From assembly GCF_020511115.1 (NCBI RefSeq), contig NZ_JAJAVH010000014.1, positions 1-64,000 of the forward strand: DNA of 64,000 nucleotides. Direction: 5' to 3'. The translations under genes and the position numbers were made by a program. This DNA comes from Luteimonas panaciterrae (lineage in GTDB: Bacteria > Pseudomonadota > Gammaproteobacteria > Xanthomonadales > Xanthomonadaceae). Positions 1 to 64,000 of the stretch are shown one piece after another (position 1 is the stretch's first letter; every line of letters begins with the position of its first letter). Under the pieces are notes generated by a model. The model saw only the letters and a program-made list of their open reading frames with translations, did not search any database and was not told the origin of the DNA.

Positions 1-1221
1 GGCCAGGATCCGTTCTACCGATACGACGGCAGCACACCGCTGGAAGACATTGCACCTGGCACGGTGTTGAAGACCCGCACCATCCCTTACCACGTCATCG
101 GGTTTCCGCTGCCGATCAAGAACACACAGCTGTTGTATCGCTCGACGGGACAGCTCGGACAGGCGACGGTGAATGTCACGTCCGTGGTCCAACCGGTTCT
201 GTACTTCGGCCCGAAGAAGCTGGTCTCGTATCAGTCGTTCTACGATTCGCTCAATCCCGATGATGAGCCGTCGTATGCGATCTCGGGCGGGGTGACGCTC
301 GGCGGGTTGATCCCGAATGTCGAATCGCTGCTGATCGCTCCGCTTCTGAGCCAGGGTTACAGCATCACGATCCCGGACACCCAGGGCCAGCAGGCAAACT
401 TCGCGGCCGGGCCGGAGTACGGCATGAATACCCTGGATTCCTTGCGGGCCACGTTCAACTCGCGGGAAGTCGGTCTGCCCAGCTATACCAAAGCCGCGCT
501 GATCGGCTATTCCGGCGGCGCGATCGCAACCGAATGGGCGGCCGAGCTTGCACCCGGTTATGCGCCCGACATGGACAAGCGCATCATCGGAGCGTCGATG
601 GGCGGCGTGCTGGTGCAGCCGTTGCACAACCTGCACTACGTCGAAGGCAGCCTGGGATGGGCCGGGATCATGCCCGCAGCACTCATCGGCATCGCGCGCT
701 CGTTCGATATCGATCTGAAACCCTATCTCAATGACTACGGCTTGACGCTCAACGAACGGCTGCAGAAGGCCTCGATCATCAACGTCCTGTATCAGTATCC
801 CGGACTGACGTGGAGCGCGATCGCCAAGCCGGAATACCAGATTCCGGAGAAGGTCCCGGTACTCGTGGAAGCCGCGAACGATCTGATCATGAGCACGGGC
901 GGCACACCGTCAGTGCCATTGCATATCGTGCAGGGCGCCGCTGGAGAACTCGAAGGAACGCTGGGCAATAAACCGGGCATCGGCCGCGGCGACGGCGTCA
1001 TGATCGCTGGCGACGTGCGGACGCTGGCCCGCGATTATTGTTCGCGCGGCGTCAAGGTCCAATACAGCGAGAATCCGTTGCTCAGCCATGTCGGGGCCAC
1101 CTTGCAATGGATTCCCGAGATGCTGCTCTGGGTGAACGGCCGGTTCGCGGGTTTCGCGGCGCCGCAAAATTGCTCGCAGATTCCGGTCGGGAATCCGGTG
1201 GAGCCGACGCCGCTCCCCTGA
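1..1221 (+). CDS. Secretory lipase family protein (5' end outside window)
   Basis: The frame is open from base 1, so the start and any signal peptide lie to the left of the window; about 406 residues remain. The fold is alpha/beta hydrolase. Visible marks are a family-typical opening around 'PGTVLKTRTIPY', the nucleophile elbow G-Y-S-G-G (serine codon 511-513), and a late 'LSHVGATLQW' segment whose histidine (codon 1087-1089) could be the catalytic base. This layout is that of the LIP secretory lipases, which hydrolyse ester lipids outside the cytoplasm. The protein ends in a proline-rich tail. It stands alone, and a perfect hairpin follows the stop. The family call is from recognition of the pattern; substrate is unknown. 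Confidence 0.8.
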   Translation, partial: GQDPFYRYDGSTPLEDIAPGTVLKTRTIPYHVIGFPLPIKNTQLLYRSTGQLGQATVNVTSVVQPVLYFGPKKLVSYQSFYDSLNPDDEPSYAISGGVTLGGLIPNVESLLIAPLLSQGYSITIPDTQGQQANFAAGPEYGMNTLDSLRATFNSREVGLPSYTKAALIGYSGGAIATEWAAELAPGYAPDMDKRIIGASMGGVLVQPLHNLHYVEGSLGWAGIMPAALIGIARSFDIDLKPYLNDYGLTLNERLQKASIINVLYQYPGLTWSAIAKPEYQIPEKVPVLVEAANDLIMSTGGTPSVPLHIVQGAAGELEGTLGNKPGIGRGDGVMIAGDVRTLARDYCSRGVKVQYSENPLLSHVGATLQWIPEMLLWVNGRFAGFAAPQNCSQIPVGNPVEPTPLP

Positions 1222-1253
1222 ACATTCAGTCCACTGAAAATTTGACGTAACTT

Positions 1254-1284
1254 GCAAGCGCTGCGCACTCAACGCAGCGCTTGC
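1254..1284. terminator. Inverted repeat between convergent genes
   Basis: A perfect 12-bp stem (1254-1265 with 1273-1284) encloses a 7-nt loop, 33 bases after the lipase stop and 46 bases from the end of the oncoming hydrolase gene. The following bases are only moderately T-rich, so it is a probable bidirectional terminator. Confidence 0.65.
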
Positions 1285-1330
1285 CTATTTGGGCGCCGAG
1301 CCGAAACGGGAACGGCATCCAAACATCTGC

Positions 1331-2275
1331 CTACACCAAACCCTTCGCCCATTCTTTGAGAATAGAAACGTACAACTCCGGTTCCGCCTCATGCAGGGCA
1401 TGTGTCTTGTCCGGCAGAGATTGGTAGTCGAAGCGCTGTCCCGCCTTTTCGACCAAAGTACGTGCGTAGTTGATTTGAAGATCCGATGCCACCCCGTGCA
1501 GCTCGCCCGTAACAGGGTCAGCCCCGCGGTAATGGTGAGTGAAAAGCATGGGCACCTTGGCCGATTGCAGTATCTCCTTTTGGCTGCAGCCGGCCGTCGC
1601 GGTTCCGGAAAGAAAGGCACGCCCCCACTCCGGATCATATTCCTTGAGGTTCTGCGGCGGGCCATCCGATTTTGCAATCCATGCCAGCACCCACGGGGGA
1701 ATTTTCGAGGGCGCTGCGGCGATCATGCCTTCCCAGTCACCAACGGACCATTGATCGCCCAAATAGGTACTGAAAAGCCAGAACAAATTGCTGACCGCCG
1801 ATTGATGCAAGCCATTGCCACAAGCGGGAGTGAGTTCGGAACTGAAGATCGGCGCATCCTCCAGGTACACCGCGCGCACCAAACCTGGCGGCGCGTAAGC
1901 AGCGAGCCATGCGGCAACGACGCCGCCCGACGAATTCCCGGCAACGATGGCCGGACGCCCGATGACCAGCTGGATGAAGCGAACCACATCGTTGGCGATG
2001 TTATCGACGGTATAACGGCCTGGCGTTCGTGTCGTTTTTCCCTGGCCGCGCAAATCGACCGCATAAACACGGTAATCGGCCGCCAGCTGCTGCATTGCGG
2101 CCTCGTAGGCCCACCAGGATTCAGCCTGCGCAGGAAGCAGCAGGAGTGCCGGGGCCGATTCCTCGCCGGCCACGGCGTAGTTCATCACGACCTCGCCGAG
2201 ATCGATCGTTGCCTCCTGAAAGGCATGTGGAATGTAAGTTTCTTTTGGAAAATCTGGACCAAATCGCAAACCCAT
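1331..2275 (-). CDS. Alpha/beta-fold hydrolase
   Basis: A 314-residue soluble alpha/beta hydrolase. The nucleophile elbow is G-N-S-S-G (serine about residue 115). A 'DLRGQGKT' strand-turn follows the usual position, and 'DKTHALHEAEPE' near the end supplies a candidate catalytic histidine. No signal peptide is visible. The ATG is preceded by GAGGAA at good spacing. The usual HG oxyanion motif is replaced by 'LLPAQAESWW', which is unusual for epoxide hydrolases or lactonases and leaves the substrate open. The gene is convergent with the lipase and separated by about 250 bases from the sugar-acid locus, so there is no operon link. Confidence 0.75.
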   Translation of the reverse strand: MGLRFGPDFPKETYIPHAFQEATIDLGEVVMNYAVAGEESAPALLLLPAQAESWWAYEAAMQQLAADYRVYAVDLRGQGKTTRTPGRYTVDNIANDVVRFIQLVIGRPAIVAGNSSGGVVAAWLAAYAPPGLVRAVYLEDAPIFSSELTPACGNGLHQSAVSNLFWLFSTYLGDQWSVGDWEGMIAAAPSKIPPWVLAWIAKSDGPPQNLKEYDPEWGRAFLSGTATAGCSQKEILQSAKVPMLFTHHYRGADPVTGELHGVASDLQINYARTLVEKAGQRFDYQSLPDKTHALHEAEPELYVSILKEWAKGLV

Positions 2276-2531
2276 GGCAATTCCTCATCATTGAAATGAC
2301 ATCAATCAACAGGCATACAGCCGCACCTACTGCAATCAAAAAAATCCGACGCACGCCTCACATAATCCAGCATACGAGTGGATACTTTTCGTTGCAATTA
2401 GGTTTAATTAGGGCATTTATCGCCGCGTTCCATTCGCGGCGAAATCCTGTCTGATGACGAGAATGAAATGCGATCAGGATATTGGAGGAAACCCCACGAT
2501 CCGTAAGGATTTCTCTTGAAGTAATTGCGGA

Positions 2532-3449
2532 TCAAGCCACCGACATCGCAGCCGCATGCAATGCTGAAAATCCCTTCGTCGTGGCGTCGGCGGCATCGAC
2601 GGTTGCCGAATTCAGATTCAAGCGCGCCAGCGCTTCCGCGTACATCGCGCAGACCGGGCCTGCGCCAATCAATGTGATCGTTTGATCGGCTGTGAGTGGA
2701 TACGTGGCCTGGACATCGGCGATTTCCGCACCGATGAGCAACCCGCGCAGGTACGATGCCGCGTCGTCACGCGCGAGTTCCTTGCGAATCACGCGCGCGC
2801 GGGCACCAAACAGCAAAGTGCCCAGCCCCAGCGCGCCGCGCGCGCCTGCCTGCACGCCTGCGTGAAATGCAGGGCCGGGGGTCGCCGGCGCGCCAACGAT
2901 CGACGCGAGCAAACCCGCGGCGGTGAGTCGATCGAAGATCTCGCCGGACATCGCCGTCATGAATTCCTCGACACGGCCATCCACGATCCGCACCCATTTG
3001 CTGTGCGTCCCGGGCAAGGCAACCATGCCGTCGCGCGGCAGACGACCCGCGCACAGCAGGCCGAACAGTTCGGTTTCCTCGCCACGCATGATGTCCGGCG
3101 CACCGTCGGCGGCACGACGGCAAGCCAATCCCGGCACGATGCGCATGATGCGTCCGGCGATGCGCGTGGAATGCAGCCGTGACGCGAGTCCATCGAGACC
3201 GATCGGACAATCGACGTAAGCGACTTCCTCCCAACCGATATTCGAACCGATCATGCCGCAGGCATACAGGCTTCCCACGTTGGGCCAGCGCTGACCGACC
3301 TGCTCGACCCTGGCTTCCATGGCCGGCCGATCGAGCGCGGCGATGGCGGATGCCTCGATCCAGGCGTCCTGCACGACACCGGCTTCGTTCAACAAATACG
3401 TGCGGAAATTGGAGCTGCCCCAGTTGATCGCGATGAAATCCTGCCCCAT
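2532..3449 (-). CDS. dgoK: 2-dehydro-3-deoxygalactonokinase DgoK
   Basis: A 305-residue kinase of the DgoK family, which phosphorylates 2-keto-3-deoxygalactonate at C6 with ATP in the cytoplasm. The sequence shows the N-terminal phosphate-binding segment 'INWGSSNFRTYLL', the family motif 'LPGTHSKWVRI' and a 'GAGPVC' turn near the C-terminus; length is normal. The ATG lies 9 bases after the SDR stop, with GAGGA just upstream, so it is translated as the last gene of the TonB receptor-SDR-DgoK operon. Its product is the substrate of the DgoA aldolase at 12464-13108. Together they define the lower De Ley-Doudoroff pathway. Confidence 0.9.
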   Translation of the reverse strand: MGQDFIAINWGSSNFRTYLLNEAGVVQDAWIEASAIAALDRPAMEARVEQVGQRWPNVGSLYACGMIGSNIGWEEVAYVDCPIGLDGLASRLHSTRIAGRIMRIVPGLACRRAADGAPDIMRGEETELFGLLCAGRLPRDGMVALPGTHSKWVRIVDGRVEEFMTAMSGEIFDRLTAAGLLASIVGAPATPGPAFHAGVQAGARGALGLGTLLFGARARVIRKELARDDAASYLRGLLIGAEIADVQATYPLTADQTITLIGAGPVCAMYAEALARLNLNSATVDAADATTKGFSALHAAAMSVA

Positions 3450-3458
3450 TCGCCGTCC

Positions 3459-4199
3459 TCAGCTCCGCGTCATGCCGGCGCCGCCGTCGACCGGAAAAAC
3501 CCCGCCGGTGATCCAGCGGCTTCCTTCGCCCGCCAGGAACAGCGCCAGTTCCGCCACATCCTCCGCGGTGCCGAGACGGCCGAGCGGATGCCGGCCGATG
3601 TTGCGCATACGCGCGGCTTGAGGATCATCGGCGCGCTGGAACGAAGCCTGCAGCATCGGCGTATCGATCGAAGCCGGCGCCACGGCATTGACGCGCACCT
3701 GCCACGGCGCGAATTCGAGCGCGGCGGTGCGCACCAGCGATTCGAGTGCCGCTTTGCTCGCCGCATAGGCGGCCAGATTCGGCGTGGCGAAACGCGCATT
3801 GATCGACGACACGACCACCACCGAACCGCCGCCGAGATCACGCATGCCGGGAACGCAATGACGCAGCAGGCGTACCGCGGACACGACATTGCTGTCGTAG
3901 ATGTCCAGATACAACGCATCTTCCGAATCGAGCACCGATCCCGGCGGACAGACTCCCGCGCAGTGCACCAGGATCGTCGCCGCGCCATGTGCCGCCGTGG
4001 CGGCCCGCACCGCCGTCGCCAGGGCTGCGTCGTCGCGCAAGTCGGCTTGCAGCGACAACGTGGCTTCCGGCGCCGGCCGCAGATCGATGCCGCCGACGCG
4101 CACACCCTGCTCGCGCAACCGGCGCGTCACTTCGGCGCCGATACCGCTCGCCGCGCCGGTGACGATCGCCGCACGACCGGCCAACGATACGCCGTTCAC
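3459..4199 (-). CDS. SDR-family sugar dehydrogenase
   Basis: A classical short-chain dehydrogenase of about 246 residues: cofactor loop 'GAASGIG' near the N-terminus, 'VVVVSS' strand with the catalytic serine, YAASK active-site motif, and a C-terminal 'GGVFPVDGG' typical of classical SDRs. It probably oxidises a sugar (for example an aldose to its lactone) with NAD(P)+. I chose the GTG at 4199 because AGGAAGG sits seven bases upstream; a GTG at 4205 in the same frame is possible but has no room for that ribosome site. The gene lies between the TonB receptor and dgoK, so an upstream step of galactose-type oxidation is likely but not shown. Confidence 0.83.
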   Translation of the reverse strand: MNGVSLAGRAAIVTGAASGIGAEVTRRLREQGVRVGGIDLRPAPEATLSLQADLRDDAALATAVRAATAAHGAATILVHCAGVCPPGSVLDSEDALYLDIYDSNVVSAVRLLRHCVPGMRDLGGGSVVVVSSINARFATPNLAAYAASKAALESLVRTAALEFAPWQVRVNAVAPASIDTPMLQASFQRADDPQAARMRNIGRHPLGRLGTAEDVAELALFLAGEGSRWITGGVFPVDGGAGMTRS

Positions 4200-4230
4200 C
4201 TCCACGCCTTCCTGTTCTGCATATCTGCCC

Positions 4231-7002
4231 TCAGAAACGCCAGGTCATCGTCGCCATGTAGTTCCGGCCATATACGACGTTGGTGCGTAGCCCTTCGTCG
4301 CTGCCGTCGTAGGTGCGCTGCTGGCTGTCGAGCAGATTGCTCGCCTCCACCTGCAACGAAAGCCGGTCGCTGAAATCGTAGCCGATCGAGGCCGCCAGGT
4401 CCGAATAAGTGTCGTTGTAGATGCCGGTGGCCGCGGCCGACAAGCCCACCAGATACTTGTCGCGCCAGTTGTACGCGACACGGGCGTTGAAGGGACCGGT
4501 TTCGTAGTAGAGGATCAGGTTGGCGTTGTTCTTCGACAGGCCCGGGAACGTCAGCGACCGCCCGGTGACATCCTTGATCGGCGTCTTGGAGTCGATGTAG
4601 GTATACGTGGCGACGACGCCGAAATTGCTCAGCGCGCCCGGCAGGAAGGTGAACGGCACCTGCGCGAGCAATTCCGCGCCCTGGATGGTGGCCTGATCGC
4701 CGTTGACCTTGCGATTGATCAGATAGTTGACGCCACCGTAGGTCTCGGCGTTCTGGCGCTGCACGATGAAGGTCGACACGTCCTTGTAGAACAGGCCCGC
4801 CGAGAGCAACGCGCCCTCGTCGTAGTAGTACTCCAGCGACAGGTCGTACTGATCGGCCTTGAACGGATCGAGCGCCGGCGCACCGCCGACACCGGTACCG
4901 GGCGTGATCTGTACCCCACCCTCGAACACGGCGTTGTTGTACAGCATCACGCCGTTGTTGAGATCTTCCGTGTTGGGGAACGCCACCACGCGCGCCGCGC
5001 CGCCGCGCAGGACCAGCTTGTCCGTGATGTCGAGCTTGGCGGTCGCCGAAGGCAGCCACTCGCGATCGGTGCGGGTGTAGTCGATGGACTGCGGCACGTT
5101 GTTGACGCCGAGCAGATAGCCGCGCGAATCCAGTTCGCGTTGCACGTAGCGCACGCCGACGTTGCCCGTCAGCGGCATGCCGCCGACCTGGGTGTCCCAG
5201 TCGAGCTTGGTGTAGCCCTCGAAGAAATCCTCGTTGATGTCGAAGGTGCTGGCATAGGCCTGCGGATTGTTGATGCCGTCCAGGCACTGCGGGTCGCGAC
5301 TGATCTGAGGCAGTGCGCCGAACGCCGCGCAACCACTGAACGCCTCGCGGTAGCTGGCCAGGAAGCTGCGTGGCAACCCGTCGAACTCGCCGCGCATGAA
5401 GTTGTTGTTGCTGTACGTGCGCAGGAAATCACCGAGCGCCGTTGCCGGAATGCCACCGGCGGGGCGAATGTCGGCGCGAGAGGGATTCTGCTCGCTCTCC
5501 AGCTTGTTGTAGCGGACGCCGAAATCCAGCGCGCGCACTGCGCCCGAATCGAAGCTCCAGGTCCAGTCGGTGCGCAATCCGCGGTTGTCGGTCTGGGCGC
5601 GGTAGTCGTTGTCGAACAGGATCGACAGGCGCATCTGCGACGGATCGGTCAGATCGACGCCGCTGATGTTGAAGCTGCCGAAATCGCCATCCCGCAGATC
5701 GAAGTCGACCACCGAGGTGATGCCGGCCATCGGTTGCAGACGCATGTAGCGCTGGTGGTATCGGGCGCTGGAACGGCCGTAGGATGCCTCGACCGAGCCG
5801 TCCAGATGCTCGCTCGCATTGAAGGTGGCCTTCAGCGCCGTCGACCAGATGTCGCTGTCGATGTCGGCGATCTCGGTGTTGGCCTGCACCGGGCCGGTCG
5901 AACGGCCGGCGACCAGGATGTCGTTGTCCGAATAGACCGCATTGCTGATGTTGGCGCTGGGATTGAACGCCAGCCAGTAGCGATCGCGATTGGCGTTCTG
6001 CTTCGAATAGAAGGTGTCGGCGGTGATCTCGACGCCGTCGACGGGACGCCATTGCAGGATGATGCTGGCGCCGACCTTCTTGCGATCGTCGTCGATGGCC
6101 TGCGCGCGCATGTCGGTGCTGCCGAAGCGCGTGCGCGTCGGGTCGTTGTTGCTGTCCTTAAAGGCCGCGTAGCCGGAGAAGGTGTCGAGCCCTTGCTGCA
6201 CCACCTCGCGTTGGCTGTAGGTGGCGGCGAGCATGGCGCCGAAGCGCTGATCCTCGGAACGCAGGGACAACAGCGCGAAGCCCTGCCCGCCGCTCTTGCG
6301 CGCCAGCTCGTCATAGCTGCCGGAGAAGCTCGCGACGTTCTGCGTGCCGTCGCCGTACAGCGGCAGGCGCGTTTCGATGTCGATGATGCCGCCCAATCCA
6401 CCCGCGATCTGATCAGCGCCGGCGAGTTTGGTGACCGACAGACGTGAAATCAGTTCGGAAGGCACCAGGGTCAGCAAGCCGTAAGTCGATGTGTTGAGCT
6501 GATCGAGGCCGTTGCCGCCGCGCCCAGTGGCGTCGTAGATCGGACGGCCGTTGTAGAGATAAACGTTCTCGCGCAAGCCGCGCACCAGCACGTCGCTGCC
6601 CTGCCCCATGCCGCGTTCGAGCTGCACGCCGGCGACGCGCCCCAGCGATTCGGCGACGTTGGTGTCCGGGAGCTTGCCGATGTCGTTGGCGACGATCGCG
6701 TCGACGATCTGCGGCGAATCGCGCTTGATGTCGCGCGAGGCTTCCAGGCTGCCGGCGATGCCGCGCACGGTCATCCGCTCCATGGTCTGGACGCCGTCCT
6801 GACCCTGCTGTGTCGCGGCGCCTTGCGGTGGCCCGGCCTGGCTCTGGTCCTGCGCGGTGCTGCCGGTTTGCGGTTGCGGTGTCGGCGCCCGTTCCGGAGT
6901 GCTCGGTGTGTCCGGAGCAGCGGATTGAGCAGTTGCCGGCAGCGAGGCGAACAACACCTGCGCAAGCAGCGACGACAGGATCGTACGGCGGGTATTGCGC
7001 AT
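4231..7002 (-). CDS. TonB-dependent receptor (Xanthomonas/Caulobacter type)
   Basis: A 923-residue outer-membrane transporter. After a signal peptide (about residues 1-27) comes a Pro/Gln-rich linker, then 'MERMTVRGIAGSLEASRD' (TonB box and plug start), a full plug with 'LGRVAGVQLERGMGQG' and 'VLVRGLREN', and a long beta-barrel ending in 'MATMTWRF' with the expected terminal aromatic residue. The ATG at 7002 has GGAGG at good spacing; an in-frame extension to 7170 lacks a signal peptide and is not used. Receptors of this group import oligosaccharides across the outer membrane with TonB energy. It heads the leftward operon, divergent from the DapA-like gene, with a shared operator between them. 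Confidence 0.92.
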   Translation of the reverse strand: MRNTRRTILSSLLAQVLFASLPATAQSAAPDTPSTPERAPTPQPQTGSTAQDQSQAGPPQGAATQQGQDGVQTMERMTVRGIAGSLEASRDIKRDSPQIVDAIVANDIGKLPDTNVAESLGRVAGVQLERGMGQGSDVLVRGLRENVYLYNGRPIYDATGRGGNGLDQLNTSTYGLLTLVPSELISRLSVTKLAGADQIAGGLGGIIDIETRLPLYGDGTQNVASFSGSYDELARKSGGQGFALLSLRSEDQRFGAMLAATYSQREVVQQGLDTFSGYAAFKDSNNDPTRTRFGSTDMRAQAIDDDRKKVGASIILQWRPVDGVEITADTFYSKQNANRDRYWLAFNPSANISNAVYSDNDILVAGRSTGPVQANTEIADIDSDIWSTALKATFNASEHLDGSVEASYGRSSARYHQRYMRLQPMAGITSVVDFDLRDGDFGSFNISGVDLTDPSQMRLSILFDNDYRAQTDNRGLRTDWTWSFDSGAVRALDFGVRYNKLESEQNPSRADIRPAGGIPATALGDFLRTYSNNNFMRGEFDGLPRSFLASYREAFSGCAAFGALPQISRDPQCLDGINNPQAYASTFDINEDFFEGYTKLDWDTQVGGMPLTGNVGVRYVQRELDSRGYLLGVNNVPQSIDYTRTDREWLPSATAKLDITDKLVLRGGAARVVAFPNTEDLNNGVMLYNNAVFEGGVQITPGTGVGGAPALDPFKADQYDLSLEYYYDEGALLSAGLFYKDVSTFIVQRQNAETYGGVNYLINRKVNGDQATIQGAELLAQVPFTFLPGALSNFGVVATYTYIDSKTPIKDVTGRSLTFPGLSKNNANLILYYETGPFNARVAYNWRDKYLVGLSAAATGIYNDTYSDLAASIGYDFSDRLSLQVEASNLLDSQQRTYDGSDEGLRTNVVYGRNYMATMTWRF

Positions 7003-7173
7003 TACGGTGTCCTCCCTCAATGGGGAGCGAACCGGGCATCGCCACCCTGCATGCCGCACGTTACCGCGGGCATCCGGCTGGCCGATCAGAGCGCTCCCTC
7101 CCGGTCGCTCCTTACCTCTACGGATTTGTCGTTCGGAACCGCCCGTCCGCTCAGGCGGCTCCGTTGCCATTTG

Positions 7174-7188
7174 TCGCTATTATAGCAA
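7174..7188. promoter_or_regulatory. Operator copy 1 (TYGCTA-N3-TAGCAA palindrome)
   Basis: TCGCTA-TTA-TAGCAA, a 6+3+6 palindrome with one mismatch, between the divergent TonB-receptor and DapA-like genes. The same half sites recur at 10681-10695 and 14243-14257. The 15-bp 6-3-6 geometry fits IclR-family operators, and the only regulator gene in the locus is IclR-type. Confidence 0.6.
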
Positions 7189-7291
7189 TAATAATCCGCA
7201 GGGCAAGACCCAGGCAACACGGCCCCCGGAGCTTCGCCGTTCCGGAGGCCGGTTTCATCGATTTCCATCTGCAAGTTCAAGGACACGGCGC

Positions 7292-8224
7292 ATGAAGAAG
7301 CCGGCTGGCGTATTTCCCATACTCCCGACGATTTTCACTTCTTCGGGCGCGCTCGATCTGGACGGCACTCGCAATGTGCTCGAATACATCCTGGCCGCCG
7401 GCGCAACGGGCGTCGTCTTCCCCGGCCTGGCCAGCGAATACGACATGCTGTCGGTGGACGAGCGACTGGAAGTGACGGCGGCGCTCGGCGGCTGGATCAA
7501 CGGACGCGTCCCGCTGATCGTCGGTGCCAGCCATCCCGATGCCGAGGTGGCGGCGCGTCTGGCGCGCGCCGGCGCGAATGTCGGGGCCGTCGCCGCCATG
7601 GTGCTCACGCCACACGCGCACGCGGGTGATCCCGAAGCGATGGCGCACTACTTCCACAACATCCATGCCACATCCGGTATCGCGATCATGCTGCAGAACG
7701 CGCCCGCGCCGATGGGGATCGGGCTGGGCGTGGCGCAGATCGCGGCGCTGGTGCGAGCGGTCGAGGGAATCCGCTACGTCAAGGAAGAAACCGCGCCTTC
7801 GGGCCATCGCATCACCGCGCTCGCATCCGAGGCCGGCGATGCGCTCGATGCGGTGTTCGGCGGCGCCGGCGCGCGCCACGTGATCGACGAGCTGCAGCGC
7901 GGCGCCATCGGCACCATGCCCGCTTGCGAGATCACCGAGGTCCACGTGGAGATGCTGGCGCGCTTCCAGCGCGGCGACGTCGGCGGCGCGCGCGACCTGT
8001 TCGAACGCACCCTGCCCCTGCTCAACATGCAGGCGGTGTTCCGCTGGCGGCTGACCAAGGCGGTGCTGCTGCGGCGCGGCCTGATCGACAGCGATCACGT
8101 CCGCGCGCCCGGACCGGCGCTGGACAGGTACGATCAGCACGAACTCGATGCCATGCTCGCACGCATCGCCGATCTGGTCCCCATCGACGGCGTGTCCGAG
8201 CACCGCGCCCGCATGCCCGCATGA
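7292..8224 (+). CDS. DapA-family 2-keto-3-deoxy sugar-acid lyase or dehydratase
   Basis: A 310-residue member of the dihydrodipicolinate synthase/N-acetylneuraminate lyase superfamily (TIM barrel). The Schiff-base lysine is about residue 164 in 'IRYVKEET'; 'GLASEYDMLS' fits the substrate-carboxylate loop. The strand that normally carries the catalytic tyrosine reads 'IMLQNAPAP', with Gln in that place; this resembles the QDAP pattern I associate with 2-keto-3-deoxy-L-arabonate dehydratases, so lysine synthesis is unlikely. The true ATG at 7292 has AAGGA upstream; the open frame further left has no ribosome site. Its stop overlaps the next start by four bases (ATGA), so the two are translationally coupled. 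Confidence 0.8.
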   Translation: MKKPAGVFPILPTIFTSSGALDLDGTRNVLEYILAAGATGVVFPGLASEYDMLSVDERLEVTAALGGWINGRVPLIVGASHPDAEVAARLARAGANVGAVAAMVLTPHAHAGDPEAMAHYFHNIHATSGIAIMLQNAPAPMGIGLGVAQIAALVRAVEGIRYVKEETAPSGHRITALASEAGDALDAVFGGAGARHVIDELQRGAIGTMPACEITEVHVEMLARFQRGDVGGARDLFERTLPLLNMQAVFRWRLTKAVLLRRGLIDSDHVRAPGPALDRYDQHELDAMLARIADLVPIDGVSEHRARMPA

Positions 8225-9393
8225 ATCCTCTCGTCACCAAGGTCGAAACCTTCATCGTCACCGTGCCGCGCGACACGCCCTACCTGGGTCCGCTCGGCCC
8301 AGGCGAGCGCGTCAACGCGCGCGGCTACGTGGTACGCAAGGGCAATGGCACGATCTATCCGTCGCTCGATCGCTCGGTGGCGGTGCGCGTGACCTGCGCC
8401 GACGGCAGCGAGGGCTGGGGCGAAACCTATGGCATCTGCGCGCCGCGGGCGACCTGCGAGATCATCAACGACCTGCTCGCGCCCGAGCTGATCGGCCGCA
8501 ATCCGGAAGACGTGGAGCGGATCTGGGACGATCTGTACGGCCTGATGCGCGTGCGCGGCTGCAACTCGGGATTCCATGTCGATGCGATAACCGCGCTGGA
8601 CATCGCGCTGTGGGACCTGCGCGCCCGCGCGCATGGCCTGCCGCTCTGGCAGATGCTCGGTTCGCGGCAACGCGAGCGCGTGCCGGGTTACCTGTCGGGA
8701 TTGCCCGCTTCGACACTGGAAGGGCGCGTCGAGATGGCACGCCGCTTCCGCGAACAGGGCCATGACGCGTTCAAGATCCACGCCGTGATCAGCAGCGAAG
8801 GCATCGTCGAGGAAGTCGCCGCCTTGCGCGAGGCACTCGGTGACGACGCGTTGCTGATGGCCGACCTGCACTGGAAATTCTCGGCGGACGAAGCACTTGC
8901 GCTGATCGAACAATTGGCGCCGTATCGCCTGCATTTCGTCGAGGCGCCGGTGAAGCCGGAGGACGTCGCCGGTCTGGCCTGGCTCTCGGCGCATTCGCCG
9001 ACGCCGATCGCCGCCGGCGAGGAGTGGTACACCGAATACGAAGTGCGCTTGCGGTTGTCGCAGCAGTCGGTGCGCTTCATCCAGCCGGAGATGGGACACA
9101 CCGGCATCACCCAGTTCCTCCGCATCAACGCACTGGCCGAAGCCGACGGCGTGCAGACGGCACCGCACGCGACCATCGGCACGGGACTGTTCCTCGCCGC
9201 GAGCCTGCACGCTTCGGTCACCGTGCCCGGCCTGTGGCGGCACGAATGGCAACACTCGGTGTTCGCGCGCGCGTTGGAACTGCTCGACACCGATATGGCC
9301 TACGCCGATCGCAGCTATCGCCTGCCCGGCGGACCGGGCCTTGGCGTTCGTCCCGGCCAGCGCTTCTGGGATTACGCCGAACCGTTGTCCTGA
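8221..9393 (+). CDS. Enolase-superfamily sugar-acid dehydratase (mandelate racemase/MLE type)
   Basis: A 390-residue protein of the mandelate racemase/muconate lactonizing enzyme group. The three metal ligands are visible: D215 in 'MADLHW', E241 in 'HFVEAP' and E267 in 'AAGEEW'. Candidate general base residues are K185 (with H187 two residues on) and H316 in 'APHATIG'. Such enzymes abstract the proton alpha to a carboxylate and, in sugar-acid pathways, dehydrate aldonates or uronate-derived acids to 2-keto-3-deoxy acids. It is coupled to the DapA-like gene by ATGA overlap, implying consecutive steps. Its last 22 bases overlap the convergent transporter gene. Substrate cannot be read from sequence; galactonate is a guess from the neighbours. 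Confidence 0.82.
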   Translation: MNPLVTKVETFIVTVPRDTPYLGPLGPGERVNARGYVVRKGNGTIYPSLDRSVAVRVTCADGSEGWGETYGICAPRATCEIINDLLAPELIGRNPEDVERIWDDLYGLMRVRGCNSGFHVDAITALDIALWDLRARAHGLPLWQMLGSRQRERVPGYLSGLPASTLEGRVEMARRFREQGHDAFKIHAVISSEGIVEEVAALREALGDDALLMADLHWKFSADEALALIEQLAPYRLHFVEAPVKPEDVAGLAWLSAHSPTPIAAGEEWYTEYEVRLRLSQQSVRFIQPEMGHTGITQFLRINALAEADGVQTAPHATIGTGLFLAASLHASVTVPGLWRHEWQHSVFARALELLDTDMAYADRSYRLPGGPGLGVRPGQRFWDYAEPLS

Positions 9394-10646
9394 TCCGACG
9401 CCGCGGCATTCGTGATCAGTCGCGAGCGCGGCGCCGACCGCACCGCCAGCCATGACACGCCCAGCGCCAGCGGATGCAAGGTCGCCATGATCAGGAAGCT
9501 GCGATCGAAATTGCCTCCCGCGACGAGGTTGCCCACCACCTGCGCCGACAGCATGCCGCCGAACGCGCTGCCGGCGCCGATGATGCCGAACGCCGTGGCG
9601 ATATAACGGGTCGGATACAGATCCACCGCCAGCGCGCCGATATTGATCTGGAACACCAGATGCGCGAACACCACCAGCGATGCGATCGCGAACAACAGCG
9701 GCAAGGTCGGATGGAAGGCCGCGAACACGCCGATCGGCGCCAGCATCGCCGCGCCGGACATCGCCAGCATGCGGCTGCGCACCGGCGCCATGCCGCGCTT
9801 GATCATCGCGCTGGAAATCCCGCCGCCACCGATGCTGCCGATGTCGGCCGCGAGATAGACCAGCCATGCCGACGCCGCGATCGCGGTCAACGTCATACCG
9901 CGCTGGTCATTGAGATATTTGGGAAACCAGAACAGGTAGAAGTACCAGACCGGATCGGCCACCGCGCGCGAGAGCGCGAACAGCCATAGCGAACGATCGC
10001 GCAGCAGATCGCCCCACAGCGCGCGCTCGCCGCGCGCGTCGGCCGGCCGTGGCGGGCGTGCTTCGCGCGGATGCAGCCACAGCCATCCGATCAGCCACAC
10101 CAGTCCGGCCGCGCCGGTGACGAAGAAAGCCGAACGCCAGCCATAGGCCATCGCCACGCCGCCGATCAGCGGCGGCGCCAGCGTGGCGCCGATCATCGCG
10201 CCGGCGGTGTAGATGCCGATGGCGAGACCGCGCTCGGCGGGCGGAAAGCGTTCAGATACCACCTTGGCACCGACCGTGTAATTGCCGGGCTCGCCCAGGC
10301 CAAGCGCGAAACGCGCGGCACCGAGCTGCCAGACATTGCGCGCCAGGCCCGTGAGCAGATTGGCGATCGACCACCACGTCACGAACAGCGTCAGCGCCCA
10401 GCGCGAGCCCAGCCAGTCCGTGATCCGCCCCGCGGCCAGGAAGGCCACCGCGTAGGCGAGCAGGAATGCCTGGACGATGTGCGCGTATTCCAGGTCGCTG
10501 ATATCGAGATCGGCCTGGATGGTGGTCGCGAGGATCGACAGCGCCTGGCGGTCGAGATAGTTGAGGATGGTCGAGAAGAACAGCAGGGCGAGCAGGATCC
10601 AACGCAACCAGCCGCGCCCCCCGCCTCCACCCTCTGTCATCGCCAT
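9372..10646 (-). CDS. MFS transporter, ACS (anion:cation symporter) family, hexuronate/aldonate type
   Basis: About 424 residues with twelve hydrophobic segments. The N-terminal 'LNYLDRQALS' and the 'GEPGNYTVGAKVVSERFPP' loop match the anion:cation symporter family that includes hexuronate and galactonate permeases. It should carry the released sugar acids across the inner membrane with protons. I chose the ATG at 10646 because GGGGAG lies seven bases upstream; an upstream GTG at 10652 and an ATG at 10640 share the frame. A 15-bp palindromic operator lies 35 bases before the start. The gene follows the IclR gene with a 77-base gap, so it may be both independently promoted and controlled by that regulator. 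Confidence 0.88.
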   Translation of the reverse strand: MAMTEGGGGGRGWLRWILLALLFFSTILNYLDRQALSILATTIQADLDISDLEYAHIVQAFLLAYAVAFLAAGRITDWLGSRWALTLFVTWWSIANLLTGLARNVWQLGAARFALGLGEPGNYTVGAKVVSERFPPAERGLAIGIYTAGAMIGATLAPPLIGGVAMAYGWRSAFFVTGAAGLVWLIGWLWLHPREARPPRPADARGERALWGDLLRDRSLWLFALSRAVADPVWYFYLFWFPKYLNDQRGMTLTAIAASAWLVYLAADIGSIGGGGISSAMIKRGMAPVRSRMLAMSGAAMLAPIGVFAAFHPTLPLLFAIASLVVFAHLVFQINIGALAVDLYPTRYIATAFGIIGAGSAFGGMLSAQVVGNLVAGGNFDRSFLIMATLHPLALGVSWLAVRSAPRSRLITNAAASDQDNGSA

Positions 10647-10680
10647 GCCCACACTCCCCGCCAGGACGATCGGGAAAGTA

Positions 10681-10695
10681 TTACTAAATTAGCAA
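10681..10695. promoter_or_regulatory. Operator copy 2 upstream of the MFS transporter
   Basis: TTACTA-AAT-TAGCAA, 6+3+6 palindrome with one mismatch, 35 bases before the transporter start and 28 bases after the IclR stop. Its reverse complement extends the match to copy 3 on both sides (TGTTGCTAATTTAGT shared exactly). The position fits repression of the transporter promoter. Confidence 0.65.
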
Positions 10696-10723
10696 CAAAG
10701 CAAATAACGATGCGGTGAGGCGC

Positions 10724-11443
10724 TCAACCAATGCTCTGCGCCGCCGAGCGCAAGGCCTCGACCAGCTCGGCGGTGGCCGACTCGGGAATCCAGCCGGACA
10801 TCGCGATCCCGGCATACACCGGCGTCCCGACCGTCACGGCGACGATGTGATGGTCGCGATCATCGGCCACATGCACGCGCGCGTAGCCCTGCTCGCGCGT
10901 GCGCGCGAGCAATTCCAGCAGGCTGTCGATGCCGGCCGGGAACCGCGGGATCTCGCGATCGGCATACAGCTCGCGCACGTCCTCGTCCTGCAGTTGCGAC
11001 AGCAGCACGATGCCGATGCCGCTGGTGGTGGCCGGCAGCAGGCCGATGCGGCCCAATCCGCGTGCCGCCTCGATGCCGGGCGGCGCGTGGAACAGATAGC
11101 TCACGCTGTCGTTCCAGAGCACGCCCATCGCCACCGTGTGGCCGAACCGGCGCAATCGTTCGAGCACCGGCAACGCGCGCTGGATCAGGCCGGACGCGAA
11201 CAGGCTTTGCGCGGCCAGCACGTGCATGCCCGGGCCGGAGGTGTACTTGCGATCGGAGGTCTGGCGCACGATGCCCATGTAGGCCAGCGTCTTCAGCAGC
11301 CGGTTCACGCGCGTCGCGTTGGCGCCGAGCTGACGCGCCAGTTCGCGGCATCCGATCGGCTCGGGCGCCGAGGCCAACGCCTGCAGCGTCAGGATTCCAT
11401 CAATCAGGCTCTGGTTCGGCTGGGCATTCGGCTTGACGCGCAT
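10724..11443 (-). CDS. IclR-family transcriptional regulator
   Basis: A 239-residue regulator. Residues about 10-70 form the winged helix ('SLIDGILTLQALASA', 'CRELARQLGANATRVNRLL'), and residues about 80-235 form the IclR effector domain ('LLPATTSGIGIVLLSQL', 'SLLELLARTREQGYARVHV', ending near 'TAELVEALRSAAQSIG'). IclR proteins bind 15-bp palindromes and respond to small organic acids. It is the only regulator in the saccharide locus, so it is the natural owner of the three TTRCTA-N3-TAGYAA sites. No strong ribosome site precedes the ATG at 11443. The gene lies between the esterase and the transporter, on the same strand as both. Confidence 0.9.
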   Translation of the reverse strand: MRVKPNAQPNQSLIDGILTLQALASAPEPIGCRELARQLGANATRVNRLLKTLAYMGIVRQTSDRKYTSGPGMHVLAAQSLFASGLIQRALPVLERLRRFGHTVAMGVLWNDSVSYLFHAPPGIEAARGLGRIGLLPATTSGIGIVLLSQLQDEDVRELYADREIPRFPAGIDSLLELLARTREQGYARVHVADDRDHHIVAVTVGTPVYAGIAMSGWIPESATAELVEALRSAAQSIG

Positions 11444-11504
11444 GTGTGCAGATTAGCCGTGCCGCCTGCGCGCGGCTAGAGCATCGCTGGCATCGTACCG
11501 TTCT

Positions 11505-12461
11505 TCACGCCAATCCATGACGCACCTGCCAGCGTCGCGCCAGTCCCGGCCAGCCGGCGATCGGCAACGACGGATCGGCGCGCAGTCCGACACCGTGATC
11601 ACCCTCCTCGAACAGATGCATGTCGGCGGCGCCACCGGCCACCCGCACCGCCTGATACATCAGCACGGACTGTTCGACCGAGACTTCGCGATCCTGCGCC
11701 GCGTGGATCAGCAGTATTGGCGGCATGTCCGCGGTCACATTCCGTTCGAGCGAATAGGCCGCCAGCTGCGCCGCCGTCGGCGCGGCGCCGAACAACGCTT
11801 CGCGGCTGCCCGCATGCGCGCACTCGACCATCGAGATCACCGGATAAAGCAGCACCAATCCGTCGGGACGCGCCGGCAATCGGTCCGCTTCATCGCCGGC
11901 CGGATAGACATGATCGTCGAAACGGATGGCAAGACTGCCCGCGAGATGCCCGCCGGCCGACGCACCGAAGACCGTCACGCGCTTGGGATCGATAGCCCAT
12001 CGGCCCTGTCCGCCATGACGGATCAATCGCATCGCGCGCTGTGCATCCTGCAACGCGACGTCGGGCCCGGCGCCCCAGCGGTCCACGGGCAGCCGATACT
12101 TGAGCACGAACCCCACGACACCCAGCGACGCCATCCAGCGCGCGTACTCGTATCCCTCATGATCGATGCCGACTCGCTGATACCCGCCGCCGGGAATCAG
12201 CAGCACCGCCGCGCCCGTCGGCTCACGCGGTGCGAAATACGACAGCGTCGGATACGTCACCCGATGCGCCACACGTTTGCGCAGCCCGTTTTCGAGAATC
12301 TGCTCGTCGACGAATTCGGTGATCGGCGGCGCCGGCAATCCGGGCATCGCATCGGGCCAGAGCGGCAGCACCTGCGTCGGCTCGATCGTGGAAGCAGCGA
12401 AGTCGCGATACGCCGGTGCGGCGACGGGCGCGATCGAGGATTCGCGGCGCATCGCATCCAT
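11505..12461 (-). CDS. Alpha/beta hydrolase, carbohydrate acetyl/acyl esterase-like
   Basis: About 318 residues, no clear signal peptide. The fold is alpha/beta hydrolase of the xylan-esterase/BD-FAE-like group: oxyanion loop 'LIPGGGYQRVG' (residues about 89-98), nucleophile elbow G-A-S-A-G-G (serine about 168), 'PPILLIHAAQDREV' carrying the acid residue, and 'EEGDHGVGL' carrying the histidine. It would remove acyl groups from imported oligosaccharides. The ATG at 12461 lies two bases after the aldolase stop and GAGGAAAG sits inside the end of the aldolase gene, so the pair is coupled; a longer reading frame to 12515 runs into the aldolase and is rejected. Confidence 0.8.
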   Translation of the reverse strand: MDAMRRESSIAPVAAPAYRDFAASTIEPTQVLPLWPDAMPGLPAPPITEFVDEQILENGLRKRVAHRVTYPTLSYFAPREPTGAAVLLIPGGGYQRVGIDHEGYEYARWMASLGVVGFVLKYRLPVDRWGAGPDVALQDAQRAMRLIRHGGQGRWAIDPKRVTVFGASAGGHLAGSLAIRFDDHVYPAGDEADRLPARPDGLVLLYPVISMVECAHAGSREALFGAAPTAAQLAAYSLERNVTADMPPILLIHAAQDREVSVEQSVLMYQAVRVAGGAADMHLFEEGDHGVGLRADPSLPIAGWPGLARRWQVRHGLA

Positions 12462-12463
12462 CG

Positions 12464-13108
12464 TCAGCGTGCTTTCCTCTTCGCTTCGGCGCCGCGCCAG
12501 GCCGCGATGGCGCATTCGGCTGCGCGCGCGACCGTGGCGGCGTCATCGCCCGGACGATACAGGCTGCTCCCCAATCCGAAACCGGCGACGCCGGCGTCGA
12601 GGAACGGCGTCAGGTTGTTGTCGTCGATGCCGCCAACGGCGAACACGAGCGTTTCGGCCGGCAACACCGCGCGCCATGCCGAAACGGTGCCCGCGCCAAG
12701 CTCGCGCGCGGGAAACAGCTTCAACGCGGCCGCGCCGGCCGAAAGCGCCGCGAACGCCTCGCTCATCGTGGCGACGCCCGGCATCACCTCGACACCTCGC
12801 TCGCGTGCCGCCCACACCACGTCACTGTCGAAATTCGGCGCCAGCAGCAAGCGGGCGCCCGCATCGACCGCCTGATCGGCCTCGGCGGCGGTCAGCACCG
12901 TTCCGGCACCGATCAGTGCGCGGTCGCCGAAGGCAGCCGCCAGCGCTTCGATACTTTCGAAAGGCGATGGCGAGTTCAACGGCACCTCGATGATCGTGAA
13001 GCCGCTGTCGATCAGCGTGGCGCCGATGTCGACCACTTCATCGGGATGCACGCCACGCAAGATGGCGATCAGCGGACACGAGCGCGCGGCGTCGGGCAGC
13101 GTCATCAT
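12464..13108 (-). CDS. dgoA: 2-dehydro-3-deoxy-6-phosphogalactonate aldolase DgoA
   Basis: A 214-residue class I aldolase of the KDPG/KDPGal family, splitting 2-keto-3-deoxy-6-phosphogalactonate to pyruvate and glyceraldehyde-3-phosphate. Visible are 'LIAILRG' (substrate-binding Arg), 'IIEVPLNSP' (catalytic Glu), 'LIGAGTVL', and 'AAALKLFPAREL' with the Schiff-base lysine. The 'EVPLNSP...ESI' segment and the C-terminal 'GLGSSLYRPG' resemble DgoA rather than Eda as I remember them. The start is one of two adjacent ATGs (13108 or 13105) after GGTGGAG; the frame further upstream overlaps the epimerase gene and has no ribosome site. It follows the epimerase-like gene by 31 bases. Confidence 0.88.
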   Translation of the reverse strand: MMTLPDAARSCPLIAILRGVHPDEVVDIGATLIDSGFTIIEVPLNSPSPFESIEALAAAFGDRALIGAGTVLTAAEADQAVDAGARLLLAPNFDSDVVWAARERGVEVMPGVATMSEAFAALSAGAAALKLFPARELGAGTVSAWRAVLPAETLVFAVGGIDDNNLTPFLDAGVAGFGLGSSLYRPGDDAATVARAAECAIAAWRGAEAKRKAR

Positions 13109-13139
13109 CGCCGTGGCTCCACCCCAATGATCGCTCTGA

Positions 13140-14165
13140 TCACGCCACGCCCTCCTCGAACCTGATTTCCTCGAACTCGATCGAGCCACCCCAATCCACG
13201 CCGCGAACGCGTCCGTTCGGCGCGAACAGTGTTGCCTCGACTCGCGTCGCGATCGTTTCATTCGGCGCGAGACCGATCGCCGTGCCACGCTGCGCCGCTT
13301 CCGCGAGCGAGGGCAGATCGCAGGCGGGTTCCAGCGCGATCATCCTGCGCGCGCCGTACCACGGGTAATCGCCTTCTCCACCCAGCATCCGCCACAGCCC
13401 CAGCACCGGGAAATGCTGCTCATTCCAGCGCAGCGCGACACCGGCGCCACGACGCGCATTCGACACGGCGAACCAGCCCTCGCTCACGCGATCGAAGCGC
13501 GTGAAGTCATGCAGCTTCGTCGCGTCGTCGGGCACGATCAAAAGATCGGCAGCGGCTTCGATGCTCACGGGAAGATCGATGCGCGTGCCCGCTTCGATGA
13601 GCGGCGCACCGAAGGTTGGATGATGTCCCCACAAAACCTCGATCCGATGCCCCGCCTCGTTGGTGATGCGCTCGTCCAGCCGCAGCGTTCCGCTGCCCTG
13701 CTCCAGCGACACGCGACGTTCGACCGCCAGCGGCGTGCGTCGCAACCGCGTGTGCAGCGTGATCGCGATCCGCTCCGGCCGATCCTCGTCGCACGTGACC
13801 TCCCAGGTGAGGAAGGTCGCTTCGCCATGCTGGCCATAGTCGGCGCCGCGATGCTGGCAAGGCATGGGACCGTTCGGCAGCATCAGATACCAGCCACCGG
13901 GGAACTGGTCGCGGAAGGCACCGACGGCCAGCGGCGACGAAGCGCCATCGAGCGCGTGCGGCAGTCCCGCCGGCGCCTGATGCAGCATTTCGGTGTCGGT
14001 CGGCTTGTGCAGCAATTCCAGGATGTCGCCGCCCTTGTCGGCGCACAGCACGACCCGCAGCGTCTCGTTTTCGAGCGACAGGCAGCGGCGGCCGCGCCAC
14101 ACGAAATCGCGCAGGCGGCAGCCCGTATTGCGGTGCTGGCCGAAGCGCGGACTGTCTTCTTTCAT
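13140..14165 (-). CDS. Aldose 1-epimerase-like / DUF4432-type galactose-mutarotase-fold protein
   Basis: A 341-residue protein of the galactose-mutarotase-like beta-sandwich fold. It has the N-terminal 'LSLENETLRVVLCADKGGDILEL' type strands of this superfamily, 'VLWGHHPTFGAP' in the place of the catalytic histidine region, and 'IALEPACDLPS' in the place of the family glutamate. It probably interconverts anomers of a sugar released in this pathway. The ATG at 14165 follows AAGGGG; the open frame continues to 14444 across the operator and is not used. It heads the leftward run epimerase-dgoA-esterase-iclR and is divergent from the GH105-like gene with an operator between. Confidence 0.75.
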   Translation of the reverse strand: MKEDSPRFGQHRNTGCRLRDFVWRGRRCLSLENETLRVVLCADKGGDILELLHKPTDTEMLHQAPAGLPHALDGASSPLAVGAFRDQFPGGWYLMLPNGPMPCQHRGADYGQHGEATFLTWEVTCDEDRPERIAITLHTRLRRTPLAVERRVSLEQGSGTLRLDERITNEAGHRIEVLWGHHPTFGAPLIEAGTRIDLPVSIEAAADLLIVPDDATKLHDFTRFDRVSEGWFAVSNARRGAGVALRWNEQHFPVLGLWRMLGGEGDYPWYGARRMIALEPACDLPSLAEAAQRGTAIGLAPNETIATRVEATLFAPNGRVRGVDWGGSIEFEEIRFEEGVA

Positions 14166-14242
14166 CGGCGACCCCTTGTGTGACTGTATAAGTAACATTA
14201 AATTGAAATAATGACAAAACTTGCCGCATACCGATTGATATG

Positions 14243-14257
14243 TTGCTAATTTAGTGA
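14243..14257. promoter_or_regulatory. Operator copy 3 between divergent epimerase and GH105 genes
   Basis: TTGCTA-ATT-TAGTGA, the same 6+3+6 palindrome, about 30 bases before the GH105-like start and 78 bases before the epimerase start. The stretch TGTTGCTAATTTAGT is identical to the reverse complement of copy 2. Confidence 0.65.
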
Positions 14258-14287
14258 TACTGTCCGCGCCCTCATGGAGTGGGGAGA

Positions 14288-15349
14288 GTGAAGGTGGCGT
14301 CAGCGACCGGATCTTGGCAGGCGGCCGGCTCACAGGCCGGCCCGCCCTTGCCCATCGCGCCCGAACGGCAGTTGCTCGTCCGCGTCGCCGCGACGACGGC
14401 CCGCTGGAATTTCCGGCTGTGGGGCTTCGGCGAGGCGATCGCATTGCGTGGCCTGATCACCGCTGGTGATGTGCTCGATGATCCCACCTACTACGGATAC
14501 GTGCTCGGCCTGATGCGCGGCTGGCTCGGACGCGGCGTCGCGCGCACCAACGAAGATCATGTCGCGCCCGGCCGCGAGTTGCTCGCGATCTGGGAGCGCG
14601 AACGCGATCCGGCGATGCTCGAAGCCGCGCGCGCACTGGCCGCGCTCAATGCCGGCTTCACGCCGGGTGCCGCCACCGGTGCGCGTTGTCATCGACCGGA
14701 TACGCCCGGCTGGCGTCACCAGATCTGGGTCGACTGCATGGATATCGATGGCCCGTTTCTCTCGCGACTGGCGATCGCGACCGGCGAGGACCATTACTTC
14801 GACCAGGCCGCCGACGAACTGCTCGGCTACGCACGCGCGCTGCAGGACGACTCCGGCGGCCTGTTTCGTCATGGCCACGAACATTACGCGGGACGCAACG
14901 GCGCCTATTGGGCGCGCGGCAACGGCTGGGCACTGATGGGCCTGATCGAAACGCTTGAAGTGTTGCCGCGAACGCATCCCGCGCATGACGAATTGCGCGA
15001 CCGTCTCGCCTCGCTGGTCGCGGAACTGACCGCGCGCCAGGATTCGACCGGACTGTTCCATACCATCCTCACCGATCAACGCAGTTATCTGGAAACCACG
15101 CTCGCCGCGATGATCGCGGCGACGCTGCCCGTCGCGATCGCATGCGGACTGATCGACCGCGCCTACGCCACCGTAGCTTCACGCGCGCGCGCAGCCGTCA
15201 TGCGTCATGTCGATGAAAGCGGCGCGCTCGGATTGGTGAGCGATGCGACGCCGGTCGGCGAACCCCATGTCTATGCGACCCGGCCCTTCGGCATTTTCCC
15301 CTGGGGCCAAGGGCCGCTCCTGCTCATGCTTGCGAGGAGCGCGAAGTGA
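14288..15349 (+). CDS. GH105/GH88-like unsaturated uronyl hydrolase
   Basis: About 353 residues forming an (alpha/alpha)6-barrel protein of the YteR group. The best marks are 'WGFGEAIALRGL', 'WVDCMDIDGPFLSRLA' (with the catalytic aspartate) and 'YWARGNGWALMGL'. These enzymes hydrate the 4,5-unsaturated uronic acid left at the non-reducing end by a polysaccharide lyase, releasing it as a keto acid. No export signal is seen, so it should act on imported oligosaccharides. The start is a choice: GTG 14288 has GGAG eight bases upstream; GTG 14279 and GTG 14294 are in frame. The stop overlaps the next start (GTGA). No lyase gene is in the window, which is odd for this family. Confidence 0.78.
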   Translation: MKVASATGSWQAAGSQAGPPLPIAPERQLLVRVAATTARWNFRLWGFGEAIALRGLITAGDVLDDPTYYGYVLGLMRGWLGRGVARTNEDHVAPGRELLAIWERERDPAMLEAARALAALNAGFTPGAATGARCHRPDTPGWRHQIWVDCMDIDGPFLSRLAIATGEDHYFDQAADELLGYARALQDDSGGLFRHGHEHYAGRNGAYWARGNGWALMGLIETLEVLPRTHPAHDELRDRLASLVAELTARQDSTGLFHTILTDQRSYLETTLAAMIAATLPVAIACGLIDRAYATVASRARAAVMRHVDESGALGLVSDATPVGEPHVYATRPFGIFPWGQGPLLLMLARSAK

Positions 15350-16548
15350 AGATCGTCCGTGTCGAAGCCGTTCCGATCCAGGCCCAGCCCACCGATACGA
15401 AACCTTATTGGGGCAGCCGCGCCTGGGGCAGCGAACGGCACGGACCTGGCGAGCTTTCGACAGAATATCCGCCGCCCTTGCGCCGCCGCTTCGTCTATTC
15501 GAAGACGATCGACACCGTGGTCGTACGCATCGAAACCGATACCGGCCATGTCGGCTGGGGCGAGGCGAAGGCACCGGTCGCGCCCCAGGTCACCGCGAAG
15601 ATCATCGAATTGCTGCTCACGGATATCGTCCTCGGTGCCGATCCCCGCGAGACCACGGTGTTGTGGGAGCGGATGTACGCCGGGATGCGCGTGCGCGGAC
15701 ATCGCGCGGGCTTCTGGCTCGAAGCGATCAGCGGCGTCGACATCGCATTGTGGGATCTCGCCGGGCAGGCCGCCGGGGCACCGATCTCGACGCTGCTCGG
15801 CGGACGCATGCGCGATGCGGTGCGCGTCTACGCCTCGGGCCTGCCGGCGCTGCCACTGGATGCACCGGATGAAGCGCTGGCCGAACTCGTCGATGAAGCA
15901 CGCGCATTGCGCGAAGCCGGCTATCCCGGCGTCAAGATCGCGATCGGTCGCGGCGTGCGCGGCGATCTGCGCACGATCCGCGCGATACGCGATGCGATGG
16001 GCGAGGATTTCGCCATCTACGCCGATGCCGCGGGCGTCTACGCGCGCGCCGACGCGATGCGGCTGGGCCGCGAGCTCGAAGCACTCGGCGTCGGCTTCTT
16101 CGAGATGCCGATCCCGCCCGAGGACGTCGAAGGCTATGCCGAACTCGCGCGGGCGCTCTCGATCCCGATCGCGCTCGATTCGATCATGTCGCGGCACGAG
16201 GTGGTCGAACTCATCCGCGCCGGCGCGATCGACATCGTCCAGCCCGACGTGTGCCGCGCCGGTGGCATCACCGAATGCCGCCGCATCGCCGAACTCGCCG
16301 ACGACTTCGGACTTGCCTTCCAGCCGCATGTCAGCATCGGCTCGGCGATCCATGTCGCCGCCAGCGCGCATCTCGCGGTCGCGATGCCGAACAGCCTGGT
16401 CTGCGAATACTGGATCGGCCGCAATCCCATCGGTAACGCCGTGATCGAACAGCCGATCACGCTCGACAACGGATACCTCGCCGCGCCGCAGGCACCCGGC
16501 CTCGGAATCGCCATCCGCGAAAAGGAATTGCTCAAGCATCGCGCATGA
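15346..16548 (+). CDS. Enolase-superfamily enzyme (mandelate racemase/MLE type), atypical third metal ligand
   Basis: A 400-residue enolase-superfamily protein coupled to the GH105-like gene by a GTGA overlap, with GAGGAG six bases before its GTG. Metal ligands one and two are D227 ('IYADAAG') and E253 ('FFEMPI'). Where most relatives have a Glu, this protein reads 'PIALDSIMSR' (D278-S279). K197 in 'GVKIAIG' and H328 in 'FQPHVSIG' are candidate bases. It probably dehydrates or cyclo-isomerises a sugar acid to a 2-keto-3-deoxy acid feeding DgoK. One function to consider is 3,6-anhydrogalactonate cycloisomerase, an enolase-superfamily activity of agar users; that is a guess from context only. 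Confidence 0.78.
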   Translation: MKIVRVEAVPIQAQPTDTKPYWGSRAWGSERHGPGELSTEYPPPLRRRFVYSKTIDTVVVRIETDTGHVGWGEAKAPVAPQVTAKIIELLLTDIVLGADPRETTVLWERMYAGMRVRGHRAGFWLEAISGVDIALWDLAGQAAGAPISTLLGGRMRDAVRVYASGLPALPLDAPDEALAELVDEARALREAGYPGVKIAIGRGVRGDLRTIRAIRDAMGEDFAIYADAAGVYARADAMRLGRELEALGVGFFEMPIPPEDVEGYAELARALSIPIALDSIMSRHEVVELIRAGAIDIVQPDVCRAGGITECRRIAELADDFGLAFQPHVSIGSAIHVAASAHLAVAMPNSLVCEYWIGRNPIGNAVIEQPITLDNGYLAAPQAPGLGIAIREKELLKHRA

Positions 16549-16609
16549 CGCGCGCAGGCGGGCTGGTCGGCCCCCGCCACCTATCCGTGTGCCGACACAG
16601 GAGAAACGC

Positions 16610-17791
16610 ATGTCTAGCTTTCCCGCTCGTGGCATTCGGTTCGCATTGCTCTCCACGCTCGTTCTGGCACCCACGCTTCACCAGGCCGCGCATGCAGCGC
16701 CGCCTTCTTCGCTCTATGGAATCGCATGGGAAGACACCTTCACCGGCGCAGCAGTCGACGAGACGCGCTGGTACTTTCGCAGGGATGCAAAGCTGAAAAG
16801 CTTTCAGAAGAAAGAAAACGCCGTGATCGTCAACGATCAGCTCAATATTTTGTTGAAAAACGAAACGAATGTCGTCGACGGCATCACCTACAACTACACA
16901 GGCGGCGGCGTCATCAGCAAGCAGCAATTCGGTTACGGTTATTTCGAGGTCCAAGCACGCACCACATCCAATCCCGGCTGGCACAGCGCGTTCTGGATGA
17001 TGGCCGGCGACGGCCATGACACCTATGCGGCGGGTCGCTGGCTCGAAATCGATCAGTTCGAAATCGAGACGGGAGCACCCAAGGTCATCCAGAGCGGCCT
17101 GAACATCTGGGATGGCGTAGAAGATGGCGCCAGCCTTGGAGCTCCACGCTGCCCCAATAAGATTCTCACCACATCGTCGGCTGATGATCTCCATACCTAT
17201 GGCGCGGATTGGCGCGAAGGCGCGATCGATTACTACTTCGACGGCGTCAAATATTGCACCGTCGCGTATCCGACAAACACCTACCGCCAGGATCCGGTCA
17301 ATATCTGGCTGACCATCATCGCCAACGGCGCCCAGGTGGTCACAGGCGGCACGCCTCAGATCTTCGACAGCGTCCGCTTCTACAAGCGCGACCAGTACAT
17401 CATGAACGACCGCCCCTACGGTTACAGCGAAAGCGGCGGAGGTTGGGCCGACAGCACGCTCACCGGTTTCGGCAAGATACCGCAGCGCTATTCCTGCACC
17501 CCCGGCGATACCGCCACTTTCGCACCCGGCTTCAACCAATCCGGCAACTACCAGGTCTACATCTATAAGGTCGTGCATCCGAACGCGGACACGCAGGCGG
17601 AAATCACCGTGCACGGCGCGACCAGCACCAGCACGACCTCCGTGAACTTCACCACCGGCAGTTCCGGCTGGATCGACCTCGGTCAGTTCTACTTCAACTA
17701 TGGAAACTCCGGCACCGCGCAGTACGTCAAGAACACTGTCCGTTCCGGCTGCCAGCGCTCGGGGGCTGTCAAGTTCGTCCGCGTCCCCTGA
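16610..17791 (+). CDS. Secreted GH16 endo-glycanase A
   Basis: A 393-residue secreted protein: signal peptide about residues 1-29 ending 'HAAHA'-like, GH16 beta-jelly-roll about 35-265, and a C-terminal beta-sandwich of the golvesin/Xly-CBD type about 268-393 ('YGYSESGGGWADS', 'FAPGFNQSGNYQVYIYKV'). The GH16 active site E-I-D-Q-F-E is complete (nucleophile E146, D148, acid/base E151). GH16 enzymes cut internal beta-1,3 or beta-1,4 bonds in glucans and galactans; the DgoK/DgoA context favours a galactan. ATG 16610 has AGGAG six bases upstream. It lies 61 bases after the enolase-superfamily gene, so is probably cotranscribed. Confidence 0.87.
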   Translation: MSSFPARGIRFALLSTLVLAPTLHQAAHAAPPSSLYGIAWEDTFTGAAVDETRWYFRRDAKLKSFQKKENAVIVNDQLNILLKNETNVVDGITYNYTGGGVISKQQFGYGYFEVQARTTSNPGWHSAFWMMAGDGHDTYAAGRWLEIDQFEIETGAPKVIQSGLNIWDGVEDGASLGAPRCPNKILTTSSADDLHTYGADWREGAIDYYFDGVKYCTVAYPTNTYRQDPVNIWLTIIANGAQVVTGGTPQIFDSVRFYKRDQYIMNDRPYGYSESGGGWADSTLTGFGKIPQRYSCTPGDTATFAPGFNQSGNYQVYIYKVVHPNADTQAEITVHGATSTSTTSVNFTTGSSGWIDLGQFYFNYGNSGTAQYVKNTVRSGCQRSGAVKFVRVP

Positions 17792-17836
17792 TTTCCATCA
17801 CGAGGAATCTCTCAAGCATCGCGCGTGACGCGCGCA

Positions 17837-17856
17837 GGCGGGGGTCGGCCCCCGCC
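17837..17856 (+). promoter_or_regulatory. Strong GC hairpin in the leader of GH16 gene B
   Basis: A perfect 8-bp stem (GGCGGGGG, 17837-17844, with CCCCCGCC, 17849-17856) closes a TCGG tetraloop. The paralogous position before GH16 gene A (16557-16578) keeps only a 6-bp stem with a 10-nt loop. There is no U-tract, so it may stabilise the mRNA or attenuate rather than terminate. Confidence 0.4.
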
Positions 17857-17887
17857 ATCTTTCCATGCGCCGACACAGGAGAAACGC

Positions 17888-19072
17888 ATGTCTAGCTTTC
17901 ACGCTCGTGGCATTCGGCTCACATTGCTCTCCGTACTCGTTCTGACACCCACGCTCGACCAAACCGCATACGCGGCCCCACCCTCGCCGCTCTACGGCAT
18001 CGCGTGGGAAGACACCTTCACCGGCACCGCCGTCAACACATCGCTCTGGAACTTTCGCACCGATGCCAAGCGGCTGAGCGTGCAGGAAACGGACAACGCG
18101 GTGATCGTCAACAACCAGCTCAATCTGCTGATGGAAGCCGAGACCAACGTCGTCAACGGCGTTACCTACAACTACACCGGCGGCGGTGTCGTCAGCAAAC
18201 AGAAGTTCGGTTATGGCTACTTCGAAGTTCAGGCGCGCACCACGTCCAATCGCGGCTGGCACAACTCGTTCTGGATGATGGCCGGCGACGGCCAAAGCAC
18301 CTTCGCGGCCGGACGCTGGCTCGAAATCGACCAGTCGGAAATCGACTCGCAGAGCCCGCGCTCCATCCCGAGCGGCCTGCAGATCTGGAATGGTCAGGAA
18401 GGTTCCGGGAACAATACCCCCAGCCGTTGTACGACTTACACCGTGCCCAACGGCGGATCCACTGCGGATGGCCTGCACACCTACGGCGCGGATTGGCGCG
18501 AGGGCGCGATCGACTTCTATTTCGATGGCGTCAAGTACTGCACCCGGAGTTATCCGACGGATACTTATCGCCAGGATCCGATCAATATCTGGCTGACCGC
18601 GCTTGCCTACATCGCGCCGGTGGACACGGGCGGTACCGCTCAGATCTACGACAACGTCCGTTTCTACAAACGCGATCAGTATGTGATGAACGGCCGCTAC
18701 GGTTACAGCGAAAGCGGCGCGGGCTGGGCGGACAGCACCATCACCGGCTTCGGACTGATGCCGCAGCGCTACTCGTGCACCGCCGGCGATGCCGCCGTGT
18801 TCGCGCCCGGTTTCAACCAGTCCGGCAACTATCAGGTCTACATCTACAAGGTGGTCCATCCCAATGCGGACACGCAGGCGGAGATCACGGTTCGCACCGC
18901 ATCGGGTACCCAGACGTCCTCGTTGAATTTCAGGACCGGTAGTTCCGGCTGGGTCGACCTCGGTCAGTACCACTTCAATGAGGCAAGCACCTCTGCTGGA
19001 CAGTCGGTCACGAATACCATCCACACCGGCTGTCAGCGCGCAGGCGCCGTCAAGTTCGTTCGTATCCCCTGA
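17888..19072 (+). CDS. Secreted GH16 endo-glycanase B (paralogue of the upstream copy)
   Basis: A 394-residue paralogue of the preceding protein with the same plan: signal peptide, GH16 domain with intact E-I-D-Q-S-E (E146, D148, E151), and the C-terminal golvesin/Xly-CBD-like sandwich. The signal peptide starts identically ('MSSF.ARGIR') and the leader around the ribosome site (ACAGGAGAAACGCATGTCTA) is unchanged, while the catalytic domain has drifted in surface loops: the segment after 'GLNIWDG/GLQIWNG' differs in length and sequence. This suggests divergence of substrate subsite preference with retained expression. A strong terminator follows the stop. Confidence 0.87.
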   Translation: MSSFHARGIRLTLLSVLVLTPTLDQTAYAAPPSPLYGIAWEDTFTGTAVNTSLWNFRTDAKRLSVQETDNAVIVNNQLNLLMEAETNVVNGVTYNYTGGGVVSKQKFGYGYFEVQARTTSNRGWHNSFWMMAGDGQSTFAAGRWLEIDQSEIDSQSPRSIPSGLQIWNGQEGSGNNTPSRCTTYTVPNGGSTADGLHTYGADWREGAIDFYFDGVKYCTRSYPTDTYRQDPINIWLTALAYIAPVDTGGTAQIYDNVRFYKRDQYVMNGRYGYSESGAGWADSTITGFGLMPQRYSCTAGDAAVFAPGFNQSGNYQVYIYKVVHPNADTQAEITVRTASGTQTSSLNFRTGSSGWVDLGQYHFNEASTSAGQSVTNTIHTGCQRAGAVKFVRIP

Positions 19073-19082
19073 TATGTGCGCG

Positions 19083-19120
19083 GGAAAGGCGCACAGCATC
19101 GGTCTGTGCGCCTTTCCTTT
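19083..19120 (+). terminator. Rho-independent terminator after GH16 gene B
   Basis: A perfect 14-bp stem (19083-19096 with 19104-19117) with a 7-nt loop and a short T-run, 10 bases after the stop. It closes the rightward operon that began at the GH105-like gene. Confidence 0.85.
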
Positions 19121-19304
19121 CGCGCCAGAGCCATCCAGGCGAAGCACGCAGATCCAGATATAAATCTCGTCATACATGCCTATGATCGTAGTCACCGTCG
19201 GTGTGTCACGACATCTCGTGTCGTTGTATCCTCGACAGCCCTCGCCTGATCGATCGCGTTCTGTTTGACGTCGGCGCAGGCTTTTCGCAACGCATGGACA
19301 TCGA

Positions 19305-20162
19305 ATGGATATCGCAATCGCCACCAGTGCCGAACTTCGTGATCTCGCCGAGGATGATCGCGGCCTGCTGACAGCCTTCGCCGCCAGGGGACTCGACGCG
19401 CGCCCCGTGGTCTGGAACGATCCGGCAGCGTCATGGCGTTCCGCGCGCGCCGTCGTCATCCGCTCGACCTGGGATAGTCACCTGCACGCGGCCGCCTTCC
19501 GCGCCTGGGCCGAGACGGTCGAGACGATCTCAGTGCTGCACAACCCCGCGCGGCTGGTGGCATGGAATCTACACAAGGGCTATCTGCGCGAACTGGCGGA
19601 CCAGGGCATCGCGATCACGCCAACCCAATGGTTCGCTCGCGGCAGCGTGCCGAATCTGGAGCGCGTCCTGCGCGAAACCGGATGGTCGCAACTGGTCGTC
19701 AAGCCTGCGATTTCAGCGGGCGCGACCGGCACGCACGTCGTCGATCACGACAATGCCGCTGCGCTGCAACCGGTCGTGGATGCGTTGTCGTCGGAGAACG
19801 ACCTGATGCTGCAGCCGTACCTCAGCACATTCGAGGTGCAAGGCGAACGCTCCTACATCTATATCGATGGCCGGCTCAGCCATGCGGTGCGGCGGCCGCC
19901 GACGTTGACTTCCGCGCGTCGCGGTTTCGAGGAGCCGCAGGCGATCGAAATGCCCGATCCGCGGGAAGTCGCGATCGCCGACACCGTGGCCGCCGCGTTG
20001 CCCGAAGGCTGGCTCTATGCGCGTGTCGACGTCGCCACCGATGACGACGGCCTGGTGCGGGTGCAGGAAGTCGAGCTCATCGAACCATCGCTGTTTCTCG
20101 GATTGGCGCCGGGCGCGACCGAGCGTCTGGCGGATGCCATCATCGCGCGGCTGCAACGCTAA
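19305..20162 (+). CDS. ATP-grasp domain protein (DcsG/RimK-like)
   Basis: A 285-residue ATP-grasp ligase-like protein. The central 'LVVKPAISAGATGTHVV' segment is the glycine-rich ATP-binding loop, 'DLMLQPYLSTFEVQGERSYIYIDGRLSHAV' the following strands, and 'YARVDVATDDDG...QEVELIEPSLF' the metal-binding E-x-E/N region. The overall plan resembles DcsG-like ATP-grasp proteins (O-ureido-D-serine cyclo-ligase family), but that family is annotated widely without proof of substrate. The N-terminal part lacks a clear partner domain. It stands alone between the GH16 operon terminator and a convergent histidine kinase, overlapping the latter by four bases. No strong ribosome site precedes the ATG. Confidence 0.75.
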   Translation: MDIAIATSAELRDLAEDDRGLLTAFAARGLDARPVVWNDPAASWRSARAVVIRSTWDSHLHAAAFRAWAETVETISVLHNPARLVAWNLHKGYLRELADQGIAITPTQWFARGSVPNLERVLRETGWSQLVVKPAISAGATGTHVVDHDNAAALQPVVDALSSENDLMLQPYLSTFEVQGERSYIYIDGRLSHAVRRPPTLTSARRGFEEPQAIEMPDPREVAIADTVAAALPEGWLYARVDVATDDDGLVRVQEVELIEPSLFLGLAPGATERLADAIIARLQR

Positions 20163-21613
20163 TCCCGCTCGGCGGCAATCGATCCGGGCTGCCACGCGGC
20201 AATCCTGTGCTCTCCCGGATCAGGCAAGGCCGCGCCTCCTGGCAGACGGATCCTGAAAGTGGTCCCGATACCGACCTCGCTCTCCACATCGATGTGACCC
20301 GATGCATTGACGAGGAGATCGCGCACCACCGCCAATCCGAGCCCGGTGCCCTCCCCGTTCGGTTTGGTGGTGAAGAACGGCTCGAAGATGCGCGCGCGCA
20401 CCTCTTCGTTCATACCATGACCGGTATCGCTGAGCTCGAGGACGATGGAAGAAACATCGTCCCGCAACTGCTTCAACGCGATCGAGAACCGCCCGCCTTC
20501 AGGCATGGCGTGATCGGCATTGGCCGCGATGTTCAGGATGACCAGTTCGAAATGCGTGCGATCGAAGTGGATCGGAACCGGTCGTTCGGGAAGCGCGAAA
20601 GCGATCTCGACCGCCGGATCGAACAGTTGTCGTAAAGGCAGCTGCATTTCGCGCAGCGCGATGCACGCGTCGAACGTTTCAGGCCGGGCCAGATCCCTGC
20701 GGCTGAAGTTGAGCAGCTTCTGGCTGATCGCCATCGCACGCCGCGCGGCCGAATCCACGCCCCCGAGCATCTTTTGCAGCTCTTCGTCGTCCGAGGCGCG
20801 CCCGGCGAGATTCGAATAGCCCAGGATCAGGCCCAGCAGATGATTGAAATCATGCGCCACGCCGCTGGCCAGGCGGCCGATGGTTTCGACTTTCTGCGCA
20901 TGGATCAGCTGCACCTGCACACGCTCGCGTTCGGCGATCTCGGCCTGCAGCAGCCGGTTGGCCTGTGCGAGCTCGTCGCCGCGGCGCATGGCGACGCCCA
21001 GGCTTTCGCGCAGCGCCGCGATGCTACGGTCAACCACGATCGCGACGAACAGGAAGATGACGGCGCTGATCGCCGCGTCCACGCTCAGATTCATGACCGA
21101 CGCGGCCGCTTCCACCTTGGCCTGCACATCGCGCCAGACGCCGATCGCGAACGCCAGCACGGTCCATCCATACATCAGCCACAACGCGCTGCGATTGACC
21201 ATCAGTCCTGCGATGACCAGCCACATCACCTGCACGGGATGTTCGAAGCGGTTCGCGTCGAAACCGTTGCCCGCGTACGACAGCATCATCGCCACCGCCA
21301 CGACCACCATCAGTTGGCGCACGGCCCATTGCAGGCGGCCATGGCGGATCAGGACGAAACTGAAAATCGCCAGCGCGCTCAGCGCCAGGCTCAAACTCAG
21401 GCTCAACGTCTCGCCGCGACGCCACGGGATGCCGCTCATCAATCGATAGGCCCACGCCAGCGGCGGCAGGACACCGAGCAGCAGCAACACGATCTGCAGC
21501 ATCGGTGCGTTGCGGCGGTCGACGGGATCTTCGATCGGCACGCGCGCCAGCCAGGCGGAGACCGCCCGCCATGGACCCGCACGCCATAGAGGGGCGGAAG
21601 AGCGACTGCTCAT
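20159..21613 (-). CDS. Membrane sensor histidine kinase
   Basis: A 484-residue kinase. About six hydrophobic segments occupy residues 38-194 (roughly 38-56, 68-90, 97-115, 126-140, 143-160, 176-194), with no obvious periplasmic sensor domain. A coiled coil (about 200-240) leads to the phospho-acceptor box 'VAHDFNHLLG' (H254). The ATPase has the N box 'NIAANADHAMPEGG', 'DTGHGM', 'FTTKPNGEGTGLGL' and a final 'GIGTTFRIRLP'. HDFN-type kinases often pair with receiver proteins, but no response-regulator gene is adjacent, so it is an orphan here. Its signal is unknown; the six-helix sensor would suit a membrane-associated cue. Confidence 0.85.
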   Translation of the reverse strand: MSSRSSAPLWRAGPWRAVSAWLARVPIEDPVDRRNAPMLQIVLLLLGVLPPLAWAYRLMSGIPWRRGETLSLSLSLALSALAIFSFVLIRHGRLQWAVRQLMVVVAVAMMLSYAGNGFDANRFEHPVQVMWLVIAGLMVNRSALWLMYGWTVLAFAIGVWRDVQAKVEAAASVMNLSVDAAISAVIFLFVAIVVDRSIAALRESLGVAMRRGDELAQANRLLQAEIAERERVQVQLIHAQKVETIGRLASGVAHDFNHLLGLILGYSNLAGRASDDEELQKMLGGVDSAARRAMAISQKLLNFSRRDLARPETFDACIALREMQLPLRQLFDPAVEIAFALPERPVPIHFDRTHFELVILNIAANADHAMPEGGRFSIALKQLRDDVSSIVLELSDTGHGMNEEVRARIFEPFFTTKPNGEGTGLGLAVVRDLLVNASGHIDVESEVGIGTTFRIRLPGGAALPDPGEHRIAAWQPGSIAAERD

Positions 21614-21770
21614 GGGATTTGTTCCGTATCGCGCCGGACTTTCGCTGCGCGATTGAGTGAGAGGAATATAAACCCCTGGTCACCGGCTTGACACCGCGGG
21701 ACATGTGATCGCGTTCCTAGAAACCGAACGTCATCGGCCGCGATGCGGCCAGTCCTCGATGGAACGGCTG

Positions 21771-21797
21771 CCGGCACCGACCTTCAGTCAGTGCCGG
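21771..21797 (-). terminator. Hairpin downstream of the DUF11 operon
   Basis: On the minus strand an 11-bp stem with one G-U pair and a 5-nt loop forms about 40 bases after the last stop of the operon. There is no U-tract, so it could be a Rho-dependent end or a 3' stabilising structure. Confidence 0.4.
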
Positions 21798-21836
21798 AGC
21801 GATCGAACGCGACGGGGCGGCGTGCGAACGCGGTAA

Positions 21837-24800
21837 TCACGGCTCGCCGGTGGCGGTCACCGTGCAAGTCAAGGTGAACTGCATCGAGCCGCCTGCCGGG
21901 AAGGTGGGAATCGTGATGCCCGATCCCTGCAGATCGGGCACGCTCGGCGAGACCGGACAGACGGCACCACCGGTCGCGGCGCCGCACACGAGTGTTCCGG
22001 CGCTGCAGTCGACGCCCGCGATCACCGGATCGGTCAGCACCGCGCCGTCGCCAGGTCCCGGGCCGTCGTTGTTGACCGTGATCGTGTAGATCACATCGTC
22101 GCCGCTGCGCAGCGTGGCCGGATTGGCGGCCTTGTCGATGCGCAGGTTCACCGTCGGCATGTTGGTGAACGTGCAGACGAAGCTCTCGCCGCTCGCATCG
22201 ATCAGGCTGCCTGGAATCGTGTACGCATTGCCGGAACGGTTCCCCACCGGCGTACCGCTGGAAGTACAGACCACATCGTCAAGCAACCAACCGGTGGGCA
22301 GCGAGTTCTCGGTGATGACGACGTCGGTGCCGAAGGTGCTGACCGTGAAGGGCTCCACCGTGCCGGTCGAGGAAGCATCGCCGTCGACCTGGGCGGGCGT
22401 ATCGGCCGCGGTGGTGGTGACCGTGCCGCTGGTCTGCGTGGTGTTGGTCAGGCCGAAGCCGAACGGCCCGCCCGCGACGACGCGCGTGACCTTGTTCAAG
22501 CTCACCGAAGCGGGATCGCAGACCGTCTGCGGCAGCGCGACCTGTGCCAGGAAGGCCTGTGCGGCTGCCCCCGACTTGACATGCACGATGATCTCGTTGA
22601 GGCCGCTCTGCCACGGGCCAGTCAACGTGCCCGCAGCCTGGTTGCCAGCCTGGTAACCGAGATACAAATAGGGGTCGCTGGCGCCGTAATTGGAATGGAC
22701 GTTTTGCGCCACACCGTTGATCCAAATTTCGTAGATCGCATTGTCACTGTAGAAATCCAGCCTCGGATCGAAAGTCGCCGGATTCGTTCCCGGCAGCAGA
22801 TTGACCCGATAGCGGTAGAAAATATCGTAGTTCACGCCAGTGGGATGAATCGCATCGGCGGCGTGGGAGATCCAGTTGGCATTGCCGTAAGGCGAGGTCA
22901 CGTAGACCGGCGGCGGATTCGTCACCACGACCGCGGTGTTGTAGGTCAACCCGGCCGGCGGCGCGCCGGTGACGGGCGTCGTCGTCAACGCAACCTGCCA
23001 ATAGGTATCCGGACCGGACGGCAGGCGCCCGCCTGCGCCGTCGTAGGCGGTATTGAGCAGGCTGGCATCGCTGGTGCAGCTGATGTTGGCGATGTTGGAG
23101 GACGGCGGCGGGAACTGGGTATCCGTATCGCTCGCGGAATTGTTGGCGGAATTGGAATCGGCCGTGCCGGCCGGCGCGGTCACGGTGGCCGTGTTGGCCA
23201 GATTGCCCGAGAAAGTCGACGGCACGAACAATGTCAGCGTATAGGTCACCGATGCATTGGCGGGCAGATTGGCGGTGGTGTTGATCGCGCCGCTGCCGCT
23301 GGCCGCGCCGCACGCGCCGCCGCCGGTGGCGCTGCCGCAGGTCCAGTTGGCCGAGGTGATGCCGGTCGGCAGCGGGTCGGTCACCTGCGCACCCTGCACG
23401 CCGAACGGCCCGTTGTTCCTGACCACGATGGTGTAGGTGACGTTGGTGCCCGCTGTGTAGGTCGTGCTGTTGTCGGTCTTGGTGATGGCCAGATCGGCCG
23501 GGAAGTTCAACGGGCTGGTCGGGCACTTGGTGCCGTCGCCGGAACCCGCCGGCGCATTGGAGATCAGCGTGCCCCGGCCGGTCGTCGTATCGAACCTGTA
23601 GAAACCACCACTGTTGAGACGGCCGAAGATGCCGTTGCTGGCGCTGATCATCGACCCGAAAGCATCGGCGCCGTTTGCAACCATCGACGGTCCGACCGTG
23701 GTGACGGCACCCGTGGTGGGATTGATGCGGTTGATGTCGTTGGTGAGCTGGTCGTGCGCGTACAGCTGCCCGTTGTACCAAGCGAGGTCCGCCGACGCGA
23801 TGGCACGATTGAGCGTGATCAGAGTTGCCGTTCTCGTGGTGAGATCGACCCGCCACAACTGATTAACGGAAGCATTGTCCTTGATGTAGTAGAAACCGTC
23901 CGCACCCACCTCGCCCGAGGCGATGCCCGTCCCGCTGGCGTTGATCCCGCCGCCGGCGATGGCGCCCACATCCTGCACCACGCCGTTGGCGGCGATACGC
24001 AACAGACGATAAGTGCCGGAGACGTCGTCCCATCGCGTCGCGAAAATATAGTTGCTCGCGGGGTCGTAGCCCATGGCGTTGTAGCCAGAGGAATACGGCG
24101 AACCAATCGCGGGATAGGTGAACGGATTGGTGCTGACGTCGATCCTGTGGAGCTGCGTCGGCACGTTCACGCCCAGGTACATGTCGGCAGTACAGGAGCC
24201 GAAGCTCGGCGGCGTGGCGTTGACGAACGAACACGTGAAGCTCTCGCCGGGCACTACTGCCGTTGCCGGAATCGTGATCTGCCGGCCGCTCAAGGTGCCC
24301 ACCGCCGTGCCTGCGGAGTTCGTGCAACTGGCGGTGCTGAAATTCCACAAGGTGGGCAGCGACGATTCGTTGACAGTGATCGCCACGCCGACGGCGGAAG
24401 CGGTGAAGTCGGTGAGCGCGGCGTTCGGATCGCCATCCACCACCGTCGGCGTGCCGGCGGCGGTGGTCGTGACGCTGGCCGTGGTGCGGCTCGTGTTGGT
24501 CAGGGTGAAGCCGAACGGACCACCCGATCCGTTCTGAGTGGTCTTGGTCAGTGTCACCGTCGGCATGGTGGCCAGCATGACGTCGTCGATACCGAAGTCG
24601 TTGCCGGTGGCAGTGACATTGGCATTGTTGATGCGCAGGTTGACGGATGTGGTCGTGGCGCTCGTGGTGAAGATCACCATGCGCCGGATCCAGGCATTGT
24701 TGGTATCGGGATAAGCGGGATTGACGGTACTGACGACGGTGATCGTGCCGGCGTCCGGCGTGATCGCCTGCGTCAGTACGGGGTCGCTGACCTGGTTGAC

Positions 24801-25259
24801 CACCATCGTCCAGTACGAGAACACATAGGTCCTGTTCGGCTCCACCGTGATCGCGGAAACAGTGCGCCACACCGCCTGGCCGGCAGTGTAGGTGCAGGCT
24901 CCGCCGCCGGCGGTGTTGTGATACAGGTAATGCGTCGACGCGGCGCCGTCGGAAGCGGAGTCGCCACCGGCATTGACGATGGCGCCGTTGAGGCAGGTGT
25001 TGAGCCAGTTGGCATCGGCGGTACTCTGCGCGGTCGGCAGCGTGGTGTTGGCCGAACCGAAGGTCTCGCGAAATACGATCTGCGCCCGTGCCTCACCGCT
25101 CCACAATGAAGTCGCCGCAAGACTTGCGAGCAAGACAATCGCTGCGACCCAGCGTATTGCTCCGCGCCGATGCGTCGCCTGTGTGTTGATTGATGCAGCG
25201 TGGGAAAAATCGCCGATGCCAAGAGCGGCATCGGCCATGCGGGCACAATTGACAGCCAT
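21837..25259 (-). CDS. Large secreted DUF11/SpaA-like multidomain protein
   Basis: About 1140 residues, third gene of a giant-protein operon. A signal anchor or peptide ('WVAAIVLLASLAATSLWSGEARA') ends near residue 59. Domains in order: an N-terminal jelly-roll-like region, a SpaA/prealbumin-like domain (about 230-350, 'KTTQNGSGGPFGFTLTN'), a beta-propeller-like region (about 360-600), a DUF11 domain (about 600-725), an unassigned 190-residue domain, a second SpaA-like domain (about 930-1045) and a final DUF11 domain cut off at 'TVTATGEP' with no anchor. The ATG at 25259 sits two bases after the previous stop, with GGGGAG overlapping that gene. Probably surface-exposed, perhaps adhesive; no enzyme motif seen. 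Confidence 0.75.
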   Translation of the reverse strand: MAVNCARMADAALGIGDFSHAASINTQATHRRGAIRWVAAIVLLASLAATSLWSGEARAQIVFRETFGSANTTLPTAQSTADANWLNTCLNGAIVNAGGDSASDGAASTHYLYHNTAGGGACTYTAGQAVWRTVSAITVEPNRTYVFSYWTMVVNQVSDPVLTQAITPDAGTITVVSTVNPAYPDTNNAWIRRMVIFTTSATTTSVNLRINNANVTATGNDFGIDDVMLATMPTVTLTKTTQNGSGGPFGFTLTNTSRTTASVTTTAAGTPTVVDGDPNAALTDFTASAVGVAITVNESSLPTLWNFSTASCTNSAGTAVGTLSGRQITIPATAVVPGESFTCSFVNATPPSFGSCTADMYLGVNVPTQLHRIDVSTNPFTYPAIGSPYSSGYNAMGYDPASNYIFATRWDDVSGTYRLLRIAANGVVQDVGAIAGGGINASGTGIASGEVGADGFYYIKDNASVNQLWRVDLTTRTATLITLNRAIASADLAWYNGQLYAHDQLTNDINRINPTTGAVTTVGPSMVANGADAFGSMISASNGIFGRLNSGGFYRFDTTTGRGTLISNAPAGSGDGTKCPTSPLNFPADLAITKTDNSTTYTAGTNVTYTIVVRNNGPFGVQGAQVTDPLPTGITSANWTCGSATGGGACGAASGSGAINTTANLPANASVTYTLTLFVPSTFSGNLANTATVTAPAGTADSNSANNSASDTDTQFPPPSSNIANISCTSDASLLNTAYDGAGGRLPSGPDTYWQVALTTTPVTGAPPAGLTYNTAVVVTNPPPVYVTSPYGNANWISHAADAIHPTGVNYDIFYRYRVNLLPGTNPATFDPRLDFYSDNAIYEIWINGVAQNVHSNYGASDPYLYLGYQAGNQAAGTLTGPWQSGLNEIIVHVKSGAAAQAFLAQVALPQTVCDPASVSLNKVTRVVAGGPFGFGLTNTTQTSGTVTTTAADTPAQVDGDASSTGTVEPFTVSTFGTDVVITENSLPTGWLLDDVVCTSSGTPVGNRSGNAYTIPGSLIDASGESFVCTFTNMPTVNLRIDKAANPATLRSGDDVIYTITVNNDGPGPGDGAVLTDPVIAGVDCSAGTLVCGAATGGAVCPVSPSVPDLQGSGITIPTFPAGGSMQFTLTCTVTATGEP

Positions 25260-25261
25260 AT

Positions 25262-28200
25262 TCAGTAGCTCCCCACAAAGTTGAGAAACCAACCTTTGTG
25301 GTCATAGTCGAAATCAGTCAGGTCGTCGCTGAAGTCAGTGAAGTTGTAGCCGGCACCGATCCGCAGATTGCGGCCCAGGTCGCGATCCACGCCAAGAAGC
25401 CATCCTTGGCGCACGCCGCCGTCCTTGACGTCCAACCGGCGATATTCGGCCAACGCATGCCATTTCTGGCGCAGCTCATAACGAATCTGCCCGGCCACGA
25501 AGGTGGTGGCCGAGTCGAACCAGGGACCGGTGCCGCGGCCAAAACGGACTTCACCTTCGCGTCGCGCCAGCTTTCCGGCGAACTCCCAGTGATGATCCAG
25601 CTTGTACACGCCTTCCAGCGACAGGATCTGCGACTTCTGGTCGTAGGTGGCACCGTTGACCTGCGCCAGCGTGGCCAGGTCGTACAGATAGGTGTAGCGA
25701 CCGAACACGCCCCAACGCGTGCTGTTCCACGGTCGCCAGGCGAACCCGAAGTTGCCTTCGATGAACTTCGCGCCGGCGTTCGGATCGATCTCGTCGTCGG
25801 TGTCGGAATAGTTGAAGCGTGCCGCGATGCGCCAGCTCTCGTTGATCTTGTGCAACAGGCGATTCGTGCTCACCCACTGCCGCCGCCGCTCGGCGCCTTC
25901 ATCGCGACGCCATTCCAGCTTGCTCTGCCAGTCGGTGTCGGGTGAAGTGCGGCCGCCGCTGATGCTGACCGCGCGGCGGTCGACTTCACCGCCGTCACTG
26001 TTGGTCAGCTCGCCGTCCGACAGCGTGAAGCCCAGATTCCAACCCTGCGCCGGATAGAAATCCATGCCGAAGGTATGCGCCAGCCCCGATTCCTGCCGGC
26101 TCTTCAGGAACTGGCTTTCGTTGAACAGGTTGATCTGCTGCGACAGCCGCCAGCGCTGTCCGAGCGTCCATCCATTCTGGCGGGTGGGATTGAACAGGGA
26201 ATCGTATTGCGTGCTGTCGGTCGAATAGGTGTAGTTGCCGTACACCGAATGCTCGGGATTGAGCCGGTATTCGGCGTTCACCTGCGCGGCGTCGCCGCGA
26301 TCGCCGTGGGTGACCTCGGCGCCGACCGTGGACAGATCGCCGAACAGATATTTGCCGCCGACGGTGTAGGCGTCGTTGTCGGCGTAGGTACCTTCTTCGT
26401 CGATGGTGAATTGCGCGGTGCCGTACAGGTCCAGCGCCGTGCCGACCTTGTGCGCGTAGCGCAACGCCGCGAGCGTGCCGGACGCGTCGCCCGTCAATCG
26501 CTTTTCCTCGATCCTGCGCAGCTCCGCGGTGAAGGTGTCGAAGTCGGTGGCGCGCCATTCGCCGGTGATCTGTGCCTGATCGAGCGATTCGCCACCACGC
26601 TCGGCTTCGCTGTAGCGCGCGTAGAGGCCGAAGCTGGGCGTGAACTGGCCGAGCAGTTCGACGCCCTGCTCTTCCACGTCCAAGCCCTGATCGAAACGGC
26701 TGACCGAATAGCCGGCACCGACCCGACGCCACCAGGCACCGGCGCTGATGTCACGCGCGGTCCAGCCCAGCTCACGGAAATTGACACGCGCTTCGATCGC
26801 CTTCGCCTCGCCTTCGCGCGGACCGACCGGATTGAGCTGAGTGAAGGTGAAGCCGCCGTTGTCGGAGAAGAACACCGGCGCGCTGAATGATTCGGTCTGG
26901 CTGTACTCAGCCTTCAAGTACGTGCCGCGACCAGCGCGCAACGTGAGGTCGCCCGCGGCCAGCGTGTAATCCTCGCCGGCGCGGTTCTCGTCGACGTAGG
27001 TGGCGCCGACACCGATGTGGTCACCAAACCAGTGCTTCCCACGAAAACCGGCGGTGATCTCGTCGGCGTCGAAGCCGGACGGTACCCACTCGTAATCCGC
27101 GATCAGGCGCTGCTCGTAACCATCGAGCGGCGTGTCGCGCGTGATGGTGCGCAGGTTCTCGCGGGTGATGATCGCCAGCGGCCGCGTCAGCAGGACGCGG
27201 CCCTGCAGTTCGTCGATCTCGTAATCGGCGCCGCGTTGCAGCGTCACCCGGTTCTCGACGCGTCCGGTGGTGATGTCGCGGATTTCGAGCACCACCACGT
27301 CCGAACCCGGCAGCAGGTCGGCATGCTTCAGGTAATACAGACTGCCGCCGGTGCCGATGAACTCGCTGTGGCCGGGCGCGGTCTGCGCCTCGGAACCGAA
27401 AACGCGCAACTCGGTGCCCGGATCGCCCCAGGCGTTGCTGCCGCGCGAGCGCCAGTTGAGCGCCGCGCCATACAGCGAGCGCACATACTGGCCGTATTCG
27501 GTGCCGCTGATTCCCGTGTTGTAATTGCCCCACAGCGCCTGGTTCTTGTCCCAGTCGGCGCGCAGGTAGAAGCGACCCATCGTGTCGACATCGCGATAGG
27601 TGGTGGAGTCGTCGCCGTACACCGGGTAGTACAGATCCGGATCGAGTCGGCGGAAGATGTCCTGCGGATCGGCCTGGCCAAAGCCATCGAACAGATGTTC
27701 CAGATCGCGCTCGGTGGTATCGGCCTGCGCGGTAATCAGGTATTTGCCCTTGAGCTTGGCCTTGCCGTAGAAGGCGAGGCGGCCATCGCTGATCACGTCG
27801 TCGGCGTAGCGGCTGTCGACCGTGAACGGATCGACCGAGCCGCTGATCTTGTTCTGCCACACCGTCACGTCGGCCAGACCGACGCCGAAAAGATAGCGGC
27901 CGGTGACGTCGACGCTCAGCGTATGACGGATGCCCTGCGGATCGCCCGCCGGCTTGCCACCGAGGCCATCACTGCCGCTGCGCAGCTCGACCGCGAAATC
28001 ATGCTTCCCCACCGGCATCAGGTATTCGGCGACGAACTTGCGTTCCAGATCGACCGGATAGCTGTCGCCGTTGATCAGCAGCGTGTATCCCGGCGGCAGG
28101 TTGCGGCCCTGGATGCGGATGCGTGAGCCGTAGATCGGGATGTTCTGCTGGCGCAGGCCGTTGCCGGAGAAGGCCTCGTCGATCAGTTCCTGACTCTGTG

Positions 28201-28984
28201 CCTGATCGATGGTCAGCGATGTACCGAGCGACTTCTCGATGCTCTCGCGCACTTGTCGTCCACCGCGCTCGGCTTCTTCCGGCGTCACCAGCTGCAGCGT
28301 GCGCGGCTGGGTCTCGTCGAAATGTCCTTCCTTGTCGTAGGCGCGCAGCACGTAGATCAGTTCGTCGCCGGCGCGGAAGCGGTGCTGGGCCGGCAGCGCG
28401 CCGTCCCAATCGGTATTGGACACGGCGGCGACATCCAGCGGCACCGTGGCCAGCGGCTCGACCAGATCGGTATCGACGGCGCGATAGATCTTCAGTTCGT
28501 AGCGCTCGATGAAGGACGAATAGTTGCTACGCACATAGAACTGGACCGGCTTGGTAATGGCGCGGCCGTCGAACGCCACGAAACCCGGCGCCGAAATCGA
28601 CAACTCTGGCTCGCTCAATGCGGGGTCCTCGGTGGCCCAGATCACGCCGCCGTTGTCCAGCTGCAGATTGAAGTTGCCGGCAACGGTGGCGCGGCCCGAC
28701 GACGGCATGCCGATGTCGACGCGACGATCCGGCTGCAGCACCGCCGACGAGGCATCTTCACCGGCTTTCGTCACCGGATCGCGCTCGCCGACGCTGCGCA
28801 GCTTGAAGATCAGGCCTTCTTCCGAGCTGCATTCGTTGCCGGCGCAGTCTGGCGCGTCCTGCGTCGTGCTGGACGTCGCCTCGGGTTTCGGCGTTGTTGG
28901 CGCCTCCTGTGCCGCGGCCAGTGGTGGCATGCCCGCGAGCAGGCTGATCAGGGTGTAATCGAGGAGCTTCATCTTGATCTTCAT
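25262..28984 (-). CDS. Large outer-membrane beta-barrel protein of the DUF11 operon
   Basis: About 1240 residues, second gene of the operon. A signal peptide ('LLDYTLISLLAGMPPLAAA') is followed by an N-terminal region of Ig-like strands ('RVDIGMPSSGRATVAGNF', 'YELKIYRAVD', 'RFRAGDELIYVLRAYDKEG'), and then a long stretch of alternating polar/aromatic strands from about residue 400 to the end ('DPDLYYPVYGDDS', 'GAWWRRVGAGYSVSRF', 'DHKGWFLNFVGSY'), which reads as a large barrel. It resembles surface proteins found beside DUF11/OmpA proteins in Lysobacterales, though I cannot name the family. ATG 28984 lies 10 bases after the upstream stop and two bases before the next start, so all three are cotranslated. 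Confidence 0.7.
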   Translation of the reverse strand: MKIKMKLLDYTLISLLAGMPPLAAAQEAPTTPKPEATSSTTQDAPDCAGNECSSEEGLIFKLRSVGERDPVTKAGEDASSAVLQPDRRVDIGMPSSGRATVAGNFNLQLDNGGVIWATEDPALSEPELSISAPGFVAFDGRAITKPVQFYVRSNYSSFIERYELKIYRAVDTDLVEPLATVPLDVAAVSNTDWDGALPAQHRFRAGDELIYVLRAYDKEGHFDETQPRTLQLVTPEEAERGGRQVRESIEKSLGTSLTIDQAQSQELIDEAFSGNGLRQQNIPIYGSRIRIQGRNLPPGYTLLINGDSYPVDLERKFVAEYLMPVGKHDFAVELRSGSDGLGGKPAGDPQGIRHTLSVDVTGRYLFGVGLADVTVWQNKISGSVDPFTVDSRYADDVISDGRLAFYGKAKLKGKYLITAQADTTERDLEHLFDGFGQADPQDIFRRLDPDLYYPVYGDDSTTYRDVDTMGRFYLRADWDKNQALWGNYNTGISGTEYGQYVRSLYGAALNWRSRGSNAWGDPGTELRVFGSEAQTAPGHSEFIGTGGSLYYLKHADLLPGSDVVVLEIRDITTGRVENRVTLQRGADYEIDELQGRVLLTRPLAIITRENLRTITRDTPLDGYEQRLIADYEWVPSGFDADEITAGFRGKHWFGDHIGVGATYVDENRAGEDYTLAAGDLTLRAGRGTYLKAEYSQTESFSAPVFFSDNGGFTFTQLNPVGPREGEAKAIEARVNFRELGWTARDISAGAWWRRVGAGYSVSRFDQGLDVEEQGVELLGQFTPSFGLYARYSEAERGGESLDQAQITGEWRATDFDTFTAELRRIEEKRLTGDASGTLAALRYAHKVGTALDLYGTAQFTIDEEGTYADNDAYTVGGKYLFGDLSTVGAEVTHGDRGDAAQVNAEYRLNPEHSVYGNYTYSTDSTQYDSLFNPTRQNGWTLGQRWRLSQQINLFNESQFLKSRQESGLAHTFGMDFYPAQGWNLGFTLSDGELTNSDGGEVDRRAVSISGGRTSPDTDWQSKLEWRRDEGAERRRQWVSTNRLLHKINESWRIAARFNYSDTDDEIDPNAGAKFIEGNFGFAWRPWNSTRWGVFGRYTYLYDLATLAQVNGATYDQKSQILSLEGVYKLDHHWEFAGKLARREGEVRFGRGTGPWFDSATTFVAGQIRYELRQKWHALAEYRRLDVKDGGVRQGWLLGVDRDLGRNLRIGAGYNFTDFSDDLTDFDYDHKGWFLNFVGSY

Positions 28985-28994
28985 GGCCTGCCCC

Positions 28995-31900
28995 TCACTT
29001 GCCGCTTCCGGCAGGGGCTGCCGGTCCGTTGCTGGATTCCACGCGCACACGGGCGCGCACTTCCGCGCTCAGTCGTTGCGCGAGCGCTTCGTACACGGCT
29101 TTCGCCCTTCGCATCCCCAAGGCGAGGTTGTAGGCATCAGCCCCGCGCACGTCGGCGTGGCCGACGACCGAGACCGTGCCGCCGCCGACCTTTTCCAGGT
29201 GCGAGGCGATGCGATCCAGCAAGGGCTCGAATTCCGGCCGGATCGCTTCGCGATCGGTGTCGAACAACACCGTGCCGAGTCGCGGACCACTTGCGTCCAC
29301 ACCCGCGACCAGGCTGTCCGGGTCGGTCACGGTGGTGCGCACGCTCACGCGCAGCGTCTTCGCCGTTTCGGGTGGCAGCTTCGCCAACAATGCGGTCTTC
29401 ACCGCGGTGGCGCGGTCGAAGGCCAGCCCTTCGCTCTCGCCATCCGCACCGATCACCACCTCGCCACCGTGGTACTCGGCGATCTTCGCGGCGATCTGTT
29501 CGATCGTCGACAGATAGCGTTCGCGTACTTCGGCGCTGCCGGGCGCGAAGATCACTTCGCCCAATTCGAGTTCAAAGCGTCGTTCGCCGCCCTGGATCGA
29601 CTCGACCGGCAACTTCGCGCCGAAGTCGAACCGCACCGGCAGTCCGGGCGTGATGCGGCGGACCAGCGGATTGTCGGTGGTGATCTCGGTACCCGGCGGC
29701 AACGTCGCCGGATCGACCTTGAGGATGAAGTTGCGCCCGCGCTCCCACGCGCCACCCGGAATGCCGGCCAGGTGATAGCGGCCGAACTGATCGGTCTCCA
29801 CCAGCAGCCCATCGACCGAAGCGATGCGTACGCCAGGAATGCCGCGCTCGTCGACGCCGACGTTGCGGATGATGTAATCCACCACGTAGCCGCCCTCGCC
29901 CTGCGCAATGCGGCGCTCCACTTCCGGCATCGCGGCGTTCAATCCCTTCGCCGCCTCGCCTTCGAGCGAACGCGTGGTCGCGCCGGCGGCATCCATGCGC
30001 ACGCTCACGCCCTGCTTGGTGTCGAGCACGAAGTCGCCGGTGAAATCGGGACGCGTCAACCGCTGGCGCAGCACGATCTGGCGGCGCTCGGCCGGATCGG
30101 CGTTCGATTGCCGCGCGCCAATTTCGCCGAGATCAATGCCGTGCAGCAGCGGCGCGCTGGCATCGGGCAGCGGCTGCGGTCCCGCGCCGCGATCGATCGT
30201 GGTCGAACCCGGCACGTAGGCCGATGGATCGAAACCACCCTGCACGCGCACGCCGGTGAGCGCGGCGCTGTCCTGCCAGCCGTCGCCGTCGCGGTCGTCG
30301 AAGACCGTGCCCAGGATCAGGCTGTCGTCGATCAGCGGATCCGCCGCCAGCGTCAGTTCCGCCGTGGCGATGTTCGACAGCGGGCTGCCGCCTTCGGAAA
30401 TCGCCTGCGCCTGATTGATCAGCACGCCCGGCCGCACGCCGGCGCCGATCCGCATCAGATACATCAGCGTCGCCGATTTTCCTGCCTCGATGTCGATTCC
30501 CTCGAAGCGGATCGGGTTGTAACCGCTGACCGTCGCCGCGTTGTCGCCGTCGACGACCGACAGCGAGCCATCGACGTAGGTGAAGCCGGCCGGCGGCGTG
30601 TCGACGAGGGCCGCGCCGGTGACGTTGACCGTGCCGACGTTCTCGATCGTTACCGTGTAGCGCACCAGATCGCCGATCCGCGCTTCGCGCACGCTGCTCG
30701 TCTTGACCACGCGCAGTTGCGCGCTGTCGATCACCTTGTGTTCGGTCTCGCAGACCTGGCATTCGGGCTCGTAGTTCTCACCACCACCGCCGTTGGCGAC
30801 CACGGCGTTGTTCACCGTGCCGCCGGCGTTGGGATTGATCGTCGCCGGATAGGTGAAGGTATACGTGCCGGGAACGGTGCCGCTGGGCAGCACGCAACGC
30901 AGGCCGGCGCCATTGGGGCTGCAGCCCGCTGGCAATGCGCCGAGGGTGAGACCGGCACCCGGCGTGTCCTCGAGGACGACTTCCGATGTGGTCGCCGCAC
31001 GCGACACGTTCACCGTCAGCGTGTACTGGATCGTGTCGCCGACGTGCAAGGTCGCGTCACCGCTCGGATCGGCGCTCTTGATGATGTTGACCACCGGTTC
31101 GGCGATCGGATGCTCGGTGCCGCAACCGGTGCAATCGGGTTCCTCGCCGCCGCCACCTTGGGCGACGACCTGGTTGCCGATGCTGCCGCTCGCGTTGGCG
31201 TCGACGCGCGTCTGGTAGACGAAGGCGTAGCTGCCCGGCGCGGTGCCGGCGGCCAGCGTGCAGACCAGTCCGTTCGCGTTCGCCTCGCAGTCGCCGCCGG
31301 CGGGCGCCTGGATCGAGCCCGTCTGCAAGGTCTGGCCGGCGGTGAGCGTATCGGTCAGCGCCAGCGCTTCGGTGGTGGCGGCGTTCGCGACCGTGACCGT
31401 CACCGTGTAGGTGATGATCTGGTTCGCCTGCACCGTGCCGCCGCTGGCCGGGTCGGCGCTCTTGCGCACGGTCAGCTTGGGCGCGACCGGATTGGTCGTC
31501 GTGCAGTTCGTGCACGTGCCGGTGTTGGTGGTGACGCTGTTGCTCACCGCGGTGGTGGCATCGGCGTCGACGGTCGCCGTGTACGTGAAGGTGTGCGTGC
31601 CGATGGCCGCGCCCGCGGCCAGGGTGCAGGTGATGATCTGTCCCGTCGATGTGCAGCCGGCCGGCAGCGTGCCGACGGTCAGACCGTCGCCCAGCGTGTC
31701 GGTCAGCACCGCATCGGTCGTCGTGACGGCGTTGGCCACGGTCACCGTCAAGGTGTAGGTCAGCGTGGCGCCGGCCGAAACGGTGGTGCCGCTGGCGGGA
31801 TTCACGCTCTTGCTCACCGTCACCGTCGAGGTGAGCGGATTGGTCGTCGTGCAGTTCGTGCACGTGCCGGTGCTGGTGGTAACGCGGTTGTTCACCGCGG

Positions 31901-34900
31901 TGGTCGCGTCGGTGTCGACGGTCGCCGTGTAGGTGAAGGTGTGCGTGCCGATGGCCGCGCCCGCGGCGAGTGTGCAGGTGATGACCTGCCCCGCCGCCGT
32001 GCAGCCTACGGGCGGCGTGCCGATGGTGAGGCCGTCGCCCAGGGTGTCCGTGAGCACTTCCGGCGCGGTCGTGGCGGCATTGGCCACGGTCACCGTCAGC
32101 GTATAGGTCAGCGTGTCGCCGACCGAGACCGCCGTGCCGCTGGCGGGGTTCGCGCTCTTGCTCACCGTCACCGTCGAGGTGAGCGGATTGGTGGTGGTGC
32201 AGTTCGTGCACGTGCCGCTGCTCGCGGTGACGCTGTTGCTCACGGCCGTCGTCGCGTTGGTGCCGACCGTGGCGGTGTAGACGAACGTGTAGGTACCGAT
32301 CGCGCTGCCGCTCGCCAGTGTGCAGGTGATCACCTGTCCCGACGCCGTGCAACCGGCGGGCAGCGTGCCGACGGTGAGGCCGGCGCCGAGCGTGTCGGTC
32401 AGCACCTCGACGGTCGTCGTGGCGGCGTTGGCCACGGTCACCGTTAGCGTGTAGGTCAGTGTGTCGCCGGGCGATACTGCCGTGCCATTGCCGGGGTTCA
32501 CGCTCTTGCTCACCGTCACCGTCGGCGTGACCGGGTTGGTGGTGGTGCAATTCGTGCAGGAACCGGTGCTGGCGACGACGCTGTTGCTCACCGACGTGGT
32601 CGCGCTCGCATCGACCGTCGCGGTGTAGGTGAAAGTATGCGTGCCGATCGCCGCGCCGGCGGGCAATGTGCAGGTGATCACCTGCCCGGCCGCCGTGCAG
32701 CCGGCCGGCAGCGTGCCGACGATCAGGCCGGCGCCGAGCGTGTCGGTCAGCACCTCGTTGGCTGTCGTGACGGCGTTCGCCACGGTCACCATCAACGTGT
32801 AGGTCAACGTATCGCCGACCGACACGGCCGTGCCATTGCCCGGGTTCACACTCTTGCCGACCGTGATGGTCGGATCGACCGGATTGGTCGTCGTGCAGGT
32901 CTGGCAGGTGCCGCTGCTCGGCACCACGCTGTTGCTCACCGACGTGGTGGCGCTGGTATCGACCGTCGCGGTGTAGGTGAAGGTATGCGTGCCGATCGCC
33001 GCGCCTGTCGGCAAGGTGCAAGTGATGACGCGTCCGGCGGCCGTACATCCGGCCGGCAACGTGCCGACGGTCAGTCCAGTGCCGAGCGTATCGGTCAACA
33101 CCACGTCGGCGGTCGTCGCCGCGTTGGCGACGGTCACCGTCAGCGTGTACGTCAGCGTGTCGCCGACCGAAACGACGGTGCCGCTGCCCGGGTTCACGCT
33201 CTTGTTGACGGTGACGGTCGCATTGACCGGGTTGGTCGTCGTGCAGTTCGTGCACGAGCCGGTGCTGGCGGTGACGTTGTTGCTCACCGACGTCGTCGCA
33301 TCGGCATCGACCGTCGCCGTGTAGGTGAAGGTATGCGTGCCGATGGCCGAACCCGCGGCCAGGGTACAAGTGATGACCTGCCCCGCCGACGTGCAGCCGG
33401 CCGGCAGCGTGCCGATGGTCAGGCCGTTGCCGAGCGTGTCGGTCAGCACTTCGGCGGTCGTCGTGACGGCATTGGCCACGGTCACCGTCAACGTGTAGGT
33501 CAGCGTGTCTCCGATCGAGACGGCGGTGCCGCTGGCGGGATTCACGCTCTTGCTGACGGTGATGGTCGGATTGACCGGATTGGTCGTCGTGCAGATCACG
33601 CAGACGCCGCTGCTCGGCACCACGCTGTTGCTCACCGACGTGGTCGCGCTCGCATCGACCGTCGCGGTGTAGGTGAAAGTGTGCGTGCCGATTGCCGAAC
33701 CCGCAGGCAAGGCGCAGGTGATGATCTGACCGGCGTTGGTGCAGCCCGCGGGCATGGTGCCGGCCACTAGCCCATTGCCGAGCGTATCGGTCAGCACTTC
33801 GGCGGCGGTCGTCGCGGCATTGGCCACGGTCACCGTCAGCGTGTACGTCAATGTGTCGCCGGGCGATACCGCCGTGCCGCTGCCGGGATTGACGCTCTTG
33901 TTCACCGTGATGGTCGGATCGACCGGGTTCGTCGTCGTGCAGGTCGTGCAGGTGCCGGAACTGGGGACGACGCTATTGCTCACCGATGTCTCGGCCGTGG
34001 CGCTGACGGTCGCGGTGTAGGAGAAGTTATAGGTGCCGATCGCGCTGCCGGCGGCGAGCGTACAGGTGATCACCTGTCCCGCCGACGTGCACCCGGCCGG
34101 CAGCGTGCCGACGGTCAGGCCGTTACCGAGCGTGTCGGTCAACACTTCCGGCGCAGTCGTGACGGCGTTGGCCACGGTCACCGTCAACGTGTAGGTCAGC
34201 GTGTCGCCAGGCGACACGGCGGTGCCGCTGGCGGGATTGACGTTCTTGCTGACGGTGACGGTCGGATTGACCGGATTGGTCGTCGTGCAGGCCTGGCAAT
34301 TGCCGGCACTCGGCACGACGCTGTTGCTCACCGACGCCGTCGCGTTCGCACCCACCGTCGCGGTGTAGACGAATGTATGCGTACCGATGCCCGCGCCCGC
34401 GGCCAGCGTGCAGGTGACAACCTGTCCCGCGGCCGTGCATCCGGCCGGCAGCATGCCGATGGTCAGGCCTGTCCCGAGCGTGTCGGTCAACACTTCCGGC
34501 GCGGTCGTGACGGCGTTGGCCACGGTCACCGTCAACGTGTAGGTCAGCGTGTCGCCGACCGACACGGCGGTGCCGCTGCCGGGATTCACGCTCTTGTTGA
34601 CCGTGATCGTCGGATCGACCGGATTGGTCGTCGTGCAGGTCGTGCAGGTGCCGGAACTGGGCACGACGCTATTGCTCACCGATGTCTCGGCAGCGGCGCC
34701 GACGGTCGCGGTGTAGGAGAAGTTGTAGGTGCCGATCGCACTGCCCGCGGCGAGCGTGCAGGTGATCACCTGCCCCACCGACGTGCATCCGGCCGGCAGC
34801 GTGCCGACGGTCAAGCCGGTGCCGAGCGTGTCGGTCAGCACTTCGGCCGTGGTCGTAGTCGCGTTGGCCACGGTCACGGTCAATGTGTAGGTCAGCGTGT

Positions 34901-36716
34901 CGCCAGGCGACACGGCGGTGCCGCTGGCGGGATTGACGCTCTTGTTCACCATGATCGTCGGATCGACCGGATTGGTCGTCGTGCAGGTCGTGCAGGTGCC
35001 GGAACTGGGCACGACGCTGTTGCTCACCGACGTCGTCGCGTTCGCGTTCACCGTCGCGGTGTAGACGAATGTATGCGTGCCGATGCTCGCGCCCGCGGCC
35101 AGGGTGCAGGTGACGACTTGTCCCGCAGCCGTGCAGCCGGCCGGCAACGTGCCGACGCTCAAACCGGTGCCGAGCGTGTCGGTCAACACCTCGTCGGCGG
35201 TCGTGGCGGCATTGGCCACATCCACCGTCAGCGTGTAGGTCAAGGTGTCACCGACCGACACCGCGGTGCCACTGGCCGGATTCACGCTCTTGCCGACCGT
35301 GATCTTCGGCGCGAACGTCGTCGTCTCCGTGCAATCGTTGCCGGCGGCGGCGCAATCCACGTTATCGACGAGCACCGCGTTGTCGATCGAAGTGACGCCA
35401 TTCGGTATCTGACTGGCTACCTGCACCACGAAATCGAGCGTGATGCTGCTCCCCGCCGCGACGTTAACCGCGAGGGTATTGGGACAATTGCTGCCGGCGC
35501 AGGTGAAATCGTTGGCCGCCGTCACCACGCTCGTATTGGCGGGCAGCGTCTCGACCACGTCACCCGGGAACAGCGTGGCGACCGCGCCGCCGCTGTTGGT
35601 GATCTGGATGGCATACGTCAACACATCGCCGGGCGCGACCCTCGCGCCGCTGCCCGCCGGCGCGCCGTTGATCTGCGCCAGCGACTTGGCCACGGACAGC
35701 TGCGGATCGCCGAGCGTGGGGAACGCGCACGAAGCCAGATCGCGCGAGGCGACCGCCGTCGTCGGCGCCGCCAGCGTCACCACGCCCGTTCTCGGGTCGT
35801 AGGCGTAGTAGCTGCTCGAAGTCCCGTTGTCGGCCACGTACAACTTGCCGTCATCGGCGAACGCCACGCCCGCCCACTGGATCGTGCTCGGCGAACCATT
35901 GAGCAGCGGGCGCGTCTGGCGTATTGCCTGCAATCCCGCGCTGAAATCGATCCGGTAGAGATCCTGTCCCGAGGACATCCAGCCCGCGCCTTCCCCGTCG
36001 AAGGCGATGTCACCCGAACCGTTGCTGGTGGGCGCGAAGTCGTAAGTCAGAACGCCGATGTTCTGGACCGTGTAGCCGAAACCGGCCGACGCGGTCACCC
36101 GCCACACTTCCGGCGTCGCACCGCCACCGATCATGTAACCGACGCCGGCGGACGTCATGCCCGCGCGCGCGAAGTCGGGCGATGCGAACGGCGCCGTGGC
36201 CTGATACCAGCCGCCGTTCCCGGAGTCGTAAGCCCACAGGATCGTGTTCGCGCCCGTGCGTGAGACGAACAGTATCCGGTTGTGCACCGGATCGACCATC
36301 AAGCCGTTGAGGTTGCCGGCCACGGTGAAATCGAGTTGTGTCGCGAATGCATCGCTGCTCGCGCCGGGTTCGTAGCGCGAAATCCGCACTCCGTTGGTCA
36401 CACTGAAGACTGGTTTGTTGCCGCCGGCGGGACAAAAGTCGTAATCCGGAATGGCGGGCGCCACCGAAACCAATGCGTTGTCGTTACGCGCGCAGTTCGG
36501 ATTCGTGGCGGCGTCCGTGCACGACAGGCCCACGGGATTGACGATCCGCGCCACGTTGTCGACGGAAGTCTGCGCGAACGCCGGCTGGACGACGGCCAGC
36601 GCCAGAGAACAGAAAAGGACGAATCTATGGAAGACGTGTCTACGAAAGACTTGGCCCAGCAAAAGGTGCGCCCGCGGCAGATGCGAGGCTAGGACGTCAT
36701 AGGTCGATCGATTCAT
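28995..36716 (-). CDS. Giant DUF11-repeat protein with OmpA-like C-terminus
   Basis: A 2573-residue protein, first gene of the operon. Signal peptide to about residue 48 ('AVVQPAFA'), a beta-propeller-like region (about 85-330), one divergent DUF11 domain (about 345-470), eleven near-identical 116-residue repeats (471-1746), three further divergent DUF11 domains (to about 2130), an SdrD-B-like region ('GTVFDDRDGDGWQDS', 'DQFGRYHLAGIPGG') and two OmpA-like modules (about 2385-2565; 'GEVIFAPGSAEVRE', then 'TVLFDTDREAIRPEF' and 'VVGHADVRGADAYN'). The OmpA end would hold the protein on peptidoglycan and the repeats would form a long filament. ATG 36716 follows GGAAG. A possible folded leader lies upstream. 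Confidence 0.85.
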   Translation of the reverse strand: MNRSTYDVLASHLPRAHLLLGQVFRRHVFHRFVLFCSLALAVVQPAFAQTSVDNVARIVNPVGLSCTDAATNPNCARNDNALVSVAPAIPDYDFCPAGGNKPVFSVTNGVRISRYEPGASSDAFATQLDFTVAGNLNGLMVDPVHNRILFVSRTGANTILWAYDSGNGGWYQATAPFASPDFARAGMTSAGVGYMIGGGATPEVWRVTASAGFGYTVQNIGVLTYDFAPTSNGSGDIAFDGEGAGWMSSGQDLYRIDFSAGLQAIRQTRPLLNGSPSTIQWAGVAFADDGKLYVADNGTSSSYYAYDPRTGVVTLAAPTTAVASRDLASCAFPTLGDPQLSVAKSLAQINGAPAGSGARVAPGDVLTYAIQITNSGGAVATLFPGDVVETLPANTSVVTAANDFTCAGSNCPNTLAVNVAAGSSITLDFVVQVASQIPNGVTSIDNAVLVDNVDCAAAGNDCTETTTFAPKITVGKSVNPASGTAVSVGDTLTYTLTVDVANAATTADEVLTDTLGTGLSVGTLPAGCTAAGQVVTCTLAAGASIGTHTFVYTATVNANATTSVSNSVVPSSGTCTTCTTTNPVDPTIMVNKSVNPASGTAVSPGDTLTYTLTVTVANATTTTAEVLTDTLGTGLTVGTLPAGCTSVGQVITCTLAAGSAIGTYNFSYTATVGAAAETSVSNSVVPSSGTCTTCTTTNPVDPTITVNKSVNPGSGTAVSVGDTLTYTLTVTVANAVTTAPEVLTDTLGTGLTIGMLPAGCTAAGQVVTCTLAAGAGIGTHTFVYTATVGANATASVSNSVVPSAGNCQACTTTNPVNPTVTVSKNVNPASGTAVSPGDTLTYTLTVTVANAVTTAPEVLTDTLGNGLTVGTLPAGCTSAGQVITCTLAAGSAIGTYNFSYTATVSATAETSVSNSVVPSSGTCTTCTTTNPVDPTITVNKSVNPGSGTAVSPGDTLTYTLTVTVANAATTAAEVLTDTLGNGLVAGTMPAGCTNAGQIITCALPAGSAIGTHTFTYTATVDASATTSVSNSVVPSSGVCVICTTTNPVNPTITVSKSVNPASGTAVSIGDTLTYTLTVTVANAVTTTAEVLTDTLGNGLTIGTLPAGCTSAGQVITCTLAAGSAIGTHTFTYTATVDADATTSVSNNVTASTGSCTNCTTTNPVNATVTVNKSVNPGSGTVVSVGDTLTYTLTVTVANAATTADVVLTDTLGTGLTVGTLPAGCTAAGRVITCTLPTGAAIGTHTFTYTATVDTSATTSVSNSVVPSSGTCQTCTTTNPVDPTITVGKSVNPGNGTAVSVGDTLTYTLMVTVANAVTTANEVLTDTLGAGLIVGTLPAGCTAAGQVITCTLPAGAAIGTHTFTYTATVDASATTSVSNSVVASTGSCTNCTTTNPVTPTVTVSKSVNPGNGTAVSPGDTLTYTLTVTVANAATTTVEVLTDTLGAGLTVGTLPAGCTASGQVITCTLASGSAIGTYTFVYTATVGTNATTAVSNSVTASSGTCTNCTTTNPLTSTVTVSKSANPASGTAVSVGDTLTYTLTVTVANAATTAPEVLTDTLGDGLTIGTPPVGCTAAGQVITCTLAAGAAIGTHTFTYTATVDTDATTAVNNRVTTSTGTCTNCTTTNPLTSTVTVSKSVNPASGTTVSAGATLTYTLTVTVANAVTTTDAVLTDTLGDGLTVGTLPAGCTSTGQIITCTLAAGAAIGTHTFTYTATVDADATTAVSNSVTTNTGTCTNCTTTNPVAPKLTVRKSADPASGGTVQANQIITYTVTVTVANAATTEALALTDTLTAGQTLQTGSIQAPAGGDCEANANGLVCTLAAGTAPGSYAFVYQTRVDANASGSIGNQVVAQGGGGEEPDCTGCGTEHPIAEPVVNIIKSADPSGDATLHVGDTIQYTLTVNVSRAATTSEVVLEDTPGAGLTLGALPAGCSPNGAGLRCVLPSGTVPGTYTFTYPATINPNAGGTVNNAVVANGGGGENYEPECQVCETEHKVIDSAQLRVVKTSSVREARIGDLVRYTVTIENVGTVNVTGAALVDTPPAGFTYVDGSLSVVDGDNAATVSGYNPIRFEGIDIEAGKSATLMYLMRIGAGVRPGVLINQAQAISEGGSPLSNIATAELTLAADPLIDDSLILGTVFDDRDGDGWQDSAALTGVRVQGGFDPSAYVPGSTTIDRGAGPQPLPDASAPLLHGIDLGEIGARQSNADPAERRQIVLRQRLTRPDFTGDFVLDTKQGVSVRMDAAGATTRSLEGEAAKGLNAAMPEVERRIAQGEGGYVVDYIIRNVGVDERGIPGVRIASVDGLLVETDQFGRYHLAGIPGGAWERGRNFILKVDPATLPPGTEITTDNPLVRRITPGLPVRFDFGAKLPVESIQGGERRFELELGEVIFAPGSAEVRERYLSTIEQIAAKIAEYHGGEVVIGADGESEGLAFDRATAVKTALLAKLPPETAKTLRVSVRTTVTDPDSLVAGVDASGPRLGTVLFDTDREAIRPEFEPLLDRIASHLEKVGGGTVSVVGHADVRGADAYNLALGMRRAKAVYEALAQRLSAEVRARVRVESSNGPAAPAGSGK
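31479..35306 (-). repeat. Eleven tandem 348-bp coding repeats (DUF11-type, 116 residues each)
   Basis: Exactly eleven units of 348 bp (3828 bp) encode a 116-residue domain each, beginning at the K/T-I-T-V-x-K motif, with shared 'GDTLTYTLTVTVANA', 'VLTDTLG.GL.VGTLPAGCT', 'THTFTYTATV' and a C-x-x-C-TTTNP linker. Differences are single residues, such as SPGD/SVGD or AGS/AGA. The first codon is at 35306 and the last unit ends at 31479. Length variation between strains is to be expected. Confidence 0.9.
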
Positions 36717-36806
36717 TCCACCGCTTCCCAGGCTTCACCGCCCGATATGGCGGCCGATCGAAGCGCGCCGGCATGCGCGCGCCCCCGGGAAAAGGCAACG
36801 GATCTA

Positions 36807-36877
36807 CTGCTTAAGACTGCTGCAGGCCTGCTCTCGCAAAGGCCTTCCCCCCGATGCGAACTTTAAGCAGGCGCATC
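36807..36877 (-). promoter_or_regulatory. Possible pseudoknotted leader of the giant-protein gene
   Basis: On the minus strand a perfect hairpin GATGCG/CGCATC (36872-36877 with 36853-36858) exposes CTGCTTAA in its loop (36863-36870), and the exact complement TTAAGCAG follows downstream (36807-36814). Loop-to-tail pairing of 8 bp would form a pseudoknot about 90 bases before the start codon. The rest of the 36717-37128 gap holds AT-rich sequence (TTTTTGCTATATATGAAAG near 36935-36953) that may carry the promoters of both divergent genes. Confidence 0.3.
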
Positions 36878-37128
36878 ATGGGACTACACGCACTGTAACT
36901 TTCTGAAACTCACAAATACTCATCTTTTCGCCTCATCTTTTTGCTATATATGAAAGCGGGGATGCGGTCTTCGAACGGACCGGATCGATGGCTCCGACGA
37001 GGTGCGGTCAAGCAACTTGCAAGTTGTGACCTGCATGGCATTTCGGAGTAAGCGAATAGTTCCGAGTGATTCAAGCGCCTGCGCGCACCGCGCGCGAGGC
37101 TGTCGTATGCATGGGGGACGCAGGGAAT

Positions 37129-37836
37129 ATGGGCGACGACGCCAAACGATGGATTCTCGTGGTCGAGGACGACCCCGGGATGCGTGACGACATCCTCATA
37201 CCGGGATTGAAGGATGCGGGCTTCAACGTGGTGGGCGCCGGGAGCGCGGCCGAAGCCTATCGCAGCATGCTCTCCCGCAAGTTTTCATTGTTTGTCCTGG
37301 ACATCGGTTTGCCGGACGAAGACGGCCTCACCGTGGCCCGGCATCTGCGCGCCTTGACCGACGCCGGCATCGTGATGCTCTCTGGCCGCAAGCGGAAGAA
37401 CACCGATCGCGTCCGCGGTCTGGACGAAGGCGCGGATGCCTACATCACCAAGCCGGTCGACATCGACGTGCTCACCGCCACTTTGCGCAGCCTGCTGCGA
37501 CGGATGGAGCAGCCGCGAACCACGCGGCGCGAGGACATCTTGCCGCCGCGCTGGCGCTTCGACATGGACGGCTGGAACCTGGCCTCTCCCGCCGGAGCAC
37601 GGGTGCCGCTGACTCATCCCGAAAGACTGGTCGTCGAGCTGTTGGCCGCCTCGCCGGGTCTGACCGTGGCGCGCGACACGATCATCTCCAAGCTCGCGCG
37701 GGATATTCACGAGTTCGATCCTCACCGGCTCGAAATGCTGATCCACCGCTTGCGGAGAAAAGTGTTGTCGGCGACCAACGAGGAGCTGCCGTTGAACACG
37801 GTGCGTGGCGTGGGTTACGTCCTGCTCGCGAACTGA
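37129..37836 (+). CDS. OmpR/PhoB-family response regulator
   Basis: About 235 residues: receiver domain with acidic pair D14/D15, phospho-acceptor D58 ('VLDIGLPDEDGL'), Ser in the Thr position ('IVMLSGR') and lysine in 'DAYITKPVD', then a winged-helix DNA-binding domain ('PLTHPERLVVELLAASPG', ending 'NTVRGVGYVLL'). The start is uncertain: ATG 37129 has GGGGGA and AGGGA upstream; ATG 37111 and GTG 37066 are in frame. It is divergent from the giant-protein operon, which suggests that it might control it. No kinase gene is adjacent, so its partner may be the orphan kinase at 20159-21613 or one elsewhere. Confidence 0.88.
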   Translation: MGDDAKRWILVVEDDPGMRDDILIPGLKDAGFNVVGAGSAAEAYRSMLSRKFSLFVLDIGLPDEDGLTVARHLRALTDAGIVMLSGRKRKNTDRVRGLDEGADAYITKPVDIDVLTATLRSLLRRMEQPRTTRREDILPPRWRFDMDGWNLASPAGARVPLTHPERLVVELLAASPGLTVARDTIISKLARDIHEFDPHRLEMLIHRLRRKVLSATNEELPLNTVRGVGYVLLAN

Positions 37837-37961
37837 GTGAAACGATGCGGCGAAGATCGCGCCGCGATCAATCGCCTATGTCTACTTGCTGATGCGGAAG
37901 CGGCGCACAGGCGCTGTTTGGATCATCCTCTCTTCCGTGGCGTGGCAATGCCTGTCTAGCA

Positions 37962-38312
37962 TCACGCGCTGGATTTCTTGCGTCGCTTGGGAATCGCACG
38001 AACTGCTTGCGCATGCGATGCCCCTTGGACGCCCGGCTCGACGTAGCGCCCGCGGACCACAGCCTGGAGCGCCGCTTTCTTCGTGATCGCGAAGGCAGTC
38101 TGCGCGACGGACAACAATGCCGCGTCCAGGCCGGTGCGTTCGAAATCGGCGGCCATGTGCATCTGCCGGTAATCGAGATTGGCGCGCAACAGTTGCCGCA
38201 GCGTCACGGCATCCCGGTGTCGCTCCGCCATCAATGTCTTGACGGCAGTTTCGGCAGCGATCGCGCGGCCGACCAGATAGGCCGCAGCTTTCTGCGTCTC
38301 CAGTAACTCCAT
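37962..38312 (-). CDS. Small hypothetical helical protein
   Basis: A possible 116-residue protein, helix-rich with a strongly basic C-terminus ('RAIPKRRKKSS'). I do not recognise a family. The ATG is preceded by GAGG at acceptable distance, and the frame uses GC-rich third positions like its neighbours, which supports coding. An overlapping frame on the other strand is shorter and lacks a ribosome site. A CRP-like site lies about 60 bases upstream. The basic tail could bind nucleic acid, but nothing shows this. Confidence 0.5.
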   Translation of the reverse strand: MELLETQKAAAYLVGRAIAAETAVKTLMAERHRDAVTLRQLLRANLDYRQMHMAADFERTGLDAALLSVAQTAFAITKKAALQAVVRGRYVEPGVQGASHAQAVRAIPKRRKKSSA

Positions 38313-38370
38313 GGGTGCCTCGGTAACGGGGGAAGGCGTCCATGAATCTATCTCCCGGAAGTGAGAGAAA

Positions 38371-38386
38371 TGTGATTCACGTCACT
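38371..38386. promoter_or_regulatory. CRP/Clp-like binding site 1
   Basis: TGTGA-TTCACG-TCACT matches the TGTGA-N6-TCACA consensus at nine of ten fixed positions. It lies in the gap (38313-38708) between the divergent hypothetical gene and the M4 protease. In xanthomonads the CRP homologue Clp controls extracellular protease genes, so a role in protease control is plausible. Confidence 0.5.
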
Positions 38387-38446
38387 TTCATTCCCGCGCA
38401 TTCCGGTGCGCGGGAATTCTCGCAAGTTAGTGAGACAAAGAAGCCG

Positions 38447-38475
38447 ATACAGATAAAAGTTTTTAAATACAGATA
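38447..38475. repeat. Pair of ATACAGATA direct repeats, 20-bp period
   Basis: ATACAGATA occurs at 38447-38455 and 38467-38475, one spacing of about two helical turns, in an AT-rich stretch of the protease upstream region. This is the usual layout of an activator bound to one face of the DNA. A separate palindrome GTTGCTTTAGCAAC follows at 38511-38524. Confidence 0.4.
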
Positions 38476-38523
38476 CTTATAAATCTGCATAGCCCGTAGC
38501 CGGCGGTTTTGTTGCTTTAGCAA

Positions 38524-38539
38524 CATGACGAACGTCACA
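38524..38539. promoter_or_regulatory. CRP/Clp-like binding site 2 (weaker)
   Basis: CATGA-CGAACG-TCACA matches eight of ten fixed CRP positions with exact N6 spacing, 170 bases before the protease start. It directly abuts the GTTGCTTTAGCAAC palindrome and contains the smaller palindrome TGACGAACGTCA (38526-38537). Confidence 0.35.
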
Positions 38540-38708
38540 AATTCGATCTAAGTTCGACCACCCTTCCGATCGCCCTCTTTCTTCAACAGAGGAGGACCGG
38601 CTGAAGGCCCAGGAGTGCTGCCTGACCGGCACGTTATTCGACAAGGACGGCACGACTCCGGCTTCGACCGGCCCGTTGTCCCCATCACATCATCACAGGG
38701 TCCCGTAA

Positions 38709-40337
38709 ATGCAAGTTCACCCGCTCAAGCTCGCCATTCTTGCTTCGCTTGCGTTGCCGCTGTCCTCGTTCGCCGCTTCTCCCAACGCCCTGTCCGCCGT
38801 CACGCAGCGCGCGAAGGGACTGATCGAGGTTCCCGCCAACGCCAAGGCGTTGCAGCGTGCCGATCAGGACGGCTTCACCGCCAAGGACACCATCATCGAT
38901 GCCGACGGCACCGAGCACGTTCGCTTCAATCGCAGCTATCGCGGCCTGCCCGTGATCGGCGGCGACGTCGTCGTGCATTCGCGCAACGGGCGTTTCGAGA
39001 AAGCCAACCTGACATTGAAGAACACGGCACGGCCGGGCGTGACGCCGCGCATCTCCGCCGACGAAGCACTGATCGCGGCCGGCGCGGCATTCAACGGCAC
39101 CACCATCGACGATGTCAGCAGCCGCGGACTGGTGATCTACGCACGCGGCGCCAAGCCGGTGCTGGCCTATGAAGTGCGCGTGCGCGGCGTTTCCGACACG
39201 CAGGGCGAGGCCGACATGCGTTACTTCGTCGACGCGCTCAACGGCAAGGTGCTCGACGGCTGGAACATCATCAAGACCGCGGCCGCCACCGGCACTGGCC
39301 AGACGTTGTTCCTGGGCGATGTGCCGATCACCACCGATTCGACCAGCAGTGGTTTCCAGATGGTCGATCCGACCCGCGGCGGCGGTAACACCCGCGATGG
39401 CAAGGGCCGCGAGATCAGCACGATCTACAGCTCGGCGGCGATCCTCACCGATGCCGACAACAACTGGGGCAACAACACCGCGTCCGTGTTGGCGAGCGAA
39501 GCCTCCGACGCGCATTACGGCGTCGCGGCCACCTGGGATTTCTACAAGAACAACTTCGGCCGCACCGGCATCTTCGATGACGGCGTCGGCGTGAAGAGCA
39601 TCGTCCACGTGAAGTTCCGCATGTCCACCGGCGGCACCACCGGCGTGAATGCCGGCTGGTATGGCGCACCGTATAAGTTCATGGCCTACGGCATGGGCGA
39701 CACCTCGACCTATTACCCGGTCGTCGCGCTCGACGTCGCCGGTCACGAGATGACCCACGGCGTGACCGAAGCCACCGCCGACCTCGCCTACTCCGGCGAC
39801 GCGGGCGGCTTGAACGAAGCCAGCTCCGACATCATGGGCACGATGGTGGAGTTCTCCATCAACAACGCCAACGATCCGGGCGACTACCTGATCGGCGAGA
39901 AGATCTACCGCAGCAACGCAGATGGCAAGAAGGCACTGCGCTACATGTTCCTGCCGAGCGCGGCGGATGGCGAAAGCCATAACTGCTATCCGTCGGGTGG
40001 CTTCCCGGCCGATAGCCAGCGCACCAACGATCCGCACTTCACCTCCGGCGTCGGCAACCACTTCTTCTACCTGCTGGCGGAAGGCGCGGTGTCGCCGAGC
40101 GGTTTCAACTACACGGCGAGCCAGCTGGTCTGCAATGGCGACACCACCCTGACCGGCATCGGCCGCGACAAGGCGATGCGGATCTGGTACCGCGCGCTGA
40201 CCGTGTACATGACCTCCAACACCAACTACCCCGGCGCACGCACGGCGACGCTCAATGCCGCGCGCGATCTGTACGGCACGGGCTCGGCCGAGTACGCCGC
40301 GGTCGGACGTGCCTGGAGCGCGGTTTCGGTGAACTGA
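38709..40337 (+). CDS. Secreted M4-family zinc metalloprotease (vibriolysin/pseudolysin-like)
   Basis: A 542-residue preproprotein: signal peptide about 1-22, propeptide with FTP and PepSY-type regions (about 30-200, 'RFNRSYRGLPVIGGDVVVH', 'LAYEVRVRG'), and the thermolysin-fold catalytic domain. The zinc site is complete: H346-E-M-T-H350 and E370 in 'GGLNEASSD'; 'GVGNHFFYLLAEGA' carries the transition-state histidine region. There is no C-terminal PPC domain, so the mature protease should be about 33-35 kDa. It will be exported through Sec and the outer-membrane type II route. Upstream are two CRP/Clp-like sites, and a strong terminator follows, so it is monocistronic. Confidence 0.95.
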   Translation: MQVHPLKLAILASLALPLSSFAASPNALSAVTQRAKGLIEVPANAKALQRADQDGFTAKDTIIDADGTEHVRFNRSYRGLPVIGGDVVVHSRNGRFEKANLTLKNTARPGVTPRISADEALIAAGAAFNGTTIDDVSSRGLVIYARGAKPVLAYEVRVRGVSDTQGEADMRYFVDALNGKVLDGWNIIKTAAATGTGQTLFLGDVPITTDSTSSGFQMVDPTRGGGNTRDGKGREISTIYSSAAILTDADNNWGNNTASVLASEASDAHYGVAATWDFYKNNFGRTGIFDDGVGVKSIVHVKFRMSTGGTTGVNAGWYGAPYKFMAYGMGDTSTYYPVVALDVAGHEMTHGVTEATADLAYSGDAGGLNEASSDIMGTMVEFSINNANDPGDYLIGEKIYRSNADGKKALRYMFLPSAADGESHNCYPSGGFPADSQRTNDPHFTSGVGNHFFYLLAEGAVSPSGFNYTASQLVCNGDTTLTGIGRDKAMRIWYRALTVYMTSNTNYPGARTATLNAARDLYGTGSAEYAAVGRAWSAVSVN

Positions 40338-40357
40338 GCAAAGAGGCATGTCTCATC

Positions 40358-40390
40358 GAACGGCCCGCGCATGCGGGCCGTTCGTTTTTT
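40358..40390 (+). terminator. Rho-independent terminator after the M4 protease
   Basis: Perfect 11-bp GC-rich stem (40358-40368 with 40373-40383), 4-nt loop, then T6 (40385-40390). Confidence 0.92.
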
Positions 40391-40487
40391 GTTCCAAGGA
40401 TTTTTCCCGGTGCCAACGTGCCGAAAGGCGGCTTGAACGGCATCAGGCGGTGAAGCTAAGCTCGAACCGGCTGAAGGAGACATCGCC

Positions 40488-40982
40488 ATGAGTACGCTTC
40501 GCCACCGCGGCCGGATTCTGTTCCTCGCCGCGCTGGTCGTTCCCCTGTCCGGATGCGCCGCCATGCTCGCGGCGGACTACTACCTGACCGGCAAGTATCG
40601 GGAAGACAGCCACATCCACGTGAAATCCCATACGCCCGAGGAAGGCGAACCGGTGAACGGCGGCGGGCCGATGTCCGTCACGATCGACTATCGGGTGGGC
40701 GACTTCGAGAAGGACCGCAAATATTTCGTGCTGCTGTGCGACAACAGCGAATGCACCGGCGCCCCTCTGCTCGCGCATCCGATCCTCAAGCGGACCGGAG
40801 ACGTCACGCTGCAAGCGAACCTGCCGGCCAACCAGAAACGCGCGGATGGCGCGCTGATCGATCCAACGGTCTGGATCGTGCTGGTCAAGGACCAGCCCGT
40901 CTACAAGATGGAACGGTGCGAGGACTGCCTCAGCCGCTGGCGCACCAACAGCCTCGCGCAAGCCGTCGCCTCCTGGCGTTAG
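40488..40982 (+). CDS. Lipoprotein of unknown function
   Basis: A 164-residue lipoprotein with the lipobox L-S-G-C at about residue 23, after a basic n-region and a hydrophobic core. The mature part has an Ig-like or beta-sandwich look ('PMSVTIDYRVGDFEKDRKYFV', 'GDVTLQANLPAN') and four cysteines, two in 'LLCDNSEC' and two in 'MERCEDC', which may form disulfides in the periplasm. AAGGAG precedes the ATG well. No family is recognised. It stands alone between two terminators, and has no visible partner. Confidence 0.75.
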   Translation: MSTLRHRGRILFLAALVVPLSGCAAMLAADYYLTGKYREDSHIHVKSHTPEEGEPVNGGGPMSVTIDYRVGDFEKDRKYFVLLCDNSECTGAPLLAHPILKRTGDVTLQANLPANQKRADGALIDPTVWIVLVKDQPVYKMERCEDCLSRWRTNSLAQAVASWR

Positions 40983-41127
40983 AAAACGTGACCGGAACGT
41001 CGCTTCCGGTCATCGAACCTCACAGCCCTTTCACGACCCGTGCGCCATCTTTGGTCGCGGGCACTGCCGTTTAGCGTGAATACGCTCATGGTCGCGGCCG
41101 CCCTAGATTTCATTTCTCTTCCCCAAT

Positions 41128-41151
41128 GCCATCTTCGGATGGCTTTTTTTT
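41128..41151 (+). terminator. Rho-independent terminator with UUCG tetraloop
   Basis: GCCATC-TTCG-GATGGC followed by T8 (41144-41151). It lies 145 bases after the lipoprotein stop in the 40983-41286 gap. Either it ends the lipoprotein message or a short RNA transcribed from within the gap; I see no other gene in this 304-base stretch. Confidence 0.85.
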
Positions 41152-41206
41152 GCGCGTTCGCCTGCTTGGGAAAGCCATTGGTGCGGCGCCGATCACCGCT
41201 CTCGAC

Positions 41207-41234
41207 GAAGCGACGCCTGGTCAGGCGTCGCTTC
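41207..41234. terminator. Long perfect hairpin at the end of the epoxide-hydrolase-like gene
   Basis: A 13-bp perfect stem (41207-41219 with 41222-41234), 50 bases downstream of the stop of the leftward gene. There is no U-run on either side, so it is a weak bidirectional terminator or RNA 3' end. Confidence 0.5.
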
Positions 41235-41286
41235 GGAATGAACAGTCGCGCGGACTATCTCCGCTGACTTGATGCAAACGAAAGAG

Positions 41287-42366
41287 TCAGAATTCGTGAG
41301 TGTCGGCAAATTCGCCGATCAGCTGCGCGACCTCATCCGGATGCGACAGCTCCACCCAATGTCCGGCATCGATGCGCCTGATCAGCGGATAGCGAACCGC
41401 CGAACCCAGATCCGTCGCGGTGGATTCCTTGACGTAGGCATCGCGGGTGGGAACGATGATCTGCACGTTCTCGACCGCGATACGATCGTAGGTCGGCGCC
41501 AGCAGCCGTTCGGTCACGTTGGCGCGATACAGGTTCACCGCCGCGGCGCCGTCGCCCGACGCGTACGGTTCACGCGTGCCGCCCTCGAGGAAGACCGTGA
41601 ACTGCAGCAAGGCCTCCGGCAGTCCCAGCGCCCACGCGATCTCCGGCAGCAGCGGCAGATTGAAGAACACGATGTAGGCCGATGCGATCGCCTGCTGGAC
41701 GAGGTTGCCCCATTGCAGCGGATTGAGCAGATTCCGTCGCAAGGCCTGCCCGGTCAAATCCACACTGGGTCCGGAAATGCTGGTGTACGAAGCGATCCTG
41801 CCGGCGAACGATGTCTTGGCCACCGATTCCCAACTCTGCACGGCGCCCCAGTCGTGGCCGACCAGATGCACCTTGCGGCCACCGGCCGTCGCATCGAGCA
41901 CGGCGCCAAGATCCGCCGACAGCAGTGAAAGCTTGTAGGCGGCCTGCGTCGAAGGATGATCGCTGTTGCCCGAACCGCGTGTGTCGTAGGTGACCACGTG
42001 ATAGCCGGGCGCCAGTCGCGCGACCACCTGATCCCAAACCTTGGCCGTGTCCGGATAGCCGTGCACCAGCACGACGGTTGGCGCCACCGAAGCATCCGGA
42101 CCGTACTCGTACACCGCGATGCGGGTGCCATCACTGCTGGTGACGATCTGGTTGCGAGAAGCCGGCACCGCGAGTGTGGCCTGCGTGCGCGCGGCGATGG
42201 CTGCCGCCGGCGAATCGCCACCGGATGCTTGCGCCTGCCCCATGGCGGGCACGGCCAACATCATGCCGAGCGCGAACGATGCGAGTGTCCGCGCCAATCC
42301 TTTTCCGGCAGGTTCGGATCGTTTCGCGGGCGTGCCCGCGGAATCGTGAATCGTCTGTTTGCTCAT
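41287..42366 (-). CDS. Secreted alpha/beta hydrolase, epoxide-hydrolase-like (Asp nucleophile)
   Basis: A 359-residue protein with an export signal (about residues 22-47, ending 'MGQAQA') and an alpha/beta-hydrolase domain. 'HGYPDT' (residues about 102-107) is the HGxP oxyanion motif of epoxide hydrolases, and the nucleophile elbow reads G-H-D-W-G-A with D172 instead of Ser, the mark of epoxide hydrolases and haloalkane or fluoroacetate dehalogenases. H336 in 'AGHWVELSHP' is the base. The ATG at 42366 has GAGGAAG upstream; a longer open frame to 42756 is not supported. Export of such an enzyme is uncommon. It is divergent from a lipoprotein gene across a 558-base gap. Confidence 0.8.
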   Translation of the reverse strand: MSKQTIHDSAGTPAKRSEPAGKGLARTLASFALGMMLAVPAMGQAQASGGDSPAAAIAARTQATLAVPASRNQIVTSSDGTRIAVYEYGPDASVAPTVVLVHGYPDTAKVWDQVVARLAPGYHVVTYDTRGSGNSDHPSTQAAYKLSLLSADLGAVLDATAGGRKVHLVGHDWGAVQSWESVAKTSFAGRIASYTSISGPSVDLTGQALRRNLLNPLQWGNLVQQAIASAYIVFFNLPLLPEIAWALGLPEALLQFTVFLEGGTREPYASGDGAAAVNLYRANVTERLLAPTYDRIAVENVQIIVPTRDAYVKESTATDLGSAVRYPLIRRIDAGHWVELSHPDEVAQLIGEFADTHEF

Positions 42367-42924
42367 GTTTCTTCCTCTATGGATGGAAATCGCGATCGGA
42401 AACGATGCTCCAAACGGCCGGATTTCCCTCCACACCAGGCCCCCTGTTGAATGCTTCCACGTGCGATACAGCAACAAACGGAGAATCAAGACGTGGTGAA
42501 AGAAGAACGACGATTCACCGCATGACTCAAGAGAAAAATTCATGTCGTGAGCAAAAAGAATCATCATGAATGACGATTCGCACCCGCATGTCGCTTCGCA
42601 TTGGATGTCTCGATGCCATGCGTCATCGACTTCAAAGGTTTGCAGTCGCGTTCTGTGGCGGACTTTCACATCACGACGACAACACCTTGCCTCGCCCGAG
42701 AACGAATCGCGATCGAGCGCGCCCACTCGAGCGCGTGCGTGATCGGTTAGCCGCACGGGCCTGATCGCCCGCCCTCCGTACTCTCACCCCGGTAAAAGTC
42801 TGGTGCCCGTTCCCACCCATCCGGCCAGCCCAATCCCTCACTGACTGTGTTCCAAACCGCCCCATACGTCGCGGTATCGTCGTAGTATCCTGCGCCGCAT
42901 CCCATTCCCAGGTGGACTCCCGGT
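42367..42924. other. 558-base divergent intergenic region
   Basis: Between the leftward epoxide-hydrolase-like gene and the rightward lipoprotein gene. I see no gene with a ribosome site. An imperfectly spaced inverted repeat ATTCATG/CATGAAT (42538-42544 and 42565-42571) sits in AT-rich sequence and could be a regulator site. The rest is unremarkable. Confidence 0.4.
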
Positions 42925-43395
42925 ATGAAGCGCTGGCTGGTGTTCGTGGTGTTCGCGTCGTTGTTGACGGCCTGTGGTGGCGGCCCGGTCCGGCGCGTGT
43001 CGGAGCCGGCCGCGAGCATCCAGCAACTCACCGTGCGGGCGGACGGCAGCTGGTCCGTGGATCTGCGGCTGCAGAACTACAGCAGCATCCCGATGCGTTT
43101 CGACGCCATCAACCTGACGCTCACCCTCCAGGACCAGTCCGCCGGCGTCCTGCAAGCCAACGCCGGCATCTCGATCGGCCCTGAGTCCGCGGACGTGGTG
43201 ACCGTCTCCCTGACTCCCTCGTCACTCGCCCGGATCGCCATCGCGGACGCGCTCAGCGACAGGCGCGGCGTGGCCTACTCGCTGGAAGGCACCCTGCAGG
43301 CCGTGCCCGAGGAAAAGAAATCCCAGACCTTCACGCTCAAGAAGCGCAACAACACCTTGAACCCCGTTCCCGGCCTGCCCGGCGTGTTGCGCTGA
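42925..43395 (+). CDS. LEA type 2-like lipoprotein
   Basis: A 156-residue lipoprotein with lipobox L-T-A-C (cysteine about residue 17). The mature part is a single beta-sandwich with the pattern 'DLRLQNYSSIPMRFDAINLTL', 'GPESADVVTVSLTPSS' and 'YSLEGTLQAVPE', which fits the water-stress/LEA type 2 fold common among small outer-membrane lipoproteins. A ribosome site AGGTGG precedes the ATG. Function is unknown; related proteins are thought to bind hydrophobic or envelope components. It precedes the acyl-CoA dehydrogenase gene by 88 bases on the same strand, probably by chance. Confidence 0.75.
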   Translation: MKRWLVFVVFASLLTACGGGPVRRVSEPAASIQQLTVRADGSWSVDLRLQNYSSIPMRFDAINLTLTLQDQSAGVLQANAGISIGPESADVVTVSLTPSSLARIAIADALSDRRGVAYSLEGTLQAVPEEKKSQTFTLKKRNNTLNPVPGLPGVLR

Positions 43396-43483
43396 CACAA
43401 CAGAACACCGCACGCCACTGCCGTCGCGTACACCGCCGGCACGGCGCCATCCTCGCCCCTCTTCTCCGATATCCCGACCGATC

Positions 43484-45271
43484 ATGTCCACTTACAACGC
43501 ACCGCTGAACGACATCCGCTTCACCCTCTTCGACCTGCTCGATGCGGAGGCATTGTTCGCACGCCTTGGCAAGACCGAGGCCACGCGCGACATCGTCGAC
43601 GCCGTGCTCGAGGAGTCCGCGCGCTTCGCCGAAACGGTGCTCACGCCACTGAACCGCGTCGGTGACGAAATCGGCTGCAAGTACGACAAGGCCACCGGCG
43701 CGGTGACCACGCCGCCCGGCTTCAAGCAGGCCTACGAACAGTTCGTCGAAGGCGGCTGGTCGGGGCTGGTGTCGCCGGAGGAATTCGGTGGACAAGGTCT
43801 GCCGCACCTGGTCGGCATCCCGCTCGAGGAAATGGTCGACGCGGCCAATCTCGCCTGGGGCAATTTCCCGCTGCTCTCGCACGGCGCCACCACCGCGCTG
43901 ATGCACCACGGTGAGCCGTGGCAGCAGGACATCTTCCTCAAGCCGCTGATCAGCGGTCAGTGGACCGGCACGATGTGTCTCACCGAACCGCACTGCGGCA
44001 CCGACCTCGGCCTGCTGAAGACCAAGGCCGTGCCACAGGCCGACGGTACCTACTCGATCAGCGGCACCAAGATCTTCATCACCGCGGGCGAGCACGATCT
44101 CACCGACAACATCATCCACCTCGTGCTCGCGCGCCTGCCCGACGCACCGGCCGGCAGCAAGGGCATCTCGCTGTTCATCGTGCCGAAGGTGCGCGTCGCG
44201 CGCGACGGCACGCTCGGCGAACGCAACGGCGTGCGCTGCGGCGCGATCGAGCACAAGATGGGCATCCACGGTTCGGCGACCTGCGTGCTCAATCTCGACG
44301 AAGCGCAGGGTTATCTGATCGGCCAGCCGCACAAGGGCCTGATGGCGATGTTCACGATGATGAATACCGCGCGCCTGGGAGTCGGCTTGCAGGGTCTCGG
44401 CCTCGCCGACCGCGCCTACCAGAATGCGTTGCGCTACGCGCGCGACCGTCTGCAGATGCGTTCGCTCTCCGGCCCGAAATTCCCCGACAAGCCCGCCGAC
44501 CCGATCATCGTGCATCCCGACGTGCGGCGCATGCTGCTGACGTGCAAGGCGCTGACCGAAGGCGGCCGCGCGCTGAGCTATCACGCCGGAACGCTGGTCG
44601 ATGTCCTCAACCACAGCAGCGACGAGGCCGAGCGCAAGCAGGCCGACGACCTGCTCGGCTTCCTCACGCCCATCGTCAAGGCCTGCCTCACCGAGTGGGG
44701 CGTGGAATCCACGTATCACTCGCTGCAATGCTTCGGCGGCCACGGCTACATCCACGAGCACGGCATGGAACAGCTGGCACGCGACGCCCGCATCACCACG
44801 CTGTACGAAGGCACCACCGGCATCCAGGCGCTCGATCTGATGGGACGCAAGATCGCGCAGCTGCAGGGCGCGGGCCTGCGCGTGTTCCTCGGCATGATCG
44901 AGGAGTTCTGCAAGGCCAACGAAGGCAACGAGGCGTTGCGCGAATTCGTCGAGCCGCTGCGCGCGAAAGCCGGCGAATGGCAGACGCTGACGCTCGGCGT
45001 GGGCAAGCGCGCGATGGCCAATGCGGAAGAAATCGGCGCGGCCGCCTACGACTACCTGTTCTATTCCGGCTACGTGGCGCTGGCCTACTGGTGGGCGCGC
45101 AGCGTGGCGGCGGCGGATGCGTCCGCGCAGTCGCAGGCATTCAAGGATGCCAAGCGCGAGACCGCGCGCTTCTACTTCGCCCGTATCCTGCCGCGCACGC
45201 TGACGCATGCGGCGGCGATCGAGAGTGGCACGGCGCCGTTGATGGCGATGGATGCCGAACGGTTTGGGTGA
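43484..45271 (+). CDS. Acyl-CoA dehydrogenase (long form with extra C-terminal domain)
   Basis: A 595-residue FAD enzyme of the long acyl-CoA dehydrogenase group of proteobacteria. N-terminal helical domain with a leader segment ('DIRFTLFDLLDAEALFARL'), middle beta domain ('TMCLTEPHCGTDLGLLKTKA', 'SGTKIFITAGEHD'), then the C-terminal helical domain with 'CFGGHGYIHEHGMEQLARDARI' and the catalytic base in 'LYEGTTGIQALDL', and a final 110-residue extension typical of the long subgroup. It performs the first oxidation of fatty acyl-CoA to 2-enoyl-CoA in the cytoplasm, with electrons passed to ETF. No other beta-oxidation gene is adjacent. A GC-rich hairpin follows the stop. Confidence 0.93.
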   Translation: MSTYNAPLNDIRFTLFDLLDAEALFARLGKTEATRDIVDAVLEESARFAETVLTPLNRVGDEIGCKYDKATGAVTTPPGFKQAYEQFVEGGWSGLVSPEEFGGQGLPHLVGIPLEEMVDAANLAWGNFPLLSHGATTALMHHGEPWQQDIFLKPLISGQWTGTMCLTEPHCGTDLGLLKTKAVPQADGTYSISGTKIFITAGEHDLTDNIIHLVLARLPDAPAGSKGISLFIVPKVRVARDGTLGERNGVRCGAIEHKMGIHGSATCVLNLDEAQGYLIGQPHKGLMAMFTMMNTARLGVGLQGLGLADRAYQNALRYARDRLQMRSLSGPKFPDKPADPIIVHPDVRRMLLTCKALTEGGRALSYHAGTLVDVLNHSSDEAERKQADDLLGFLTPIVKACLTEWGVESTYHSLQCFGGHGYIHEHGMEQLARDARITTLYEGTTGIQALDLMGRKIAQLQGAGLRVFLGMIEEFCKANEGNEALREFVEPLRAKAGEWQTLTLGVGKRAMANAEEIGAAAYDYLFYSGYVALAYWWARSVAAADASAQSQAFKDAKRETARFYFARILPRTLTHAAAIESGTAPLMAMDAERFG

Positions 45272-45314
45272 GCGACTGCGTTTAGCCGGCGCCACAAGCG
45301 CCGGCTGCGGTCGC
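45272..45314 (+). terminator. Stacked hairpin after the acyl-CoA dehydrogenase gene
   Basis: A perfect 9-bp stem (45284-45292 with 45298-45306, loop CACAA) inside an outer 5-bp stem (45272-45276 with 45310-45314). No U-run follows. The remaining gap to 45587 holds no convincing gene; the AT-rich part near 45550-45574 ending in TATAAG may be the promoter of the HNH gene. Confidence 0.5.
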
Positions 45315-45587
45315 GAATGCCCGGCCATGGATCTGGAGCCGCGCCGTCAGCGCGGCGACAGGCCCGGGCGATCCGAAGCCATTACCGCACCGCCATGGAA
45401 GGCAACACAATCCTTCCAAGCCTCAACAATGAGCTGCCTACATCGATTGCAGCCACAAACACCCAGCACGGATTTGAAACTGAAATTCGCGACAGGATCT
45501 CCGGCAACCAGCCACACTCTTCCCGCTATCCAGCTTCCCCGCGCCTATACACAAAAAGTAAACAAAGGCGTATAAGCTATCCCTCCC

Positions 45588-46247
45588 ATGGAGCCTGACA
45601 GAGCGAATCTTCGCCTGATCCGGGCCGGGGCCTTCTCGGAACCGGCCGACCTTGCTTCGGCCTTACCACCTCGCTCCCCTGCCCGCCTCGACGCCGTGCG
45701 TCTGCTTTCGCTGGACGCGCATGGCCGTGTGCTCGACTGGATGAGCTGGCAGGACGCCACCTGCCTGTACGCCCGCGGCGCGGTCGCCTGGACCCTGGGC
45801 GATCCCTGCCTCACCGTGCGCGGCGGCATCTGCCGCGTCACCGGCGAGCGTAGCAGCCTGGAACTGCATCCGATCATCGCCGCGCGCGGGCATGCCCGCC
45901 CCTCGGCGCTCGATCCCACGCCGGCGCTGACCAACGCCGCGCTGTTCGCGCGCGATCAGCACCTGTGCCTGTATTGCGGGCGCGACTACCCGCGCCAGAT
46001 GCTCACCCGCGACCACGTCAAACCGATCTCGCAGGGCGGCCGCGACACCTGGGAGAACGTGGTCTCGGCCTGTTTCCACTGCAACTCGCGCAAGGGCGGG
46101 CGCACGCCGCAGCAGGCCTCGATGCCGCTGCTGGCGGTTCCGTACCGCCCGAGCTGGGTGGAGCACCTGATTCTGAGCAACCGCAACATCCTCGCGGACC
46201 AGATGGCGTTCCTGAAGAACCATCTGCCCAAGCGCAAGCGGCAGTAA
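45588..46247 (+). CDS. HNH endonuclease domain protein
   Basis: A 219-residue protein. The N-terminal half (about 1-110) is an accessory domain common to this housekeeping HNH family in proteobacteria. The C-terminal HNH domain has the zinc pairs C-x-x-C ('CLYCGRDY') and C-x-x-C ('CFHCN'), and the catalytic motif '[19 protein letters not shown]' with the histidine of D-H and the asparagine in 'ENVV', followed by '[10 protein letters not shown]'. These features predict a nicking or DNA-cleaving fold; the biological role of this group is unclear. It stands upstream of dxs on the same strand with a 127-base gap. Confidence 0.85.
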
Positions 46248-46374
46248 CGCCCGCGCTGGCGCCGCGCTCCGCCGCCAACGACGCACTCCTCGACTTCAAC
46301 CGACCCGCCGCGGCTTAACGGCACGGCCTCCCGTCTGCTCGTTTTCTTGCCCCTCCCCCCGGCCGGGAGGGACA

Positions 46375-48297
46375 ATGGGCAATATGATCGACTCCGCCCG
46401 CTATCCGCGCCTCTCGCGCATCGACAGCCCGGCCGACCTGCGCAAGTTCGACGAAGCCGAACTCCCCGCCATCGCCGACGAACTCCGCGCCTATCTGATC
46501 GAATCGGTCGGCAAGAGCGGCGGCCATTTCGGCGCCGGGCTCGGCGTGATCGAGCTGACCACCGTCCTGCACTGGCTGTACGAGACGCCTGACGACCGCA
46601 TCGTCTGGGACGTCGGCCATCAGACCTATCCGCACAAGATCCTCACCGGCCGCCGCGACACCATCCATACCGTCAAGCAGAAGGACGGCGTGGCGCCGTT
46701 CCCCAAGCGCGAGGAAAGCGAGTACGACACCTTCGGCGTCGGCCACTCATCGACCTCGATCTCGGCCGCACTGGGCATGGCGATCGCCAACGCGCGCGCC
46801 GGCAACGAGCGCAAGGTGGTGGCGGTGATCGGCGACGGCGCGATGACGGCCGGCATGGTCTACGAAGCGCTCAACCATGCCGGCGGCATGGAACCCGAGC
46901 CGAGCATGCTGGTGATCCTCAACGACAACCGCATGTCGATCAGCGAAAACGTCGGCGGCATGACCAAGATGCTGGGCCGCATGACCGGCAGCCGCACGCT
47001 CAACGCGATCCGCGAGGGCGGCAAGAAGCTGCTCGGCGACAAGCGCAGCAGCGGCACAGCGCGCTTCGTGCGGCGCTGGGAAGAACACTGGAAGGGCATG
47101 TTCGTGCCGTCCACGCTGTTCGAGGAAATGGGTTTCCATTACACCGGTCCGATCGACGGCCATGACGTCAAGGCGCTGGTCAGCGCGCTGAAGACGTTGA
47201 AGACGTTGAAGGGCCCGCAGCTGCTGCATGTCATCACCACCAAGGGCAAGGGCTACGAGCTCGCCGAGGACGACCAGATCGGCTATCACGCCGTCGGTCC
47301 GTTCGATCCGACGCAGGGCGTGGTCGCCAAGACCGGCGCCAAGAAACCCACCTACACCGACATCTTCAGCGACTGGCTCTGCGACATGGCGGCGGCCGAT
47401 CCGAAGCTGCTCGGCATCACGCCGGCGATGCGCGAAGGCTCGGGGCTCGTGCGTTTCAGCAAGGAATATCCGGATCGCTACTTCGACGTCGCCATCGCCG
47501 AACAGCACGCAGTGACGCTCGCCGCCGGCATGGCCTGCGAAGGCGCCAAGCCCGTGGTGGCGATCTACTCGACCTTCCTGCAGCGCGGCTACGACCAGCT
47601 CGTGCACGACGTGGCGATCCAGAACCTCGATGTGCTGTTCGCGATCGATCGCGGCGGCGTGGTCGGCCCGGACGGCGCCACGCATGCCGGCAATCTCGAC
47701 CTCTCCTATTTGCGCTGCGTGCCCAACATGGTGGTGATGGCGCCGAGCGACGAGAACGAATGCCGGCAGATGCTCTCGACCGGCTTCGTTTTCGAAGGGC
47801 CGGCCGCGGTGCGCTATCCGCGCGGCACCGGCCCCGGCGTCGCCATCCGCCCGAATCTCGACACGTTGCCGATCGGCAAGGCGGAACTGCGCAAGCGCGG
47901 TTCGCGCATCGCCCTGCTCGCCTTCGGCGCGGTCGTGCCGGCGGCGGAGAAAATCGGAGAGGAACTCGGCCTCACCGTGGTCAACATGCGCTTCGTCAAG
48001 CCGCTGGATCGCGACCTGATCCTCGAACTGGCCAGGACGCACGAAGGCTTCGTCACGCTGGAAGACAACGTCGTCATGGGCGGCGCCGGTTCCGGCGTGG
48101 CCGAACTGCTCAACGCGGAAGGCATCGCGATGCCGGTGCTGCATCTCGGACTGCCGGATGCCTTCCAGCATCACGCCAGTCGCGAGGATCTGCTGGCCGA
48201 GGCCGGACTCGATGCCGCCGGCATCCGCAACGCCGTGCTGTCGCGCTGGCCGATGCTGGCAGGAAACGTTCCCACGCTCGCCAGCATGGCGGGCTGA
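46375..48297 (+). CDS. dxs: 1-deoxy-D-xylulose-5-phosphate synthase Dxs
   Basis: A 640-residue thiamine-diphosphate enzyme making DXP from pyruvate and glyceraldehyde-3-phosphate, first step of the MEP isoprenoid route. Seen are '[17 protein letters not shown]', the ThDP motif from '[11 protein letters not shown]' to 'ILNDN', '[15 protein letters not shown]' (catalytic Glu of the pyrimidine domain) and '[16 protein letters not shown]'. Length is normal. The start is a choice between ATG 46375 (GGAGG four bases before) and ATG 46384 (thirteen bases after); relatives begin close to the latter ('[10 protein letters not shown]'). A 9-bp in-frame tandem repeat near 47191 gives 'LKTLKTLKG'. Convergent with the TraB/GumN gene by 12 bases. 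Confidence 0.95.
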
Positions 48298-48309
48298 AAA
48301 AGAACGCCC

Positions 48310-49362
48310 CTATTCGACGACTTCGTCGGGCGCCTGCACCGTATAGCCCTTGGCCCGCAAGGCATCGAGATATCCGTTCGGTGCCAGCATCAGGCTGATC
48401 GGCAACACCGCGAAAGTCGAAGTGTTGTTGCTCAGCGAGGCCTCGGCGGTCTTCAGCCAGACGGCGCGCATCTGCGCGGGCAGGTCGTGCATGCCCTGCT
48501 TGCGCGCCACTTCCGTTTCCGTGAGCGCCGCGGTGCAGGCCGTGAACTGATTCTGCGACGGCAGATCGCGCAGCGCGGCGACATCGCCCACTGCCCAGGC
48601 GTTCGCGCGCGCGGCCATGTTTCCGAGATCGCCTTCGATGCGATCCAGCGTCTTGTTGAAACAATCGGAGTCGTTCACCACGCCCTTGGCGAATTCCTTG
48701 ACCGCGTTCTTGGCATCCTTGATCTTGATCGTGAGCACGGGCTCGGTGATCTTGATCTTGTGTTTCTTCGCCGCCTTCTTCACCACCGGCCAGACGATGC
48801 CTGTCTGCACCATGCCGGATTTTTCGATCGCCTTCTCGTACAGCTCCATCGCCGCGAACACGGGCCGCATGCGCTCGACGCCGCGGTCGCTTCCGATGTA
48901 GCGCGCCTTCAATACCTGCCAGCGCGCGTATTGCTGCGCGGGCACGACGTCCCGCAGCGTCTTGTCATCCGGAATCTTCGGCGCCTTGAGCAAGGTCGGC
49001 AGCATGAACATCGCGCGGAACATGCCAATACCCGTTTCGACCTTCGGATAAGGCGCCGACAGCACTTCCTGCGATGCGGCGACGACGCGCTCCGTCTCGG
49101 CCGACTGCCATTCCATTCGCTTCGGCAATGGCGACAGCGTGCCGAGGATCCACATGACATGATCGCCTTTCGACACCTTCCACAAACCGGGGCCGGGCTG
49201 CACGCCGGAGACCACGACGGTGTCCATGTCGACGACTTGCGGCTGTTGTTGCGGCTGTTGCTGTGTCGTCGGCGAAGTAGCCAACGGCTGTTGCGCGATG
49301 ACCGGCGATGCCGTGAGCGCCAGCGACACCGCCGCCAGACAGGCGCAAAGAATTCGACGCAT
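48310..49362 (-). CDS. TraB/GumN family protein, periplasmic
   Basis: A 350-residue protein of the TraB/GumN fold. A signal peptide ends near residue 24 ('ASPVIAQ'), followed by a Gln-rich linker. The fold starts at 'GPGLWKVSKGDHVMWILGTL', the typical GumN opening, and continues with 'LPKRMEWQSAETERVVAASQEVL'. The usual second TraB motif is weak, and the C-terminal 'FAVLPISLMLAPNGYLDALRAKGYTVQAP' is the typical end. Such proteins are suspected metalloproteases or haem-related, without proof. ATG 49362 has GAGGACGGA upstream; a longer frame to 49461 runs into the cupin gene and lacks a signal peptide. It is 13 bases downstream of the cupin gene. Confidence 0.85.
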   Translation of the reverse strand: MRRILCACLAAVSLALTASPVIAQQPLATSPTTQQQPQQQPQVVDMDTVVVSGVQPGPGLWKVSKGDHVMWILGTLSPLPKRMEWQSAETERVVAASQEVLSAPYPKVETGIGMFRAMFMLPTLLKAPKIPDDKTLRDVVPAQQYARWQVLKARYIGSDRGVERMRPVFAAMELYEKAIEKSGMVQTGIVWPVVKKAAKKHKIKITEPVLTIKIKDAKNAVKEFAKGVVNDSDCFNKTLDRIEGDLGNMAARANAWAVGDVAALRDLPSQNQFTACTAALTETEVARKQGMHDLPAQMRAVWLKTAEASLSNNTSTFAVLPISLMLAPNGYLDALRAKGYTVQAPDEVVE

Positions 49363-49375
49363 TCGGGTTCCGTCC

Positions 49376-49864
49376 TCAAGGCGTGGGAAACGCGTGCAAG
49401 TGAAGCACGCCCAGCCGTTCGAGTTCGTGAGCGAGCACGCTGCCGTTATCGAGCAGTTCAAATCCCTCCCAGACGAAGCCCGGTGCGACCGTGCAGGCGA
49501 CCAGGGTGTAGTCGCTCAATGGCCGGGCCGCCTGCCAGGTACCGGCCGGGACGATGACGAGCGGTTGGCTGTTCTCGGCCAGCGCATCGAGGCGGGTGCG
49601 GGTGAGCTTCGCGGTCGTAGCATCGTACTGCAGCAGTTCCAGGGCACCGCCCGCCTGCCAGTGCCAGCTTTCCTCGGCGTCGACGCGGTGCCAGTGGCTG
49701 TATTCGCCGCGCGCCAGCAGATATTGAATCGCCGTGAGCGCCGGCCGCGGATACCCGCCGTATTCGACCTGCGCGGACGCAGCGTGGATGCGCCGGAAAT
49801 GCCCGCCTTCCGGATGCGGGGCCAGGTCCAGCGATCGGATCAGATGGGCGGCACGGGCGTGCAT
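49376..49864 (-). CDS. Cupin_5 (DUF985) protein
   Basis: A 162-residue cupin of the DUF985 group: 'HPEGGHFRRIHAA' at the N-terminus, 'AIQYLLARGEYSHWHRVDAEESWHW' (metal/sugar-binding histidines in cupin motif 1), 'VIVPAGTWQAARPL' and 'TVAPGFVWEGFELL' near the end. Members bind small ligands in a beta-barrel; a few are epimerase-like, but function is unknown. No good ribosome site precedes the ATG at 49864, though the family alignment supports this start. The open frame runs on to 50287 into the island side, without homologous sequence, and is rejected. Probably cotranscribed with the TraB/GumN gene. Confidence 0.85.
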   Translation of the reverse strand: MHARAAHLIRSLDLAPHPEGGHFRRIHAASAQVEYGGYPRPALTAIQYLLARGEYSHWHRVDAEESWHWQAGGALELLQYDATTAKLTRTRLDALAENSQPLVIVPAGTWQAARPLSDYTLVACTVAPGFVWEGFELLDNGSVLAHELERLGVLHLHAFPTP

Positions 49865-49893
49865 GCGGCGATCGTAGCTGTTCGCCAGTGCCG

Positions 49894-49930
49894 AAAAAGG
49901 AAGAGCCCGCACGTGGCGGGCTCTTCCTTT
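49894..49930 (-). terminator. Strong terminator reading leftward at the chromosome/island junction
   Basis: A perfect 15-bp stem (49896-49910 with 49916-49930) followed on the minus strand by five T. It lies just upstream of the cupin gene, so it would stop leftward transcripts from the island side. The former gene it served is not visible; an insertion may have displaced it. Confidence 0.8.
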
Positions 49931-50002
49931 GGGGTAGCCTCTACCGAATAACGCCAAAAAACGTAGAAACTGCGCGGATTCTCCATTTCGTATCTCAGAA
50001 GT

Positions 50003-50021
50003 TGCCCCCAAATATGCCCCC
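50003..50021. other. Paired TGCCCCC repeats, integrase arm- or att-like site
   Basis: TGCCCCC occurs at 50003-50009 and 50015-50021, period 12. On the minus strand this reads TGGGGGCATATTTGGGGGCA, a pattern I associate with the ends of tyrosine-integrase islands. It marks the start of the AT-richer region. No tRNA or integrase gene is seen nearby. The 698-base stretch 49931-50629 otherwise holds only a phage-gene relic and hairpins. Confidence 0.4.
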
Positions 50022-50206
50022 GAAACGCCCTGACTGCAGTGAGATAGTGCGGGACGACTGCGGATGTTCGTCACGGCTCGCCCATCGTCGGCCCCGCCGC
50101 AGCTGCCCTGCTGCTTGATCGGTACAGGTCCACTGCTGTCACACGACCCGGTTCGACACTTACGGGGAGCAATCCGAGCAGAAAGGAAGGTTCCCCATGG
50201 ACACAG

Positions 50207-50227
50207 AAGGCGGCATAAAGCCGCCTT
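50207..50227. terminator. Small hairpin in the island-edge gap
   Basis: AAGGCGGC-ATAAA-GCCGCCTT, a perfect 8-bp stem. The lack of a T-run leaves its role open; it may be the relic of a phage-gene terminator. Confidence 0.35.
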
Positions 50228-50423
50228 AGTGTTGCTTGATCTTTCATTCAGGGACTTGCATCTACGTCCACAACTGCCGTCCCCCACGAATGGAGCAAGC
50301 CCGCCATATTACGGACCTGTCGATACCGCCCTACCTAATAGTGAACGCAAAGCAAGTACATTCAAGAGAATAAGAAACAGGATTGATTCTGCAACAACTA
50401 ATAGATATCCCTCGATTAAGCGG

Positions 50424-50552
50424 GGGACGTCGCTGGTGGCCACCGCGAACGTGACCGCGGCGAACACGATGACAGTGTCGTTCTACAACCCGACAACAGC
50501 GGCTGTGGATCTTGGGAGCAGGACAATGCGGGCGAGAGTGTGGAGACCTTGA
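50424..50552 (+). pseudogene. C-terminal relic of a phage structural-type protein
   Basis: An open stretch of about 42 codons ends with 'TMTVSFYNPTTAAVDLGSRT' and then 'MRARVWRP' before a stop. The pattern (V-T-A-A-N-T-x-x-V-x-F-x-N-x-T...D-L-x-S-x-T-x-R-x-R-V-W) is one I know from the C-termini of small phage virion or tail-region proteins in xanthomonad prophages. No start or N-terminal part precedes it. It supports phage or island origin of this flank; identity is from memory of the pattern only. Confidence 0.4.
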
Positions 50553-50571
50553 TGGAAAATTTCGTTCAATC

Positions 50572-50597
50572 AAAAAAAGCCCGCCATCAGTGCGGGC
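50572..50597 (-). terminator. Terminator after the Rhs-linked lipoprotein gene
   Basis: On the minus strand a 6-bp stem (GCCCGC/GCGGGC, 7-nt loop) followed by T7 (50572-50578). It lies 33 bases after the lipoprotein stop and closes the Rhs-lipoprotein unit. Confidence 0.8.
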
Positions 50598-50629
50598 CTT
50601 GTTCATCTGCAGTTGGATATTCAGTGAAT

Positions 50630-50983
50630 TCAACCCGCAATATGGTAGGTATAGATTCCTGCCGTTATAGGCTTGTAGCTTGGATCACCATTCTTGGCAG
50701 GAGAAAAAGAGGATTGCGGATCCAATATAAATACGCCGTGCTCTTCAACGTGAAATTTAGACGTACTGATGTAAACGCCCTCTGGCCTGCGGGATACCTC
50801 TAATGGTTTAAGAGAAGACACCGACGCGGGCCACTTAGACGCCGGAATATCTCCAACCTCATGACCAAGCAAAACCCCGCTGTCCTTAGCTATCTCTTGA
50901 GCCTGCTGCAGAGAAACGCTTGGCGCGCACCCCGCAAGGAACATAGAGAAAGCAGCGCATAAAAACCATCCAAAAAGCTTCAT
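50630..50983 (-). CDS. Small lipoprotein, candidate immunity protein for the Rhs toxin
   Basis: A 117-residue lipoprotein with lipobox L-A-G-C (cysteine about residue 19) and a short mature beta-rich domain ('VYISTSKFHVEEHGVFILDP', 'YKPITAGIYTYHIAG'). AGGAAG precedes the ATG. It lies 36 bases downstream of the Rhs gene on the same strand, and a terminator follows, so the two form one unit. Small genes directly after the toxin end of Rhs genes usually encode immunity proteins; the lipid anchor would place this one in the periplasm, implying that the toxin acts or enters there. No family was recognised, so immunity is inference from position. Confidence 0.6.
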   Translation of the reverse strand: MKLFGWFLCAAFSMFLAGCAPSVSLQQAQEIAKDSGVLLGHEVGDIPASKWPASVSSLKPLEVSRRPEGVYISTSKFHVEEHGVFILDPQSSFSPAKNGDPSYKPITAGIYTYHIAG

Positions 50984-51019
50984 ATCTTCCTACCCTTAAC
51001 CAGGGAACAATCGCCCACT

Positions 51020-54000
51020 CTATTTTGTATGTGGAATACCTTGATCATATGGCGCCCATCTGACATTACTCTGAGCGCCAGGGCAATCTGCTGCGGCCGG
51101 ATCATCCAAAGGAAGCAACTCATATTCTGTCCCCCATTCATTGCTGTTCTTGGCACCATTTTCCTTTGCCCATCTCTCAAAAGCATCCGCCAAACTCTCC
51201 CCCTTCCCAACGCTTTTGGCAAAATTTATGCCTGCGTCATTACTAGGGAGATCTTCTGGCGAAAAACCACTGTGATAGTCATCAAGACCGACAGCCTGCC
51301 TAAATGTTTGCCACGATTCTGCGACATAACCCAGCGAGGTTGCGTACCATGAATAGAGATTATTATCAATAATCAGATGAGCAGCTTCTGCAAAGTGCCT
51401 GGAATCTACCCATCCGTATGTTGAAGTATAAAAATATCTCTTGTACCCCCGTGGCCCATAAAAATCGCTGATTTCGCTCAAACTCCTTAGTTTAAGCTGC
51501 TGATACATAGTAAACCATCCAGTTGCCCCTTTTTTATTAGGGGCTTGTCCTAGTGGGTCCACATGCATGTTTGGTGAATTTTCACCGTAAACGTAAGGAT
51601 TGATCCCTCCATCCAGCCCAATTGGATCAACTTGCAAGTACTTACCTGTGTTCGAATCATAGTACCGATTGATGTTGTACCAGAATCCGCTCTCCGCATC
51701 GTAGTACTGCCCTGGGAAGCCCACATTAAGGCCTCCGATGGCATCAGTCGGCACCGAACGGTTGAAAGCATAGTTGTTTGCCCGCCACCTCACCGCTTTT
51801 GCAGCATCGGTCGCAATCTCAGGCCGCCCCAGGTGGTCATTGTGGATGTAGTAAATTTGACCGTTCCGGACCAAGCCGACCAACTCACCGCCGAACCATA
51901 GGTAGCTCGTCCATACATCGCCGTTGTCCAAATGCTCGGCTAACAACTGATTCCCCGGCGCATAGGCGTACCGGGTCGTCAACCCTCCCGCGATCTTGGC
52001 CACCCGCTCGTTAAAGACATTGTAATTGTAGGCGCCGACCGTGACCCCATTCCTGCTCACCGACTGCAGACGGTTGAAGCCGTTGTAGGTCAAGACAAGT
52101 CCGTAGCCACTGGTCGTGTTGCCCACACCGTCGTATCCAAAGGCGGCGGTCTGTCCCCCACCGATGGTGTTCAGGCGGTTGCTGTCACCGGCCACCAGAT
52201 ATGTGTCGGTGCGGCTGGACGTCCCACTCAGTACGGCTTTGGTCCTGTTACCGGTGTTGTCATACGTGTAGGTCCAGATGTCATTGAAACCAGTGCTGAA
52301 CTTCTGCAGGCGCGAGATGCCGTCGTACTCAAAATCCAGCGTGGTGCCAGAATTGCCGGCATTGGTGACTTTGTCGATACGGTTGTTTTCATCAAAAGCG
52401 TAGGTCAGGCTTTGCAGCGGGCCGTTGTCGACGCTAATGGTCGCCACTTGGCCATCCTTGTTATAGCCGATCAGGCGCTTGAGGCCATTGCCATAGGTCC
52501 AGCTGCTGGCCGACCCGAAGGGCTCATAAGCAGCACCGGTGATGATGCTGCTCTTGGCCGTTCCCTGAGTCACCGTCATCGACGTCGGTTTGTCCAGGGT
52601 GTATCCGTACTCCACCAGAATTTCGTTCGGATAGCGCATCGCGACGAGGCGCCCGGCGGCGTCGTAACCATAGCCGGTGCGATAATTGGTGGTGACGCCC
52701 CCGACTGTGATGATTTCATTACGGCGCGCGATCTGGCCATCAGGCATATAGTCGAAATGTGTGTTGGCGTTTGTAGCTGTCGTGTCGCACAACCGGCCCT
52801 TTCCGTTCGTACAGGTATCGTAGGCGAAGGTTTGCACCACACCGCCCACCGTACTCTTCGTGACCCGGTTCAAAGCGTCGTATTCATACGTCACCATGAC
52901 GCTTGCCCCACGAGCGTCGGTGCGTGTCTTGAGGTTGCCGGCACTGTCGTAGGTATAGGTCGTGGTCTTACGATCCGGGCTGACCTCCTGCGTCACATCA
53001 CCAAAGGCGTTATAGACATACGATGTACTCAGCCCCCGTGGATCTGTGACCTTCTTGACGTTGTCGTACACGTCATACTCATAGGCCGTCTCGGCGTGTA
53101 TGCCGGCCTCATCCCCAATCGTACTGGCCAAACGATTGAGGGCGTCATAGCTCTGCCGGGTTCGATAGGTGAGCGGATCGGTGATGGTGTCCCGATTGCC
53201 GTTCGCGTCATACGTGAAGTTGGTGATGTTGGAGATTGCATCGCCGTCTTCCAGTGCGGTTTGTTGCCCTAACGTATTGAACTCACGCGCGAGCGTGCGC
53301 TTCACGGCTCCGGCCACATCTTTTGTGTCTTCCTGCCACCGGTTTCCTGCCTTATCCAAGGTGTAGACAATCTTGTTCTTCGCGCTGTCCTCGATACCGG
53401 TCAGTCGATGTGCCGTGTCATAAGTGAGCACGTGGTACGCACCATCCGGGGTTGTGATCTTGCTGACCTGCCCGGTGGTGGAGTACTCGATGCTCGTGAT
53501 CTGATCATCTGTCTCGACAGCATCGTTGGCGCCGCGAAGTTTACGGGTTGTCAGCCAACCACGCGGGGAATACCCGTAGTCGGTCACAACACCGTTGGCG
53601 TCTTTCGCGGAAAGCGGGCGACCCGCACTGTCGTACTTCAGGATTTCAATCACGTGCCCCGCAGCATTGACGACCTTCCAGAGGTCGCCCTTGCGATACG
53701 TACAGGTGGAGGGAGATGTACTGCAGTTAGGATCATCGCTGACCCGGTACTGGTAGTTCGTGACATCACTGACATCCGTGCGTGGACCGTCGACTGTTCT
53801 CAACAAGCCCACCATCGGACAGACAGTATCGACCGACTCACAATACCCATAAGTCGTGGTGCGAACCGCGTTGATGGCCGTGTCCTTGACGCTCATCGTG
53901 AGCGGCTGCAATCGGGCATTACGCGTGATCCGAACCTCCCGATTGCCGACCTTGGTCAGAATGACGCGGTTACTGGCGAGGTCGCGGCGCTCCTCGACAG

Positions 54001-55747
54001 TGCGACCTTCCGCCTTGCCATAGGCTTCTTCCACGGTATGGGTGCTGGCCGGCAGATTGGTGACGGGGTCCGTCATCTCACCATAAGAGTGCTGTGTTTC
54101 AATGTTCTTTCGGTCGATAACGACCTTCAAGCGGCGGCGAAAATCTCCCGATTCGTCGTAATAGGTTCGCTTGATCGTCCCCGCGCTATTTTGCGTATCG
54201 TCCACCTTGCGGGGCAGCCCTGTGGCGCTCGTCGCGGTCAGGCTGTAATCCGTCTGTAGCCCTAGGGCATCCGTGATCAGCGCGCCTCCTGCAGTGGTGT
54301 AGCTCAGCACCAGCTTGTCTACGTCACCAGCCAGCTTGCTGGTCGCGATCCTGCCCATGGTGTCGTACTCGAACCAAGCATAGCGCTGATTGTCTTCTGC
54401 GGTGATCCCCGTCAGGCTGAGGGGGAAGTTGGAATTCTCATAGTGATAAGCACGGAAACTACCTCCGGGATAGCTTGCGGTTTTCACCTGGCCTGTCGTG
54501 GTATAGCCATAGGTCACCAGGGTTGCGCCGCCCGATGCAATTGTTTGGATGACCGTGGTGTCAGGACTCGCCCCATAACCGATAACCAGCGCGCGCCCAG
54601 TTGAATGCGTGATGGTGACGAGACGGCTACGATTGTCATAGGCGTAGACAAGCGATGTTCCATCTTCGAAATCCTGCCGTTTCAACTGGCCATTCGGCGC
54701 GAAGGTCAATACCTTGTCGGAACGATAGAGCTTCCAGTCAGTACCGCTCGCTGCGATACGGTCCCCGCCCCCATCGAAGGCTTCATAGACGGTGCCGATC
54801 TTCTTGAAGGGGATTTGTGTCCCATCCACATCAATCAACCCGATTAACACCGTGGCATCCGATGAGCTTTTATCCGGCCCCATCGTCAATTGGATGTTGT
54901 GAGAATTCGTCCAGCCGGAGCCGAAGCCACCACGCGCCGTGGACGTCGACGAATGATAAGTACGGCTGAAGGTGATCCAACCCAGATCAACATCCGTCTC
55001 AGTCCCCGACTTATCGCCAGTAGCTGGATTGCAGCCGCCTGGAGAGTCGCAGTTGCTTACTAGCGGCTCGGACCAATAGAACAAATAGTTTGCGAATGCG
55101 GTCTCCGTGGCTTGTTGCATACCGCAGGCATTCAACTCCGGGCGCCATTCCATGATGGCGGTGTTGGGGCAATCGACGGACCGGGTCCGTTGTGCGTATG
55201 CACCACTGTTCACCAAAGGGCTGCACGACGAACCTGCAACGATATAACGGGTGATCGTGTACGTCCGGTCCTCGCCTTCGTTTTCACCGTTGGCTCCGGT
55301 GCCAGCTCCGCCTCCCGGGATACCAACCCATTGGCCATTCCCGACCACGGTCGTTGCAGAACACCCCGCACCCGGCGGATTGGCATTCTTCATCGCCTGG
55401 ATCATCGCGTCTTCGGATGCGTAATTCGTGCTGCCCCAAAGATAGGCCCAGGGCGTTCTGTTCACATCTACCGGTTTCAACCGGTAGTTGTAGAGAGTCT
55501 TGTTGGGAGTGGTGATCTGGTCTTTCACTTCAAACGTGAAAGCGCCATATTGCTGTTTGTCCTGAAACAGATTCTCAATGTCGATCTGTACGTCACGTTC
55601 TTTTAAGCGCTGAGTCGATGGCATGACCTTGCTCAACCATCCTTTTGTTACCTCCTGCGCGAGCGCGGATGGCGCTAATGACACAGCCATCAAGACGGCA
55701 AACAACAGCCCCCACCTCGGGTATGACTTCCGATGACTTCTACTCAT
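51020..55747 (-). CDS. Secreted Rhs-repeat polymorphic toxin
   Basis: About 1575 residues with an N-terminal signal peptide ('[17 protein letters not shown]'), a 240-residue cysteine-containing N-domain, a DUF6531-like segment ('[17 protein letters not shown]'), long arrays of RHS/YD repeats ('[11 protein letters not shown]', 'YDALNRL'), and the RHS core end ('[19 protein letters not shown]', '[20 protein letters not shown]', '[17 protein letters not shown]') near residue 1401. The last 174 residues form a variable toxin domain with the signature '[13 protein letters not shown]' and '[16 protein letters not shown]'. ATG 55747 follows AAGGGG. The composition is AT-richer than the flanking chromosome. 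Delivery through the outer membrane by itself is likely; no PAAR domain is seen. Confidence 0.88.
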
Positions 55748-56172
55748 TTCCAAACCCCTTATTGACCAGCGCCAAGATCGACACGATGCACCGAACCCAC
55801 CTTTCCTCTTCGAACGGTCTACCGCCACGCCACCAAATCTCGCCCCGACTTCGCCATCATCCTCTTATGACAACAAGCTATCTGACGATCTCAGCGCTCC
55901 TAAGAAACCGCATTACCGCCCCCATCTAAAGACGGCTGAGAGCGCCAGATTCCGTCATTGCTTAGAAGAAGGGCCCTCCTCTCGCATCGTTCAGATATCG
56001 CCAGATCCCGCTTTCGCCACTAGTTTTGAGGATGACGATACTAAGTACCTCTCGCACTCAGAATTTGGCATGTCATGCTGTAGGAGAAATCCGAACTGGC
56101 TGAATACGCGAGCGTCCCTCCTTGTCTCTTTTGACGCCTTAACCATTGGCAGCTGCCTGTTAGCCATCATGT
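55748..56172. other. Divergent intergenic region between Rhs and the XRE regulator
   Basis: About 425 bases of AT-richer sequence without a convincing gene. A 71-codon frame at 55991-56206 on the minus strand has no recognisable family or ribosome site. The promoter of the Rhs gene should be at the left end. Confidence 0.4.
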
Positions 56173-56197
56173 GACTTATAGTCCGTGGATCAATAAG
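56173..56197 (+). promoter_or_regulatory. C-box-like operator upstream of the XRE regulator
   Basis: GACT-TAT-AGTC (56173-56183) is a perfect 4-3-4 palindrome, followed by CGTG and a degenerate second half (GATCAATAAG). This has the layout of the C-boxes bound by controller proteins of restriction-modification systems, as I remember them (GACTTATAGTCCGTG...). It lies 38 bases before the start of the controller-like gene, as expected for autoregulation. Confidence 0.5.
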
Positions 56198-56206
56198 CCA
56201 ATTCAC

Positions 56207-56225
56207 TCCACCTTGTCAAGGTGGA
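56207..56225. promoter_or_regulatory. 19-bp perfect palindrome across the XRE start codon
   Basis: TCCACCTT-GTC-AAGGTGGA, 8+3+8, overlapping the GTG start (56221-56223). In RNA it would bury the start codon in a hairpin; in DNA it could be a second operator. Either reading suggests feedback control of this gene. Confidence 0.45.
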
Positions 56226-56484
56226 CATCACCCCATTCGTCGGCCCCGCCTTCCGTCAGCTTCGCGAGCGCGCGAACTTGAGCCAGGAAGGCTTTGCCCT
56301 AGAGGCTGGCCTAGACCGGACCTATGTCAGCGGCATCGAGCGCGGCGTCAGGAACCCGTCCCTCAAGTCCATGCAACGCCTTGCTGAGACGTTGGGGGTC
56401 TCGCTGGATAAGGTGTTTGTCTTGGCTGCGCGGCTGGCGAAAGAGCAAGCGTCATCACGAACAGGTAGGCAAGGCCGCACCTGA
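56221..56484 (+). CDS. XRE-family regulator, restriction-modification controller (C protein)-like
   Basis: An 87-residue single-domain regulator. The helix-turn-helix runs from 'VGPAFRQLRERANLSQEGFA' through 'LDRTYVSGIERGVRNPSLKS' to 'LAETLGVSLDKVF'. The R-T-Y-V/I-S-G-I-E-R-G-x-R-N-P-S-L stretch is typical of controller proteins that time the expression of restriction endonucleases. A C-box-like site lies upstream and a palindrome covers the GTG start. No restriction endonuclease gene is directly downstream; a DNA methyltransferase follows 2.7 kb later. The start codon is uncertain because no ribosome site is clear; short-leader or leaderless translation is common in this family. Confidence 0.8.
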   Translation: MDITPFVGPAFRQLRERANLSQEGFALEAGLDRTYVSGIERGVRNPSLKSMQRLAETLGVSLDKVFVLAARLAKEQASSRTGRQGRT

Positions 56485-56570
56485 TTCATCGTTACCCCTG
56501 TAGTCGTCCGAGATGTATTGAACCGTATCGGCATCTCATGCGACGAGACGGGATTCCTTATGATGAAAGA

Positions 56571-56663
56571 ACACCGGGAACATGACCTCCGGTGTGGATT
56601 CGTATCGCCGCACCTAGCCCGACGGGGCGAAAAACCGGTCCACCCTGCCGGTCTGGTGCGGCG
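56571..56663 (+). ncRNA. Candidate structured leader RNA (hairpin plus three-way junction)
   Basis: Four nested helices in 93 bases: hairpin ACACCGG/CCGGTGT (56571-56577, 56589-56595), then an outer 9-bp perfect stem CGCCGCACC/GGTGCGGCG (56606-56614, 56655-56663) enclosing two hairpins, GCCC/GGGC (56617-56628) and ACCGG/CCGGT (56634-56652). TCTTTCT follows. The start codon of the next gene is 25 bases downstream, so it may act as a cis leader, attenuator or separate RNA. I cannot match it to a named class. Confidence 0.4.
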
Positions 56664-56687
56664 TCTTTCTAGGGGGGCGAGGGGCGC

Positions 56688-57566
56688 ATGGAAAAGATCA
56701 AGCACGTTGGGAACTTGCCGCAATGGTTCAACATCTCCAAATTCCAATTCTTGAGAAATGCAGACGCGGTCGTTTGGGCTGACGTACTCGGCACACTTCT
56801 TAGTCTCCGGGAATTTAATTGGTCGGCGTCCGGCTATGACAAAGCAGCTATCAATGAAATATTTGCAGAATTGGAAATTTTCGATGCCGCAGATACAGCA
56901 TGGGATCGGCCTTGGCTAAGCTATACGACGGATCCTGATAATTTTCGCTTCCGCAGCGTCGGCGCGCTGAGTGTCAGTGTGGTCGCTTATATGGCTTTGG
57001 AGTTGGAACAGATTCCAGAAGCAAAACCAATTATTGAATATCGCCGCTTGGCTTTAGATGTGGCCAATGGGAAGCGCGTGCGTCGCAAACCTCGCATGAG
57101 CATCGAATCCGTCGAGTATGGTAAGCGCCCATTCTTCATGGCGCTGCGCGAAGCAATGAAAAAGAATGGCGATCCCAAGCAACTGACCACAAGCCGCGCA
57201 ATCTGGGTGGATATGGACCTGCCAGATGCAATTTTGATTGAAGACTTTAAAGCATGGTTGGCCGCTTCGAGAAGGCTCGATTTTCACCGAGCGGCAACAA
57301 AAGCCTTTACACGTCATGACTTCGCCAAGTGGTATGACGATGCCTATGTGCCGCTTGCATTAGTTTTGTCTTGGGCGCGTGCAACGGGGGTTGACATCAC
57401 AAACGGAGTGCTCGCTGATGCGTTGTATCCGACTCGACGAATAGACTCCGACAAGATGCGGCGCACGATCCGGCCAGCCTGCGAAGAATGGCTCTGCAAC
57501 GAAACGAGGCTTGCCTTGGCAGCTCAAGCGGCAAAAGAGGACGAGCAAAATTTGCCGACAAAATAG
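56688..57566 (+). CDS. DUF6387-like protein of mobile elements
   Basis: A 292-residue soluble protein. The opening 'MEKIKHVGNLPQWFNISKF' matches my memory of the DUF6387 family, which is frequent in integrative elements and has no known function. The rest is helical, with 'HRAATKAFTRHDFAKWYDD' and a C-terminal part ('ADALYPTRRIDSDKMRRTIR'). A GGGGCGAGGGG stretch precedes the ATG. Codon use is visibly less GC-biased than in the left part of the window, as expected of acquired DNA. It stands directly after the structured leader RNA and before a long inverted repeat. Confidence 0.65.
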   Translation: MEKIKHVGNLPQWFNISKFQFLRNADAVVWADVLGTLLSLREFNWSASGYDKAAINEIFAELEIFDAADTAWDRPWLSYTTDPDNFRFRSVGALSVSVVAYMALELEQIPEAKPIIEYRRLALDVANGKRVRRKPRMSIESVEYGKRPFFMALREAMKKNGDPKQLTTSRAIWVDMDLPDAILIEDFKAWLAASRRLDFHRAATKAFTRHDFAKWYDDAYVPLALVLSWARATGVDITNGVLADALYPTRRIDSDKMRRTIRPACEEWLCNETRLALAAQAAKEDEQNLPTK

Positions 57567-57570
57567 GGCA

Positions 57571-57624
57571 GCCTAACTTTGTAGGCATAGACAAGGACTA
57601 GCTAGCTTGCTGGCAAAGTTAGGC
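57571..57624. repeat. Perfect 11-bp inverted repeat after the DUF6387-like gene
   Basis: GCCTAACTTTG (57571-57581) and CAAAGTTAGGC (57614-57624), 32-base spacer. The left arm can also fold with TAGGC at 57582-57586, giving two exclusive structures. It could be a terminator, a regulator site or a recombinase site. Confidence 0.4.
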
Positions 57625-57733
57625 GGTGGAAATTTGCCTTCCACCTGAACAGCCAATCGTAGACCTTCTCTATCGCTGCATCTCGCAGTGCCCGCTGCCG
57701 TCCGGTACGGGTGATCGATTGAGAACAAAAACG

Positions 57734-57967
57734 ATGACTGAAAGCCTGTTTCTTCAACCTCCCACGGGGGGCTTGACCCTTGAACGTCTGCCGAACGTGC
57801 TTGCACGCACTGGCCTGTCCCGCGCCGTCATCTACCGGCGCATCGCTTCCGGTGAATTTCCGGCCCCCGTCAAACTCGGCGAGCGCGCCTCCGCGTGGGA
57901 TGCCCGCGAGGTGGACCGCTGGATTGCTGAGCGCATTGCCGTGCGCGATGCGACGGGGGCCACATGA
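57734..57967 (+). CDS. AlpA-family phage/island regulator
   Basis: A 77-residue winged-helix (MerR-like) regulator of the AlpA type, which in phage and island systems activates excision or integrase genes. Visible is 'LARTGLSRAVIYRRIASGEF', the 'PAPVKLGERASAWD' wing and 'EVDRWIAERIAVRD'. The true start is the ATG at 57734; the open frame further left contains no family residues. Its stop overlaps the next start (ATGA), so the next gene is coupled. Its presence supports an integrative element, although the target integrase is not in the window. Confidence 0.82.
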   Translation: MTESLFLQPPTGGLTLERLPNVLARTGLSRAVIYRRIASGEFPAPVKLGERASAWDAREVDRWIAERIAVRDATGAT

Positions 57968-58320
57968 GCCGGCTTCCGGGGGGATGTCCCCTAACTATTG
58001 GTCCTGAGAACAGGAACCCTTCTTCGGTCTCGATCGGCCTGCGGCTCACTGGCAATCGTTGTCAGTGCGCCGCCTGCGGTCTGCTGTTCTCCAGCGTCCG
58101 GGAGTTCGACCGGCACCGGACCGGCGCCTATGCGCGGCCGGGAGAGTTAACCCACAAGCGCCGATGTCTCACCCCAACCGAACTTGCCGAACTGGGGTGG
58201 CGAACGAACGCCCAAGGCTTCTGGATGCAACCCCGTCCAGGACATGCGCCGGTAAGGGTAGAAGCCCCATCTAGCCCCACACCCGCTATAGGCGTACAGG
58301 GGAGCCGCTATGGCCCGTAA
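57964..58320 (+). CDS. Phage-type zinc-finger protein
   Basis: A 118-residue protein with one zinc site of the type found in phage and island genes: C35-x-x-C38 ('CAACGLLFSS'), H51 in 'EFDRHRTG' and C68 in 'KRRCLTPTELAELGW'. The F-S-S-V-x-x-F-D-x-H-R-x-G-x-Y order is diagnostic of that family as I know it; it presumably binds DNA. It is coupled to the AlpA-like gene by ATGA and overlaps the next gene by 11 bases. The C-terminal 35 residues are Pro-rich and unrecognised. Confidence 0.72.
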   Translation: MSRLPGGCPLTIGPENRNPSSVSIGLRLTGNRCQCAACGLLFSSVREFDRHRTGAYARPGELTHKRRCLTPTELAELGWRTNAQGFWMQPRPGHAPVRVEAPSSPTPAIGVQGSRYGP

Positions 58321-58780
58321 ACCCAAGCCCGGCGCGGACCGCTGGGCGGATATCAAGGGTGGCATGGCGTTCGTTGTGCCGGTGCAACTGACTAGGCACG
58401 AGAGCTGGCGGCTCATGTCACCCTGGGCACACAAGCTAGTAGCGGACTTGTCTACCCAGTACACCGGGTACAACAACGGTTATCTGTGCGCCGCTTGGAC
58501 CTTAATGAAGAAGCGAGGCTGGAAGTCCCGCACAACCCTAGCCAAAGCCTGTGCGGAGCTGGAACACTATCGAGTCATCGAACGCACCCAGCAGGGCGGC
58601 AGGAACCGGCCGAACCTCTACGCCTTCACCTGGAGACGTATTGATCGGATCGAGGGCCGCCCCTTGGATGTGGGAGCAACTCTTACATCCAGCAATGCAT
58701 GGGATGCGCCCCTGGTCCCTTTCCGCTATAGACCAAAATTCAGATCTTCATGCCCACTCAATGGGCTAGAGAGCCAATGA
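58310..58780 (+). CDS. Winged-helix protein of island replication/regulation type
   Basis: A 156-residue protein overlapping the zinc-finger gene by 11 bases. A conserved-looking core 'FVVPVQLTRHESWRLMSPWA' and 'LSTQYTGYNNGYLCAAWTLM' leads to a helix-turn-helix ('SRTTLAKACAELEHYRVIER') and a wing ('RPNLYAFTWRRID'). This order is found in small proteins of integrative elements annotated as replication or helix-turn-helix proteins; I cannot decide between the two. The C-terminal 45 residues look unstructured. A 357-base gap with hairpins follows, which would be a natural place for an origin. Confidence 0.6.
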   Translation: MARKPKPGADRWADIKGGMAFVVPVQLTRHESWRLMSPWAHKLVADLSTQYTGYNNGYLCAAWTLMKKRGWKSRTTLAKACAELEHYRVIERTQQGGRNRPNLYAFTWRRIDRIEGRPLDVGATLTSSNAWDAPLVPFRYRPKFRSSCPLNGLESQ

Positions 58781-59137
58781 CAGGCCCAGCGGATGGATTC
58801 AGTGTGGCCATCTATTGGGCTTAAGAATGATTACAAGCCCAGCCAGCGGGCCTATGAGTAGGTAAAAAACACTTCGCCTTGACCACCTACTGGACACCTA
58901 ATAATTGTTACCAGTACATAGAGCCGTGAGTGTTAGTAGTACGCACTAGCTCATGGCTGGATGACCGCTGCCCGCCAAAAGCGAACACTGACGGGCTAAG
59001 GTCGCGGCTTGCAATTGTGCCCTCACGCACTGAAGCCCGCTGATCCATTGTCCAGACCTCGTTCTCGCCATGCTTGCTGAGGCCAGGCCTAATCGGCAAA
59101 ATGCCACAATGGCGACTTTTAGCCTTGGCCGATATCA
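58781..59137. other. Gap with inverted repeats, possible origin or promoter region
   Basis: No gene with a ribosome site is seen in 357 bases. Two inverted repeats are present: TGGGCTT/AAGCCCA (58816-58822, 58835-58841) and GTAGGT/ACCTAC (58858-58863, 58885-58890), with several GCCCAG copies nearby. The promoter of the methyltransferase operon must lie here. Confidence 0.35.
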
Positions 59138-60445
59138 ATGAACGGCGAAACCCGGTTGGCCAAATTTGCGGATGCCCTTACGAAGAAGGGAGCGAAGCCG
59201 TCCAGTGGACAGGATGTAAAGAGTACGACCGATCATGCCCTGATAAACGGCCATGCAAATGACATGGTCTATAAGCTGCTGCCACGCAAAGATAGGCGTG
59301 TGCATGGTGTGTTTTTCTCGGGTTCAACGTGGGCACGAGCCCTCGTGGAACAGTTGAACATTGAACAATGGTCACGATTCCTGGACCCAAGTGCAGGCAC
59401 GGGCGATCTCCTTCTGGAAATCTGTAAGGGCTTGCCGCTAGAAGAGACCTCAACTCTCACAATCAAAGCTTGGGAGAAACGTCTCGGTGCGATTGATCTC
59501 CGGGAATCCTTCCTAAGGATTGCGTGGGCACGAATCCAAGCTTTGGCGATGACTCGTCATAGAGAAACGATAGACACATCACATTTCAGGCCACTCCCGC
59601 GAAGTTTTCGCGCTGGGAACTTATTCACAACGCCTTTGACGTTGCATTCCGGCGATTGCTTGGTCATGAACCCGCCGTATCAGCGCATGTTAGCGGGCCG
59701 TGATAGCTACGTCGGCGCGGGGAAGCGATCTGCGGCCGCTCTCCACGTCGAATACGTATTGCGTTCAGCACCAGAAAATGTCGGCCTGATCGCCCTCGTT
59801 CCTGATGTTCTCCGTAGCGGAAGCTCGTATAAGGGCTTTCGCGAAGCACTCAGAAATCGCATGGAAATTACGAGCTTCAACGGACACGGAAGTTTTGGCG
59901 GAGATGCCGATATTGATGTGGCGATCCTTCGCGCGGTAACGAAGAGCCTTGCAGTGAAAGTCTCTGCAGTGGAGCTTCTTACGCCCAGCCAAAAATCTAC
60001 TGGAACCCTGGAGAAGGTGGCGGATCTTTGCAGTGTTGGCGTCGGACCGGTGGTCCCACACCGGACCGAAGAAACAGGAAGGCCACACGGATATCTGACT
60101 GCGAGAAATTCGCCGATCTGGGGGGCAGTCGAGACGCCTACAGAGAAAGCACGGTTTGAAGCACGCCTGCAAAATGGTCCATTTGTGGTTGTGCGTCGAA
60201 CATCCAGCCCAAAAGACAAGCAGCGCGCACGCGCGACACTCGTCCGCGGCAAGGGACCATGGCTGGTCGAAAATCACCTGCTGGTGATTAGTCCTCGGAG
60301 CGGAACGATCAAGGACTGCCAGAAGATCATTAAGAATTTCAAGGATTTCCGCACAGATGAATGGCTAAACCATCACATCCGTTGTCGCCATCTCACAGTT
60401 GAAGCGATTGCGTCCGTGCCAATCTGGGATGGCGAGCAGGCTTAG
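59138..60445 (+). CDS. N6-adenine DNA methyltransferase
   Basis: A 435-residue gamma-type adenine methyltransferase. Motif I is 'FLDPSAGTGDLLLE' (D83-P-S-A-G-T-G89, SAM binding), motif IV is N-P-P-Y (178-181), the catalytic motif of N6-adenine enzymes. 'RRVHGVFFSGSTWARALVE' is the usual motif X-like lead. The C-terminal part ('GPFVVVRRTSSPKD', 'IRCRHLTVEAIASVPI') looks like a built-in target-recognition region, so it should methylate without a separate subunit. No restriction nuclease is visible in the window. It starts a four-gene unit with the GHKL kinase, receiver and metallo-beta-lactamase genes; the next start lies 13 bases after its stop. The ribosome site is weak. Confidence 0.88.
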   Translation: MNGETRLAKFADALTKKGAKPSSGQDVKSTTDHALINGHANDMVYKLLPRKDRRVHGVFFSGSTWARALVEQLNIEQWSRFLDPSAGTGDLLLEICKGLPLEETSTLTIKAWEKRLGAIDLRESFLRIAWARIQALAMTRHRETIDTSHFRPLPRSFRAGNLFTTPLTLHSGDCLVMNPPYQRMLAGRDSYVGAGKRSAAALHVEYVLRSAPENVGLIALVPDVLRSGSSYKGFREALRNRMEITSFNGHGSFGGDADIDVAILRAVTKSLAVKVSAVELLTPSQKSTGTLEKVADLCSVGVGPVVPHRTEETGRPHGYLTARNSPIWGAVETPTEKARFEARLQNGPFVVVRRTSSPKDKQRARATLVRGKGPWLVENHLLVISPRSGTIKDCQKIIKNFKDFRTDEWLNHHIRCRHLTVEAIASVPIWDGEQA

Positions 60446-60458
60446 GGGCAGCATAATC

Positions 60459-62534
60459 ATGATTCCAGCATCAAGCAGCTTTCGTTTCGCTCCCTCTATC
60501 CTGACACGGCTGGGCGAAGAACTGGTTCCCAATCTTGACCAAGCGATTATCGAGCTTATTCGAAACGCCTACGATGCTGACGCCTCACTCTGCACGATCG
60601 AGCTTAAGGATGTAAAGCAGCCTGGGGGGACAATTGTGCTCTCAGACGACGGCATCGGAATGCGGGTAGACGACATTAGGAATGGCTGGCTGATACTTGG
60701 TGGATCATCCAAGGAAAGCAGCAAGCTCACGCCCATCCGCGGTCGACGCACTGTTGGAGACAAGGGATTAGGCCGTCTCGCTGCGCTGCGCGCAGGCGCT
60801 AAAGCGCTGATGATCACTCGGCACATGGATGAAAACGAGGCTTATGCTGTAGAGGTCGATTGGAAGAATTTTGAATCCGTTCGTGTTGTCGAAGATGTTG
60901 TCCTGCCCATCACGCTTGCTGAGCGGGATAGCCCAGGCACGACCATCACGTTGACAGGAATAAGACGTGCACTTAACCGTGCGGAGGTCGATCGACTTGG
61001 ACGCAGCATTGTGCTTCTCACAAGTCCTTTCGACGGAGGAAGCGACTTTCGCGTGAATTTGACAGCCCCTGAGTATCCGGAGCTCGAAGCACGTGTCAGG
61101 AATGCATATCTGGAGGACGCTGAGTTCATCCTGCGCGCCGAGATACGCGATGACGGTACGGCGTTCGCAGAGGTACGTGATTGGAAGAATATACTTCTTT
61201 ACAGTGCGGAAGCCCCCGATTGGCTTCCCCGACAGCCCGCCAGCGAAGCTAAGTACAACGCTCCGAGAACGATCTTTGAACTCTACAATTTCGTTTTCAA
61301 TAAGAATGCATTTGCTGGCAGATCGTCGACGATTGGCGAGGTCAGGCAATGGCTGAAACTCGTGGGCGGTGTTCATTTCTATCATCGCCATTTTCGAGTT
61401 CCTCCATACGGTGATCCTGGTCACGACTGGCTTGACATGAACCTGGCTCGTGCTCGAAGCCCAGAGGAACGGCCATCGACCAACAACAGCGTTGGGCGCG
61501 TTGTTGTTGACGATCCTGACGGCATTCTGCGCCAGAAGACAGATCGTTTCGGATTTATCGAAAGCGAAGAATTTTTAGAAATTAGGCGCTTCGCCAAGAA
61601 CGCTCTTGAATGGTTCGCCAGACGCCGCCTGCGCGATGCTGAGGCGCGTCGGGACCTCGAGAAAGAAGAGATGCGCCGGGGACCTACCGAGGCTAGAGCG
61701 GATCTGGAAAGATCGATCACCAGGGCTATGCCGGCGCAAGAACAGGAACGCGCGATCAGGGCGCTTGATCGCATGCAGCAGACCTTTGAGAAGGCTCTAA
61801 AATCTACTCGCGACGATCTCGTTCTTTATCGTTCCCTGGCTACTGCAGGCACAACTGCCGCTGTATTTGCCCATGAAGTTGGGAAACCAATTCGTACTAT
61901 TGCCGGCTCCCAGAAGAGTATTCGACACCGCGTAAAATCTCTTAAGCCAGCAAGGACCGTCGAGAGGCTAATCCCGGCTCTGGATCGAATCGTGAGTGCA
62001 TCTAACCGTCTAACGCGCTTCGCAGGAATGCAGATCGATTTTCTTAAGCGCGAGAAGCGCCGACACGGCGCTGTGGATGTTAACAAGGTTATCCACCAAC
62101 TTCATGATCTCTGGCAACCAGTACTGCGCGACGCCAAGATCGTTTTGCACTTCGAGCCGCACGATGTAGAGAGTGCCGTAATGTTTGGCGCTGAAGCACT
62201 GGTGGAAACAATCATCACCAATTGCTTAACAAACGCTGTAAGTGCGTTTGAGCAACCGGGTGCCCGTACTAAGGACCGTCAGGTGCATCTACGGGCTATT
62301 GCCGAAGGCAACACTGTTGCCATAGAGATTGAAGATAACGGTCCGGGCATATCGATGGATATTGCTGATATCTGGCTTCCCGGAAAGACCACTCGTCCGG
62401 AAGGAACAGGGTTCGGCTTGACAATCGCTAAGGACTCGGCACTCGACCTCAGCGGGACCTATGCCGCATCCAACACGCCTGACGGAGGAGCCAAGTTTCG
62501 CTTTGTTTTTCCTCTCATGTCCAACTACAGCTAA
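60459..62534 (+). CDS. Double-GHKL protein: MORC/Hsp90-like ATPase fused to a histidine-kinase module
   Basis: About 691 residues with two ATPase modules. N-terminal GHKL: 'LDQAIIELIRNAYDADA' (E32, N36), 'DDGIGM' (63-68), 'VGDKGLGRLAAL' (99-110), then an S5-like transducer with 'FRVPPYGDPGHDWL' and 'DRFGFIESEEFLEI'. A coiled coil (about 385-450) leads to H472 in 'FAHEVGKPIRTI', the N box N588/N592, 'EDNGPGI' (625-631) and 'GTGFGLTIAKD'. The first module would sense and clamp like Hsp90, MORC or MutL; the second would phosphorylate H472. No transmembrane segment. ATG 60459 follows AGGGG; earlier in-frame ATGs overlap the methyltransferase. Its partner is the receiver protein, 14 bases on. Confidence 0.85.
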   Translation: MIPASSSFRFAPSILTRLGEELVPNLDQAIIELIRNAYDADASLCTIELKDVKQPGGTIVLSDDGIGMRVDDIRNGWLILGGSSKESSKLTPIRGRRTVGDKGLGRLAALRAGAKALMITRHMDENEAYAVEVDWKNFESVRVVEDVVLPITLAERDSPGTTITLTGIRRALNRAEVDRLGRSIVLLTSPFDGGSDFRVNLTAPEYPELEARVRNAYLEDAEFILRAEIRDDGTAFAEVRDWKNILLYSAEAPDWLPRQPASEAKYNAPRTIFELYNFVFNKNAFAGRSSTIGEVRQWLKLVGGVHFYHRHFRVPPYGDPGHDWLDMNLARARSPEERPSTNNSVGRVVVDDPDGILRQKTDRFGFIESEEFLEIRRFAKNALEWFARRRLRDAEARRDLEKEEMRRGPTEARADLERSITRAMPAQEQERAIRALDRMQQTFEKALKSTRDDLVLYRSLATAGTTAAVFAHEVGKPIRTIAGSQKSIRHRVKSLKPARTVERLIPALDRIVSASNRLTRFAGMQIDFLKREKRRHGAVDVNKVIHQLHDLWQPVLRDAKIVLHFEPHDVESAVMFGAEALVETIITNCLTNAVSAFEQPGARTKDRQVHLRAIAEGNTVAIEIEDNGPGISMDIADIWLPGKTTRPEGTGFGLTIAKDSALDLSGTYAASNTPDGGAKFRFVFPLMSNYS

Positions 62535-62548
62535 TTGGAACTGCCATC

Positions 62549-63232
62549 ATGCGCGCGATAAAAACGGTCGCAGTCATAGACGACGACGACGATGCAGCGG
62601 AGACAATTATTGGGGCTCTTGAAGACGGAGATTTCACAGCATTCCGCCAAGAAGCGCACGAGTCCATCGAGGAACTCGTGAACGCCATAGTCACAAGTTC
62701 CGATGCTGCAGTTTGTGATCATCGGCTTCGGTATGGCGGTTTCGCCGATATCTCAGGAGCCGATCTGGCGTCCAGACTAGTACTTAGGGAGCACCCGACG
62801 ATCCTGGTAACCCAGTACCTTGATCAGGATGCCGATATCGCAATCCGCAGCTATAGACCGAATCTTCCTGTCGTCCTAAGGCGCGAAGACGCCGATGAGC
62901 CGGACGAGCTACGCGATGCCTTTGCCCGTTGTGTTGTGGAGATTACACGTGGCCGAAAAGATGACCGGATCCCACAGTTAACGCTGCTGGAAGTTCTTTC
63001 CATCGAAAAAGTGAACGGCGCTAAGGTGATAGATGCGGTTGTTCACGGCTGGCACTCCTCGAACGCAGTCCGGTTTCCGATGTCGCTAGTAAAAGAAGCT
63101 GACAGAGACGGCATCAAGCCTGGTGATACGCTGAGTGCAATGACGAACCTGCGGACAGAAAAGCAGATCGATTTGTATTTTGAGGATGTGAAGCTTGCCC
63201 CAGCGCCGGATCCGAACGATGGCCTCGAGTGA
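62549..63232 (+). CDS. Receiver-domain protein with unassigned C-terminal domain
   Basis: A 227-residue protein. The N-terminal receiver has the acidic cluster D11-D15, phospho-acceptor D57 in 'AAVCDHRLRY' and T88 in 'ILVTQY', but the conserved lysine is replaced by arginine (R111/R112 in 'VVLRRED'). After residue 140 comes a 75-residue domain with beta-strand character ('VIDAVVHGWHSSNAVRFPMS', 'GDTLSAMTNLRTEKQIDLYF') and no DNA-binding motif, so it is not a standard transcription factor. It follows the kinase by 14 bases and overlaps the next gene by 14, so stoichiometric coupling is likely. It would relay the kinase signal to the metallo-beta-lactamase protein; this is inference. Confidence 0.82.
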   Translation: MRAIKTVAVIDDDDDAAETIIGALEDGDFTAFRQEAHESIEELVNAIVTSSDAAVCDHRLRYGGFADISGADLASRLVLREHPTILVTQYLDQDADIAIRSYRPNLPVVLRREDADEPDELRDAFARCVVEITRGRKDDRIPQLTLLEVLSIEKVNGAKVIDAVVHGWHSSNAVRFPMSLVKEADRDGIKPGDTLSAMTNLRTEKQIDLYFEDVKLAPAPDPNDGLE

Positions 63233-64000
63233 GCTAATTGTTGTAGACGTTGGGCATGGCAATTGCGCCATTATTCAACATGGCACTGAGGCCATCGTCA
63301 TTGATGCCCCAGCGAAGCCCATCGTCGCGCGAATTCTGGATGAGCTCGGCATTCAATCGATAAATTATTTAGTCCTATCGCACGCAGATGCAGATCATCT
63401 ATCCGGCGCGGTCCCTCTGATTCTCAATCGGGAACGCCCCGTTGCCCATGTGTATGTCAATCCGGACAGACGGACTTCGCAGGCGTGGTTGCGATTTCGC
63501 CAAGCTGTAGCTACTGCACACAAAGAATTTCAGACCGCCACGACGGTCCATCCTTCGGTAAGCACTGCCGATTCTGGCACTATCACTATGGCTGGAACCA
63601 CCTTGCACATCGTGCATCCACAACCTGAAATGTGCTTGACCGGCACGGGCGGAATCGATATCGATGGACAGAAGGTCACGGCAAATAACATGTCTGCCGT
63701 AGTTTTGGTCGAGCACAATGGGAACAGGATTTGTTTGCTAGCTGGTGACGCAGACCGACGCAGCCTCGATCGCATGGTTGACAACAAAGCTAACCTGCAT
63801 GCTCAGATACTGATCTTTCCACACCACGGCGGACGCGCCGCCGTCAGCGACAACCGGAGTTTCGCCCGCGACCTTGTCGCATCTGTCGAACCTTCAGTTG
63901 TACTGTTCTCGCTCGGCCGCGGTTCTCACGGCACCCCTCGCCCTGAAATTGTTGCCGGCGTCAGAGAAGCAATGACCGAACAGCCGTCTCCCTACATCGC
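63219..64000 (+). CDS. ComEC-like metallo-beta-lactamase-fold protein (3' end outside window)
   Basis: About 260 residues are visible before the window edge. The start ATG lies 14 bases before the receiver stop. Metal-binding motifs of the ComEC/Rec2 nuclease branch are present: 'DVGHGNC' at the N-terminus, H-x-D-x-D-H in 'LSHADADHLSG', an aspartate in 'ICLLAGDAD' and histidines in 'LIFPHHGGR', followed by 'LFSLGRGSHGTPRPEI'. No membrane segment is visible, so it resembles the free MBL domain of ComEC rather than a DNA-uptake channel. A hydrolase acting on nucleic acids or nucleotides is probable. It is the best candidate for the effector of the four-gene system. Length and any further domains are unknown. 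Confidence 0.85.
   Translation, partial: MASSELIVVDVGHGNCAIIQHGTEAIVIDAPAKPIVARILDELGIQSINYLVLSHADADHLSGAVPLILNRERPVAHVYVNPDRRTSQAWLRFRQAVATAHKEFQTATTVHPSVSTADSGTITMAGTTLHIVHPQPEMCLTGTGGIDIDGQKVTANNMSAVVLVEHNGNRICLLAGDADRRSLDRMVDNKANLHAQILIFPHHGGRAAVSDNRSFARDLVASVEPSVVLFSLGRGSHGTPRPEIVAGVREAMTEQPSPYI

Follow-up and report, generated by a model that had tools for sequence, protein, structure and literature searches.

Proteins that combine HATPase_c_3, HEF_HK and HATPase_c domains and have Response_reg_2 partners have been reported near restriction-modification (R-M) genes (Bellieny-Rabelo et al. 2021, PMC8011034). Of the 222 proteins reported there, 174 carry both ATPases, and the first, N-terminal GHKL ATPase was already suggested in that paper to be the sensor; the dual-GHKL architecture is thus already known. 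The protein analyzed here resembles these elements in having HATPase_c_3, DHp and HATPase_c regions in one soluble protein, a receiver-like neighbor and an R-M neighborhood, and it carries the HATPase_c_3 plus HATPase_c combination of that system. The partners differ, however: in the reported elements they are C5 methylase, Vsr or HNH, whereas the present operon has an N6-adenine methylase together with a ComEC-like enzyme. Membership by Pfam was rejected, since neither PF19191 nor PF19192 matched. HEF_HK (PF19191) gave no match in the dual-GHKL protein at E values up to 10, in a search where the HMMER filters drop most weak matches, and a search of the protein's own genome returned one weak place elsewhere and none over the cut-off. 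Response_reg_2 (PF19192) gave no match in the receiver, although this protein has the REC fold. The word "lactamase" is absent from the main text of PMC8011034.

Several other described systems share parts of this design. The paraMORC/MORC ATPases of R-M systems (Iyer et al. 2008, PMC2292703) have an N-terminal GHKL ATPase, an S5-type transducer and the R-M context, but their output is a nuclease or helicase, whereas the output here is a histidine kinase; the terms receiver, two-component and metallo are absent from the main text of that paper. A GHKL-nuclease defense protein of the kind earlier called paraMORC3 has also been reported (PMC12137116). Metallo-beta-lactamase (MBL) nucleases of the ComEC-like kind are reported as gated antiviral DNases (PMC12799240), and in the trypsin-MBL nuclease pairs of that report (HamM and others) a ComEC-like MBL nuclease is likewise a regulated antiviral effector; there the partner is a protease, whereas here it is a receiver and the proposed switch is phosphorylation. 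Detocs (DtcA/DtcB/DtcC) is reported to place a histidine kinase and a response regulator in a defense operon (PMC11728103), but it has a phosphate-buffer protein, DtcB, of which there is no separate counterpart in the present operon, where the kinase is dual-GHKL and a methylase is a partner. CapK/CapS and VapKSC, as described in PMC13373217, are also cases of a GHKL kinase controlling immune outputs; CapK is activated by ssDNA and phosphorylates a serine in a STAS protein, without the His-Asp relay or the MORC-type module. One predicted system with HATPase and REC domains appears in a figure legend of the DefensePredictor report (PMC13092281). No description of the four-gene set presented below was recognized in the open-licence PMC literature, as judged from titles and the starts of abstracts.

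Two ATPase modules in one soluble protein

The gene lies near the end of the window, by which we mean the whole stretch of 64,000 nucleotides that was analyzed. The initial annotation had read its product as one polypeptide with two different GHKL ATPases, namely an Hsp90/MORC-like ATPase with its own transducer (residues 1-370) and a histidine-kinase core with H472 but no membrane sensor (residues 455-691). Pfam, profile searches, a structural model and 19 residues identical in 32/32 sequences bear this out, the first ATPase being a MutL/MORC-type module at about residues 5-388 and the second a complete DHp+CA kinase core at about 456-688. The features of the protein are as follows.

60459..62534, + strand: dual-GHKL protein, 691 aa (ORF translation, Pfam, profile, AlphaFold2 model)
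60471..61622, + strand: MutL/MORC-type ATPase module with transducer, residues ~5-388 (HATPase_c_3; MutL/MORC3 structural matches)
61623..61823, + strand: helical linker from transducer to DHp helix, residues 389-455 (model helices 370-423 and 426-494)
61824..62069, + strand: DHp hairpin, residues 456-537, with H472 in the motif FAHE (H472/E473 identical in 32/32)
62070..62522, + strand: histidine-kinase CA (ATP-binding) domain, residues 538-688 (HATPase_c 579-686; ZraS/HK853 matches)

In the Pfam search, HATPase_c_3 matched at residues 26-145 (E 4.5e-22; 79 bits vs a cut-off of 25) and HATPase_c at residues 579-686 (E 1.2e-22; 80.8 bits vs a cut-off of 26.4). A family profile built from 13 dual-GHKL sequences matched MORC2, MORC3 and MutL with its N-terminal part, ZraS over 440-683, and FixL-type chimeras over 433-683. 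Structure prediction for both modules, which the initial annotation had proposed as a check, recovered two Bergerat folds in the AlphaFold2 monomer (mean pLDDT 76.4, pTM 0.66). For residues 5-388 of the model the structural matches were MORC3 (5ix2; Z 19.1) and the N-terminal ATPase of MutL, transducer included (7p8v; Z 19.5, 295 residues, 4.3 A), and for residues 461-688 they were the ZraS and HK853 kinase cores (Z about 20). The model is weak around H472, with pLDDT <50 at residues 471-476. Its helices 370-423 and 426-494 run nearly continuously from the transducer to the H472-bearing helix, and we regard them as a plausible, predicted gating path.

Conservation of the active-site residues was assessed in 32 operon-bearing sequences, including that of the window. 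Invariant in all 32 were E32, N36, D63, G65, G67, G100, K102, G103, G105 and K360 of the N-terminal module, which include its DxGxG (63-67) and GxKGLG (100-105) motifs and the transducer Lys, K360, together with H472, E473, N588, N592, D626, G630, G649, G651 and G653 of the kinase, whose CA motifs are N588, N592, D626 and GxGxG at 649-653. At a twentieth site, G628, which is outside the 19-residue count, locus L025 has Ala, and Arg replaces K360 in the operon-bearing L019, a gene truncated at the contig start and not among the 32. The features by which a histidine kinase is recognized (H box, N, G1 and G2 motifs, DHp+CA fold and an adjoining REC with Asp) are all present, as are those of a MORC/paraMORC module (GHKL with conserved ATP motifs and an S5-type transducer). 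Degeneracy of one GHKL module, which the initial annotation had named as fatal to its reading, was seen neither in sequence nor in fold and is ruled out by the structural matches and the invariant residues. A spurious or chance ORF is ruled out by the two strong, independent domain matches and the 32 intact operon-bearing sequences.

The protein has no membrane-like stretch, because its peak 19-residue hydropathy is only 1.29. It is a soluble kinase, and the MORC/MutL-like module occupies the sensor position of the kinase chain, where the initial annotation had placed it. That this first ATPase may sense, bind DNA or gate phosphorylation is a proposal only.

The operon partners and their conservation

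The initial annotation did not include the operon setting. The dual-GHKL gene is the second of four, with an N6-adenine methylase gene before it and genes for a receiver protein and a ComEC-like metallo-beta-lactamase after it.

59138..60445, + strand: N6-adenine DNA methyltransferase, 435 aa, NPPY motif (family profile, motif)
62549..63232, + strand: receiver (response-regulator-like) protein, 227 aa, REC at residues 1-134 (AlphaFold2, CheY-like fold)
63219..64000, + strand, continuing past the window end to position 64235 of contig C17: ComEC-like metallo-beta-lactamase-fold protein, 338 aa (Lactamase_B; ComEC/Rec2)

In this setting the protein is more likely to be the controller of a restriction-like system than a sensor kinase acting alone. 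Our working model, held with moderate confidence, is that the dual-GHKL protein would be the control protein of a four-gene, R-M-like mobile defense operon.

The methylase gene ends 13 bases upstream of the dual-GHKL gene. Its family profile matched BseCI and EcoKI HsdM, NPP is found at residues 178-180 in 29/29 loci, and PADLOC returned weak mad2 and MTase_II matches. As judged by the profile and the NPP motif, the DNA methylase expected of a Type II R-M system is therefore present; no endonuclease domain, and so no site-specific endonuclease, was found in the operon proteins, and the ComEC-like enzyme occupies the corresponding position. MORC/paraMORC modules of R-M systems sit in operons with a superfamily II helicase or an endonuclease; in a Pfam search of seven ORFs of the window, a methylase was present and no helicase or endonuclease domain was found. 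With PADLOC 2023, the four proteins gave partial matches to other systems (REase_II, MTase_II, mad2), and the metallo-enzyme, cut at the window end, gave partial matches to MBL proteins of DRT, Lamassu, PDC-M48B and AVAST; no Detocs model figured among the matches. All 13 of 13 dual-GHKL sequences matched the same two REase_II models, the window protein doing so in its N-terminal part; the BbrUII/REase_II matches cover only the GHKL part of the protein, and BbrUII is far below its cut-off.

The receiver was modeled with a pLDDT of 89.8 (AlphaFold2) and has a CheY-like REC fold over residues 1-134 (Z about 13), although Pfam matched only PF00072, and weakly (E 0.019; 15.5 vs a cut-off of 30.2 bits). 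D12 and D57 are identical in 32/32 sequences, with T or S at position 88 in 32/32, and D57 is the likely phospho-acceptor. Position 112, usually the beta-5 Lys, is Lys in 14, Arg in 14 and another residue in 4 of the 32. This variation and the low Pfam score both count against the working model. The metallo-enzyme gene overlaps the receiver gene by 14 bases. Its family profile matched the ComEC/Rec2 nuclease domain (E 1.7e-20), HxDxDH is present in 31/31 sequences that cover the motif, and D177, H202 and H203 are present in 32/32, as are four invariant Cys near the C terminus. The enzyme has the hallmarks of a ComEC-type MBL nuclease, i.e., HxDxDH, the Asp/His metal ligands and similarity to the ComEC nuclease domain, and may by this likeness cleave DNA.

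To survey the operon more widely, loci were retrieved with peptide patterns from both halves of the window dual-GHKL protein, a search that favors close relatives. All loci were found by likeness to this protein, which counts against our working model. The first survey comprised 39 loci and the second 8, with L064 and L065 common to both; L072, L073 and L076, apparently the same contigs as L012, L017 and L020, were left out of the counts. Strong family-profile scores defined a subfamily of 39 loci, 33 from the first survey and 6 new ones, with L032 counted although it is a near-copy of L031. In 34 of these 39 loci (30/33 in the first survey and 4/6 of the new ones) both a receiver and a metallo-enzyme match adjoin the dual-GHKL gene; L025, where the metallo-enzyme gene is split, is one of them. 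The loci without them are L020, where the contig ends, and L064, L065, L085 and L086. The remaining six loci of the first survey (L027-L030, L055 and L075) are distant dual-GHKL relatives in which neither the receiver profile nor the enzyme profile matched. Near 27 of the 33 first-survey subfamily loci the methylase match was strong, and at L064 and L065 it was weak; four receiver-bearing loci have no methylase nearby, namely L018, L025, L063 and L019, the last at a contig start, and this too counts against the working model.

According to the organisms named in the records, the subfamily is spread over seven phyla, with hosts that include Pseudomonas, Burkholderia, Myxococcaceae, Amycolatopsis, Streptomyces, Frankiaceae, Chloroflexota, Armatimonadetes, Pseudanabaena and Hymenobacter. 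Gene order varies, the methylase being upstream, divergent or last. The gap between kinase and receiver genes is -4 to 80 bases in 15/16 loci, with starts taken from the longest ORF; the value of -175 at L012 reflects start-codon uncertainty. Receiver and enzyme genes overlap in 15/16 loci, with a gap of 27 at L024. The pairwise distances of the four operon proteins correlate across 29 loci (Mantel r 0.88-0.96, with 0 of 2000 permutations as high), values that are inflated by shared descent.

Receivers most often control transcription, which counts for an alternative in which the locus is a regulatory two-component system whose receiver regulates genes or the methylase, the operon tuning expression or methylation without a defense effector. 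Relatives have also been discussed in print as possible controllers of R-M systems, in the published account of the HEF_HK elements (PMC8011034). In the whole-protein model of the receiver, however, the C-terminal region (residues 143-216) is beta-rich, and no helical DNA-binding domain is obvious there. The receiver and enzyme genes overlap in nearly all loci compared, and the enzyme is kept in 34/39 subfamily loci. We therefore consider a purely regulatory role unlikely.

A clade with exchanged partners

Four subfamily loci, L064, L065, L085 and L086, are wired differently. No receiver or metallo-enzyme match was found in the 9.4-15 kb fetched around them, and the dual-GHKL gene lies beside a methylase gene and a gene for a BsuBI/PstI-type endonuclease, identified by Pfam at L064 (E 1.6e-61) and L065 (E 8.4e-63) and by similarity at L085 (E 1e-187) and, more weakly, at L086 (E 1e-11). 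The L064 methylase is of the Eco57I/N6_Mtase type and is homologous to the operon methylase by profile (98.7% probability). The endonuclease partner was found only in these four loci, and a plasmid search with the L064 protein added no further member (3 records, none covered to 80%). In a tree of the N-terminal module (42 rows; L019, cut, L020, split, and L032, the near-copy, left out), the four form one clade (100/99) nested in the operon clade, sister to L087 (99/91) and then to L057 (100/98), both of which carry the whole operon. The simplest reading of this tree is that the rewired clade lost its receiver and metallo-enzyme.

The kinase half of the rewired proteins has changed. The DHp stretch is 42-46 residues long in 4/4 members vs 76-78 in 20/20 aligned receiver-bearing sequences, and H472 is lost in two of the four and kept in the other two. 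A strict rule that the His is lost whenever the receiver is lost is therefore only half true, whereas truncation of the hairpin holds throughout. Within the clade, the N-terminal modules are 87-93% identical, the DHp regions 36-60% and the CA domains 55-76%. The ratio of DHp to N-module identity is 0.40-0.67 in the 6 rewired pairs vs 0.75-1.13 in 32 receiver-bearing pairs with N-module identity >0.6. The corresponding CA ratios overlap (0.61-0.86 rewired vs 0.79-1.08 receiver-bearing), which counts against the working model. Estimates of dN/dS for 4 of the 6 within-clade pairs were 0.04-0.06 for the N-module and, in the three unsaturated pairs, 0.16-0.27 for CA; the receiver-bearing pairs in the same run were saturated at synonymous sites. 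The rewired CA is thus still somewhat constrained, which again counts against the model.

Since the hairpin is truncated and the kinase half diverges fast where the receiver is gone, these comparisons link the kinase to the receiver. Our reading of the sequences is that the hairpin of the kinase is maintained on account of the receiver and that the MORC-like half may have a function that persists when an endonuclease takes over. The rewired clade is a single evolutionary event in which two members keep the His, and this counts against the working model.

The same clade bears on a second alternative, in which the kinase is a secondary brake or timer and the main work is done by the MORC-like module, acting as a DNA clamp or remodeler that aids restriction directly. 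Such a role would fit the near-identity of the MORC-like half beside a restriction endonuclease while the kinase half diverges, the match of BbrUII/HgiDII-type restriction enzymes to residues 14-184 (NCBIfam E 2.1e-20, below the model's cut-off), and VcSduA, the reported GHKL-nuclease defense protein (PMC12137116). Where receiver and enzyme are present, however, the degree of conservation of DHp and CA is close to that of the N-module; in the 9 receiver-bearing pairs with N-module identity >=0.85, the DHp/N ratio is 0.97-1.13 and the CA/N ratio 0.89-1.08. A kinase of only secondary importance thus seems doubtful, and we return to the model of a control protein acting through its relay.

Genomic settings, proposed mechanism and significance

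The operon is sparsely distributed. Matches were found in at least 2 of 61 relatives' genomes, at least 2 of 398 genomes of the phylum (one of them of the distant L055 type) and at least 3 of 321 genomes of the class (L055 included); in at least 11 of 295 genomes of the genus of genome G456 (two in the rewired clade) and at least 2 of 374 of its class; and in at least 5 of 301 genomes of the phylum of genome G457, among them a split copy and a distant one. These counts are lower bounds, as few candidates were scored per genome, and they include the center genome.

The copy in the window is embedded in sequence richer in AT (53.8% GC at 59138-64000 vs 64.6% at 1-50000), and this stretch ends at a tyrosine integrase gene adjoining tRNA-Pro; AlpA and DUF6387 genes lie beside the copy (Pfam). 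No attachment-site repeat of the tRNA-Pro region was found in the window with 15-base seeds. The L031 copy is on a phage contig, adjoining portal and terminase genes. Other copies have the following neighbors within roughly 10 kb: ApeA and AbiV (L013), DUF4297/HerA annotated as anti-phage (L024), patatin and ThiF-type genes (L026), a NACHT protein (L025) and a ResIII helicase (L011). In a Pfam scan of the flanks of 9 loci, which covered 20 ORFs in all, a subset of the flanking ORFs, six loci (L008, L009, L017, L021, L053 and L054) had no recognized defense gene, and this counts against the working model. The mobile and defense neighborhoods count for the defense-operon reading, which taken as a whole we consider a fair candidate.

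In the mechanism that we propose, the methylase would mark self DNA, and the MutL/MORC-type ATPase dimer would meet DNA that is unmarked or otherwise foreign, or in a state brought about by a phage, and close in its ATP cycle. Closure would travel via the helical linker to the DHp bundle, where the second ATPase would phosphorylate H472, and the phosphate would pass from H472 to D57 of the receiver. The phosphorylated receiver, via its C-terminal region, would then switch on the ComEC-like metal-dependent enzyme, and the activated enzyme would cut DNA. The analysis supports the intactness of both catalytic modules, the receiver Asp, the kinase-receiver linkage and the ComEC-like partner. By analogy with the gated MBL nucleases, the ssDNA-activated GHKL kinase and the GHKL-nuclease defense protein described above, DNA or its methylation state may be the signal, and phosphotransfer, receiver-enzyme contact, DNA cutting and phage defense may follow. 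The four genes resemble a restriction system whose cutter a phosphate relay would activate, probably as a defense against phages.

A methylase is the usual partner, and together with the MutL/MORC-like transducer it points to DNA; ATPases of this type generally act as clamps. It is therefore quite improbable that the first ATPase gauges the cellular nucleotide level and that the relay reports energy or NTP depletion. That possibility has been raised in print for relatives (PMC8011034). Returning to the relay-gated operon, a more specific version, to which we hold only tentatively, is that of an R-M system with a His-Asp phosphorelay in place of the endonuclease. The MORC-type ATPase would read the methylation or foreign state of DNA and, by way of the kinase on the same polypeptide and the receiver, activate a ComEC-type DNase, and the output would be modular, one Streptomycetaceae lineage having discarded the relay and gone back to an ordinary BsuBI/PstI-type endonuclease.

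Restriction and two-component signaling are commonly regarded as unrelated fields. A relay that gates a DNase next to a methylase marking self DNA would, if real, give cells a kind of restriction that can be amplified and reversed and that has a kinase checkpoint. What each ATPase contributes can be studied in the rewired Streptomycetaceae clade, a ready-made experiment that also bears on what prokaryotic MORC-like ATPases sense.

A clade with a BsuBI/PstI-type pair

Within the operon clade, four loci form one clade in which the gene joining a MutL/MORC-type ATPase to a histidine kinase (dual-GHKL) is accompanied by a BsuBI/PstI-type restriction-modification pair (coordinates here and below are local to each locus):

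L064, 2994-8621
L065, 3128-8453
L085, 3078-8352
L086, 3225-8873

The dual-GHKL proteins of all four have a shortened kinase hairpin, and neither a receiver nor a metallo-enzyme was found in the stretch fetched around each gene.

Neighbourhoods of distant dual-GHKL genes

At L075 (6321-10367), a large ORF lies downstream of a distant dual-GHKL gene, with no receiver between the two; this ORF has a helicase-like motif and may resemble a DISARM-type helicase. L055 (5103-9659) has three consecutive ORFs: one judged by eye to be C5-methylase-like, one for a distant dual-GHKL protein and one for a receiver of 362 aa. This gene row is the neighbourhood type of the published HEF_HK/Response_reg_2 elements (PMC8011034); a Pfam search gave no HEF_HK match at L055, as for the window protein. 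Putative receiver-like proteins, recognized by eye, lie 3′ of three further distant genes:

L027, 10113-11414
L028, 10131-11447
L030, 10406-11089

Their receiver look comes from an acidic pocket and an Asp seen on inspection; in the Pfam search they matched no family.

Surroundings of the operon and the metallo-enzyme

A phage contig (L031, 809-8916; L032 is a near-copy) bears the complete four-gene operon, immediately adjoining portal and terminase genes. In the window, a 1602-aa RHS-repeat protein gene (51020-55828, minus strand) lies near the AT-richer operon-bearing stretch. An IS982 element interrupts the metallo-enzyme gene in the Pseudanabaena plasmid copy (L025, 12818-14771). The C-terminal part of the metallo-enzyme (window 63219-64000; L022, a related locus, 13219-14235) contains invariant Cys 262, 269, 294 and 331, which possibly form a second metal site.
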